Shown: positions 1 through 64,000 of the stretch, piece after piece | How positions within the stretch are numbered: position 1 is the stretch's first letter | Layout of the letters: each line of letters starts with the position of its first letter | NCBI GenBank assembly: GCA_000611775.1 | Contig: KK106985.1 | Location: 2,258,758 to 2,322,757, forward strand | Source: Umbilicaria muhlenbergii | Lineage: Eukaryota; Ascomycota; Lecanoromycetes; Umbilicariales; Umbilicariaceae | DNA: 64,000 nucleotides | Direction of reading: 5' to 3' | The notes under the pieces: model-generated | Seen by the model: the letters and a program-made list of their open reading frames with translations, nothing else | Told to the model about the DNA's origin: nothing | Databases searched by the model: none | Translations under genes and position numbers: made by a program

Positions 1-369
1 GTACAAGTCAGATTAAACAAAAAATGCAGAAAATATGTATTAAGAATTATAACCTTGTCAGAAAATCACTGTATCAAGTAAAGAATACTCACTTTATTTT
101 CATCAGAATCACAAATAAATCAAAACATACTTATAAATGATAAATTTTTAAACTGAAATCAAAATACATCAGGGAGAAAACATCTTACACAATTAATTAA
201 AATACTAAATAATATATCTACATTAATATCATCAAGGCAGGTAGAAAAGTTTATTACAGCTTAAAATCATGACTGTAAATTAATACACAGATTGCAGATA
301 TTCAAGTTTCAACAGAAACAAAAAAAATCATAATTAAAAAACACTTTACTTAAGTAAAGCATTTAATTA

Positions 370-1322
370 CCTGCAACACATCAGTCTTTTACACTGATAA
401 GTCAAAAATCAGTGTAAATACAACACAAAGCACCAAAAATCACATAAAAGCTAAAGTATACTGCATAAAAGACAATTACATAAATACAAAAAGTTACATT
501 CTAGGCTGTTACACTGAAGTAATAAATGCAGAGCTTTATACTATAATGCAGACTACAAAATAAGCAATTCAAAGACAGTTTTTAAGAAAAAACATCTGAA
601 TATTTACAGATAATCAAACTGTAATATAAAAATTACAAAAGCCTGCAAATACTGAAGTGCTACAACAAATTCAGTTAAATCTACAGAAATTACAGCAAAG
701 TTAAAAGCTAATTCATATACACTGAATTCTCAGTCATAGTCAAATACCAGGAAATAAATTAACAGATAAAGCAGTCAAACAAGAAGCTTTAAACTCAGAA
801 AATGCAATTATTAATGCAGACTCAAGGCATATTTCTTTATCTTATATCAAAAAAGATATTGAGGAAATTGCTAAAGAGGAATGATTAATAAAATAATAAA
901 ATGCAAATCAAGGACAGCAATACAAGACATATGTTATAAAACTTAATTTAATTATAAAGTCAAAAGAATTATACAAATATGAAAGATTAACCTTTACAAC
1001 ATTTACACAATTAAAATTAAAACATAACTATTTTAAATCATATCTTTGCAGATTACCTACATATGAAAACAATCAATGTTTTCAGTGTAAGGTAAAACAG
1101 TCATCAGAGCATTTACTGTTAAATTGCAGACAGTATAAACAAGAGCAGCAGGAGCTGAAACAGGAAATGCAAAAAGTAGAATTTACACATTTAACATTAC
1201 AGTCACTACTTTGTACAAAGGAAGGGATTAAAAATACTTTAGTATTTTTAAAACACACAAAAATAGCTACACGGAAGTGGCTTTTAGGGGGGGTTGAGGA
1301 TGGAAATCAGGATGTAGGGTGA
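370..1322 (+). pseudogene. LINE ORF2 relic: RNase H and C-terminal Cys domain
   Basis: RNase H degrades the RNA strand of the RNA:DNA hybrid during target-primed reverse transcription. The Asp/Glu/Asp blocks are present (FYTDKSK, NAELYTIM, IFTDNQ, and PGNKLTDKAVK near 745-780). Downstream, FQCK, then HLLLNC, form the CCHC-type motif usual at the end of Tad-like ORF2. The reading ends with a TGA at 1320-1322. Stops such as the TAA in TTK*AIQ, a position that is Gln in the copy at 63777-63986, show inactivation by C-to-T change. Frame continuity between the two domains was not proven, so the span is approximate. Confidence 0.75.
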
Positions 1323-1405
1323 GGAGATATTGAAAGAAATATCTAAAAATGTGCAATTCTGGCACCAATAACAGCCGCAAAAGAAATTGACAAAACAAGC
1401 TGACT

Positions 1406-1424
1406 TGAGGTAATAAATACCTCA
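1406..1424 (+). other. Conserved hairpin in LINE 3' UTR
   Basis: TGAGGTA, loop ATAAA, TACCTCA: a perfect 7-bp stem with a 5-nt loop, about 50 bases before the A-rich tail. The identical hairpin occurs in the other LINE copy at 62953-62971. In known LINEs a 3' UTR stem-loop can be the reverse-transcriptase recognition site. That role is inferred here. Confidence 0.6.
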
Positions 1425-1495
1425 CATATGTAGACTACACAGTGTCATAGTCTTAGACTGCATACACTTAATGAAGAAATAAAAAATAAAAAAAA

Positions 1496-1662
1496 GTTGA
1501 CACAGTTGAGTTTTTTGACGGTAACATTACGAGGATTTTACAGTAATCTCGGCTCATATAAACTCGGTAAGGTAGTCTATCCGGAAGTCATGTATCTGCA
1601 AATGACAGGCACTTGCCCCGTGAAGTAGTTGCCTCGCACGACTACTATTTATGATTCAACCC
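1496..1662. other. Spacer between LINE tail and NLR stop
   Basis: Normal-composition DNA begins right after the LINE tail. This should hold the 3' UTR and polyadenylation region of the NLR gene, which ends at 1663 on the minus strand. No clear signal was identified. Confidence 0.5.
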
Positions 1663-4600
1663 TCACGTGGCTGGAGACGTGGTGCTAGATGAATCAACGC
1701 TCCGCCCCTCTGACTCTCCCTGAGCGATTGGCTTGGTCTTCGCACCCTCCGGCTCTCTTCGAACAGGGATATAATCAAAATGTGGTGACTGGTCGACGTT
1801 CTCGTTCATAGCAGGCACTCGCTTTTTGAGCGCTGGTATCTCCTTATACCGTTCTTGAGCACAATAGATCTTCAGAAGCTGCTCTGCAATAACCACAGTA
1901 CGTGGGTTATCTAGTGTGAGGGCCTTCTGGACTGTAATGCGGTCAAGCATGGCACTGCAATCCTTTTCCGCCTCTGCAAGCTCGCCCAAGTGGATCCTGA
2001 CCTCGACATAGCCGGACATTGCGACAAACCAATCAGGATGACTGGAAGGGATGGCAGGTATGAGTACCTTGAGGAGCTCCGCAGCGTCCTTCCATCGCTT
2101 CAACCTGACATATGCTCTTGCAAGATTGGACTTGGTCATGGACATGCCAACGTGACTTTCGCCTAAGGTTCGTGAAACCACCGGAATGATTTCTTCCAGC
2201 ATTTTGGCGGCTTCCGCTGGTTGTCCACGATCGCAAATGACCTTTGACATATCATTGATTGACCACAAAGTGTAGGAATGTTCTTCTCCAAGAATTCTTT
2301 TGCGGGTCACAAAAACGTTCCTAACCAGGATTTCAGCGACCGCGAACCGTTTTTGCGCGCAGTAACTCATTCCAAGTTCATTCCTTGCCATCAGTGTATC
2401 AGGATGATTCGGTCCGAAGAATCGCCTTCGTTTATTAACAACTGTGCGGAGGAGCTCTTGACATTTCTCAAACTGCCCAAGATGCAGGTAAGTTCGACCG
2501 AGATTGAACATTGCGGAAAGCGTCATGGGATCCTCTGGTCCGAGACACTTCATGAGACCCTTGAGCGCACGCTCTCCTGTATATCTGGACCATTCTCTTT
2601 CGCCGGCGAGCCATAGGGTAAGCGTAAGCTCGTCCAGAGCAACGCAATAAGAGACGTAGTTCGGCCTCCATGGTGGCCAGGTTATGTAATGTGCTATTGA
2701 CGGTCTCCACAGCCATCTAGAGAAAAGGACTTCCCTTTGAACATCGACTGCCGATTTTATATCGAACAAATTCCAGTACGTATACGCAAGGCTCCTTTTA
2801 GCCTGAATAGTGTCCTCGTGCCATTTACCAAGCTTCTTGGTCCTGAATTTCAAGACTTTGCTCTGTAGGCTGCATGCACGTTTCCAAAGGCCGTTCTCTG
2901 CATAGACAGAAGCAAATTTGTAGAGCTGCGCAGCTTGCTCTGTGGTACCTGGAAACGACGGCATTTGAGAGTCCAGAGCACGTTGACAAAAGTTAACGTG
3001 AGGCAACAGACGCCTTCGGAATTCTTGTCCAGAGGCCTCCAGATTCAGGGAAATGCAATTTGCAAGGATCGCTGCAGTGCAGCTCAGCCAACGTGTCTGC
3101 TCAGCTTCAGTAAGCCGTTCTCTGGCCCATGCATGGACAACCGGATGCAACGAACATATCCCATACGCAGAGTCGTGGTCAACTATAGAGTACTCGTATA
3201 GCACACGGATAGCCGTCCGAAGTCGCGCTTGGGCATCTTCACCCCATACCGTCTGGTTCTGTAGGATGTCCGGGTACTTGACAGACCTGTACTTCATGGA
3301 CGTTACATCATTCCACGACCTCTGGAAGATACTCTCCGGGATAGATTCAAAGTGCATAAATGCAAAGACGTGCATCAGCTCTACAGCGTCCTTGCATTTA
3401 ACGGATTGGCTATTCGCTATCCTTCGAAAAGGTATCTCCCAGGTAGCAATTATGTTGGCGTCATCTGCACATTTGACATATGGGAGGGGCATCATTTTCT
3501 TACGACGGCCGAGATAGTAATGCAGGTATTTCTCCATCGTGTATATATTTCGACGAATGGTAGCGCCAGCATGGGCAAGCGCAAGATAGCCAAGCTCGGA
3601 CGCAATCCCCTGCGCCAGCTTCCTGTTCTGGGAATTGGGCGGATCGGATACGTTTGGCGAATGAGTAGACTTAAGCAGAAGTGCAATAGCCTCTTCAGGA
3701 TCCATACCACAGAAACGAAATTCACCAGCAGTGGCATAGTCAGTAGCACTGGGGTTTCGCGTGGTAACTAGGATATGGCCTTTCCCTCCGGGTGGGAAGT
3801 ACTGTGATATGTCCATATCCGGGTCATCCAATACCAGAAGCCAAGGTTTCAAGCAGTTGGATAGCCAGTATATACCAGCTGTAAACGATGATCCCTTGCC
3901 CGCTTGTTCTCCTAGAAAGGAGAAACCACGTTCAGCATTCTCTTGGTTGCTGGCATCGATCCAGAATACGCCCCAGTAGCTGGTCACATAATGTCAGCAT
4001 GATTGCATATGTGCACTACATGACACCACGGCCATACCTTGATCTGTTGTCCTCTACATATTTCAAGCAAAACTGCGTCTTGCCGGAGCCACCTAAGCCG
4101 TAAATGACAAAAATTTTGTGATGTTTGTCCATTTGTTGCCTATGTACTGGGCCGAGACTGTTCCTTAGGACCTTTGCGTGCGTTGTTCTTCCCGTAAAAT
4201 AGTTACTAGAGCAGCGTGGAACGTAGTATAACGCGTTGATCGCTGTTGATACACCATCCTCAGAAAGGAGATGTGGAAGCTGAGGTTGGAGTAGAGCCTC
4301 CACTTCTCTTTGGCGTTCCTCCGCTAGCTGCTTCACTTCATTTGCCCACCTGGACCCAATGAGCCCAGGAGCCGCTCTGATGTACCGGAGGAGAGCATCA
4401 AGCACAACTCGGTAACCACGGTCTAGAGGGTTCTTGAACTTGACCATCCTGGAATGAGTTGCCATGATTCCGCACCGATCAACATTATCCCAGCCTGGCG
4501 CAGCGGAATCTTCATCAACGACGTACGTCTTGACTGTTCCGGCCTGGGTTTTCATCTGCTCCCAGAAGTAGTACACGCAGAATTGCTTCAGAAGCGGGGC

Positions 4601-5140
4601 AAATTGATCTGTGATCTCTTGCAACATTTCTGAGCCTTTGAGGAGGCTGATCATAAACTGACTGGGCCCTGCACCCTCGCCTTTGCTTGGAAATAGCAAA
4701 GCATCTTTGCTAATACCAGTGTGCGGTGTCCCCATGAACAAGATTGCATAGGTTGAGACGTAGATCGATCGCCGATGCTCGACATTCCTGGATCTGCTAG
4801 TACTAGAGAAAGCCAGAGCTCGTTTAACCAGAAGACCTCCGAGCTCATGGCAGATAAAGATAATGGGACGTTCAAAGGCATTCGCTAACTGGCGGTCCGC
4901 ACAAAGCTCCGCTATAAGACTGGTGGCATGGGGTAATATGCGGTCGGCGGTCCCTTCTCCAGGTGATGCTAAGATCTCTGCCTTGTAGCCGTATACCAGA
5001 ATCCGAGTCCTACATCGCCGGTGAGGGAACAAATCGCGTAGCCATAGTAGACCCGTTTCCGAGTCTGTCCATGTCTCCAGGGCTCGCTCATAAAGACCGT
5101 GGATAGCGACTATACTGCTCAAATCAGCTCCGGAGCCCAT
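1663..5140 (-). CDS. NLR-type protein: SesB-like alpha/beta hydrolase + NB-ARC + TPR
   Basis: Fungal NLRs are signal-transducing ATPases linked to heterokaryon incompatibility and non-self recognition. Two exons join at a 58-bp intron (3980-4037: donor GTATGG, branch GCTGAC, acceptor CCAG). Spliced length is 3420 nt, 1139 aa. Residues 1-260 are an alpha/beta-hydrolase fold (VAIHGL, MGTPHTG, ATHSRM). At the nucleophile elbow the sequence is CHELGG with Glu99 where Ser is usual, so it may be catalytically dead. The P-loop GLGGSGKT (about 348-355) sits just before the intron. Exon 2 opens with SYWGVFWIDAS, then Walker B WLLVLDDPD, ILVTTRNP and a winged-helix-like region. Its last half is a row of about 42-residue TPRs with the G-x-x-H-P/S-x-T signature. 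The ATG at 5140 gives the usual family N-terminus. The frame is intact and does not look mutated. Confidence 0.9.
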
Positions 5141-5156
5141 CGCGAGACATCATCAT
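5124..5156 (-). promoter_or_regulatory. Upstream ORF overlapping the NLR start codon
   Basis: Three consecutive ATGs (first at 5156-5154) open a 10-codon frame, MMMSRDGLRS, that ends in TGA at 5126-5124. It overlaps the predicted NLR ATG at 5140-5138 in another frame. If the mRNA starts upstream, this would lower NLR translation. The transcription start is unknown. Confidence 0.4.
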
Positions 5157-6048
5157 GGAAGACACATGCACATACTCAACTATAGGCGCATTCTGGGAGA
5201 GCTCTTCCGGTGTTTCCTGCTCAGTGAGCTGCGTGATGCTCATAGTAAACACATGGTATATGAGGGATATGGGAGGGAGCTAGCGGTAGCTAGTTACAAA
5301 TATTGGTACCAGATACAAAGTACCTCCGTACAGCATAGTAGAGAAGCAGAAAAGCAGTAAGGCAAGTAAGAGGCTCTGAGGATGGAGAGAGAAAGAGGCT
5401 GTTGAGGCTCGGGGCTCAAGGCATGAGGGAGGGAGTCTGAGCTTGGCAGCCTGGTCTGACATCCCACCTTGATTACTAGACTCGAAACTCTGCAAGGGGT
5501 AATAACTGTGCCTCCAACAGTATTAATTTACTCCGGAGTAGTTGGCAGCTGTGAGTGGGAGATTTGCCGGGATGTTACACCCACGGGAGAACCTGCAGCT
5601 GTGGCCCGATTAGGTAGGTTAATTTGGCCCGCTCCCTTGCAATCCCCGGCTTTGAAACTGCAAAGCGCCAGCGCTAAAGACGATAAAAACCTATCAATAC
5701 CCAAGCATTGTCCCTCCATGAAAACGGCCTTTAAAAATATATTAAAATAGCCCATATGTAGCCACATGGGATGATAGGAGGGAGGGTGCGGAGTGAACAT
5801 TGCCAAGAAGCGCCCCCAAGCCCCCCTTGAAATAGTTATTTCTGACTCCCGACTCCCATATTAATATGATATATAACGATGATATAAGGGTTGGTTTTAG
5901 TCTAAGCTCGCGTTGCCGCTCATGATACTGAATTCAGCGTAGTGTATTGGCATTCTGCGAAACTTCTATTCTTGTTGGCATTTGATAGTCCTTTTCTTGC
6001 CTTTGCTGTTAACGGTTTCTAAGACTGTAGACGGCATTCAATACTGAC
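5157..6048. promoter_or_regulatory. Divergent intergenic region, NLR and P450
   Basis: About 890 bp between the two divergent starts, with no convincing gene. It should hold both promoters. An AT-rich stretch at 5862-5886 (ATATGATATATAA) could serve as the P450 TATA region. That is a guess from composition and position. Confidence 0.4.
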
Positions 6049-7869
6049 ATGAGGGAAATCTACCTCATACTTGTCGCATTGACCTGCGTAATTGCATTGT
6101 ATATATACAATGCCATTAAGAAAGATGAGTGGGCGCCGGGTATAAACCAGCCAATTCTTCTTCTGTTACAGAGCCACTATGCTAACATACTATACAGGCC
6201 GACAAGGCCATTGGGGAGCAATATGGGTGTCTGCCACCCCCGCGACTACAAAACCAACGGCCTTTGGGCGTGGATCGTTTAGAGCAGATCTTCCGCGCAG
6301 ATACAGAATCCAGTTTGATAGAACTCTTCTTGTTCCATTTCCGGCAGACAGGATACACTCTGAAGCAGGTCTTCCTTGGTACACCGGCGTTTGGCACTGT
6401 GGAGCCTGCCAACCTTGAGGCTAATCTCTCTACCAATTTCAAAGGTCCGTGCTGTGCCGATCTTCAGGGAAGCAAATGCTGACGACCACCCTCAATGTAG
6501 ATTGGAGTATGGGACTACGTCGAGCCATCACATACCCTATGTTCGGCGATGGCATCTTCACTCAGGAAGGGGGGCCCTGGAAACACTCCGGGGAAACGCT
6601 GAGACCCCATTTCCACCATAGATAATATGATGACCTAGAGGTCTTCCGGGAATCCGTTGACAACTTGATTGACAACATCAAGGGGGGCGGCGTTGTTGAC
6701 TTGCAGCCTCTTTTTTTCCGTCTCACGCTTGATACAACCACAGCATTCCTTTTTGAAGAGTCAGTGAATAGTCTGAAGGCACCCAAGACAATTGGTGAAC
6801 AGACTTTTGCCAGTGCTTTCAACACCGCACAGGAATATGTCGTCAAGAGGTTTCGACTACTGGATCTGTACTGGCTCATCGGCGGAAAGAAGTTCCAAGA
6901 GGCGTGTGATGACGCACACCGTTTTGCGGACTAGATCATAGAGCACAATCTCAGGCGGGGGTCAAAGGGTGAGGAGAGCTTTCTAGACAGTGTTGCTAAA
7001 GACACCCCTAATGGGGATGCGCTAAGAGGCCAGATCATCAATATCTTGACTGCAGGAAGAGACACCACGGCGTGTCTCCTTTCATGGACATTGTGAGTTT
7101 GCCTCAGCCTTGAATTTCTGGAGGCGCCATGAATATTATTAACCTTCGTTTGATTGATCAGTTTCATACTAATTCGCCATCCAAACGTCCTGAGCAAGCT
7201 TAGGACTAAAATATCTTCTGTGTCTCAAGGCCGCGGATCGGAGCTGAACCGGACGGATCTACGCAATATGAAATGCCTTCAGAACGTCTTGAAAGAGAGT
7301 GAGTGCTGCCGCGAGCCCTCAAGTATCATATCTATTCACATTCGTCATCTAGTTCTGCGATTATATCCCTCAGTACCTGTCAATACCCGTACTGCCCTCA
7401 AAATCACAATATTGCCTACTGGTGGAGGTCCTGACAGGCGATCCCCTGTTCTTATCCCAAAGGGGTCTGCGGTGGCGTACAGTGTTTACACCATGCACAG
7501 GCGGCCTGACCTTTATGGTATGGATGCAGAGCTGTTCCGCCCTGAAAGATGGGGGGAAGACATGCCGTTAACCCGGAATGAGAATAACGCAAAATGGGGT
7601 TATCTCCCGTTCAATGGTGGACCGAGAATCTGTCTTGGAAGTAAGTGGTGCTAAGATCCGGGGACTGCTTCGATTAGGGTACGGTATACTGATTCGCCAT
7701 AGTGGATTTTGCACTCACTGAGGCCGCATACACTGTTGTACGCCTTATTCAGAGATATCCAACCATCAAATTACCGGAGGGCATGGTCCCAGAGTTGGTA
7801 GGGGTAGAAAAGTAAACGATGACTTTGGTGGTTTCAGTCACAGAAGGGTGTAAAATTGAGCTGGGGTAA
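6049..7869 (+). pseudogene. Cytochrome P450 (CYP52-like) pseudogene, three nonsense mutations
   Basis: Family members are ER-bound haem monooxygenases, often hydroxylating alkanes or fatty acids. The substrate here is unknown. Exons: 6049-6139, 6198-6444, 6501-7092, 7162-7298, 7353-7640, 7703-7869 (introns 54-69 bp). Exon 1 encodes a membrane anchor (YLILVALTCVIALYIY). Visible landmarks are GTPAFGTVEP, the I-helix AGRDTTACLLSW, a K-helix E-x-x-R split by an intron, FRPERW, and the haem loop FNGGPRICLG. Premature stops lie at 6623-6625 (TAA), 6932-6934 (TAG) and 7813-7815 (TAA). Each fits CAA or CAG with C changed to T. The open frame then resumes to TAA at 7867-7869. Exon 1 joins exon 2 one base out of phase under the best splice (donor 6140, branch GCTAAC, acceptor 6197), so an indel or an unusual first intron is likely. 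The full product would have been about 505 aa, normal for the family. Confidence 0.88.
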
Positions 7870-8360
7870 TAACAGATGGAGGAGACAATCAGAACCCTAT
7901 AGAATTCTCACCAACTACCTTTATGAGTGTCAGTCTGGTCAATTGCGCATTGGAAACAGCACTCGCTACCCCTTGACAGAATGCAGCATGCACGCCGCGT
8001 AGAAACACTCATACTCGAGTCCAAGATACCTCTTTGCAGAGGAGGCTCTTGGACCCCGAACCCGCGTCTGTTGCTTGGTTCACCCAGTGGCCAAAAGACT
8101 AGGTGGCTGCTGCAGGAGGTTAAAGCGGCGTGCCGTCCATGAGAAGACTTCTGGGAGATAGTCGCGAAAGAAAAGATGCAATGGAAGAGGCTGGATCACA
8201 ATCAGATTACTCAACGTAAATATCATTACGAAAACACGAATGAAGCTTCAAAGCAAGAATCTTCCCCTTGTCTGTGAGTGACGACGGGAATATAAAAGTT
8301 CTAAGGCATTTCGGAGAGCTCCTGCTCCCTATATGGTCTGCAATGGGTATCAGCACATGT
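7870..8360. other. No gene seen
   Basis: Normal-composition DNA after the P450 relic. Short open frames here (for example 7927-8142) have no recognisable domain and no partner exons. Confidence 0.5.
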
Positions 8361-8369
8361 AATTTCAAA

Positions 8370-8936
8370 CGGTAAATGCCTAAAATGAACCCCCCCTCCC
8401 CAACTTGTAAATTCCCGGAATAACCCCTAAAACTTCATAATTCCTCGTTTGACCCTCAGCCTTCTATAGAGGTGCTTTCAGGCTGACTTTCATGCATTTA
8501 TTTGTATGACTCATGTTATTTAGAACGGGTCTGAACTCACTCTGATCTACAGTCTACTCATCATTAACTCACCTGCTTCTTTTCTTTGTGAACCTCTTGA
8601 TAGGTTCATGTAATCATGCCTCATCAACTAGAATTCAGCACTCTCGGTTGAGTTTTTAACTATAATCTTAACTAAACCTTCAATCGTGCCCCGCCTACTA
8701 ATAATCGTTCACATGATTACTTAACAATGAACATCATAAGTATGTGACAACAAAAATGTTTTCTACACTCACCTTTGAATCAATTTATCCCCTAATATTA
8801 ATTTGATTGAGGAAAGAACAGTGCAGACATCTTTATACTTCAATATTTTTAGGGGATCAAACGAGGAATTATGAAGTTTTGGGGGTTACTCCGGGAGTTT
8901 ACAAGCTTGGGGGGGGGTCATTTTAGGCATTTACCG
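8370..8936. mobile_element. Mutator-like foldback element (non-autonomous), intact ends
   Basis: Long terminal inverted repeats of about 85 bp: 8370-8455 is the reverse complement of 8851-8936, with few mismatches. Both ends read CGGTAAATGCC inward. The 9-bp sequence AATTTCAAA flanks both sides (8361-8369 and 8937-8945) as a target-site duplication. Long TIRs with 9-bp duplications are the mark of Mutator-like elements. There is no transposase frame, so it is non-autonomous. It sits in normal-composition DNA and is not visibly decayed. A decayed relative lies at 12049. Confidence 0.82.
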
Positions 8937-8945
8937 AATTTCAAA

Positions 8946-9832
8946 CCTTACACATTCACTTGGTCCCATCAGGCAGATCCGCAATCTCTGTCTCCCGCTC
9001 CTTGCCGCCCGTCTCCGCCCTCCCCTCCCTACCCCTCCCCACCCCTATCTCCCACAGCCGCATGAATGTGAGGTTCATGACAAGATACTCCCCATTCTCA
9101 CATCTCTCCCGGCGGCCATTATGGTGGTAGGGGAAGGCCGGAAGTTTTCGAAGGAGATGGTGAAAACGGAGAGACAAGTGGGGGCAAGTTTGGCTAATGC
9201 ATTGGTCAATTGGCTTTTCAATGCCAAACTCAAAACTCTTTGCCAAAAATGATTTCGCTGCATACTGTGTCGTCCAAATTCGCCGGTGACTATGGAGCAG
9301 TGCGCTCCCCGCAATTTCTGGGTTTCGCTGCCACATGGCACTGTTGAATATGCACGCTGTCGGCCTCAGCTGTTGCATTTCGGGGTGATTTCGGGGTGGA
9401 TTTCGGGGTTCAGGCTCCTCAGCCATGGCCTTATAATTAGGCGAATTCTCCTTTGTTTTAGCAATAAGTCTGTCTCTACCGAAATAATTTCAACAGGAAC
9501 TACCATATTAGAAGTGCTGAGGCGATCCCTCATGGGTTCGCTGGACCTGGTTTGCCAGTTGGATAAACCCAATCACCTGCACGCACCTAGCGCTATGCAT
9601 TGATACATGTATGTACTGTAGGTAGCTTCCAGGCGTTTCGCCTGCACTTTGCCGCCGTTGCCAAACCTCGCTCGGCAGGGTTCAGAAGCGGGCTGGATTG
9701 AGCCTCAGACCTTAGAAATAAGGCCGGTTACATGTGTTTAGCAGTTTGAACAAATTGTACACTAATCATCTCGTTACGAACTTCTTGCTGTCTAGTTTTC
9801 ATAGTCGTGCGGTTCTGCTGGACAAATTGACC
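8946..9832. other. No gene seen
   Basis: About 890 bp of ordinary composition with a CCCT-rich stretch near 8996-9056. Open frames on both strands look like chance. The promoter of the hydrolase gene at 9833 should lie in its right part. Confidence 0.5.
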
Positions 9833-10918
9833 ATGGCAGAGTGTGCAGCACTCACTGAATTGTACAGAGGAGAAGATCCGATAGTCGAGTAGGGGCTTCT
9901 ACAAGTGTCTGGGCAGTCTTCGAACCTACGTTGACTTTTTACAAGCGTCGTCGCAGTCCACGGCCTCAATGGTGACGCGTTCAAGACATGGACGACAGAC
10001 AAAACGAAGAAGTTCTGGCTGGGCGATTCTGACATGCTTCCCGGCCACATGAAGCGTTCTCGAATCCTGACGTTTAGCTACAACGCGGCTGTAACAGCGC
10101 TATTTGGGAAAACTTCTTCAGACCGGGTTATGCAGCATGCACATACATTGGTTGCGGAGCTTGTTGCTGATCGAGAGCTGGAAGATGCGGCAGAACGGCC
10201 GATCATCTTCATATGCCACTCCTTGGGCGGCATAATCGTCAAGCGGGTAAGCCCTCCAAGAATTATCCAGGGCTTCTTCCCCACCATACTCACCACCCCC
10301 CAGGCGCTGGCCTACTCCGCCAGTCGTACCAGCAAACTAGTTCAACATCTCCATTCAGTCTTTGTCTCCACCTATGCCGTTCTGTTCCTCGGCACCCCAC
10401 ACGCCGGCAGCAGCAAAGCGTCCCTGGCGTCCACTGGCCGTAAAATGATCGATGCACTTGTACCTTCGAAGATCTGGGACACAGAGGGGCAGTTGCTTGA
10501 TGCGCTGCAGGATGGCTCAGAGACACTACAGAACATCACAGATATGTTTGCGCCGCTGATGAGGAATTTCAGGATTTACTTTTTGCGGGAACAGGAGAAG
10601 ACGGATTTGGGAACCAGCAAGGACTATGTAAGGGTTAATCAACTGAGTTAGGCTTGTGACAGGTGCTGACAGTGGCAGGTGGTGGAGGAGAGTTCTGCGG
10701 CACCGATCCTGGATGATACGGAGCGCGCGGGTCTGCCATATGATCATCGTACCATGAGCAAGTTTGAGAGCAAAACATCCCCTGGCTACAGAGTCATTGT
10801 TGCAGCAATGATCCGGTACTCAAAGGGCGCTCCAGATGTCATTGTGCCACGGTGGGTAGCAGTGAAGGAAATGCTCAAGGCAAAGCGTATGAATGAAGCG
10901 GCAGAGCTAATGCAGTAA
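9833..10918 (+). CDS. Stand-alone SesB-like alpha/beta hydrolase, four exons
   Basis: A predicted serine hydrolase of unknown substrate, homologous to the first 270 residues of the NLR at 1663-5140. Exons: 9833-9888, 9946-10246, 10304-10627, 10679-10918 (introns 57, 57 and 51 bp). The sum is 921 nt, 306 aa. The first splice makes the family start VDVVAVHGLNGDAFKTW. The nucleophile elbow ICHSLGG (Ser kept) sits just before intron 2, LGTPHAGS follows, and EESSAAPI and DHRTMSKF match the later conserved blocks, with the likely catalytic His in DHRTM. Where the NLR continues into NB-ARC, this frame stops (ELMQ, TAA at 10916-10918). It is either a free hydrolase or an NLR that lost its C-terminal part. 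Branch GCTGAC is clear in intron 3. Confidence 0.82.
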
Positions 10919-12048
10919 ACTTTTATGACTGAGCAAGAGTGAGCAGAGAGATACGGACGCTATCCTTCTGTATTATTCAGAAAATTTGTGCTGAATGACA
11001 CCATAGCGGCATCCCCTAGGATAGGATACAAGAACCTGAGGTCATGGGAGCCTAAAACGGCACCGCAGGCATCACTTAACGGAGCAATTCTTACACGGAC
11101 CCATGAGATACTAGGCATCCCGTCCGCTCTGCCATACAAAAGCTTGAGATCGGCAGACCACCAGTGAATCCCTGCTATTGTATGTTTTTGTCATTCTTTT
11201 TTGGTTCTCGTTATTCTTGAACAAACTGAACAGAGACCCTGCACATCGATGGAAAGAGAAACTACAAGATCTTCATTCATCTTTCTGTTGTTGTCTTTGC
11301 TATCGGAGCGGGGCAATATTGTAAAAGTAATCGACGTAAGTCGTCATGAATAGAAGGAGATCCCCGGCTGCCCCCTCACCGCAGCATTCGGCGAAAACCA
11401 ACTGGCAGGTGTATTTGTGATGTAAGTCGCAATCCTCAGCTGAGGGTCGCCTGAACCCCTTGATAGGTCTTAAGGACTAAATAACTCACTTTGGGGGTTT
11501 AAAAATATGGCTATCACTTTTGTAGTACTGGGAGGGCCCAAGCTGGAGAAGAAATCACTAGTTATGGGCATAATTTGGACGAAAGTGGAGGCTGAGGGTA
11601 AGCTGAAGCGGAACGGAGCTACTCCTGGCGGAGATAAGGCAGACTGAATGTAGGTTTAGCGGCAAGGACGATTGGAGAATCCTGTATTAGTATCACTGGT
11701 CGCGGGGCAAAGGCCTGGAGACTGGAGACTGGAGAGCCATTATGGCTGACTTTGTAAGGCGTTCACCATCCTTCAAGTAGATCAATAGTGCTCTGTCAAA
11801 GCTGTTGATTTGCATGAGGTGAATGCACAGCATGTGCAAGCAAATGCACATGCTATGCACCTGATGCTTGAGCTGTCAACAGCACTGTTATCCTGCACGT
11901 CAGCTTTACGCACTCCTGTAAAAGCAGGGCTTGAGGAGCCCCTGGTGACTCCACATGAGCATTAAATACTTGTGAGCCGCAAGTCGAACAACTCAAATGA
12001 GGGAACAACTCAAATGAGGAGCCCCTGAGCACCACACGTGAGTATTAA
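10919..12048. other. Intergenic, no gene seen
   Basis: About 1.1 kb of ordinary composition. No NB-ARC or TPR remnant could be read after the hydrolase. It holds a foldback at 11797-11888. A short direct repeat (AACAACTCAAATGAGG twice, about 11986-12020) lies just before the AT-rich block. Confidence 0.5.
11797..11888. repeat. Foldback / hairpin
   Basis: A perfect 10-bp stem AGCATGTGCA (11829-11838) and TGCACATGCT (11845-11854) with a 6-nt loop. It is set inside a weaker outer inverted repeat (GCTGTTGA near 11800, TCAACAGC near 11875). It may be a remnant of a small inverted-repeat element. No function is evident. Confidence 0.5.
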
Positions 12049-12556
12049 TGATAAATGCCTAAAATAACCCCCCTCAACTTGTAAATTCCTGAAATAACCC
12101 TCAAAACTTCATAATTCCTTATTTAACCCTCAGCTTTTTATAAAGATACTTTCAAACTGTCTTTTATATATTTATTTATATGACTTAAATTGTTTAAAAA
12201 GGATTTAAATTAATTTTAATTTATAATTTAATTATCATATTAACTTATTTATCTCTTTTCTTTATAAAAGTTTTAATAATTTTATATAATTATATTTTAT
12301 CAATTAAAATTCAGTACACTTAGTTGAGTTTTAATTTTAATTTTAATTAAATTTTTAATTATACTTTGTTTATTATAATTATTTTAATAAGTAAATAATT
12401 GTTAATAATTAAGTATGATAAAGCATAATTACTTACAAGAAATATTTATATATAATAAAAGATCTCTTTAGCCTGAATTAAATATATAAACAATAAAAAC
12501 AGCATTAAGTCAAATAACTGTAATAATTAAAACATTAGTATGTAAAGACTTTAATA
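12049..12556. mobile_element. Decayed copy of the Mutator-like foldback element
   Basis: From TGATAAATGCCTAAAAT onward this aligns base by base with 8370-8790, in the same orientation. Here C is replaced by T and G by A at most sites, giving a TpA-rich text. The right end is missing: element G, then A, begins at 12557. This is the exact left border of the AT-rich block. Confidence 0.75.
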
Positions 12557-12562
12557 TGTTAT

Positions 12563-12909
12563 TATTACAGCTCTCACACTATAGTATTAACTAAGTATGC
12601 AGTGTGCATGTACACAGAGTATTATTCATCTTGCTCACCTTGCTCACCTGTTGAGCATGATGAGCATGAAGTGTTACATCAGATTGCTCACCTTGCTCAC
12701 TGTGATGAGCATGATGAGTACACTGAGCACATGAGTCTCTTATAGTTTATATAATCACAGGTAGATTCATAGTTAGGAGCTCATGCTCAACTCATGTATT
12801 AAAAGCAATTTACTAATTTTATCTTCTAAACCTACTTAATATTACTTGTGATACTTGCAGTTCAAAGAATGACAATATTACTTCAGTCACTATGACATCA
12901 CCTGTTACA
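12563..12909 (+). repeat. 5' LTR of element A
   Basis: 347 bp beginning TATTACAGCTCTC (TGTTACAG in the other LTR) and ending CCTGTTACA. It contains short TGCTCA/TGAGCA palindromes (12630-12740). A GGTATCAG-like primer-binding site follows at about 12939. Confidence 0.92.
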
Positions 12910-12949
12910 CTTTGAGCATCAACTTACAGGGTATCAGTTATGCAACAAA

Positions 12950-14800
12950 TTAACTCATCAGTCTCATGATGTTTAAATCCTCTGATAAAGAAGAATCAGT
13001 TGCTGAATGCTTCTTTAATAAAGTAATCTGAGTTAAGATTCTGTTGCTGAATAAATTCCTTGATGAGAGAAGATTGTTAAACTCATTCTTTACTCAGCTT
13101 GACACATACCTGCGGTTCAACAAGACTTTATTCATATCAAAATCAGAGAAGGTGTTGTTCACTTTCTCATTCTTGAAATCAGATGCTTTGAACTGATTTG
13201 AACTTATTCTTTGAGATTACCTTGATAATAAAAGTGAAGATCAAGATGACCTGACAAACAAAATCTTTCATGAGTTGAAGGAATTCAAGAAGCAGATAAG
13301 AATAATGTTTAAAATAATTAATGAAAAGAGGACAGCAGAGTGAGAAATTTATAATATTCAACAGAAAGAAGCAACTGCTACATATGCAGTAAACTTTCAA
13401 AGACTCACCTCACATATGAATTGAGATGATATTGCTTTGACAGCGCAATATTATAAGAGGTTGAAGAACATGATTAAAGATGAAATCTTTAAGATTGAAC
13501 ACCCTGTCATGCTCTCAGAAATGATTGAATGATCAATCATCATCAACAACTGAGTTTATAAATGAAGCTTAAAAAAGAGTCACAAGATTCTTGTATCATA
13601 AAGGGCTGAGAAAAATCATGAGCATCAATATAATAATCAACCCTACTATGAACCTCAACCTATGAAAATCAATGCAGCCACTCAGGTAAATCAGTTTCAG
13701 TGAAAGAAAAAATCAGAGAAGAAAGAGAAGCCTCACAGGAATAATTATTACAGTTGTGAAAAATTAAGACACTTTACCTGAGACTGTTGAACCCTTGAAA
13801 AGATTATTCAACCATGAAAGACATATGCTGTCACGCAAGAGGCAAGGGAGAAAGATAATCATAAAGTTATATCTTAAACAGCATGCTACAATGATGACTG
13901 TCACATGCATCAGAGTGATAAAGATGACTTTAAATGATTTTCATGTCAACTGAAGAAAACAAGAGAATACATCATGACCTCTCATCAGAATCAAGTTACA
14001 AGTCTAAAAAAATAATAAAAGTGATGAGAACAGTTTAATCAAGAAGACAATTATGTTGACAGTGATGAAATGATACCTTCATTTAATGAGGAGGAAGACT
14101 TCATGAAGGTAACTGACTTTAAAGATTCAAAGAAGCTCATTAAAAAAATGATGACATTTGAGCATCTACTCATGAAGAACAGTGATTGAAGACTTATGAA
14201 GAAGTATTTAAAGTGATGAAGAAATCTCCTGAAAATTATGAAAATCATGTAAGCTTGTTGCAGAAATGAATCCTATGAATGATTAAAGATGCATTCACTC
14301 AGAAAGGTGAAATCAAGGACATGAATTATCAAGACATACTCAGAAAAACATCATTAAAAAATTCAAAATTCATCATCAAAGGAGGGTATATTACCCTTGA
14401 TGAAGCACATATCTCAAGAAAATTATGAATAAAAGTTTGAGAACTTCAGAGTGAATACTTAAAGCTGAACTCAATATGATATTCAGACAAGAAAGTCAAC
14501 TCAAAGGATTTTAAGTATGTGAAAGAGAATCTGAGATTCCTCTCATTTAGTTCAAAAAACTAAAGAGCCCTTCAGGTCAGAGGCTCTTGAAAATGTTTAA
14601 TTCAAAGCCTTCAGAAGAAGCAATTGCTAAAGAAATTATTATCACAGAAGACATGAGCAATTTTCATGTTTAAGTCAAAGTAAAGAGTCACTCAGTCAGA
14701 CTGTTGATCAACAGTGACTGTACAGGGAATTTCTTGAATTCATAATTCACAGAAATGAACAGGATAAGAATTTGAAAGAAGTGAAATTCTTATTTACTTT
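12950..14800 (+). pseudogene. Element A gag and protease relic
   Basis: Gag forms the virus-like particle. A long helical region is readable at about 13230-13560. A zinc knuckle follows at about 13746-13786 (first Cys now Tyr: YYSCEKLRHF...DC). The aspartic protease motif normally DSG reads NSD in LLINSDCTGNF (14710 on), two G-to-A changes at the active site. Several in-frame TGA codons interrupt it. It continues after the hAT insertion into RT. Confidence 0.75.
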
Positions 14801-15111
14801 AAGAGTTCAATGAGACCCTCATGAAACATAATAATGAATAAGTGAACAAAGAAACAGTTCTGATACCTGTTCAGATCAGTCAACACTGAGAGAAAATTAA
14901 TTTCAACATCATGAAGTAATCAGGAAGTGATATAGTTCTAAGCATATCTTAACTCTGAACAACTAATCTCATGATTGATTGAGCTGAAAATGAGATATAC
15001 TTCATGAAAGAAAGTACTTTAATGAAGTTATATTCAATCCTGAACTTACCTGAAGGAGTGAAAGTCTTCACTATGATAATGAAAGAGATGCATGAGGAAC
15101 TAAAGAATCTT

Positions 15112-16005
15112 TAAAGTGACCGCTGAGATGAGAGTCCTGGTTCAGGACCACGGGACGGGATGAGATGAGATGAGACACAGGATCAAACAGTAGTCTCATC
15201 CTCTGAGACTGAGATGAAAGTCCTGTCCCGTCCCGTCCTGTGGTCCTGGCGGGATCCCGGTCACGTGACTCCTTATATATGACTGTCAGTGGTTTTGGGA
15301 CACGGGAAAAGGAAAAATGGCTTTCAAAATCACTTCAACAATGGCCTCAATGACGGCCTCAAAAAACGGCTTGCAAAACGGCTTCAACGACGGCCTCAAA
15401 AAACAGCTTTCAAAACGGCTTCCAAAACGGCTTCAATGACAGCCTTGAAAAACGGCTTTCAAAACAGCTTCAACGACAGCCTCAAAAAACAGCTTTCAAA
15501 ACAGCTTCAATGACAGCCTTGAAAAACAGCTTTCAAAACAGCTTCAATGATGGCCATGAAAAATGACTTTCAAAATGGCTTCAACAACAGCCATGAAAAA
15601 TGGCTTTCAAAATGGCTTCAACGACAGCCTTGAAGAACGGCCTCAAAAAACAGCTTTCAAAACAGCTTTCAAAATGTGACTGAGAGTCAGTGAACTGATT
15701 GTTACATGATGTTGAGATTCAAATCAACAGTTTTAATGATTCAATGTAATGATTTATGATGAAATGTAAACTGATGACTCCTTAAATGACATCTAACTTA
15801 ATGTGATACTGTATCAAGCCTCTTTAGGTTAAGCTTAAGTTATTGTCATCATGACATATCAATAGTGTCAGGACAACAAAACTATTCTCATTTCATCCTG
15901 TCAACAGGATCAGGACTGAACTGAAAATTCATCATCAGAATGAGACAGGACTGAGACAAGACAGAGATTAAAAATTTAATTTTGTCCTGTCTCAACAGTC
16001 ACTGT
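15112..16005. mobile_element. hAT-like non-autonomous DNA transposon inside element A
   Basis: The ends are imperfect inverted repeats: GTGACCGCTGAGA at 15116 matches the reverse complement of the right end (CAGTGACTGTTGAGACAGG from 16004). The CAGTG start is usual for hAT. AAGAATCTT flanks both sides (15103-15111, 16006-16014). With the element removed, the pol frame of A reads on (LKNLDAK), which supports the boundaries. Exact duplication length is uncertain (8-9 bp). Its left half is GC-rich with CpGs kept, unlike the decayed flanks. No transposase; it carries a minisatellite. Confidence 0.7.
15316..15672. repeat. 37-bp minisatellite in the hAT-like element
   Basis: About nine units of 37 bp of the type CTTCAACGACGGCCTCAAAA followed by AACAGCTTTCAAAACGG, with point variants and one irregular unit at the right end. 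It reads as Asn/Phe/Gly-rich low-complexity peptide in one frame. I do not regard it as a gene. Confidence 0.85.
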
Positions 16006-16079
16006 AAGAATCTTGATGCAAAGATACTGTGAACTAAATGAGTCAATAATGACTGAGACTCTATTATCAAGTTATTTAT

Positions 16080-17164
16080 CTCTAAAGAATACAAAGACTT
16101 CAAAGAATTGTTTACAACAATAAAGAAACAGGACATTTTACTAAAACATTAAAAATAAGATTATGAGATTAAAATCATGAAAGGTTGCAAGCTGATGAAG
16201 TAACTTATATACTCATTGTTACCTCAGAAGTTAAACACATTGCAAGAATACTTAAAGAAGAACTTATGAAAAGAATTTATTCATGAATCTCAGTCTTCAG
16301 CTGAATATCTGATATTGTTTGTACCAAAATCAGATGAATCATTAAGATTGTGTGTCAATTATAAAGCACTGAACAACATAATGATAAAAAACAGTTATTC
16401 ATTGCCACTTGTCTCAGAACTGCAGGACAGATTTCAAGGAGCATAATGATTCATGAAGTTTAATATTTCAAGAGCATTCAATCAGATATAAATAAAAGAA
16501 GATGATGAATGAAAAACAGCATTTCAAACACGCTCAAGGTTGTATGAGTATTTGATAATGTCATTCAGATTAATCAATACCTCAGTAACTTTTCAGGCTT
16601 TTATTAATAACATCTTATGACAATATTTAAATCAGTTTGTAGTCATCTACCTCAATGACATACTGATGTATTCAAAGATGAAGGAACAACATGTCAAACA
16701 TGTTAAAAAGATTTTACAAGCGTTAAAGGACACTGACTTACACATTAAGTTTAAGAAAAGTTTTTTTCACATCAAAGAAGTTCAGTTCCTTAAATTTATC
16801 ATCACCTCAAAAGGCCTACAAATGAACTCAGAGAAAATTAAGTCAATGATTGAATAATCAGTTTTGATAAACATCAAGGAAGTACAATCCTTCCTAAACT
16901 TTGTGAACTTTTATAAGAAGTTTATTGAAAAGTATTTCAAGATCACAGCACCTCTAATGAAGTTGATGAAGAAAGACTGAAAATTCATTTAATTTATCAA
17001 AGCACAAGAATCCTTCAAAGAGCTGAAGAAGCATTTCACATCATAATTAATTCTCATGAGTTTTAACCCTGAGAAACTTATTATGCTCAAGACAGACGCA
17101 TCAGACGGAGTTATAAAAACATGCATTAATTAATCAGATGATAAGAGATGTCTGTAATTAATAA
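16080..17164 (+). pseudogene. Element A reverse transcriptase / RNase H relic, first part
   Basis: RT copies element RNA to cDNA. The readable path includes LRLCVNYKALN, NSYSLPL, and the catalytic loop YLNDILMYSK (16648 on), in which the first Asp is now Asn. The thumb (HVKHVKKILQALKD), connection NFVNFYKKFI and the start of RNase H (LKTDASDGVI, about 17090) follow. TGA replaces Trp/Arg repeatedly. Element C then interrupts the frame. RNase H resumes at 23312. Confidence 0.85.
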
Positions 17165-17371
17165 TGTTACAGTTAATTATTTCACTTCATAAGCAGGCTT
17201 AAAACTGTTGCAAGAGGTGAGTTATTTAAATTTAAAAAAGTACAAAGAAGGAAGCAGTCTTGTAAGTGTAATCACAACATAAATGTCAGAGTGTCAAGAC
17301 ACATTAATCTCAATTTAATTTAACATCAGGTAATTTCATATCTGTCAGTGTTAATTGATCATGTCATAACA
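17165..17371 (-). repeat. 3' LTR of element C
   Basis: 207 bp, TGTTACAGTTAATT ... CATGTCATAACA as read on the plus strand. It differs from the partner LTR at 23105 mainly by C/T and G/A changes. Confidence 0.92.
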
Positions 17372-19779
17372 TCACCCCCCTTCAGACAGGAGAATTGTTT
17401 TCAGTTTTCATTTTAAACTTTTCACCTTGATTGCCTCTTGAGTTCTTTATTGACTGTCATGTTGTTTTCATTCATCAGGTTCAGCTCTTCACTTGATTTA
17501 TAAACATTTAATCAAACTTGTAATCTTCTTGATAGCCTCACCTCATTCAGATAAGAGTCATGATAATCTTTTACCTTTTGAGGTGATCTTATAAAGTCAT
17601 CAACATCATATCATTCAGAGTTTGAATCATATCCCTCTCAAGTCACTTGATATTGCAAGACATTGTTGTGAATTCAGCTTGCTAAGATTTTTTTCACTGT
17701 GTACTCAGGCTGATCATTAACTTCAGTCAGCAGCTCTGAGTAATGAATTTAATTCAGCATTAAATAATTCAAAAAATTACTTAAATGATCAGCATGAAAG
17801 ATGTTGTTCATCTTCATGTGTTCAAGTAACTTTAAAATATAAGAGTGATTTTTCATGCTGAGAATTCAGTAAAGGCCTGCTGCTTAATGATTCAACTTTA
17901 AGTTAAGTCTTTCAGTGGTTCAGCTCTTTCAAGTAACATAAACTTAATCATCAATGAAGAAGTTTAATTTCCTTTAATGCTTATTTGCTTAACCTGTCAT
18001 TTTATTTTAAGTCTGTTTCAGGTTGCTCTTTGCTCATTTTACAGTGTCATGTGTTTTAATAACAAAAGTTTAAGCCTCCTCACATGTGAGCTGCTCTCTC
18101 ACTGTGTTTGAGGATTGCATTCACTTTTTTTAATGAAAGTGTAGATGAGGGATCTGTCTCAGCTTTAACTCATAAAGTGACATGCCTGTGAACTCATGAG
18201 TGAGAATCACTTAAGTGAAGTTCATTATTAATAAAAGGTCTGATCAGTTGTTCTGAAAGTGATTTATGAAGAAGTGAAGCTGTTAATTAATGTATTGATT
18301 CAGTACCTCAGTGCTTTCATTAATCTGTGAGTGATATGCTGTTGAAAGCTTTTGCTTTACCCTCACAAGCTTGCAGAGTTCATTCATGAATGCTGAGATG
18401 AACTGAAGACCTCAGTCTGATGTTGCTGTTTCAGGTGTTTCATAAATCCTTCAGATGTACTCATAATATAATTATACAACTTAAGCTGTCATAACTGTCT
18501 TCTGACATGACAGCAAGAAGGCTCTTTTTTTAAAGTAATTAATAATAATGAATATGTTGTCAAAGCCTTTCTTGTCTCATGAGAAGGATTTAAAGTCAAA
18601 TGAGACATGCTGTCAACACTTATCTTCAATTAATAACAGGTGAAGTAGGCCTGAGGTTTTATCTCAGAGTACATGCATTCAATGACATGTTCAGCAGTTT
18701 AAAACAAAGGTAGAACAGTCATTTAACAGACTCAATTAATAATACTGAATTAATAATAACTTTGCCATCTTAATCTTGCCTGAGTATGTCATCACTGATG
18801 TTGAGTGAGCCTCATTAATTAAATGAGTTCACAAAGTGTTCATGTTCAGCATCATGAGCTTTTCAAATTGTGTAAGAAGGTTGTCTTGAAGCTTTTAACC
18901 TCATTTCTTCTTTCTTGTCATCTGATGATACTGATTCAGTGATTCATGAGAGCAGTTGACTTGCAGAATCTGATTCATCAGCTGATAAGAATTTTTCACT
19001 TGTTCAGCCTCATTCAGTGAATTACTCTCAATATTCATTGAACCCTCACTTATTGCAGTTATTATGCAATTAAAATTCAGAAATAATTATGTTCCTGCAG
19101 TGATGTTCTTTTCTTTTTGAGTGATCAACTCACTGTGTTTTCTTGTTAAAGCATCAACAATGATGTTGACTGTTCCTGAGTGATAAGTAATCTTGAAGTT
19201 GTAATTTATCATAATATCAGCTCATTTAGCCTGTCATGAATTGAGTAATCACCTGATGATCAAATACTTCAGAGCATGATGATCTGTAATTGCAACAAAA
19301 GAGGCTGCTTGTAAACTTAATAACATGTCACATCATTCTTGAAGGGCTTTAACAACTGCTAACATTTTTTTGTCATGAATCTCATATCACATTTCCTCAG
19401 GTGACATTGTCTTTGAGAAGTAAATTGCAAGTTTTCACTTGTTATTTTTTTATTGCTGAGTGAGCACTTCTGCAACAACTTCACTGCTGACATCTGTCTT
19501 TATTCAAGTTTTTAAATAAGATGAGTAGTGAGCTTGAACAGCATCTGATAACATAAGCTTTTTTGCCTTCTCAAAGACTTGAATTTTCAACTCTTTTAAG
19601 AGGTGTCAGACTCCTTTTGCAGTCAGCTTTGTCAACAGGTGTACAACTCAACCTCATTTTTTTAATAAATAATGATAAAAGTTGCAGAATCTCAGGAAGG
19701 ACTGAATTTCCTTAATTAATGTTAATAATAATTAATTCTTAATGACAGAGATTTTGTCTGAGTTCATTGTAATACCTTC

Positions 19780-20400
19780 AGTGCTGATGATGAAGCTCAG
19801 AAACTTGATAAATTGAACACTGAACTAATTCTTCTTTATGTTCACTTGTAAGTTTGCTTTCTTAAGGTGTTGAAGCACCTTTTTAACTTGAGTGTCATGT
19901 TTCAACAGATTCTCTGAGTAGATTAAGATATTATTCACATAAGCTGTGCAGAAATTATTCAAGTAATTAAATAAGACATCATTAATATATCTTTGAAAGA
20001 AGGCAGGTTCATTGCAAAGACTGAAAAATAAAATCTTATATTTATAAGATTCATACTTTGTTTGAAAGGTGATTAAATCCTCAACAGACTTCTTCACTCT
20101 TATCTGATAAAATGCTTGTCTCATGTTCAGCTTGATAAATATCTTTGTTTTAAACAGTCATGTCAGTGTTTCCTTAATTAAAGGTAGAGAGTATCTATTC
20201 TTCTTAATGATGATGTTGAGTTTTCAGTAATTAATACAGAAACATCACCTCCCTCCTGACTTCTTCATGAACAGGACTGATGATGCATAAGAAGTATCAT
20301 TAAAGATTATGAAATCCTTCCTCAGATGATCTTCAAGATAAGTCTTGATTAACTTTAATTACTTCAATGACATGCTGTATAAGAAGCTTGAGGTCAGGTT
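19780..20400 (-). pseudogene. Element C reverse transcriptase relic
   Basis: The clearest coding stretch of C. It contains MRQAFYQIRVKKSVEDLITF, NEPAFFQRYINDVLF and the catalytic loop AYVNNILIYSEN (codons at 19930-19941). Both catalytic Asp of the usual Y-x-D-D are Asn, so polymerase activity is lost. The thumb (LLKHDTQVKKVLQHLKKANL) follows. The family resemblance is to Ty3/Gypsy elements of filamentous fungi. Confidence 0.88.
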
Positions 20401-23104
20401 GTTCTCATCTTTTAAGATAATATTATGATTCATCTTGTTCTTATGTAAAGACAGCTGATCTGATGTCATCTTGCTGAAAATCTTCACAAACTTTTAATAC
20501 TGATGAGGTAATTTTTTCTTTATTCTTTGATTCAACTCTGTTTTATTTTACAGCAGCAAACAGAGGTTTCTTCAGTTCTTTATTAAGTAATTAACCTCAT
20601 GAATGCTGATAATTTTAATAACAACTTTCTCTTTCCTGATGTTGTATAAGAAGTTGCCTGCTTTCAGAAGTATAATATTCACTTCTTAATAAAGAGAAGA
20701 TTTATGATCCTTTAACTTCTTCATGTTTAATGAACTTTGACCTTCATTCATTAAACTACTCATGTGATTCATTAAATCTTTTTTCTTATTCAGTTGTTTT
20801 TTCATCTCATTGATGTTGATCTGCTGTTGAACTCTTCATATCTTTGATTATGTCTGTAACTGCAGGATTAACTTTCTTAATATTTATAAATGATGACTGT
20901 TGTCCTCTACCTTTCTGAGAATTTAAGTTGATGTGACTGCTTCATGCAGATTATTACATTATTCTGCATCTGCCTGATGCTCTGATATGAGTTTCAGTAG
21001 TTGAATCTCTCATCTTGACATTATCAAGTTTCTGCTTGCCTGATACTGAGCCTCCTCAGGCCAAATCAGCTTTCAATTAAAATAATCAATCAAGATTTTA
21101 ATCTTCTTGAATCATTTCCTCTTGATCAGAACATCATGCCTGCTGATATCATAAAATAAGAAGTGAGTAGAGATTCATCTTTCATTAATTATTAAGTTTG
21201 CTGTAAATGCTCTGAAGATCACCTCAGCATTTTGATTATTATATTTTATTAAAAGAATTGACCTCTGTGCTGTCCTGATGTATAATTGCAGATGCTTTTT
21301 CATAAATTTAAAGTACTTCTTGTGAATGAAAGTCTTTTCAGCAACACTGATGTTTAGCAGAGCTGTTACCCTCATAATTAAGTTATTGACTGCAAGTTGA
21401 TAATCTCAGGTTAATGATGATTTTCTTAAAATGTTTAATATTTTCATCTTGCTTATCTTTGCTCCTTCTGTTGACTTTAGAGTGAAGACTTCATTTAAAG
21501 TAATTTATTTTCTGAATCTGTCAGAGTTTACAGCTTTTGCCTCAGCCTTCTTTAATTTATCAGGATAATCCCTCATTAAGTGTTTTTTCTTATTGCAGAT
21601 ATAACATGTTACATCAGTTAATATTGACTTAATTGCTTCTCATGCAACAGCAGTGATTGTGATAATTGTTTTCTTTTTAAATTTAAAAGTTGATTATTTT
21701 CTCTGCAGCTTTTGCTGATTCTTTCATTTCTTAATTCTCTCATCAGTCTTAATAAGATCTTTCATGAACTGTTGAGCCTTCTTATAATAAGCATTAAATG
21801 ACATGTCCTCATCAGTAACATATATTTTCATTTAAACTCAAAGTGAGTTATATAACTTATCATGAATTTTCTCTTTTCACTGATTTGTTGACATCTTCAC
21901 TGAATTCATTAACTGTAAGAATTTTGACTGAAACACATTAAAGTTCTTAAAATAAGACATTTTGAACTTCTTCAGCTGCTTTCATGTTTTCAAGTGATGA
22001 TCTGAATTCTTAAAGATATTTTTTAAGCATTAAATAATCTTCTTAACATAAATCTCTCTTCCTGACTGAGTCTTCAATCATGAATAAAGATGTTCAGCAG
22101 CCTTGCTGTCAACTCACATCTTGATGTAAGTCACTTTAACATGTTCAGCTTCATCTTGATTTGACTGATTGAATCAATCATCATTGATTCATAACTTGCT
22201 CTTCATTTAATCATTTCATACCTGAAATGTGAGCTTAAGATCATCATTCAAAATTAATGAATTTGAAAACTTTGCTGAACACTTCTTTCTTCATTGTGTC
22301 ACTCATGTTTAATTTAAATGTGCCTTCTCTTGACTGCTCTGCTTCAGGATTGTTAAGTTGTCAGGTTAACTTTAACACATTTTATTTTAATTCTTGTTTC
22401 TCAGTTGTTAACTTTTTTATCTGAGAGTCTTTCTGATTATTCTGTTCTTCTAGATCTTTAATCTGTGCCTTATATGAATTTCTTTGATTTAGCATCTTCA
22501 ACACTAGATGACAGGTGTTCTCTGAATCATGTGTTGCTCATCATTATAAATTTTCAAGAGTCACCTCATCTTAAGAGTTCATCTTCATGATGTTTATTAT
22601 TTCTGATCTCTCATGATCATCTGACTGTTCTTCAGTCAAGGATAATCTTTCAGATTAAGAAGAGATCTCTTTCTCTTAATGTGATTTAATCATGATTTCT
22701 TCAATGCTTCAGACACTTACTTTTAATGCTGAGATTATTTAATTCAGAACCTTGCTCTTTCAACTGCTTTTACTGCAGTTGTCTGTGTTTATAAATAAAT
22801 CTTTGAGGGCGTCTACATGTTGCAGGACTTTTCATTTATTGTAATTATTTCTCACAGTTACTTGTCATCATGACAGAGTACTTCTTAATTATTCATTGCT
22901 TACTTCTCACAGGACTTGAGAATTGATTATTAATAATTAATTAATAAATTTAAAATGTTTTAAGAACCTCCTGATCACTCAGTAAACTATGAGTTGAGAT
23001 GTTTGATGATGTCAAGGAAGGATTTTTTCATCAATATACATGTTTATCTCAGCTGATATTCTGTTACCTTCAGAGGTCAAAAAGAGTGTGTGATACTTTT
23101 TTAA

Positions 23105-23311
23105 TGTTACAGTTAATTATTTCACTTCATAAGCAGGTCTAAAATCATTGCAAGAGATGAGTTATTTAAATTTAAAAAAGTACAAAGAAGAAAGCAGTCT
23201 TGTAAGTGCAGTTATGACATAAATGTCAGAGTGTCAAGACACACTAGTTTCAATTTAGTTTAACATCAGGTAATTTCATATTCATCAGTGTCAGTTGATC
23301 ATGTCATAACA
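23105..23311 (-). repeat. 5' LTR of element C
   Basis: 207 bp, the direct repeat of 17165-17371. As 5' LTR it borders the gag end of the reverse-oriented element. Confidence 0.92.
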
Positions 23312-25137
23312 AGTAACTTATTACTCATGAAAGCTTTTAAGTGCTGAGCAAGGTTATGAGATACATGACAAGAAGTTATTAATTATTATTGATGCATTTA
23401 AATAATGACATGTATATCTTAAAGGATCAAAGCATGAGGTTTAAATGTATTCAGATCATAAAAATCTGTTATACTTTATGACAACAAAAGTTTTAAACTG
23501 AAGACAAGTTCATTGATTGAAAGAGTTATCATAATATAACTTCAAAATTCATTATCAAAAAGGATCAGAGAATATCAAAGTGAACACTTTCAGCAGATGA
23601 GCTGATTATTTAAAAGAAAAGTTAATCATAAATTAAGTTATCCTTCAAGAGGATGAGCATGATAGTATAATTTACAATTAAGAAGTCAACTTTATGATAA
23701 AAGTAGAAGACAACATTTTCAAAAACTGAATTTAAAAAGTGTTGAAGAATGACAAGTTAACACAACAGGTTCTTCAGAATATTAATGATCATGAAAGCTT
23801 TGAAAAGCAAGAAGATCTCTTACTTTTTTAAGATTTAATTTATGTATCAGTCAGTCTATGAGAGATGCTGATAGAAGAATGTCATTTTAACAAAATGAAT
23901 GAACATCAAGAAGTCAAGAAGACATTGAAATGACTCACATAAACATATTACTTCTCACAGATAAGAAAAAAAGTTGAAGAAATTATTTAAAAATGTGACA
24001 CCTGCTGAAAGAATAAAGCAGAACGTCACAGATCATATGAATTATTAAAGTCATCATCAACATCAACATAATCATGATTAAGCATCACATTGAACTTCAT
24101 GATAAAATTATCAAAGTCAAGAGAACCCCTGATGAAAGTGCTATATGACATAATACTTGTCATAACAGATTGACTCATGAAGTATGAATACTTCTTACCT
24201 TATAAGGAGTCATCATCAGCAGAAGAATTAACATACACATTTTTAAAAATTATAACAATCAATCATGAGCTGCTGAAAGAAATAATCTTAAACAGAGATA
24301 AACTGTTCACCTTCAAGTTTTAAAAATCATTAGTGAATCAACTAGGGATTCATCATAAGCTGTTCACAGCATATCATCCTCAGATGAATGAACAGACAAA
24401 ACACTTAAATTAAACATTAAAGCAGTACTTGCGCTGCTATGTTAATTATCAACAAATCAATTGAGTAGAACTTTTACTGATAGCTTAATTAACTTACAAC
24501 ATGTCAATGATGAAATTCATGAGGGTATCATCATTTTACATCAACTACAGGTTTAACTCATCTATGAATGAAGTAAAAGAGCTAATAATCATAACACAGA
24601 AAGTGAAAGTATGAGTGAATCACTTAAAAAACCTTCATAAGAAACTACAGTGAAACATAAAATTTATCTTAAAAAGATCAGTGATATATTATAATAAGAA
24701 AAGAGATAAGAGACTTACTCTTGAAGAGAGAGGTAAAGTATACCTTCTGCATCACAACATCAAGACAACATGATTAAGCAATAAATTAAATCACAAGAAG
24801 CTGAGACCTTTTTAAATTATAAAAAAGAAAGGAAGTGTCAATTATGAACTTAAACTTTCATTATTCATGTGAATACACTCAGTATTTCATATATCTTTAC
24901 TCAAATCAGCAGACTTGAAAACATCATTATAAATAAATTCATCAGAGATTGACCTGAAGAGTCAAGACACTGAGTTTAAGGTAGAAGAAATTTTAAATCA
25001 ACAGAAAGTAAATGATAAACTTTGTTATTTAATCAAGTGAAAAGGGTATGACACAGCAGGAAACACATGAGAATCAGAAGAGAACTTCACTTATTATACA
25101 GTGAAATTACATCAGTTCTGACAACAGAACTCAGACC
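23312..25137 (+). pseudogene. Element A RNase H end, integrase and chromodomain relic
   Basis: This resumes pol of A after the C insertion. RNase H reads AEQGYEIHDKKLLIII (about 23340). The integrase zinc-binding end reads KCDTC*KNKAERH (about 23990), with a catalytic core to about 24560. A chromodomain ends the protein (about 24975-25125: FKVEEILNQQKVND, then YLIK*KGYD). Chromodomains on integrases are thought to steer insertion to heterochromatin. TGA codons mark lost Trp/Arg. Confidence 0.82.
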
Positions 25138-25605
25138 TCAGAGGTCATTCAACATTGAGAAGTTGAAGAGTTCAGAAGTAATGATTAAAGCTGAAATCTT
25201 TACTTGCTTGCTCTCTTTCATCTTTAACTTCTTGATGTTTATAAACTCACAAGATATAAAGTTTTTCTGACAGCATTGCAACAATCTTTTCTGTTTGCAA
25301 AGACAGACTAACTTAGCTGATGTCTCAGCAATTATTTCCTCAGCAGCAGAAGTCTTTTTCTTCAGGAAAGTTAATTCAGCTTTCATCTTTTCTCAGTCAA
25401 CACTACTAAGAGAAAAGTCACAGGACTTTTCAGTCTGTATATAAATGACACACTTTTCAAAATCATCACTCATGTGATAATCTTTCACATCATCAACACA
25501 TCACTTACATGATCACATGATGAAAGGAGTGAGGTCAAGCCTGTGAAGAAGATTATGATGATGTTGAGATGAGTTCAGTTTCTTTTGCACTCAGAAAGAA
25601 GACAT
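25138..25605 (-). pseudogene. Antisense ORF of element A: six-Cys cluster plus helical charged region
   Basis: One frame of 155 codons runs from an ATG at 25605 to a stop at 25138, opposite to pol and wholly between the chromodomain and the purine tract. Only four TGA codons interrupt it (positions 5, 31, 35 and 75), the same decay seen at Trp/Arg codons of pol. Residues 33-62 show C-x2-C-x6-Y-x8-C-x2-Y-x6-C. With the two Tyr read as decayed Cys, this is the spacing of a fungal Zn(II)2Cys6 cluster. A Lys/Glu-rich, probably helical segment follows (MKAELTFLKKKTSAAEEII). Function is unknown; DNA or RNA binding is inferred from the cluster only. Similar ORFs occur in elements F and B. Confidence 0.65.
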
Positions 25606-25652
25606 GAAGATGTTTAAGTTTTTAAGAATGAAAACCTTGAGGGGGAAGCTAA

Positions 25653-25999
25653 TGTTACAGCTCTCACACTATAGTATTAACTAAGTATGCAGTGTGCATG
25701 TACACAAGGTACTGCTCATCTTGCTCATCTTGTTCACTCATTAAGCATGATGAGCATGAAGTGTTACATCAGGTTGCTCACCTTACTCATTGTGATAAGC
25801 ATGATGAGCACACTGAGCACATGAGTCTTCTATAATTTATATAATCACAGGTAGATTCATAGTTAGGAGCTCATGCTCAACTTATGTATTAAAGATAATT
25901 TATTAGTTTTATCTTTTAAACCTACTTAATATTACTTGTGATACTTGCAGTTTAAAGAATGATAATATTACTCTGATCACTATAACATCACCTGTTACA
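25653..25999 (+). repeat. 3' LTR of element A
   Basis: 347 bp, TGTTACAGCTCTCAC ... CCTGTTACA, the direct repeat of 12563-12909. Confidence 0.92.
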
Positions 26000-26004
26000 G
26001 TTAT

Positions 26005-26327
26005 TATGAGTTTAATCAGTAAAGTGTTCAGAATAAAAAAACAGTATTTTCAAAGTGATTGAAATAAATGAGTTAGTTGAGGCTTCAATCACTTCAATCA
26101 CAGTGATCAAGAGATAATTGAGATGATTAAGTTAATTAAAACTTCAATCACTTTAACTCTTATGAGTAAAGAGTTTATAAATTATTATATAAATAAGCTT
26201 AACTTAAAATAATAATTATATATTATTAATAACAATTTTTAACACTAGTGACTTCAAGTACCTGATAAAGCTTTAAGTTTATTCAAGATAACTTTATGTA
26301 ATTAAGAATTCATGATTAATTATTACA
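26005..26327 (+). repeat. 5' LTR of element G, main part
   Basis: This continues the 6 bases at 12557-12562 that lie left of element A. It ends TTATTACA, followed by the same leader start as element A. Both boundaries are inferred from analogy, as no partner LTR survives. Confidence 0.5.
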
Positions 26328-26699
26328 CTTTGAGCATTAAAATCAACTTATCATTTACTTTAAGTTAAAAAGATGATTACTTCACAATGAAGCTTATATA
26401 TTATTTTATTTAAGAAGTAGTCTGTGATTGTTTTAAATATAATTATTATTAAATCACTTAAGATAACATCATCTGATCTTTTTAAAGGAGAACAAGTTAA
26501 ACTTTAAGTTTATTTTCTTCAAGTTGACTCATATATTAAATTTAATAACATGCAGTTTATAGCAAAGTCTGATAAAGTCTTTTATATAATCATATATGTT
26601 TATAAAAAAACTTGAATGAAGTCATATTTAAGAAACTATTTAAATAATAATTTAACAAAGCAGGAAGATAAGATCAGAAGAATATTTAAATTTTTTTTA

Positions 26700-29600
26700 A
26701 TATTTAAAAATATAATAACAAGAGTCTTCAAGAATATTGATGAAGAATATATTACAAAAGAGTAATTACACTGCTTCACTCAAAAAGAATTCACTGCAGG
26801 ATATGCAATAAAGTTTCAGTGCATCATTATATTAATTAATTAAAAAGACAGCACCTTTACCTCTTAATTTTATTAAAACTTAAAGAAAGAAGTAAAGAAT
26901 GAGATTACATAATTTAAGTGATTAAAAAACCTGAAAGTCATAATTAACTGAGTGATATATATTAATAATCATCAGTATAAATAACAGTTAAAGAAAAAAG
27001 AACACTTTAATGTAATCATTATAAAAAAAACTCACAAGAAGCATTATCACAAGAAACACTTCTTCAACAAGTTATATTACAGTTTAAAGTCAATGAAACT
27101 CAACACAACATAGTTGAAGGAAATTAAGGAAAAAGAAAAGTGTTATAATTATGAAAAGATAAAGTATTTCATTAACAATTATTACAAATCAAAGCAAATA
27201 CAATTATTTTCAGAGAATCATGTTAAAACAATATTAAAACATCTTTAAATCACACAGTCAATAAATGAATTAAAGGAAACATCACATAACTTTATTTTCA
27301 TAAATTACATATTATAATGACAGATGCTTCACTCACTTGAGTTAAAAATAAAACTCAAGATGATATTCACATGCATTAAAAAAAACCTTTTACATAACAT
27401 AAATAACATCAGCTGAGAAAGATAATAAGAATTTTAAATAAAATAAAAACTTCACTAGAAGTAAAATAAAAAAACTGATTAAAGTAGAAGAATTTATAAT
27501 TACATTATTAATAAAGTTCATCAAGAAATGAAATGAGAAAATAAATTAAGTCATGAGTATTTTTGTCATTATAAATCTGAATATCTTCAACTGAGTTTAT
27601 CAAGTAATGCAGGAAATTTTACAGTAAATAATAAATATTTTAAAATATCAAGAAGAACTGAGAATCCTGAAAGTTATTATTAATAAAATAATCAAACAAG
27701 TCAAGAAACAAGCATTAAAGTATAAAGTTAACTTTATAAAAATTTATAAAAAGGTGTTTTACATGCTTCATCAGAAAAAAAACTTTCTGATATTCTCAGA
27801 TAATCTCACATAAATTAAAAATATAATTCAACAACAAATTAAAAATACATCAAAAGGAGTTTATTATAAAAACATATTTAAAAAACACTTACTAATAAAA
27901 AGTTATTTCATGATTTAAGGAAGATATATTACTCTTAATAAAAAACATATTTTTAAAGAATTATAAATAAAAGCATAAGCAGTATGAACAAAATTTAAGC
28001 ACTGAGATTTAAAATAATATCTCACAGTATGAGTTAATCCTGAGAAGTTTAAATATATTAAATTTCTCTTAAAAAAATAAACTTTTACAGAAGTGATTAT
28101 CTGTCAGTGTTTAATCTGAAGCCTTTAAATAATTAGTTTTATGAAAACAGCAATAAAATAACTTTATATGCAATTAAATCTCATAAAACACACTTTGTGA
28201 TTAAAGTAAAAATAATGTAACAAAAAGTTAAAGTCATAATTAACTCAGGAACCTCAGAGAACTTTATGTTATTAAAATTTCTAAATAAAATAAAGGGAAA
28301 AGTAGTGAAAAAAGCAGTATTTATATCTTTAAATATAATTAATAATATATCAATTATTTATAACAACAGACTGATAACTTATAAAGTTACTGTGAAGTTA
28401 AAAATAAGAACATACTTAGAAAAAATAACTTTAAATATTACTGAAGTATTAAAATATGACATTATGCTAAATATATCTTAACTGAGAGAGGTTAACTCAA
28501 GTATTAATTAAAGCACTCAACAATTTGATTTTAATTAAAACTGAGATTACTTTTAAAAAAGTTGATAAAAAGTATAATGAAAACATAATCTGTATGTTAT
28601 TATGAAAGTCACAGTGCTCAAGAAGTATCAAGACTTTATGAAATTATTTAAAAAAAATAAAATTAAATATATTGTTAAAGCATCAACTTTAAGATCATGA
28701 AATATTTTTTATGAAAGAGAAGATATCTTTCAAGAAGATAATATATTCATTGTTCATAAAAAAACTTAACACTTTATGAAAGTACATCAAAGAGAATCAA
28801 CAGAAAAGTCTCATATAAAAATTATAATCATTAACAAAATACCTCATATTATTTATACTTAAAAAGAATAATAATTAATGATTATGTATTAATTATCAAG
28901 AGCTAAACAATATTACAGTTAAGAATAATTACTCATTATTATTAATATCAAAACTTCAAGATTAACTTTAAAAAGTAAAGTGATTTACAAAATTCAACAT
29001 ATTTGAAGTATACAACAAGATATGTATCAAAGAAGATGACAAGTAAAAAACAGCTTTTTATATTAAATTAAAATATTATAAGTACTGAATAATATTATTT
29101 GAGCTTATCAATGTATCAGCAATATTTTAAGCATTTATTAATAATATACTTCAATAATAATTTAATGTTTTCATGATAATATACTTGAATAATATCTTTG
29201 TGTATTCAAAAACAAAGGAAGAACATGTGCAACATGTATAAAAAATCTTGCAAGTTTTAAAAAACATTAATCTTTAAGTGAAATTAAAAAAAAGTTAATT
29301 TCACATACAAGAAGTGAAGTTCCTAAGATATATAATTACACTCAGAGGACTCAAGATGAATTCAGTAAAAATTTTATTTTATTAAAAAATAATCAGGATT
29401 AAAAACAATTAAAGAAATTTAAATCTTTTTAAAATTTATAAATTTTTATCAACAGTTTATTAAATAATATTTAAAGGTAACTGCACTGATCATGAATTTT
29501 ATAAAGAAAGACTCATCATTTAAGTAAGTTAAAAAAGCTCAAAATTTATTTTAACATCTGAAGAAAATATTTATATTTAAATCAATACTGCAGATATTCA

Positions 29601-30505
29601 ATTTAGTTAAAGAAATAATAATTAAAACAGATACTTTTGATAAAGTAATTAAAGTATATCTTAATTAATCAAAGGAAAAAAGATTACATTCAGTAATTTT
29701 TTACTCATAAAAGTTTACAGGATTAAAACTCAATTATAAAATATATAATAAAAAGTTGTTAATATTTATAAAAGTTTTTAAGCAGTGAAAAATTTACCTG
29801 AAAGAATTCAAGTACATGATTAAAGTTTATATCAATTACAAAAATCTTTTATACTTTATTATAATTAAAGTTCTAAATCATTGATAAATGTAATAATTAG
29901 AGGAACTATTTTTATATAATTTTTAAATAATTTATTAAAAAGGAAGTGAGAACAGCAAAGTTAATACATTAAATTAATGAGTTAACTACTTTTAAGAAGA
30001 AGAGAAAATTGAGGAAATTATATTTAATAATAATAATAATATACTTCAGTACAATTAAAAGGTTATAATTATAATATTTATAATTGAAAACATGAAATAA
30101 AAGCAGTGAATAAGAAAAAGTTAAGTAAAAGATTCTTTCATGCAAAAAATTGTCATCATGATCATAAAGAAAAAGCAAATTATTTTTTAAAAACAAAATT
30201 ATTTAATTATGTTTAACAGATTAATTTATATCTCAATTAAAAATAAACAGAGCTTATTTAATTATATTATAATGAAAAAACATAAAAACATCAAGGAGTA
30301 AATAAAATCTTTAAAAAACTTATTAAAATATATTATTTCTCATATATATGATAACAAGTTGAAGAGTATATAAGGAAATATGATATTTATTAAAAAATAA
30401 AACATGTTAAATATAAGTCATATGAGAAACTTTAATCACTTTAAGCACTAATAAAGTCTTGAAAGTCAGTAGCATTAAACTTTATAATTAAGTTATTGAA
30501 GTTTA
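26700..30505 (+). pseudogene. Element G gag-pol relic, saturated decay
   Basis: Readable blocks: gag (FTQKEFTAGYAIKFQ, about 26780), a damaged zinc knuckle CYNYEKIKYF, protease VIINSGTSENFM (28233 on), RT with YLNN, connection FINFYQQFIK, RNase H with NYKIYNKKLLIFIKVFKQ, YKNLLYFI and KGSENSKVNTLN, and the integrase start ending near ALNFIIKLLKF. Both RT catalytic Asp are Asn. The 71-codon open stretch at 28266-28481 is the protease, not a gene of its own. Confidence 0.75.
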
Positions 30506-30506
30506 A

Positions 30507-30690
30507 TATTAAGCTATAATGTCCCTTATTAAAAAAAGAAGTATAATCAAGGTATATAATAATATAAAATATAAATATATATAAGTTATATAATTTTAAC
30601 TATATAGAAATAATAACTAAGGAGTGAAAAAAAAAGTAACACAGAGTTTTATTATATATATTATTAAATTACTTAAAAAGCATTAACTCT
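30507..30690 (-). repeat. Relic LTR of the B family
   Basis: It aligns with the plus-strand text of the LTRs at 43940 and 50546 (ATGTCCCTTATTAAAAAAAG..., ...AATAACTAAGGAGTGAA), with heavy decay. It abuts the truncated integrase of G. It is probably a solo LTR or the end of a lost B element. Confidence 0.55.
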
Positions 30691-31832
30691 GATGTGTTAT
30701 TATATTATAATAATTACTTCTCTCTTTATACACTGACTTTTCAGCGTCATTTACCTTATATTGTAGTATATAATATAACAGTGAATAGTTATTATTTTAA
30801 TAATGTGAGGTTGCTACCTCCTTATGAATGTTATGATCTTAATTCAAGTTATATATTATTAATAATAAATAAAGTTGTTGACATGTGTGTTGTAAATATT
30901 TCAGTGTTAATAAAAGCTGATAATAAATAAATTTGTTGACATGAAGTTTTTTAATTTTAATAACTTTTATGCTTGTCTCCTCAGGCTTTTTAACAACAGC
31001 ATTTTCTTATTAATAATATTTTAAATCATCTTCATTAATCCTCTATAACAAATTCAAATACTTAAAATCATTCATAATGTATTCAGTTTATTGTAAGGGG
31101 CTGAGTGTATGACAGTCATCATATAAGTGTTAAATGAGATATCATAAGCAATATAGTCACAATAAAGTCAATGTAATGATTATATGTCTTTTATTTGATA
31201 ATAAAACTGATTATTAAGAAAACAGGTTTCTGAACCTCCTTGTAAAGAGTTTTCACTTAATGTCAAGACACTAAACACTGAGTTATCATATTTAAGTTAT
31301 AATGTCATACTGTTGTATTATCATATTATTATATTATTATATATGATGATTCTGACACAATATTTCTCTTCTCATGATGTCATCCTCAGGGTCAACTGAT
31401 CACTTATAAATCTCATTATGATGTCATAACAGTTGAGGTTATAAGATGATCACATGAACTTGCATTAAAATAAAGCTGATCATGTGATTTCATTTAATTG
31501 TGATGATATCACGCCTGGTAGTAAGTTCTTCATAACATAAACATTAAAATCAACATGTTTATCATAAGTTTAAAATACTCTTTCCTTTGTGTTTATTCTT
31601 CATCATTTGTTTTATGACATGTTGTTATACATCTCATGACTTTTCTGCAGCTCATTGAGTGACTTAATGACTTCATGATATCATCTTCATTGCAGAGGTG
31701 TTCACCTTATGAAGGGAGTGTCATAAAGCTCATAATTCATGTTTTAATATTATTTGTGATGTCATACTTCCTGTCATACTGTATGAATGTTAACATGATA
31801 TATAAGCAATCAACATCTGAACTTTTAAACTC
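30691..31832. other. AT-rich DNA, unassigned (probable end of element F)
   Basis: No domain could be read. The open frame 30694-30930 matches nothing I know. Base usage changes near 30930 from the TpA-rich style of G to the CpA/TpG-rich style of F. The 3' LTR of F should lie here but could not be delimited without its partner. Confidence 0.35.
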
Positions 31833-32372
31833 ATGACTGTGAACAACAGTGAAGACCTGTTTTTATCAAGCAAGCCTGTCAATCTTCATGCTCAATATAA
31901 TGAGGGTTCTGAGGTGTTGTTGTTAACAAATGAGCTCATGATGATTGACATCTTCAAAAAGAGATGAAGAAGCAGAAGAGGAAAATAATCTGTTCAACAT
32001 TTAAAGAGAATTAAATGTTTATCTTTAAGTGACATCTTCAACAGAGAATTTTACTTTATATGATGTCATGATGATACCTTGCTGTCAGCTCATGTGCAGC
32101 AGGCTGATCATCATGAGCATGTGATTTAAGAAAACCTCAATCACACATTATTAAGTACTGCTCACTGTGACTGTTATAAAAAAGCTAAGGTTGATCAGTG
32201 CTTTATGTCACAGATTAATTCAGCCTGCACTTATTACATGTCACTTCATAATTCTCATAATTAATGTATGATAAAATCTTTAATTATCATTGCTCTGACC
32301 TCTGAGAGATTTGATGTTGTTGTTTCATGCATGCATGCTTATGATGACAGAAGAGGTGATGACACACTGTAA
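31833..32372 (+). pseudogene. Antisense ORF of element F: cysteine-cluster protein relic
   Basis: One frame of 179 codons from ATG at 31833 to TAA at 32370-32372, opposite to F pol and downstream of its integrase. Only five in-frame stops interrupt it. Near residue 111 one reads HCDCYKKAKVDQCFM, then SACTYYMSLHNSH (to 142) and a Cys at 145. The text C-x-Y-Y-x2-L-H resembles the cluster of element B (C-T-Y-C-x2-L-x-K), with Tyr in place of Cys by TGC-to-TAC. The last Cys is not clear (His142 or Cys145). The end is charged (MHAYDDRRGDDTL). No function is known; the placement equals that of the antisense ORFs of A and B. Confidence 0.55.
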
Positions 32373-33699
32373 ATTTATCTTTTTTAATCTTTTTTTGTTT
32401 TGTTTTATTTAATATGATTATGTTATACTTGTCATACATATGATATTTTGTCATACTGTTATACTGTCATACTATTAATATGTTAATTGCATATAACACT
32501 TGACAGCTGATTAATTAATCTTCATGTCATCATTTTTTATCAATTATTATTAACATCCTCTGCACTTTTCACAGCTGCTTCTCAACATGAGTCTTTTAAC
32601 TTTCTTGAGGTTGACATGTGTTAATTCAGTAGTTCTGAGAAGCTTATTTAAACTCTTATTATTTTATTAAAAAACACTGCTCATGCTCTCTGCATCCTCA
32701 ACACTCATTAATCTTATCATCATCAGGAGTACATCAAACTCTGTGAATAACATTACATTAAAAAGATGAGGTTAAAGACTTCATTAAACAATGAAGAAGA
32801 GAATGAAATGATGAAGTAATAATTAATAATGAAATTGTTTTCTCATTTCAACATTTGTATTATGCACATGTGACTTATAATGTTTCTTGTAAAAAATAAC
32901 ATAATTGTTGTAACCTCTGTTGTATTCTTATTATAAGGCACAGTCTCTGTCATACAAGATCAAGCTGAATAAAGTTGATAAAGTTTTCATGTAGATAAAA
33001 TGATCTTCAGTTATGTTCATGTTATACAGTTCACTCAGATTTCAGCTTATTAAAGTTGTCAACATGAAATTTCTGCATTTTTGCCTTTACATTGCAGATG
33101 AAGTATATTAATTCTCATGTATTATCTCACACTTAATTTGTCAACTTTTATTTAATAAGGTATTGAAGTCTGCTGTCATAAACTCAGTTATTCACAATTG
33201 TTTTAACTTCTCACTCATCATCTTAATTAAGTAGTAGGTTTTTTCCTGTTAATACAGAAGACACATGATGTGTGTTTTAAAATAACTTCAATAAAATGAT
33301 GTTGAACATGTTATAAATATTTTAATCCTCTGAGAGGTTGAGTTCATATGATGATTAACTTATCACACATCATATCTTGAATGAGTTAAGTTTTTTTCAA
33401 TGCAGTTTCTTCATCTGCTTGTTCATTGACACATTTTTTTCATTAATCAGTATTAAATCACCTTCTTTGAATATTATCTCTGTTCAGCACTGATTATAAT
33501 AATTTGTATATATTTTATTAATTTGTTATAACTGTTCTTAAGTTATTATAATTTAATCTTGAAGCTGTGATGCATCTGCATAAGGTTTTATTTGTTCATG
33601 TGAGTGTTGTATAAACAGCTTACTTAAACTCATCTGAGAGTTTCACTTTAAATTAAATTGAGAGGGGCTCTTTCCTGTAGCAGCATGTATAAAGTTGTT

Positions 33700-34350
33700 G
33701 TATGAGAACTTCATGCAGAGTAAAAGCTTAACTCAGTCCTCTTGCTGCTCATTAATAAATATGTATAAATACATCTTTAGGGACTGATTCTGCCTCTTTG
33801 TTTAACTGTCAGTTTGCAGGTGAAAAGCTGTTGACATGTTATAACAACACTGCATGTGAAAGTAGAAGCTGATTTACTGCTTTAATGTAAATAACTTGTC
33901 TCTGTCTGTGATTAAAACTTTTAACATGTCATGATGCTTGATTATGTTCTGAATAAACACTTCAATGAAGTCAGCAACTGTTATCATCTTTTGTATAAAA
34001 ATATAATGAGTCATCTTGATTAACTTATCAATTATGATAAGAATTAAATCTCATGTCATACTTTCATACATGCTGCTCAGTGGCAGATCTGTAATGAAGT
34101 TCATTATCATCATATGTCACAGCTCAGTTGAGACTAACAATGAATTTAATAACTTATATGATTTATGATGAGATGACTTCACCTTTTGACATTCAACATA
34201 ATCATAACAGTAACATCATATGTCTCTGACAGCATCAAGTCAGTCATAAAATCATTGCATTAATTTTATAATTCTTGACTTTCTGAAATGACCTGCAAAA
34301 ACATCATCATAAAAGTGACTGATCATCACATTGTGAAGAGCAGAGTTCTG
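33700..34350 (-). pseudogene. Element F integrase relic
   Basis: Minus-strand reading gives HNVMISHFYDDVFAGHFRKS (zinc-binding His region), then YDYVECQKVKSSHHKS and FITDLPLSSMYESMT (start of the catalytic core with its first Asp). Decay stops are mostly TGA. Integrase inserts the cDNA. This copy cannot be functional. Confidence 0.82.
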
Positions 34351-34759
34351 TGAAATGTAAATTTTACTGTTGTAATATATGACATCCTTAATTTCCTCTT
34401 AATATTTTATTACATCAAGGAGTATTATTATCATATTTGTTATTTTTAACTCAGTTAAGTTGTTTTTATTCTTAAGAGGGATAGTTAATTCCTGTTGTAC
34501 TTATCATATTAAATCATCTTTCAACTGTTTAGTATGAATCATATATTTAAGTTATTTAATAAACATTCTTGTATAAGCTGTTATCTTCTCACCTAGAGGT
34601 GAGTGAGTAGACATGAGTTGAAGTGCTTTAACAATGTCAGCAGAAGTGTTATCCTCAATTTAAAGATTAATAAAAACATAACTTGCATCATTATTTATAA
34701 TTATAATGTTTACTGTGTTATTTTTAATTGAGTGCTGCTCAGATTCTGCATACTTAAAC

Positions 34760-35222
34760 TTTTTTATTCAGTCATGACTTGCTTCTTAAGCATATAGGTC
34801 ATGAACTGCTGATGTTTTAATTATACTGCTGACTTTAGTATTCATTATATTAATATATTCATCATGGCTTGCTTCTTGAGCATGTAGGTCATGAACTGCT
34901 GATGTTTTAATCATGCTGTTAACTTCAATATTTATCATACTGATATATTCATCATGACTTGCTTTTTAAGCATGTAAGTCATGAACTGCTGATATTTCAG
35001 TTGTATCATCAGCTTCAGTATTCATCATACTGACATATTCATCACAGCTTGCTTTTCAAGCATATAAATCATAAACTGTTGATGTTTTAATCATACTGTC
35101 AACTTCAATATTCATCATACTGACATATTCATCACAGCTTGTTTTTTAAGTATGTAGATCATGAACTGCTGATGTTTTAATCATATCATCAACTTCAGTA
35201 TTCATTGTACTGATTATATTTC
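34760..35222 (-). repeat. 90-bp tandem repeat (30-codon unit) in element F pol
   Basis: Five units in register. The anchor ATGAACTGCTGATG or its variant starts at 34801, 34891, 34981, 35071 and 35161, exactly 90 bp apart. On the pol strand it encodes a 30-residue unit of the type ...DEYVSMMNIEVDSMIKTSAV.... It lies between RNase H and integrase. The exact period of 30 codons suggests it arose while the frame was under selection. Confidence 0.85.
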
Positions 35223-35863
35223 TTGTGACAGATATGACATTGTCTTGTTGTAATCTTTATCATACTGAGCATCTTAATTGTAATTCATTACAGCTTGCTT
35301 CTTCTTGAGCAGATAAACTTCACATTGTTGATGTTTTAATAAAACTGTCATCTTCAGTGTTTATCATATCAGTAGTATTCATTGTGATAGATATAACATT
35401 CTCTTATTATAACTTTCTGTCATACTGAGTGTTTTAACTGCAGCATCATTACAGCAAGTGTGTATAATTTCTCTTATACTGACTTATAATCCTGACTTTT
35501 TAAGTGAAAGGATTGTTGCATTATTTCAGCAGCAGTCAAGGTATTAACAGTCTTTAACAGTTCATAATCAAGTCATTTTGATAAATCATTAATAAAGTTC
35601 TTCTTGCTCTCTTGATAAATGACTTTAAAGTCATATTTAATGAGCTTTTCAGCTCACTTGAGCTGCCTTTATGTGAGGTTTGAGGTAATCATAAATTAAA
35701 CAAGATTTATGTGATCAGTTAATATGATGATCAGGTGCCTAGCGCTTCAACAGTAATGATATTAATGATACATAACTTTCATGATGACAAGAAGCTCTTG
35801 CTCACTTGTATTATATTAAGTCTCAGTATTTAGCAGCTTCTTACTGTAATAAGTAATTAATAA

Positions 35864-36043
35864 TCAGTGCAATTGATCATTAATTTTAAAGTATTGCATT
35901 AAAATTTTATTAATTGTGAATTCAGAGGCGTCTGTTTTAACTCTCATGAATTTGTTTTCATTGAAGTAATATAATAATGAAACACTTATAAAGGTTTCCT
36001 TCAAAGCATTAAATGCTTTCAATGCAGCTTTTGAAAGTGAAAT
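35864..36043 (-). pseudogene. Element F RNase H relic
   Basis: Open for 60 codons: LSKAALKAFNALKETFISV, LLYYFNENKFMRVKTDASEFTINKILMQ. This is the connection and the first catalytic Asp block of a Gypsy RNase H. It is cut at 36043 by B-plus. Confidence 0.82.
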
Positions 36044-36270
36044 TGTCATGAGTTAATGACAATTTAAGACTTATGTAAAATATGTGCTCTGCAAGTGACT
36101 TAACAGTGTTAATGAATTATTTAAAAACTCTGCACTGCTTAATCTTCCTTCATTCCTTAGTTATTAATTTTATATAATTAGAATTATATAATCTTTATAC
36201 ATTTATATCTCATACTGTCACATACTCTGACTATACTTTCCTTTTTAGTAAGAGATGTTATAATCTCACA
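36044..36270 (+). repeat. 5' LTR of B-plus
   Basis: Begins with the near-palindrome TGTCATGAGTTAATGACA and ends GTTATAATCTCACA. 227 bp. The other LTRs of this family are at 62048-62274, 43940-44167 and 50546-50773, and a relic is at 30507. Confidence 0.9.
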
Positions 36271-36322
36271 GTTTTAATAACTTTACCTTTAAAAAAGTGA
36301 TGACCTGAGATAAGATGCAAAC

Positions 36323-36496
36323 TGTTATGATCATATTATGACTTCACTGCTGTATTATTAATATATTAACTTTTTTAATCATCTGTTTAAGTCATTGCCT
36401 GTTTAGGTCTAGCTTAGTTTAACTCATATATAACAGGTTTTTACATCACTAGAAGAATTCAACCTTCTTATAATATAAATCAGAACATGTTCAACA
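36323..36496 (+). repeat. 5' LTR of element D
   Basis: 174 bp, TGTTATGATCATATT ... ATGTTCAACA. The leader follows with ATTTGATAACAAC. Confidence 0.9.
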
Positions 36497-36839
36497 ATTT
36501 GATAACAACATTAATTTAAACATTATAAACTGCTTAATCAAATCAGGCCTCCTTGTATCATTTAATATGAATGAGTCAATTAACTTTTCACAAGCATCAG
36601 TTCTTTCTTGAACAAATCATGACATTATCAGCTGCTCATTCATCATCAAGCAGCTCATTTATCCGCAACTTGACAGCTCACTCAAAAATAAGATTTTAGT
36701 TAATAGTACTTTATGCGCTCAGAGCACTCTCTGAGCAGTAAATGAGCTCATACAAATCTTACACTTTAAATAACTATTATACCTTCATGAATAATAAAAA
36801 ACTTTTTATTGAAAAGTTTTAGATCTCTTTATTCTGTAC

Positions 36840-37250
36840 ACTTTACAAACTAAAGATTTCTTCATAAGTTTAAAAAGTTTGAAATCAATGTAACTTTTTA
36901 ACAACAACAGTTATAAATAAACTTTAAGTTATAGAACTGTTTAATAGCTTCTTCTCTACAACTAATAAATTGAAAGTTATATCATAAGTATAAAAGCGCA
37001 ATAGTTATTCAAAGTATGTGACTTTTTTTGAAAGATTTTTCGCTGTTGAAAACTTGAATTAAATATAACTTAACAACAACAGCAGTTATAAAGAAACTTT
37101 TAATTTAACATTAGTAAAGAATACTGTTTTTTATAACTTATGCATTGAAAGTTTCTTCATATCTGTTGAGGTGCAAAAGTTAATAAAGTGTGTAGTTTTT
37201 TAAGTGATGAAAATCTTGAAGTTCTTTAAATATTTAGAACTCAACACTTA
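36840..37250. repeat. Imperfect direct repeat in the element D leader
   Basis: Two units with a period near 172-175 bp. AACAACAACAGTTATAA at about 36900 and AACAACAACAGCAGTTATAA at about 37071 are the clearest anchors. The whole stretch 36497 to about 38300 is non-coding as far as I can see, with several GCGCTC/GAGCGC motifs near 36715 and 37440-37500. Confidence 0.5.
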
Positions 37251-40034
37251 TACAGTGCTTTCAGACTCAACAAATCATGATTTTTTATTGCAGAAAAGTG
37301 AATTTTAGCAAAAGTTTACTTATTATAAGTTTTACTGTTATTATAACACTGTGTGTGTACTTGTTTAAACAATTGTTTTAATAATTGTTTTTTTATCACA
37401 AAATTTTGATGTTCTGCTCAAGATTTAAGGTTGAGCTCAAAGCGCTCAGAAGGTGCTAAGAGCGGCTGTTAGCTGAGACATGAGATCAGAAGCTCAGAGC
37501 GCTCAAAGTGTTAAAAACTAACTCAGAGTTAACTTGCTAAATTGCTGATGTCATTAATCAACTGTTCACCTCTCATTAACTGTCATTTATATAATAATTT
37601 CCTCAAGTCATTAAGCTTCCTGTTGACTTAAATTGTTTATATCAGCAATCAAACTGTCTGTATTAACATCACAGTCAGCTTGACTTCTTCTTTTTAGAAA
37701 TGACAGGCCTCTCAAATTATTGAGCTTCTTATTAAATTGAAGTTATTGATAACTAAGAGCTTCTGCTTCAGTTCATGATTTTTTCATAATTAAATTAACT
37801 TCTTTATCTTCTTTCTTGAGCTGACAGGCTTTTACAACTTCAGTGAATGACATTATATTATCTCTTGCTTATCAGGCTCAGGAATTCTTCAGTTTAAAAC
37901 ATTTTTAAATTCAGAAGATCACTTCTTTTCAGAAGTAAATCATAACTTAATACTTTCAGAACACAGTTGAATCAGGGCAGAGTTATTAATTAAGTTATTA
38001 AACTTAATTAAAGTTTAAAGAGTTTATCATTTAATTAAAAAAGTGAGCAACTGACCTTCTTAAACTTCAGCAAGATTTAAATCAACTTATTATAATTATT
38101 CAATCTTCCCCTCCTGTGAACAATACTCATGATTCAATCACTTTCAATACAGAACAAAACCTGAGCTCTTTTTTTCATTAAACTTCCTCTCAGCCTTCCC
38201 TATTTATGATGACAGAACATCAACAATCACAGTTAAATCATGACTTTATCAATGAGTAATGACAGAAGCTCATTAACATCATAACTTAAATAATTACTGC
38301 TGTCTTAACTGCTTAATAATCAGCTCTTCAGGAGCAAGACTCTGCTGAATTATAAAAAAATTAAGATTCATCAGGTGAGTCAAGTACAGCTGAAGAAATT
38401 AATGAACATATTATCTTTTAAGTGAAAAATATCAGCTACTTTGACTCACAAGTCAACTCTACTGAGAATGTCATTGTTAAAGACTGAGACATGATCTATC
38501 AGAACATCTTTTCCTTTATGAATCAAGTTTAAGTTAAAGCAATCATGATTGAATCAGAGTTAATTCATCAAAACCTTGATTTTTGCCTTTTAAGACAAGT
38601 GAATAAGTGATACATTAAAAACTTTTTCACATTCAATGATTGAGGCTACATCTCAACATCAATGAAGCTGAAGAATGATGCAAGGCACTTAAATTACACT
38701 TTTAAGATTCTTTTAATAAATCATTAATCATGCTTAAAATCACCTGATATACAGTGAATGATGCATGAAAAAATCATAAGCCTGCCTCTTATGTTCAATC
38801 TATTATTGTTAATAAATGAAATGTCAGCATCATTTTTACTGACTATACTTAAATCCTTTTAACTTATGAACATATGAATAATAAACTTCATCTCACTCTC
38901 TCTGAATCAACGCCTCAGACTACAGTGATTAAGTTCATTAAATAACTGAACTTGAAGAAGCACGCCTGATTCAAGATTTATGAATGAAATCATGATCATA
39001 CTGTTATGCATCAGTGTGACTGAGAACATGATAATTAAGATTCTCAATTAAATGAAAATCAGAATAATCAGTATGATGACTTTCATTTTAATTTTTTTAA
39101 TTAAGTTTAATATCAGTTTTTTTATTAATCTTCTTATTATCAGTCTCTCTTTTCTACTTCAGATTATTCTGATCAAATCACTTATTAAGGTTTTTCTTCT
39201 TTTATTTCTCATTTAAAGTTATTTAATTAAAATCAGCAGTCCTCTTCTTTTATTTCTCATTCAATGTTGTTCATCTTGAATCAGCAGTTTAACATCTATC
39301 AGCAGTGACTTACTGATATCATATTAATTTCACTGCAGGTTTTAAACAACAATCAATGTCAACCTCTGCAGCTTATGCAAGGAAACATAAATTTAAATCT
39401 GAATTAATATCATGAGTTTTATTAAAATTGAATTGAAGCGCTCTACAATCAGCAAAGCAGAGGAAAATATCAGCTTAGTTACTCTCAACAGTTAAAAGTA
39501 TACTATGATGAGATCACAGATCTGTACAATCACTTTAAAGAATACAAAAACAACTACTATATCAATGATCAGTTTGAGCAGGAAGATGACTGAGTTAATT
39601 ACATCATTAATAAAGATTGAGCTTTTTATGAGGCAAACAGAGAAGCTCTGAAAGTCAGTGAAAATGTTGATATCAATCATGTTATAAAGTAAGCTTTTTA
39701 TCACTGTTGTTGTTGTTCAGAGTCTTTCAGTTCAAATAATTTCTTGCACAAGCACATCAGATTTAGTCATAATCCTGATATTATTAAAGAAGCATGAAAC
39801 TTGATCTTTAAGTTAATTTATTCTACAGCTCTGAATGAAAAGTTAGTTCAATTGAACATCATGAACATTTCAGTCAAAGGCTATAAATTCTGAGGATGAC
39901 GCTATGTCACAGTGCAAGCAAGACTCTCTCAGGATGATCAGATCAACTTCATGTGCTTAAATATTAATTATATCATCAGCTTGATCAACTGAGACTTTTT
40001 TAAGAAGTATGTTCTCATCACAGAAGTTAAGAAG

Positions 40035-42277
40035 ATGATCTCTTTAATAAAAGTTCAAGATTTAAACTCAAGCTCACATGCAGTTGAAGATTATGTGAAA
40101 TTAAACCTCTTCTTCTCAGCTGATCATGATAGAACTGTGGTCATACATCATGAGATTTATGTCATTAATGACTTAAAGATGAACATACTCATCAGAACTG
40201 ATATTCTAGTCTTAAAGCAAATTAACATACTTTTATCTCAGTGAAAAGCAGTCATAGAGAGCTGTGAAAACACTGAATTAAAGGTTAATGTCATCACTTT
40301 ATTTAATTAAATCAACCACCTTTTAATGTTGAATAATCAGATCATCATATCAGCTTATGAGTTAATCATCATTTAAATCAAACTTTTACAGAGATTACTC
40401 ACTGATCAGGATCTCCTCTTTGAGTCAGATTACAACCTCATTGAAATCTACACTTTAATAGTGAATCATCAGCTTTTTAGCATCAAGGTCTGAAACAATT
40501 TAGACAAAGTCATGATCTTATCATGACATACTTATTTGAGTTGAATCATTAAATATAAGGTTGACAGCTGCTTCTCAATCAGCTCTGATTTACTTTAAGC
40601 AAGCTTTAAGCTTATTAATTGAATTAAATTAATCTTTTGAACTTTACTGATCACATCAACAGCTTATCATATTACTTCTGATATAATTCCTGAGTGAGAA
40701 TGAACAACAATGAATGATATTATCATATATGATAAATCATCTGAGGTATTAATGAGCATTAAGCAAGTCTCTGTGAAGTATTCTTAATTATGAGAGAATT
40801 AAAAAAATGTTGTGAACATCCTGAAGAAGCAATGAATGAAAATACTGTTATTAAAGAACTGAAAGAAGCTTTACAAGCCTGATTAAGTAAAAGTTTACTC
40901 ATTTAAATCAAAAGATCATGAGATTGTGAATGATTTTTTCAACAAACTTCATAATCAAGAATGAATAAAATGAATCAATCAAGTCACTCTGTTTATCTAC
41001 TCATGCTTCATTGTCTGAAAAGACACTTATAAGCAAAAAAGGTTGTGTTGTAGTTGATATTTAAGCTTTAAATCAAATAATCATGCCTGATGCTTATTCA
41101 GTCTCTAGTCAGGCAGATATTCTCACTGCAGTATAAGAAGCAAACTTCATATTAATAATGAACTGCACCTTCTTCTTTTATCAATGATGAGTTAAATCAC
41201 AGGATCATCATAAACTCACAGTCTCTTCTCATCAAAGTTAAGAAACATTCAAAGTGACTGTCATGAAATATAAAAACTCATCAGCTTATGTACAACAAAT
41301 GATTAATTACATATTATGATCACATCATGATTTCTTCAGGGCATATGTGAATGACATTGTTATTTATATCAAAATGAAGTTCTTAAATGAACACTTAATA
41401 CATCTAGATCAGGTTTTCAAATCTTTTATGAAGAAAAAAATATGTTTTTTCTTAAGAAAGTCTTTTCTCAGCTACCTCACAATTCAGCTTTTTAATTAAT
41501 GTGTTGATGCTCTAAAACTCACTATTGCTGAAGATAAACTCATCATCATAATTAATATTAAGTTCCTCAGAATGCTCTTCACTCTTGAGAAGTACTTAAA
41601 TATGACAAGCTATCTGAGGCAATACATATTTTATTACACTGTCATTATAAAGTTTTTACAAGAGAGAAAAATGAGGTTAAATCACAACCTGCAGAAGTTA
41701 TGAGTTAAATGAAAGTCAATGAATGAAAAAAATGTTGAAGGCAACACCTGCAAAGTTATGATTAATAAAATTATTATTGAGAAGCTTACCTCCTCTGAGT
41801 TTAACAACTTTCATCACTTACAAAGCTTGTTTTCAAGACTCATTATACTCATTTATTATGACCTGAAACATCAGCTTTACACTGACATGAATGCCTCAAA
41901 AGAATTTAGCTTCAGAGCACACATTTATCATATGAAGGAAAGTCATCACATGAAGAAAGATCATGATATCATCATGATCATTAATTAAAAAAGCATGAAA
42001 TTAATACTTTTTCTTAACAAGACTCTGATCAACACTGAGATCTGTTACTGATCAACTGAGCTTGAAGTCATTAACTTCATATGATTAGTTCAGAAGATCT
42101 GTCACATGCTGAAGTTTACAGAAAAACTTATTATCATTTATATTAATCACTTCATCACCTTAAGCATTGTCTGACAGTTCAGCTTGACCTCAACTATCTT
42201 CATTAATAAACTGAATTTATGATTAATCTGTGTCAGTGAATATCTACAACAGTTTTGCCTCAATATTTAACATAAAG
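40035..42277 (+). pseudogene. Element D protease, RT and start of RNase H
   Basis: Protease region 40035-40244 is open (DLNSSSHAVEDYVKLNLFF, VIHHEIYVINDLKMNILI). RT reads KKGCVVVDI*ALNQI, MPDAYSVSSQADILTAV, KLTVSSHQS*ETFKVTVM and the catalytic YVNDIVIYI (41344 on), first Asp changed to Asn. RNase H starts at HQLYTDMNASKEFSF (about 41868). The sequence type is common in ascomycete Gypsy elements. It is cut at 42277 by E. Confidence 0.85.
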
Positions 42278-42530
42278 TGTCAGGTTTACACCTGAACATT
42301 AAACTGAACTGAACAATCAAATGATGTACTGAACTGAATGACTGAACAGGTTAGCGCTGAATGACTGAATGAGTTAACAGCAATTAAATTAATGAGTTTA
42401 ACATGCATATAAAGATTTTAATCTTTATGCTCTTTCTTTCTTTTGCTTCTTAGACTAGAATTCTTCTCTGTAGCTAAATGTCAATCAGTTAAAACACATG
42501 CATTAATTCATAATTTGCATAATCTTAACA
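42278..42530 (+). repeat. 5' LTR of element E
   Basis: 253 bp, TGTCAGGTTTACAC ... AATCTTAACA. It contains GAACTGAATGACTGAACAGG-type short repeats. Confidence 0.9.
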
Positions 42531-42589
42531 TTATTTTAATCTCTTTTTTTATTTCCTGTCATGAGGCATCCTGAATGAATTCTGAATTA

Positions 42590-43939
42590 AATTGAAATTG
42601 AACCAGAATCAGAATTAAAATCAGAATTAAAAATCAATCATGATGATCAGAGAAACTGATAACATAGTTTACTCATGAATCAGAGAGTCTTTGTTGACTT
42701 TTATAAATGATGAATAATTCATCTTGAATGAAAACTTGATTAATCAGATCTTAACAGCCTTAACTGCAGAGACTTTAATTAATCTTTTATAAAAACATCT
42801 CTCTGAAGCAATGACTGCTCTTTAATAATTGATCACTGATCATGAGCAGTCCCTGAATGAAATCAACACTGTTATAAAGGCACAAGAAGAACTACAAGTG
42901 AATTATGAAAAAATAAAAGACAAGAACAGAGAACTGAAGAAGAAAGTCATTAAATAAATTAATGTAATAACATATCTTAAATAATGAATCATGATCATCT
43001 TCACAAGCACCCCTTGACCTGATTTCCCTCAACTCACAGTTGAAAGATTATTCAGCTTCAGATTATTAAAGCTCTCTGATTCACTGATGTTCTTCAGTGA
43101 CTGTTTGAAATATGATGAATGAGTAGTGAAGATCAGAAACTACTTACTAACAATAAATGAATAATACTTCATCAAACAGATGAAAATAACATACATGAAA
43201 ACAAGAGTTGAAGGTGACTCAATTAAACACATAAGATTTTAAATGAATTCAGCATCTTGAACAGCTTATTTAAATATTATTAAACTGCTAAAACATTTGA
43301 CCTGAATTTACAGAGACTCAGATCAAAAATATATCATCATTAATGAATTTTATAAACTTTATTAAGAATTCAAAGACTTCTCATCCTTCTGAGCTGATTT
43401 TCAGTGATATGTTACTGAATTGAATGAGTTTTTTAATTTATACTGAATAGGAGAACTTCTGAACAAGGTGAACAACATCATTCAATAATAATTAAACATT
43501 AATGATGACAGACCTGAAGACCTTTATGAACTCATTAAACACTGTCAGTGAATCAATCAGACTTTATGACTGCTTGATGTAAAAAAGATTATTAAATTGA
43601 ATTAAATACTCTTCTTCACAAGTTAAACTCATACAAGAATTGAACATTTTATTAAAATCTTAAAATTAATTACCTGAATGATCACTGAGTCAGTTCCCTG
43701 AATATTGAACTGAACATCACACTCAGACGCTGCCAAAGAACAATAAATGAAGAAAGAACATTATTTTAAATGTAATGAACAGAAACACCTTGTCTTAAAT
43801 TATTTAAATAAGAACAAAATGAAAGAGACTTCAGTATTAAGATGTGTGTAATGAATCATATTCAATTCTGATTCTGATTTTGAATTAAATTCAGGAAAAG
43901 GTGTTCCTCTATTAAAGTCATGATAAAGAACAATGATAA
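42590..43939 (+). pseudogene. Element E gag relic
   Basis: Highly charged N-terminal part (ELEIEPESELKSELKINHDD, about 42590-42650), a helical middle with KAQEELQVNYEKIKDKNREL (about 42880), and a zinc knuckle at about 43760-43803 (HYFKCNEQKHLVLNY, first and last Cys now Tyr). Cut at 43939 by B-minus. Confidence 0.75.
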
Positions 43940-44167
43940 TGTCAGATTATAACATCTCTTACTAAAAAGGAAAGTATAGTTGAGGTATGTGACAGCATGA
44001 GATATAAATGTATAAAAGTTATATGATCTTAACTATATAAAACTAATAACTAAGGAATGAAGGTGAGATTGAGCAGTGCAGAGTTTTCATGTGATTCATT
44101 AACACTGTCAAGTTACTTGTAGGGCGCATGCTTTACATGAGTCTTAAATTGTCATTAACTCATGACA
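43940..44167 (-). repeat. 3' LTR of B-minus
   Basis: 228 bp, reads TGTCAGATTATAACATC ... TTAACTCATGACA on the plus strand. Identical length to its partner at 50546-50773. Confidence 0.93.
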
Positions 44168-44663
44168 ATTGTCTCCCTCTTATGCAGCAGCCCTTCAGCG
44201 CAGAAAGATGAGTGACTGATAGAAGACTCAGTTAACAGTTGAATCAATGATGTGATGTCAACACTGATTAAATGAGATGATAATGAGATGAACTTGTCAC
44301 ATGACAGTGAAAACCCTGAGGAGTGAAGAGATGACAGTGAAGTCATGACAGCATCAGCATGACAGCATTATGATAATGTAATTAAGACCTCAGGTGATGA
44401 TATCACAATAAGAGCTTCAAAATATAAATACTGTTAACTCCTCAGCCTTCTGTCATCAACTTTTGTCAGAGCAGTGACTCATCACTGTAACATCATCAAC
44501 ACATGCTCAAAATGCATCATTTACATCACTGCAACATCAGTCATCATGCCTGTAAGTCAGAGAAACAGGCTCTGCACATGCATGATTAATGCATGACATC
44601 ATATAATGCTCACTCATTGTCAAGTGCTCTGCAGGCCCTCATGCACACCTCATTAAATCATTT

Positions 44664-45290
44664 TGCCTCTGATGCAGTCACCATTTCACTGAAGATATCA
44701 TGCAGGTTTGTGATACTCATGTGAATGTTAAATGCATGTACTATGCAAATCTTCATAAAGCTTATTTTTTAATAAGTTTAACATGCTCATCTGTTGTACC
44801 TCATTAATGATTCAAGGTCCTCACGCGGTTCACCTGCAAGATAAACACATTAATTCACTTAATTAATAAAATTAATATCAACACTCCTTCACCTGCCCTT
44901 CTGACCGCCCTCAAGGTGCATCAAAAGTGTTATAATAAGAAGATTACAGCACATCTTTATGTTGTCAGCTGTCATCAGAAGCTGTTGAAATTAAAGTTTA
45001 CTGTTAAGGTCAATCTCCTGCTTCTTGAGCAGATCAAATGCATCAACAATGCATTTAAAGGTATCTTGAATATCATGTGATATTCAATTTAATCCCCTTC
45101 TCTTCACCTTTGACATGATGATTATGAACAGTTAATGTGCATCTTATTTTAAAAGCATTTGCCTGTCATTGTTGATGACAATGATGATGATGATGATGAA
45201 GATTTCTCTTCTTTTGAGTCAGAGGGGTCAGAGGAACTGAAGAAGAGTGATGAAGATGAGAAGAAGAATGATGATGATGAAGATGAGTAA
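44664..45290 (+). pseudogene. Antisense ORF of B-minus: six-Cys cluster and acidic tail
   Basis: One plus-strand frame of 208 codons ends at TAA 45288-45290, opposite to pol. Seven in-frame stops are of the decay type. It starts further left at a point I cannot fix. From 44664 the pattern is C-x2-C-x11-C-x7-C-x2-Y-x6-Y (VCDTHVNVKCMYYANLHKAY). The sister copy at 61449-61550 has Cys at both Tyr sites. A basic, helix-like middle follows (ALLTALKVHQKCYNKKITAH, LLLLEQIKCINNAFKGIL). The end is strongly acidic (VIVDDNDDDDDEDF, KKNDDDEDE). The cluster resembles Zn(II)2Cys6 but has a longer first spacer. Function unknown. Confidence 0.65.
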
Positions 45291-45539
45291 ATAATGTTTT
45301 GTCAGCATTTTGCTGATCTTGTATAATAATTTCTTTTTCAGCCTGCTCTGATCTGCTGTCACAGCAGTAATAATATTATGCTTTTCTTGTGCTTTGCTGA
45401 TGATTCATCTTCTTTAGTGAACTCATCACTCTTGACTCTTGCTGTAAATCACTTATAAGGCCTTGATAAAACCTGTAAAACCTCTTGAGGAAAATCAGGA
45501 AAGAGTGTTTTTATAACATCAATTAAATCTTTTTAAATC

Positions 45540-48500
45540 ACTTCCTTCTACACTCATTTAATTCATTGTTGAAGACTGTTCATATTTCCTGCACACCTTT
45601 TAAGTTCTTCTTTAACACTCATTAATCATATTCTTCTGATCAACCCTTTCATCTCACTTTGTACAAGATTTCATTCCTGAATTTCTGATGATTTAAAATC
45701 TCTTCAACTTTGTATTCTTCTTCATCATCAATTAGCTTTGAAGGTGACAGCAATGATTTAAAGTCATCATCAGCTCTGCACTGATATGACTTCAGGTAAA
45801 AGATGTGAAAGACATTATAAATCTGATAAATGAGCAGTAAAGTTAACTTGTAAGCTTGCTTCCTTATTAAGTCTTCAATCTGAAATAATTTAATGAATTT
45901 GTGAAATAATTTCCTGCTTAAGCACTTCTGTCATAAGTTCTTCATGAATAATATTATCAAGTCTCTCACATTATAGATCTTGAGTTTATGTTTGACATCA
46001 TAATATTTTGCTTGAGAATTAATTACATTTTCTCATTGTTGTGACAGCGCTTCCTGTATGTCATGAAATCATTTCACTTAATTTTTAACTGTGAGTACCT
46101 CTTCTTTCCTGAAGTCATCCTCAACTTCAAATCTTACTTCTGAATGATAAGCATACATGACATAAAAAGAGCTGCACTCTATTGATGTCTGCATTTCATT
46201 ATTGTAAGTGAATTCTGTCAGAGGTAAAAGATTCATTCAGTTGTCTTGTTCATCTGAGTAATAACAGTGAAAATAATGTTTTAAGGTTTGATTCTGCTGT
46301 TCTGTCTGTCTGTTCATTTGCAGGTGAAAGGCAGTGCTTAATTGATGCTTCATCCTTAAATAATAGCACATTTCTGATCAGAAAGCACTTGTGAAAACTG
46401 ATTTCTAATCAGAGACAGCCCCTTTTGATACATTGAATCAGCATATTATTTCCTCATAAAACAAGTCAGTCAACTCTGTTATCATAATCATTTTCATGAT
46501 TTGAATATACTGAGTCATTTTCATATACTGATTTATAACAATTAAGATCACATCATACACACAATCTCTGCACTTACTTAACAGCAAGTCAGTGATAAAA
46601 TTCATGATGACTTGCTGTCATGATTCTTCTGACTGAGGCAGCACCTGTAGCTCATCATAGAGATGATGTTTAAGCACTTTCACCCTTTGACAGATGTCAC
46701 ATGATGCAACATAATCTTTAACATCTTGACTCATATCAATTCAATAATATTTGTGATTAATCAATTCAAGAGTTCTTTCTACCCTGAAATGCTCTGTTAA
46801 GGCATCATCATGATGACATTTCAAGATCTCTGCTCTTACAGACTTTTCTTTCAGAATGTATATTTATTCCTCATGAAATAAAAGGCCTTCAGAGTCAACT
46901 CTTCAGAGACTTTCAACTTTAGCCTTGCACTTCACTGATGTATAATCAGTGTTGTGTGTCACTTCTACAAATGAATCATCATTTTGTAAAGTTCAAATCA
47001 AATTCCTTAAAGGTAAACTCAGGCTTTCATCAGCTGTTTCATGAATGACAAGATCTCTTATCATCACATGTGAAATGAGTTGTTTGCAATCAACAGTTTC
47101 AGTGACAGGGTTAAGCTGTTTCACAGTTATGTCACAGTCATCATAAGCAGATGTTTTGCTGTCACTCCTTCAGCATTTTTTCTGAAGTTTAAAATCTTTA
47201 ATTCTGATCATTCTCCTCACTCCTGTGAGCAGCTGCCTCACAATAGAGGCATATTTGAATGAGAATATGTTCACAAGAGTGACTAACTTTCTCTGAAGTG
47301 TTGAGAGTAATTTCTTCATAATTTCACTCATCTTTTCAACATCTCTGTAGTCTGATCACCTTGATGATGCATCAGCAGGGTTGGTCTTTTCAGACTGATG
47401 CAGGATATTGAAATCAAAAGCAGTGAACTTCATTGCTCATCATGCTTGCTTATCATTCAATTCCTTCATGTTCATAAATCCTCATAAATTGTTATGATTG
47501 ATTAATACCTCTATGATATGACAACTGCCTTTGAGATAGTGACGTCAGTGTTTAAACATCATAATAATGACAAGGAGCTCCTGATCATGAGTTTCATATC
47601 AGATCTCTGAAGGAGACAGCTTTTTTGATTAAAATGTAACTGAATATCACTGCCTGTTATTCAACAGCTGAGACAGGATGTCAGTGAGCTCAATAATTGA
47701 TGCATCAGTTTTCACCTGTATTCATAACTTCAGATCAAAGTGAATCAGGATAAGCACTGTCATAAAGACTTCATGAAGGTGATCAAACACTTTCTTTGCA
47801 TCACTTGAGAATTTAAAACACTTAAACTTCTTTTCATCCTTGCTACCTTTCATAAGGTTTGTCAAGGGGGCTGCAACTTGTGAATAGCACTTAATAAAGC
47901 ATCTATAAAAGTTCACAAAGCTCAGGAAGACTTATACTTTCTGAAAAGTTCTTAATACTGATCAATCCTGTATGATGTTCACTCATCATGAATTCATGAC
48001 TACGCCTTCAGTTGTGATAATAAACCCTAGGAATTTCACCTTGATAATGAAGAATTCACACTTCTTAAAGTTCATATAAAGTTGAAATCAACAGAGTCAG
48101 TTTAACACCTGCTTAACATGCTCTCAGTGTTGTGCTGATGATTTTGAGTATATAAGAATGTCATTTAAATAGATAACACAAAAGACATTCACAAGCCCTG
48201 TTAATGCTTGATTGATGTAAGCTTGAAACATAACTGAAGTGTTGATCAATCTGAAAGACATGATCATATACTTAAAGTGATTGTAACACATGTGAAATAT
48301 CATCTTTCACTCATCATCATTCTTTATGCAGATATGATGATAAGCGTCCTTTAAATTCAGCTTCATAAATAGCTTGACTTCATTAAGCTGATTCAACATT
48401 TCACTTATAAGAGGTAACAGGTGCCTGTTCTTGATGATCATCTTATTTAACCTTTAATAATCAACACATAACTGCAGCTTTTTATCTTTCTTTAAAACAA

Positions 48501-50500
48501 AAAGAATGAGTGCCTCTGCAGAGCTCATGAAGTGACGGATTCAACCTTTCATTAAGGTGTCATTCAAGTATTCTCATAACACCTTTAATTCAGTATTGAA
48601 GAGGTTATACAAAGAGTCATAAGATGAATCTGTGCTGTTCAGGTCAATTGCATGATCACTGATCTTATGAAATGAAAGGAGGTCAGCATTCTTCATTGAA
48701 AACATATTCACATAATCAATGTACTTCTCAGGTAAAGCTTATGTTATTTCAGCACTTTGTATGCACACCTGTGATGCAGTGTCATCACTCAGACTGATTC
48801 ATATCAGAGTGTAGACAGCAGAGTGATCTTGAATCTTTTTTATAAATTCATCAAGTGACTGTAACTTAATAAACTGCTTCTTAATGTTGAAGCATCACAC
48901 CTTCATTTCACAGTCAATTCACACATGTTCAGTCTTCAATGTGAAAAGTTCAAGGATAAGAGGTGATCCTGACTTATTCAATGCATAAAATACATGTTCA
49001 CATTCATGAGATTATCCTCAACTGTCAGTAAGCTGATAATGCACATGATAAGCACTGAAGCAGTAAGCCTTCTGATCATTCAAGAATTAAGATTAAGGCA
49101 ACAAGCCCTTCATATGAGTCAATTGATGCTCAATAATGAAATGTTGTGAAATCACATTGACTTCAGCTCCCGTGTTCAATAAGGCTTGCATGAGTATGAC
49201 ATCATTATTGTGAAGAACTTGTTCATCAACAATTAAATTAAACTCTGAGGCTACTTTTGTTCAGCACTTCAGTGGCGCAGAGCCTTCATTGAAGTGTTTT
49301 CATTTTTTGATGCTGAAACAGCTGCAACTGAGGTCTTATTCAGGTCTGAGTTTTTTACAGACTGTGAATAATCAGAGGAATAATGTCCCTTCTGATTACA
49401 ATTTCAACAAGTCATGTGTGATAAGTTTTTTATTTCAGGAGCCTTCACTGATCTGCTTTCATGTTTATTATCTCACTTGCTCTTCATCTTGCTCTCATCA
49501 AGCTTATGATCCTTATTCTCTGCAAGCTTTAACAGTGACTCAGATTTGCAGCTGAAGGTAACTGTCATATTAAGATTTGCTTTTGATTTCATGATGTCTC
49601 TCAAATGTAGATTATTCTTCAGATGTGTGATTAAAGTGACAGTTCTCTTTCAAGTTGTGAGTAGATTCTGATAATTCATCAAGGCTGCATGAACCTCAGG
49701 CTTCAATTTTGTGAAGAAGTGAATCCTCATGTGCTCTTCACTGTAAAAAGGTAACTGAGCTTTCAAGGTGCTTAAATAACTATTGAAAGCTTGAACTGAT
49801 TGATGAGGTAGTTAAACAGCATCATTATACAACTGAGTGATGTGAAACTGATGATTCACAGGGTCCTTGATAATGTTGAGCAGGAATTTCATAAAATCAT
49901 TTTAAGTAACAGTGAAATAATCTTTAATCTCATCATCTCACAGTCATGCCTCCTTTGGTTCACTCTTTAAATATTGCATAATGTAAATCACCTTATCCTC
50001 CTCATGAGGGAAATCAGCTGAGTTAAAACAGAAGGTATTTCTTGCATCTCATATTCAATTCAAGTGCTTTTTCACATTCTTGTCATGATATAGCAGCAAC
50101 TCCTTTGCCTGAATTCTTGATCATACATTTCATATTAACAGTGTTTCATCAGTGCAGTGCTTGCTCATTATGAACTCAGCATTCATAGAGTTGAGGAATC
50201 TCTCAGCTGAGGTATCAACATGAGTAGCAGGATCTTTGAGTAGATTGACTTTTAATATTAAAACTTTCATTCAGAGCTGTTGCAGCTCTTGTTGCTTAAA
50301 GAGTTCATCTCATTATCATCTCACTTGCATGATCTCATCATTAATGTTGTGCACTGTTTCACTTGAGGATCCTTCACTCATGAGGTTCACTTCACTGATG
50401 TCTGAGGAAATGAGTGATGTTTCACAGTCATTTTGTTGATTCTTCATCATCATGTCTCATTCTGCTTCAGAAGTTTAATGTAATTGATTTTGAGTTTATA
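45540..50500 (-). pseudogene. B-minus gag-pol relic
   Basis: Gag is at about 50500-49350 with knuckle C*NCNQKGHYSSDY. RT is at about 48650-47950 with CVIYLNDILIYSK, first catalytic Asp now Asn. The connection at 47722-47916 is open for 64 codons (MNFYRCFIKCYSQVAAPLTN). RNase H, integrase with zinc-binding region, and a chromodomain (YKVEEILNHQKFRNEILYKV) follow. Stops are mostly TGA at Trp/Arg sites. Confidence 0.85.
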
Positions 50501-50545
50501 TCTTATCTCAGGCCATCATCCTTTAAAAGGTAAAGTTATTAAAAC

Positions 50546-50773
50546 TGTCAGATTATAGCATCCCTTACTAAAAAGGGAAGTATAGTTGAGGTATGTGACA
50601 GCATGAGATATAAATGTATAGAGGTTATATGATTCTAATTATATAAAACTAATAACTAAGGAATGAAGGTGAGATCAAGCAGTGCAGAGTTTTCATGTGA
50701 CTCATTAATGCTGTCAAGTCACTTGTAGGGTGCATGCCCTACATGAGTCTTAAATTGTCACTAACTCATGACA
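50546..50773 (-). repeat. 5' LTR of B-minus
   Basis: 228 bp, direct repeat of 43940-44167. The B leader (CCTGAGATAAG region) lies just left of it, as after the 5' LTR of B-plus. Confidence 0.93.
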
Positions 50774-50778
50774 GATAA

Positions 50779-53700
50779 TCCTCTTGTGATATTAATATTA
50801 ATGATTAATGAAGATGTTCTGTTCATCTGAACATCATTTGAAGCAGATTGCAAGCTCACTTTAAATGAAATTAAGTTATAAGTCAAGGCTCTACTTGATA
50901 CTGAGTCAATTGAATATGCATTCATTAATGTTAACTTGACAAAGACTTTGATTGAATGATCTGAAATTGAGGCAGTATCATTGTCAAAGCCTTGAACTTT
51001 ACATGATTTTCAGAAGAAGACAGTGAAATGAGTTATACACATGATTTATTCAACATTGAAGGTCTGCAGTCATTCTCAGTGACTCATCCTCATGATGATT
51101 ATAAACATGAAAGATCTCAACATTATATTAAAACTTCCTTGAATGAATCACACCTGAATTCTAATCAACTCTGCAAATCAGGTAGTGATTTTCTCACTGA
51201 ATGAATAAACTGAACTGAAGAATTGAACATCAAATGAATAAATGAATTGAATGATTGAACTTGAATCACTGAAACCTTATCAGATCTTGAAGAAATTCAT
51301 CACAAAAGCAGATTCTGAATCAGCCTCTGCATCAAAAGATAATAACCCCTCACATGCAGTTAATATCAAGATGATTGACATGACACTGTTCACATTAAAT
51401 ATGAAGGAAGGCAATGAGATCTTTATTATCTTTATTTAATAAATTGAGGAAGCATTGAACTCTGAATTAAAGTTAAATGAATTAAATATCAAGGTGATTC
51501 TCTCTTCTGAATATCATGACTTGATTGATGTCTTTTTTAAAAAGACTGCAAATGAACTTTCTCTGTATCAATTCTATGATCACAAAATTGTTTTAAAGAG
51601 TGAGTAAAAGCTTGAATACACACTTCTCTACAATATGTCACATGAAGAACTGATAGCAGTGAAGAACTACATAAAAGACAACTTATAAAAAAGTTTCATT
51701 GAAGTCAATTAATCATCAGTAGCCTCACTGATTCTGTTCATATGAAAGAAAGATAAGTCTTTACAACTGTGCATCAACTACTGAAAGCTGAATTTGATTA
51801 TGAAGAAAGACTGATACTCATTGCCTTTGATTAAGAAAACCCTGACTCAGATTTTAAAGACAAAATACTTCATCAAGATTAATATATAACAGGCATTTCA
51901 TCACATATAAATGAATCTTGATTCTGAAGATCTGATAACCTTTTGAACAAGACATGATTTTTATAAATATAAAATCTTGCCTTTCAGACTCATTAACAGA
52001 TCAGTCACCTTTCAGCATTTTATTAATAATGTATTATTCAATCTATTGAACACCTGTTATATAATATGTTTAAATGATATCCTGATCTATTCAGAGTCCC
52101 TGTTCAAATACTGAACTCATGTTTGAATCATTTTAAAATGACTGAAGAAGGCAAATTTACAAGCTGAAATCAAGAAGTGTGAATTTCACAAGACTGAAAC
52201 TTAATACTTAAAACTGATCATAAGACATCATGACATCTGAGTGAACCTTGAAAAGATCACAGTTATTAAGACTTGAGAAGTATCAATCAACTTAAAACAA
52301 TTGCAGGCATTCTTAAATTTTTGTAACTTTTACTGATGATTCATAAAGAAATATTTTAAAATCACAAAACTTTTAATCAGACTGACAGGCAAGAACATAC
52401 TCTTTAATATATAAATTGAACAGTGTCTTCAAGCATTTAATGAATTAAAGAACTGACTGATTAACATGTTAATATTACAACACTTCAACTGAACTTGAAC
52501 ATGTTATCTTAAATGTGACTCATCTGATCTGATCTTCACAGGAGTACTATCTCAGAAAGATGATTAAAAATTAATGCATTCAATGACATTTTTCTCTAAG
52601 AAACTCATACCAGCTGAGTGTAATTATGAGATTTATGACAAAGAATTGTTGATCATCATTTAAAGTTTAAAGAAATGATATGCTGAACTAACAGGAACAA
52701 AGGATCTGATTTAAATCTTAACAAATCATAAAGCCCTGAAGTACTTTATAATGATCAAGAAACTGACTCATGAACAAGTCAGATGAGTTAAATTTCTCTT
52801 ATAATTCAACTTTGTGATCATCTATCAAACAGGCAAAGAAAATGAAAAGATGAATGTACTCATTAAATGCTCAAGTGATTAACTAAAGAAGAATGAAGAT
52901 GATGAGTGATTATAATATTAATCTTAAATCATGCTACTGAGTCACTGCTTAAACTCATACATCATTATTAAACAAAAGGAAAAAGCTCCTCATTATTTAA
53001 AATCAACCTCAGCTGAACAAGCCCTGAATGAATCAACTGAATAAACTCTGAATGAATCAGCTGAATAAACCTTAAATGAAACTTTAAATGAGTTGATTAC
53101 CTGTTATGTGAAAGCAGATGATTTCTGCCAGGAAATTTTAAGCTTATTATAAACTGAGGTAAGACATTCAACAAAAATCTCTCTTAATGACTGCACTGAG
53201 GACAAAGGCTGACTGCTTTATTAAAAATGTGTATAAGTCTCAGGCATTGATAATGACCTGAATTAAAACAAATTATGATGATAATTGATTCAGGAAGCTC
53301 ATGAACAGCTGACAGTAAAATATATTAAACATCAAAAGACTCTGAAACTGCTTGCACACTTCTACTATTAACTCTGAATGAACTGAACAATAAGTCAGTT
53401 TGTTTGAAATTGCCACATCTGCCACTGAATGAAGAACATAAATGAGCAGTATTAAGAAGCTCTAAAATCACTTTTAATTTCAAGTCATTCATGACAAGAT
53501 ATTTCACTTGACTTGATTATCAAGTTATTTGAAAGTAAAGGATTCAACACAATCCTGATAATTATTTACAGATTAATCAAGAAGAGACATTATATCTTTT
53601 ATTCAACAGATAAGAATGAGAGAACATCAACAAAATACATCATAAAGTTATTGCTTCAAAATGTATGAAGATTTCATGAGTTATCACAAATAATAACATC

Positions 53701-54660
53701 AGACTGCAGATCATAATTTATCACAGTACTGTGAAAACACCTTTATGAATGACTTTAAATCAGATTGAAACCTTCAACTGCTTTTCATTCAGAGACAGAC
53801 GGGCAGTCTGAAAATGTGAATATAAATGTTGAACACTATCTTAAAGCATTCATGAACTATCAGCAAGATGACTGAATTAAATGATTATCAATGACTGAGT
53901 TCACAGTCAACAATGCAGATTTTAACTTCATCAAAGTTTCATCCTTCTTTGTGAATAAAGGATATCATCTTTGAATGAGCTTTAACCTTGAATGATTGAT
54001 CACTCTGCTGCTGACAAGAGAATGAATTCTGAAGGAAAAAGCTGATTTCATAATGAATCATATAAAGGCTCTACATGTGATGTTACAAGACAACATGACA
54101 GCAGCACAACTTCAACAAGAAGATTTCATGAACAAAATCTGAATATTAACCTCAACATATAAAGTGAGAGACCTGATATGATTGTTAATGAAGAACATTT
54201 GAATGACTCACTCATTTAAAAAGCTGAATCACAAGAAGGAAGGACCTTTTTGAATTAAGAAAAAAGTATCAGCTTAAACATATAAGCTTAAACTGCTTAA
54301 GTCAATGAAGATACACTTTGTCTTTTACATCTTTTTACTACAACTCACTGTGAATGATCCTTTGCTTAAACAAATTGAGTCATCATCATCATCAGTAATA
54401 ACTGAACAGGCTGAACTGAAATGAGAAGTTAAACAAATTAATGATAACTATTAATGAAAAAACAGACTACAGTACAAAGTGACATGAAAAAAGTATTCAC
54501 TTAACAAGATCTGATATAATATTAATGAATTCAAACACTCACCTGAACTGAAAGAGGCATTTCATGAGCAGTACTCAAATAAGTCAGCTGAGTCACTGAA
54601 TACATTAATGACAAAGCAGAAAAGTAAATGATCAGCTCATGAAGCTCATTAAATAAAGAA
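50779..54660 (+). pseudogene. Element E protease, RT, RNase H, integrase, chromodomain
   Basis: Protease KALLDTESIEYAFIN is at about 50887. RT at 51540-52400 reads KSLQLCINY*KLN, YSLPLIKKTL and the catalytic CLNDILIYSES. RNase H at about 52500-52900 shows [13 protein letters not shown]. Integrase at about 53300-54050 shows FHSETDGQSENVN. The chromodomain is at about 54440-54600 (RLQYKVT*KKYS). It resembles Tf1/MAGGY-type fungal chromoviruses. The 51251-51439 open stretch is the protease-RT linker. Confidence 0.85.
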
Positions 54661-54668
54661 GAAAGTAA

Positions 54669-54921
54669 TGTCAGATTTACATTTAAACATTGAACTGAAC
54701 TGAATGATCAAATGATGTACTGAACTGAATGACTGAACAGGTTAACACTGAATGATTGAATGAATTAACAGTGATTAAATTAATGAGTTTAACATGCACA
54801 TAAAGATTTTAATCTTCATGCTCTTTCTTTCTTTTGCTTCTTAGACTAGAATTCTTCTCTGTAGCTAAATGTCAGTTAGTTAAAACACATGCATTAATTC
54901 ATAATCTGCATAGTTTTAACA
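54669..54921 (+). repeat. 3' LTR of element E
   Basis: 253 bp, direct repeat of 42278-42530. Preceded by the purine-rich AAAGAAGAAAGTAA. Confidence 0.9.
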
Positions 54922-54926
54922 TAAAG

Positions 54927-56865
54927 CAGGCAAGATAAACATAATCTCAGATACTTTATCTTGATTAATTAACATTAACATGTTTGATCTCTTAAATCAG
55001 GCACTCAATAACCTGTCAGTCAACACCCTCATAATTGAAATTCACTCATGATTAGCAGATTGAACAACTCAGTTGAGATTAAAGAAAAACATCTTTAAAA
55101 ACATCTTATTAACTGAACATGCCTCAGTTTATACAGTTAACTTAATTAAAATGAATAAAGCTTTTCAGATCAGACTCCTTGAGGCTTATAAGAATGAATC
55201 ATGATGAGACTGTATTCAAAAGATGATATCAGACAATAACATCTTAAAGGAAAATGCTGCAAAGCTTTTTTATCACTTGATTTGAAAGCTCATTTACTTC
55301 AATGATTTTGAACAAGATCTTCAATTATGTGTTTTTACTGATCTGATTAAGAAAGTCTTTCAACTCACACATAATAAACTGAGACACTCAAGGTATGCCT
55401 GTATGCATGAACACTTAACACAAGGACTTTACATTCACAACTTATTAAAACAATTATATGAGTTCATCAGATTCTGCTCTCAATGTCAGTTAAATCAGAC
55501 ATCATGACATGCTCTTTATGAATTCATGCAGCTGATACTCTCTCTGCTGCAGTCTTTTTATATTATAATCTTCAACTTTATCCTGAGACCCCTGATCACA
55601 AAGGAAGGCTTTGACACTATCATGTTAATTATAAATAAGTTCAGCAAAGTTGTCATGTTCATCTCTGATAAGTTCACATGAGGAGGAAAGAAATGAGCAG
55701 TTCAGTTACTTTTTAAGTTAAACTTATTAAAATGAGGCTTACTGAGTGCTATTATATCAGACTGAGATGTTCAGTTTGTAACAAGTCTTTAAAGAGCAAT
55801 ATTTAAGCACCTTCATGTTGATTTATTTTATTTTACAATTTATCACTCACAAACTGACGGCGCCTTCAAAGTCATTAATCAATAAGTTGAAATCACTCTA
55901 TGCTACTACCTAATGACTATGAACAACATAGCAGAATGACTCATGATGTTATCATGTCTTCAAGTCACATCAAATAATGCATATCAATCCTCAACTCATT
56001 AAACTTTGAATGAGGTACTTTATGACTTTTGACTGAGCAAAGTGCTCAATCTACTTCAGATGAACATCTTTATCAATGAATTTATTTCTACTGAGCATGA
56101 TCATGATCTTACCACAGTTGAAGCACATCTTACATAAGAAGAATATAACAAAGAAGAATGAGTCTTTAAACATGTTACTGAATGAGCTACTGAATAAGTC
56201 TTTAAATGAGTGAGATTTCAGAAAACTCAGAAAAATAATCTTCTACTTATAATGTCTGATTATCAGCTGAGTTATATAAATATGAAAAACATTATCACCT
56301 GAGCAATTATGCAAGTTAAGCATTACTACAATATAAATTAACAGTTTTAATTTTTTACTGTCAAAGATGAAGTCCTGTTACACCTACATTATGAGTATAA
56401 GCTTTCAGGAATCATGAATTAAAAGTTTAAATAATAATTCATCAACTCATTTAAAGTCACTGAATGAGTAAAATGTCTTATCTATCACTTAAACTTACCT
56501 CTTGCATGAAAGATTCATGATGTCATCTTTATAACTCATTTAAAGTCAGTTAACATGAATGACTTTTATGATTGATTTAGACCTTCACATCTTTCTTTAA
56601 TAATGATAGATGGTGCTGATGATCATTATGAAATCAAAAGACTTCTCTGAAAGTGAATGAGTCACTGAGGCTGTGATTTCTTCATTAAATATCTCATGAG
56701 ATGAAAGAATTATGAATCAGAGTATGACATCTGATATAATGTGAAGAACTTAGAAGAAGTGAAGAAGTTAATTAAAAAGTATAAAAAGCATGTGTTTAAA
56801 AAGCAAGAAAAAGCACTACTTTAATTAATCATTAAAGTGATAACTTTTCTTTGTTGACAGCAGAA
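54927..56865 (+). pseudogene. Element D RNase H end, integrase and chromodomain
   Basis: This resumes D after E. Visible: AGKINIISDTLS, the integrase zinc-binding region (RHSRYACMHEHLTQGLYIHN, then CSQCQ), the catalytic core (TKEGFDTIMLIINKFSKVVM; IYHSQTDGAFKVINQ) and a chromodomain at about 56590-56790 (YEIKRLL, then FIKYLMR*KNY). Stops are TGA and TAA at decayed codons. Confidence 0.85.
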
Positions 56866-57039
56866 TGTTATGATCATATCATAACTTCATTACTGTATTA
56901 TTAATGTATTAACTTTTTTAATCATCTGTTTAAGTCATTACCTGTTTAGATTTAATTTAGTTTAACTCATATATAGCAGGCTTTTACATCATTAGAAGAA
57001 TTCAACCTTCTTATAACATAAATCAAAACATGTTTAATA
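56866..57039 (+). repeat. 3' LTR of element D
   Basis: 174 bp, direct repeat of 36323-36496, ending ATGTTTAATA where the partner has ATGTTCAACA (C-to-T at two sites). Confidence 0.9.
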
Positions 57040-57044
57040 CAAAC

Positions 57045-60000
57045 TTAAAATCAATTACATCAAACTTCTGAAGCAGAATGAGACATGATGATGAAGAATT
57101 AACAAAATGATCATGAAACATCACTCATTTCCTCTGACATCAGTGAAGTGAACTTCATGAGCAGAGAATCCTCAGGTGAAATAATGCACAACATTAATGA
57201 TGAGATTATGCAAGCAAGATGACAGTGAGATGAACTTTTAAAATAATAAAAGTTGCAGCAGCTCTGAACAGAAGTTTTAACATTATAAGTTAATTTACTT
57301 AAAGACTCTGTCACTCATATTGATACTTCAGCTGAAAGATTCTTTAACTTGATGAATGCTGAGTTTGTAACAAGCAAGTGAAGCGCTGATAAAATGCTAT
57401 TAATATGAAATATATGATCAAGAATTCAGGCAAAGGAATTGCTGTTATATCATGATAAGAACATGAAGAAGCACTTAAATTAAATATGAAATATAAAAAA
57501 TATTTTTCATTTTAACTCAGCTGATTTCCCTTATGAAGAGAATAAGATGATTTACATCATGTAATATTTAAAGAGTGAATCAAAGGAGGTGTGACTGTGA
57601 GATGATGAAATTAAAAATTATTTCACTGTTATTTAAAATGATTTTATAAAATTCCTGCTCAACATTATTAAGAACTCTGTGAATCATCAGTTTTACATCA
57701 TTCAATTGTATAATAATGCTGTTTAATTACCTCATTAATCAGTTTAAGCTTTTAATAATTATTTAAGCACCTTAAAAGCTCAGTTACTTCTTTATAATGA
57801 AGAGCATATAAGGACTCACTTCTTCACAAAATTGAAGCCTGAGGTTCAAGCAGCCTTGATGAATTATTAAAACTTACTTATAACTTAAAAGAAAATTATC
57901 ATCTTAACTGCATGTCTGAAGAATAACCTGCATTTAAGAGGTATCATGAAATTGAAAGCAAATCTTAATATAACAGTTATCTTCAGTTATAAATCTGAGT
58001 CATCATTGAAGTCTGCTGAGAATAAGAATCACAAGCCTGATGAGGGCAAAAAGAAGAGCAAGTGAGATAATAAATATAAAAGTGAATCAACAAAGGCCTC
58101 TGAAACAAAGAACTTATCACATGTGACTTATTAAAATTGTAATCAGAAGAGACATTATTCCTCTGATTATTCACAGTTTATAAAAAACTTAAATTTAAAT
58201 AAGATCTCAATTGCAACTGTTTCAGCATTAAAAAATGAAAACACTTCAGTGAAAGCTTCATGCTGCTGAAGTGCTGAACAAAAGTAATCTCAGAGCTCAG
58301 TTTAATTATTGATGAACAAGTTCTTCACAATAATGATATTATACTCATGCAAGCCTTATTGAACATGAGAGTTGAAGTCAATGTGATTTCACAACACTTC
58401 ATTATTGAGCATCAATTGACTCATATAAAGAGCTTGTTACTTTAATTTTAATTCTTAAATGATCAGAAGGCTTACTGCTTCAGTGCTTATCATGTGCATT
58501 ATCAGCTTATCAACAGTTGAGGACAATCTCAAGAATGTGAACATGTATTTTATATTTTAAATAAGTTAGGATCATCTCTTATCCTTGAGCTTTTCATATT
58601 AAAGATTGAACATGTGTGAATCAACTGCAGAATGAAGGTGTGACGCTTTAATATTAAAAAGCAGTTTATCAAGTTACAGTCATCAGATGAATTTACAAGA
58701 GAGATTTAAAATCACTCTGCTGTTTACATCATGATATGAGTCAGTTTAAGTGATGATGTTGCATTAAAGGTGCACATATAAAGTGTTGACATAACATAAA
58801 CTTTAACTGAGAAGTACATTGATTATGTAAATGTGTTTTTAACAGAGAATGCTGACTTTTTTTCATCTCATAAAATCAGTGATCATACAATTGACCTGAA
58901 CAGTAAAGATTCATCTTATGACTTTTTATATAACCTCTTCAATACTGAGCTAAAGGTGTTATGAGAATACTTGAATAACATCTTAATGAAAGATTAAATT
59001 TATCATTTTATGAGCTCTGCAGAGGCACTTATTTTTTTATTTTAAAAAAAGATGAAGAGCTGTGATTATGTGTTGATTATTAAAATTTAAATAAAATAAT
59101 CATTAAGAATAAGCACCTGCTACCTCTTATAAGTGAAACATTGAATCAGCTTAATGAAGCTAAGTTATTTATGAAGTTAAATTTGAAGAACACTTATCAT
59201 TATATTTACATAAAAAAAATTAATGAGTGAAAAATGATGTTCTGCATGTGTTACAGTCATTTTAAGTATATGATCATGCTTTTTAAATTGATCAATGCTT
59301 CAGCTATGTTTCAGATTTATATCAATTAAGCATTAACAGAGCTTGTAAATATCTTTTGTGTTATCTATCTAGATGACATCTTTATATACTTTGAATCATC
59401 AGTGAAACACTGAAAGCATGTTAAGCAAGTGCTAAACAGACTTCATTAATTTCAACTTTACATGAACTTTAAGAAGTGTGAATTCTTCATTATTAAGGTG
59501 AAATTTCTAAAGTTTATTATCACAATTGACAGCGTAGCAATGAACTTGTGATGAGTGAACATCATACAAAACTGATCAGTATTAAAAACTTTTCAAGAAG
59601 TATAAATCTTTCTGAGCTTTGTGAACTTTTATAAATGCTTCATTAAGTGTTATTCACAAGTTGCAGCCCCCTTGACAAACCTTATGAAAGATAACAAGAA
59701 TGAAAAGAAGTTTAAGTCTTTTAAATTCTCAAATGATGCAAAGGAGGTGTTTAACTGTCTTCATGAAATCTTTATGAAAGCACTCATCCTGATTTACTTT
59801 AATTCAAAGTTATGAATATAGGTGAAAACTGATGCATTAATCATTAAGCTCATTGACATCCTGTCTCAGCTGTTGAATAACAGAAAGTGACATTCAGTTA
59901 CATTTTAATTAAAAAAGTTGACTTCTTTAAAGACTCAGTATGAAACTTATGATCAGGAGCTCCTTGTCATTATTATGATGTTTAAACATTAATATCACTA

Positions 60001-61450
60001 CCTTAAAGGCAGTTGTCATATCATAAAGATATTAACTGATCATAATAATTTATGAGAATTTATGAACATGAAGAAATTGAATGACAGATAAGCATAATAA
60101 GTAATAAAGTTCACTGCTTTTAATTTTAATATCTTGCATCAGTTTAAAAAAATCAACTCTGCTGATGTGCTGTCAAGGTGATCAGACTACAGAGATATTA
60201 AAAAAGTGAGTGAAATCATGAAGAAATTACTCTTAACACTTCAGAGAAAGTTAATCACTCTTGTGAATATATTCTCACTCAGATATGCCTTTATTGTGAG
60301 GCAGTTACTCACAGAGGTGAGGAGAATGATTAAAATTAAAAATCTTAAACTTTTAAAAAAATGCTGAAGAAGTAATGACAAAACATCTGCTCATGATGAC
60401 TGTGACATAACTGTGAAACAATTTAACTCTGTCACTGAAACTGTTAATTGCAAACAATTTATTTCACACATGATGATAAAAGATCTTGTCATTCATGAAA
60501 TAGTTGATGAAAGCCTGAGTTTACCTTTAAGAGATTTAATTCAAACTTTACAAAATGATGATTTATTTGTAAAAGCAACACGCAACACTGATTATACATC
60601 AATGAAGTGCAAGGTTAAAGTTGAAAGTCTTTAAAGATTTGACTCTGAAGGCTTTTTATTTTATGAAGAACAAATATACATTCTGAAAAAAAAGTCAGTA
60701 AGAGCAGAAATCTTAAAACATCATCATCATGATGCCTTGACAAGACATTTCAAGGTAGAAAGAATTCTTGAATTAATTAATTATAAATATTATTAAATTG
60801 ATATGAGTCAAGATGTTAAAGATTATGTTGCATTATGTGACATTTGTTAAAGGGTGAAAGTGTTTAAACATCATCTTTATAAAGAGTTACAGGTGTTGCC
60901 TCAGTCAGAAGAATTATAACAGCAAGTTATAATAAATTTTATCACTGACTTGCTGTTAAGTAAGTGCAAGAGTTGTGTTTATGACATAATCTTAATGATT
61001 ATGAATCAGTATATGAAAATGACTTAATATATTTAAATCACAAAAACAGTTACAGCAACAGAGTTGATTGACTTATTTTATAAGAAAATAATATGTTGAT
61101 TTAATGTATCAAAAGGGGCTGTCTCTGATCAGGAATTAATTTTCACAAGTACTTTTTAATTAAAAATGTGCTATTATTTAAGAATGAAGTATCAATTAAG
61201 CACTGCTTTTCATTCACAGACAAATAAACAGACAGAATGATAAAATTAAATCTTAAAACATTATCTTCATTATTATTACTTAAATGAATAAAACAACTGA
61301 ATGAGTCTTTTACCCCTGACAGAATTCACTTACAATAATAAAACACAAGCATCAATAAAGTGCAGCTTTTTTAATGTCATGTATGCTTATCATTTAAAAG
61401 TGAGATTCAAAGTTGAGAATGACTTTAAAAAAGAAGAGATACCTGCAGAC
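57045..61450 (+). pseudogene. B-plus gag-pol relic
   Basis: Gag is at 57050-58200 with a damaged knuckle (Y*NCNQKRHYSSDY). The RT catalytic loop at 59366-59377 still reads YLDD, the only intact one in the window, though stops elsewhere kill the frame. NFYKCFIKCYSQVAAPLTN is at 59621 on. RNase H is at about 59800-60100. Integrase at about 60690-61420 shows TEFTYNNKTQASIKCSFFNV. The protein then runs into the internal deletion, so the integrase tail and chromodomain are missing. Confidence 0.85.
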
Positions 61451-61550
61451 ATGTCTTGTAAAGATGTGCACAATATGTGCATTTTATATTCACTTAAGTG
61501 TCACAGACTTGTGTCATATCTTCAGCAAAGTAATAACTGCATCAGAGACA
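61449..61550 (-). pseudogene. Remnant of the antisense Cys-cluster ORF in B-plus
   Basis: On the minus strand from 61550: C-L-stop-C-S-Y-Y-F-A-E-D-M-T-Q-V-C, then D-T-stop-V-N-I, then KCTYCAHLYKTC. All six Cys are kept with spacing C-x2-C-x11-C-x7-C-x2-C-x6-C. The ORF is cut off right after the last Cys by the internal deletion. This copy shows which residues are original in the B-minus ORF. Confidence 0.65.
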
Positions 61551-61559
61551 AATGAACTT

Positions 61560-62047
61560 AATGAGTTATGCATGAGGATCAGTGAAGCATTTGATGATAA
61601 CTGAACATTATATAATGACTCACATTAAAAGCACATGTGCTGAGTTAGTTTTTTTAACTTACAGATATGATGAGGAGTTGCTGTGATGTTGTTAAGCAGA
61701 AGAAGAGAATAACATGTATTAATATTATGAGAATGAATCAAAGCTCTTGCAAAAGTTGATGACAGAAGGTTGAGGAGTTAATAGTATTTATACTTTAAAG
61801 TTTTTATTATGATATCACTGCTCATGACTTGAGTAGCATTATCATAATGCTGTCATAATTTCACTGTCATGACTTCACTGCTGCTGCTCTGCTTCTCAGG
61901 ATTTTCATGTTCACATGATTAACTCACCTCATTATCATCTCACTTAGTCAGCATCAATGCTGTGTCATCATTTCAACAGTTAATTAAGCTTTTTATGAGT
62001 TACTCACCTTTCTGCGCTAAAGGGCCGCCGCATAGAGGGGAGGCAAT
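61560..62047. other. B-plus 3' UTR
   Basis: Non-coding on the pol strand. It matches the reverse complement of 44168-44630 in B-minus. It ends with a GC-rich stretch GGGCCGCCGC (62023-62032) and the purine tract before the LTR. Confidence 0.6.
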
Positions 62048-62274
62048 TGTCATGAGTTAATGACAATTTAAAACTCATGTAGAGTATGTGCTCTGCAAGT
62101 GACTTAACAGTGTTAATGAGTCACTTGAAAACTTTACACTGCTCAATCCCTCTTCATTCCTTAATTATTAATTTTATATAATTAGGATCATATAACCTTT
62201 ATACATTTATATCTTATACTGTCACATACCCTGACTATACTTCCCTTTTTAATAAGGGATGTTATAATCTCACA
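62048..62274 (+). repeat. 3' LTR of B-plus
   Basis: 227 bp, direct repeat of 36044-36270, TGTCATGAGTTAATGACA ... GTTATAATCTCACA. Confidence 0.9.
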
Positions 62275-62880
62275 GAAAAAAAGATAAGTATAATGTTTTC
62301 TTGTTGTAACTCTCCTTTGACTTATGAATTACATGTTGAATACCTTGTACTGAATCTTCACAATAAGGTCAGGCTGTTTCACTTTCTTTTAATAATAATT
62401 CATTGAGACTGAAGAGGAGAGAATGATGTATTTTTAAATTTTTTTTTATTATTTTCTGTTTTCAGAAGATTTAACAGCAGTGCTGTTATGCAAGAATAAT
62501 TCTTTATGAATTTTCAAAAGAAGTTCATAAAGTTTAAAAAAACTTACAGTTCATGAATATTTTCTGAAGGTAATTATTCTTCAACAGCATGAATTCTTTT
62601 TGAACTTATATGTATGCTTTCAGTATTGATCTTAAACTTTAGGAAGTTTATTTTTATTGCATTAAATAAGCATTTGCTGATCTTAAGATGAAGATCATGA
62701 CATTATAATGTAATTAATACTTATCATACATGCTCCTCATATTCAGATTTATCTTTGCTGAAGATCAAGATATTATCTAAATAAATCATGCAAATTATAT
62801 TAAGAAACTCATTAAAAATCTTATTAATGAAGGCCTGAAACATAGCAGGAGCATTTATGAGATTAAAAAACATAATAAGA
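62275..62880 (-). pseudogene. Element F reverse transcriptase relic
   Basis: This continues F on the far side of B-plus. Minus-strand reading gives INAPAMFQAFINKIFNEFLN and the catalytic loop YLDNILIFSKDKSEYEEHV (Tyr-Leu-Asp-Asn codons at 62772-62783), second Asp changed to Asn. Sequence nearer the F gag is cut off at 62880 by the LINE. Confidence 0.8.
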
Positions 62881-64000
62881 TATTTTTTATTTTTTTATTT
62901 CTTCATTAAGTGTATGCAGTTTAAGACTATGACACTGTGTAGTCTACATATGTGAGGTATTTATTACCTCAAGTCAGCTTGTTTTGTCAATTTCTTTTGT
63001 GACTGTTATTGATGTCAGAATTACACATTTTTAAATATTTCTTTCAATATCTCCTCACTCTACTTCCTGATTTCTGTCCTCAACCCCCCCTAAAAGTCAC
63101 TTCCGTGTAGTTATTTTTGTGTGTTTTAAAAATACTAAAGTATTTTTAATTCCTTCCTTTGTACAAAGTAGTGACTGTAATGTTAATTGTGTGAATTCTG
63201 CTTTTTACATTTCCTGTTTCAGCTCCTGCTGAGTAAATGCTCTGATGACTGTTTTACCTTACACTGAAAACATTGATTGTTTTCATATGTAGGTAATCTG
63301 TAAAGATATAATTTAAAATAGCTGTGTTTTAGTTTTAATTGCATAAATGTTGTAAAGGTTAACCTTTCAAATTTGTATAATTTTTTTGACTTTATAACTA
63401 AGTCAGGCCTTGTAGCATATGTCTTGTATTATTAACCTTGATTTGCATTTTGTCATTTTATTAATCATTCCTCTTTGGCAACTTCCTCAATATCTTTTTT
63501 GATATAAGATAAAGAAATATGCCTTGAGTCTGCATTAATAACTGCATTTTCTGAGTTTAAAGCTTCTTGTTTGACTGCTTTATCTGCTAATTCATTCCCT
63601 GGTATTTGACTGTGGTTAGGAATTCAATGTATATGAATTAACTTTTGACTTTGCTGTAATTCCTGCAGGTTTGACTGAATTTGTTGTAAAACTTCTGTAT
63701 TTGCAGATTATTGTAATTTTTGTATTGCAGTTTGACTATCTGTAAATATTCAGATGTTTTTTCCTAAAAACTGTCTTTATATTGCTTGTTTTGTAGCCTG
63801 CATTATAGTATAAAGCTCTGCATCTAGTACTTTCATGTATTGACCTAGAAAGTAGCTTTTTGTACTTATATAATTATTTTTTATATAGTAAATTCTAGCT
63901 CCTACATGGTCTTTTGTACTTTGTGTTGTCTTTACACTGATTTTTGACTCATCAGTGTAAAAGACTGATGTTTTGCATGCAATCAATTGCTTTACTTGAG
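62881..64000 (-). mobile_element. LINE, 3' part, second copy, reverse orientation
   Basis: Reverse complement of 1-1495 in content. The A-rich tail (as T-rich, about 62881-62903) marks the 3' end, which sits in the RT of element F. RNase H is open at 63777-63986 (VFYTDESKISVKTTQSTKDH, LDAELYTIMQATKQAI). The cysteine region and 3' UTR with hairpin follow. This copy is less decayed than the left one; for example Gln is kept where the left copy has TAA. The element leaves the window at 64000. Confidence 0.85.
62953..62971 (-). other. Conserved hairpin in LINE 3' UTR, second copy
   Basis: TGAGGTA, TTTAT, TACCTCA on the plus strand, i.e. the same stem and loop as 1406-1424 on the LINE strand. No mismatch despite decay around it. 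Confidence 0.6.

What the first reader, a model, noticed from the sequence alone, without database searches (positions are those of the whole stretch)
44664..45290. Gypsy family B carries an antisense gene with a six-cysteine cluster, confirmed by two copies
Seen: inside the LTRs of B-minus, opposite to pol, a 208-codon frame has only decay-type stops, a cluster C-x2-C-x11-C-x7-C-x2-Y-x6-Y and a very acidic end. In the B-plus copy (61449-61550, minus strand) the same stretch reads C-x2-C-x11-C-x7-C-x2-C-x6-C, so the Tyr residues are decayed Cys. Known: fungal Zn(II)2Cys6 proteins use C-x2-C-x6-C-x5-12-C-x2-C-x6-8-C. Inferred: an element-encoded accessory zinc protein made from the strand opposite to gag-pol, perhaps controlling the element or its chromatin target. 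I know of no named family for it.
Basis: partly seen in the sequence, partly recalled or inferred. Interest (0 to 1): 0.85.

Follow-up and report, generated by a model that had tools for sequence, protein, structure and literature searches.

The report
Hidden antisense gene in fungal retrotransposons
A jumping element in what looks like a fungal genome carries, on the strand opposite to its usual genes, an extra cysteine-rich protein gene that was kept by natural selection and is shared with a second element family; such antisense extras were known in a few plants and fungi, but this one looks like a new, unnamed version.

Summary
The frame is not a quirk of two copies: 40 copies were aligned, and a protein search of the genome gives 97 family-B matches (some are fragments). 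Counting transversions only, so that the C-to-T decay drops out, the antisense frame shows strong purifying selection: nonsynonymous/synonymous ratio 0.17 against 0.81-10.5 in the five other frames; reverse transcriptase, the positive control, gives 0.09 (9 sites). A second Gypsy family (C) carries a diverged homologue at the same place; of 36 frame pairings only the two antisense ones stand out. So a real accessory protein gene lies between pol and the 3' LTR, convergent with pol. Corrections: it is probably spliced, because some stops are shared by nearly all copies and are not decay; the sixth cysteine is uncertain; the spacing fails the Zn(II)2Cys6 definition, and no Pfam, PDB or protein-database relative was found. 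Antisense genes at this place are known (Boty brtn; plant aORF-3R/Retand), so this is a new variant of a known kind. Function (a nuclear, nucleic-acid-binding regulator) is inferred from anatomy only. In passing: one copy carries strand-coordinated G-to-T patches that I cannot explain.

The parts
43940..44167 (-). 3' LTR of element B-minus (228 bases); GATAA at 43935-43939
   Evidence: TG...CA ends, 92% identical to 50546-50773
50546..50773 (-). 5' LTR of element B-minus; GATAA repeated at 50774-50778
45541..50500 (-). decayed gag-pol of a Ty3/Gypsy element: zinc knuckle, reverse transcriptase, integrase, chromodomain-like end (limits approximate)
   Evidence: Integrase_H2C2 above its cut-off, RVT_1 and zf-CCHC below theirs; chromodomain by eye only
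44420..44432 (+). TATA-box-like TATAAATA, possible antisense promoter
   Evidence: TATAAATA in at least 35 of 40 copies (six commonest words listed); neighbours are as conserved, so weak
44546..44551 (+). candidate start codon and short first coding exon (ATG + one codon)
   Evidence: ATG in 40 of 40, followed by GTAAGT in 36 of 40; inference
44552..44624 (+). candidate intron 1 (GTAAGT ... AAG)
   Evidence: stop columns 44553 (40 of 40) and 44604 (38 of 40); transversions 1,2,5, so not clearly non-coding; inference, no RNA evidence
44625..44774 (+). Cys block: C-x-R(decayed)-C-x11-C-x7-C-x2-C-x6-C
   Evidence: transversions by codon position 4,1,16; ratio 0.11
44775..44810 (+). joint between blocks; stops at 44805 (40 of 40) and 44808 (39 of 40), either decayed Trp or non-coding
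44811..45076 (+). Leu/Lys-rich block (presumably helical; not modelled)
   Evidence: 2,2,12; ratio 0.19; homologous to family C
45077..45155 (+). candidate intron 2
   Evidence: stops at 45090 (39 of 40) and 45150 (40 of 40); no codon-position bias 2,3,3
45156..45290 (+). Asp/Glu-rich C-terminal tail and stop codon
   Evidence: length differs by small multiples of 3 in 14 of 40; ratio 0.51 (weak)
61428..61553 (-). remnant of the Cys block in copy B-plus; the equivalent of about 44754-46094 is missing there

Best explanation
Shown: family B is a Ty3/Gypsy element with an accessory protein-coding gene on the strand opposite to gag-pol, between pol and the 3' LTR, that was under purifying selection while the elements were active; family C carries a homologous frame at the same place. 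Likely (inferred): the gene has its own promoter just inside the 3' LTR, a very short first exon and two introns, and yields a protein of roughly 200 residues: a metal-binding CxRC-x11-C-x7-C-x2-C(-x6-C) head, a Leu/Lys-rich middle and a long acidic tail. Most likely mechanism (inferred, about 35%): a small nuclear regulator that binds nucleic acid or chromatin through the Cys head and uses the acidic tail to contact histones or the transcription or integration machinery, tuning gag-pol expression or integration of its own element, as proposed for antisense accessory proteins of retroviruses and plant elements.
For: Selection: transversion ratio 0.17 pooled in the antisense frame against 0.81-10.5 in the five other frames of the same blocks; flanking control blocks 0.75 and 1.00; RT positive control 0.09 in its own frame (20 rows, 9 sites); position counts hold without two odd copies, 6,3,31. 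Stops rare and mostly decay-type in the blocks. Length: Cys block unchanged in 40 of 40, middle block in 39 of 40; tail differs by small multiples of 3 in 14 of 40, by a 1026-base insertion in one, by other amounts in 2. Homologue in family C: genome search E 1e-4 to 8e-4 for four C copies, tblastn 9e-6 to 1e-4 for the middle block in three of four, and of 36 frame pairings the two antisense ones score 102.6 and 64.8, the next 42.6. Stop spectra behave as in pol, where three columns that look like chromodomain Trp (assigned by eye; TGG seen in 2 copies at one) are TGA in 35-38 of 39 copies.
Against: No Pfam match at E up to 10 for any of five pieces, no PDB match, no relative among 5.8 billion proteins in three searches. 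Family C alone gives no clear codon-position bias (3,3,5 and 1,2,4). The acidic tail is only weakly supported (0.51; one minus frame gives 0.49). The RT control rests on 9 sites, and the pol C-terminal region gave 1.34 before masking of misaligned copies and 0.46 after. No transcript evidence; introns, start and promoter are read from conservation only. Nothing measured bears on function.
Confidence: 0.8

Rival explanations
1. A host gene captured by an ancestral element (transduction), later passed down and diversified; the undecayed fragment L048 would be a trace of the donor or of a domesticated copy.
For: L048 (C4:1937304-1937465) lies in sequence of 44-52% GC, has an unbroken CLRC-x11-C-x7-C-x2-C stretch, and of seven pieces including pol only the Cys piece matched in the 8.2 kb fetched.
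Against: Its frame closes soon after the Cys part and no relative was found in the protein database. Of the 72 matches I looked only at those already fetched, so whether it is alone is not settled. Concerns origin, not present nature; compatible with the best explanation.
Confidence: 0.2
2. The antisense transcript, not a protein, is what matters (double-stranded RNA or silencing trigger); the open frame is incidental.
For: Antisense transcription is proposed to act this way in other elements (PMC7264820, passages).
Against: Codon-position and synonymous bias specific to one frame and frame-specific homology between families are not expected of an RNA-only function.
Confidence: 0.05
3. Chance open frame produced by base composition, GAT/GAA repeats and C-to-T decay.
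For: The tail is built of trinucleotide repeats and the element is AT-rich.
Against: Shifted plus frames in the same DNA have 6 and 19 times more stops; transversion test p 1.6e-8.
Confidence: 0.02
4. A fungal Zn(II)2Cys6 (Gal4-type) transcription factor domain.
For: Six cysteines with CxxC...CxxC-x6-C and an acidic tail.
Against: First loop is x11, not x6: no length change in the Cys block in 40 of 40 B copies, and x11 without a gap in 12 of 14 C copies; PF00172 not hit; sixth Cys not constant.
Confidence: 0.04

Closest known systems
brtn, antisense gene of Boty-like Gypsy retrotransposons (Botrytis cinerea; Zhao et al. 2011, itself not read)
   Same: Fungal Gypsy element; extra gene antisense to gag-pol between pol and 3' LTR; pol with chromodomain (passages in PMC7264820 and PMC4227169).
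   Different: Sequence of BRTN was not available here, so homology is untested; no zinc cluster is mentioned in the passages seen.
Plant antisense aORF-3R (Grande gene23, RIRE2, Retand with TRP28 domain)
   Same: Same place and orientation; present in most copies; predicted DNA binding or nuclear location; regulatory role proposed (PMC7264820, PMC11963269, passages).
   Different: No TRP28 (PF04195) or other Pfam domain here; Retand is non-chromovirus and of plants.
Zn(II)2Cys6 fungal proteins (PF00172)
   Same: CxxC pairs and acidic region.
   Different: x11 first loop, uncertain sixth Cys, no profile match.
HTLV HBZ-type antisense retroviral proteins
   Same: Antisense-coded nuclear accessory protein (PMC11963269, passage).
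   Different: No sequence or domain relation tested; analogy only.

Membership tests
Ty3/Gypsy LTR retrotransposon (host element) | LTRs with TG...CA ends and target-site duplication | tested here: met
Ty3/Gypsy LTR retrotransposon (host element) | gag zinc knuckle, RT, integrase domains | tested here: met
   six pieces: Integrase_H2C2 28.2 bits (cut-off 25.5) met; RVT_1 (19 of 29.6) and zf-CCHC (16.9 of 20.8) below cut-off in short decayed pieces; three pieces without a hit
Ty3/Gypsy LTR retrotransposon (host element) | chromodomain (chromovirus) | tested here: inconclusive
   no Pfam hit for the typed piece, whose first residues were mistyped; resemblance by eye only
[quoted passage not shown]
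Boty brtn | sequence homology to BRTN | not testable with these tools
   BRTN sequence not held as such; no relative in three protein searches
Retand TRP28 proteins | PF04195 domain | tested here: not met
   Pfam-A, E up to 10, five decayed pieces: none
   x11 in the first loop in 40 of 40 B copies
Zn(II)2Cys6 | binds two zinc ions and DNA | not testable with these tools
   needs an assay

The most novel reading that the evidence does not exclude
A so far undescribed family of fungal retrotransposon accessory proteins whose Cys head is exchanged between elements: in the same 20 rows third-position transversion divergence is 3.6 times deeper in the antisense gene than in RT, and Cys-block distances do not follow RT, LTR or chromodomain-region distances (r -0.07, 0.13, 0.00). 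Against it: the middle block and tail do follow the chromodomain region (r 0.67 and 0.90) and, less, RT (0.30 and 0.60), so the exchange would concern the head rather than the whole gene. Family C shares 82-91% of a B integrase piece but only about 27-33% of the antisense middle block. This would fit a rapidly diversifying regulator, for instance one that senses element copies or counters host silencing. (Odds lowered from 0.3 after restating these correlations.)
Probability: 0.25. Interest if true: 0.75.

Novelty: new variant of a known kind. Interest (0 to 1): 0.52.

Why it matters
Antisense accessory genes of LTR retrotransposons have been noted for years without a known function (PMC7264820, passages), and in fungi Boty brtn is the only named one in the passages I saw. 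Here 40 natural copies give a clean test that such a gene is a selected protein, with its own domain plan and with two diverged families for comparison. It also shows how transversions can be used to see past C-to-T decay in other hypermutated fungal elements.

Tried and rejected
Homology: three searches of 5.8 billion proteins, Pfam and PDB gave no relative. The best Pfam line for L048 was DUF7836 at E 0.053, below its cut-off.

Species: the GH7 search was uninformative (no control rang); Histoplasma was considered from memory and not shown.

The position-class test alone cannot tell the plus frame from one minus frame; resolved by the synonymous test and the frame-pair test. Within the Cys block alone that minus frame gives 0.45, and in the tail 0.49.

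The pol C-terminal region failed as a first positive control because some copies were misaligned there (ratio 1.34); after masking it gave 0.46, and RT gave 0.09. L010 and L038 were dropped as near-duplicates; L017 and L044 too in one part of 69; one of 20 fetched RT stretches (L075) was too short and left out. One search stopped with an error in its last block and was redone.

A hammerhead-like CTGANGA near 44803 was considered and dropped: no Rfam hit in the window at gathering scores. An intron between Cys and middle blocks in B was considered; no donor/acceptor pair in phase was found by eye. No structure was predicted: rows fetched from the held genome are not on that tool's list of allowed inputs, and a lone decayed piece would give a poor model.

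Papers: PMC8365987, PMC7264820, PMC4227169, PMC8725592, PMC4427930, PMC3248453 and PMC11963269 were seen as passages found by term only; PMC11540331 gave no passage for the terms; the rest as search listings. That I found no zinc-cluster antisense gene of fungal elements in print rests on searches of an open-licence library. I recall, from no call, many fungal hypothetical proteins with CxRC...CxxC motifs near transposons; this was not confirmed.

Full report
Place. The window is G000:C5:2258758-2322757 of an unnamed 34.8 Mb genome in 7 contigs. The finding lies in a full-length LTR element, B-minus: LTRs 43940-44167 and 50546-50773 (228 bases each, 92% alike), both ends flanked by GATAA. Gag-pol runs on the minus strand and, in six short decayed pieces, shows integrase H2C2 above its Pfam cut-off and RT and zinc-knuckle matches below theirs. 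The antisense stretch lies between the end of pol (near 45541) and the 3' LTR, convergent with pol. The copies are decayed by C-to-T changes strongest at CpG (81% T), then CpC (46%), CpT (30%) and CpA (20%), so not classical CpA-type RIP (the classical preference is recalled).

Observation. The motif and the acidic end are as reported in both copies. The genome holds many more: 40 copies scored of 97 candidates in the DNA search, and 102 protein matches, 97 of them family B, a few being fragments of one copy, and five more distant. I fetched 39 copies and aligned them with the window copy.

Is it coding? C-to-T decay makes plain dN/dS useless, so I used transversions, which mostly predate decay. 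In the three exon-like blocks the polymorphic transversion sites fall 7, 3, 32 on codon positions 1, 2, 3 (8, 3, 33 after masking and with slightly longer blocks). Outside they are nearly even: 7, 9, 11 in 44180-44551, 2, 3, 3 in 45077-45155, 6, 3, 7 in 45291-45540; 44552-44624 leans the same way with few sites, 1, 2, 5. The nonsynonymous/synonymous transversion ratio, scaled by possible changes, is 0.17 in the antisense frame and 2.38, 2.92, 3.71, 0.81 and 10.52 in the five others. By block: Cys 0.11, middle 0.19, tail 0.51. RT in its own frame, 20 rows, gives 0.09 (9 sites: 1, 1, 7). Removing the odd copies L017 and L044 leaves 6, 3, 31. Stops occupy 61 of 7268 cells against 379 and 1138 of 7187 in the shifted plus frames; 57 of the 61 are in four columns with Arg- or Gln-type spectra, the other four are singletons.

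What kind of stops? In pol, three columns that look like chromodomain Trp are TGA in 35 to 38 of 39 copies, whereas Arg codons should scatter into TGA, TGT, CAA, CAT and so on. Column 44670, inside the first Cys pair, has TGA 23, TGT 9, CAA 4, TAA 2, CGT 1, CAT 1: an Arg codon, so the head reads CxRC. Columns 44805 and 44808 look Trp-like or non-coding. Columns 44604, 45090 and 45150 are stops in 38, 39 and 40 of 40 and do not fit decay; with GTAAGT after ATG at 44546 (36 and 40 of 40) they suggest introns at about 44552-44624 and 45077-45155. This gene model is inference.

The cysteines. Cys is kept in 37, 40, 39, 40, 33 and 25 of 40 copies. G-to-A after T averages about 19% at sites where G is seen at least twice, so Tyr in 3, 7 and 15 copies could be decay; but column 6 is Tyr in 10 of 14 family-C copies and in the undecayed fragment L048, so five cysteines are firm and the sixth is not.

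A second family. Family C (12 matches at E <= 1.3e-34, 19 before family B begins, some of them fragments of one copy) has integrase pieces 82-91% identical to B in four copies, and an antisense middle block about 27-33% identical in three of these four, convergent with the chromodomain-like end as in B. Comparing all six frames of four B with all six of four C copies, B's antisense frame against C's two antisense frames scores 102.6 and 64.8; the other 34 pairings reach at most 42.6. In protein-guided alignment, codon positions are 48, 62 and 24% identical in the middle block (such alignment favours positions 1 and 2). Within C alone the transversion test is too weak to tell. In C the two blocks are in different frames, which needs an intron or a shift there.

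Mosaic elements. In 20 rows with both segments, third-position transversion differences average 0.067 in the antisense gene and 0.019 in RT; Cys-block distances correlate with the middle block (r 0.46) but not with RT (-0.07), LTR (0.13) or the chromodomain region (0.00), whereas the middle block and tail do follow the chromodomain region (0.67, 0.90). Exchange of the Cys head between elements is the simplest reading, not proved.

Comparison with the known. [quoted passage not shown] Retand proteins carry TRP28 with predicted DNA binding (PMC7264820, PMC4227169, PMC11963269, passages). This gene belongs to that class by place, orientation and conservation. It is not shown to be brtn (sequence not available), shows no TRP28 match and does not meet the Zn(II)2Cys6 spacing.

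Mechanism. Anatomy (Cys head, Leu/Lys-rich middle, acidic tail) fits a nuclear nucleic-acid or chromatin-binding regulator of the element; I hold that at about 35%, and that it is a selected protein gene at above 90%. No functional evidence exists here.

Noticed in passing
L017/L088 = G000:C1:8780000-8789500 (full-length B copy, window-equivalent 44712-45921 and about 48091 to 49100): Strand-coordinated G-to-T patches: in patch 1, 57 of 273 G-class sites are T, with 0 of 257 A-only sites to T and 0 of 316 C sites to A; 0 of 199 and 0 of 186 G sites changed on either side (five badly aligned copies left out of the comparison). A second patch has 33 G-to-T and one A-to-T and ends before 49150. 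Changes are on the strand opposite to gag-pol; among the ten copies listed with most private transversions only this one is one-directional. Looks like clustered damage of single-stranded DNA (8-oxoguanine-like) or an artefact; unexplained.
   Followed up: partly
L048 = G000:C4:1933331-1941507, about C4:1937304-1937465 (+): Undecayed, normal-GC stretch with an open CLRC-x11-C-x7-C-x2-C segment homologous to the antisense genes, no pol piece matched in the 8.2 kb fetched: relic, donor or domesticated copy.
   Followed up: partly
window 13000-64000 and family-B copies: Decay prefers CpG and CpC over CpA, unlike the CpA preference that I recall for classical RIP.
   Followed up: partly
window 57037-62275: B-plus copy is an inverted partner of B-minus that lacks the equivalent of about 44754-46094.
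   Followed up: no
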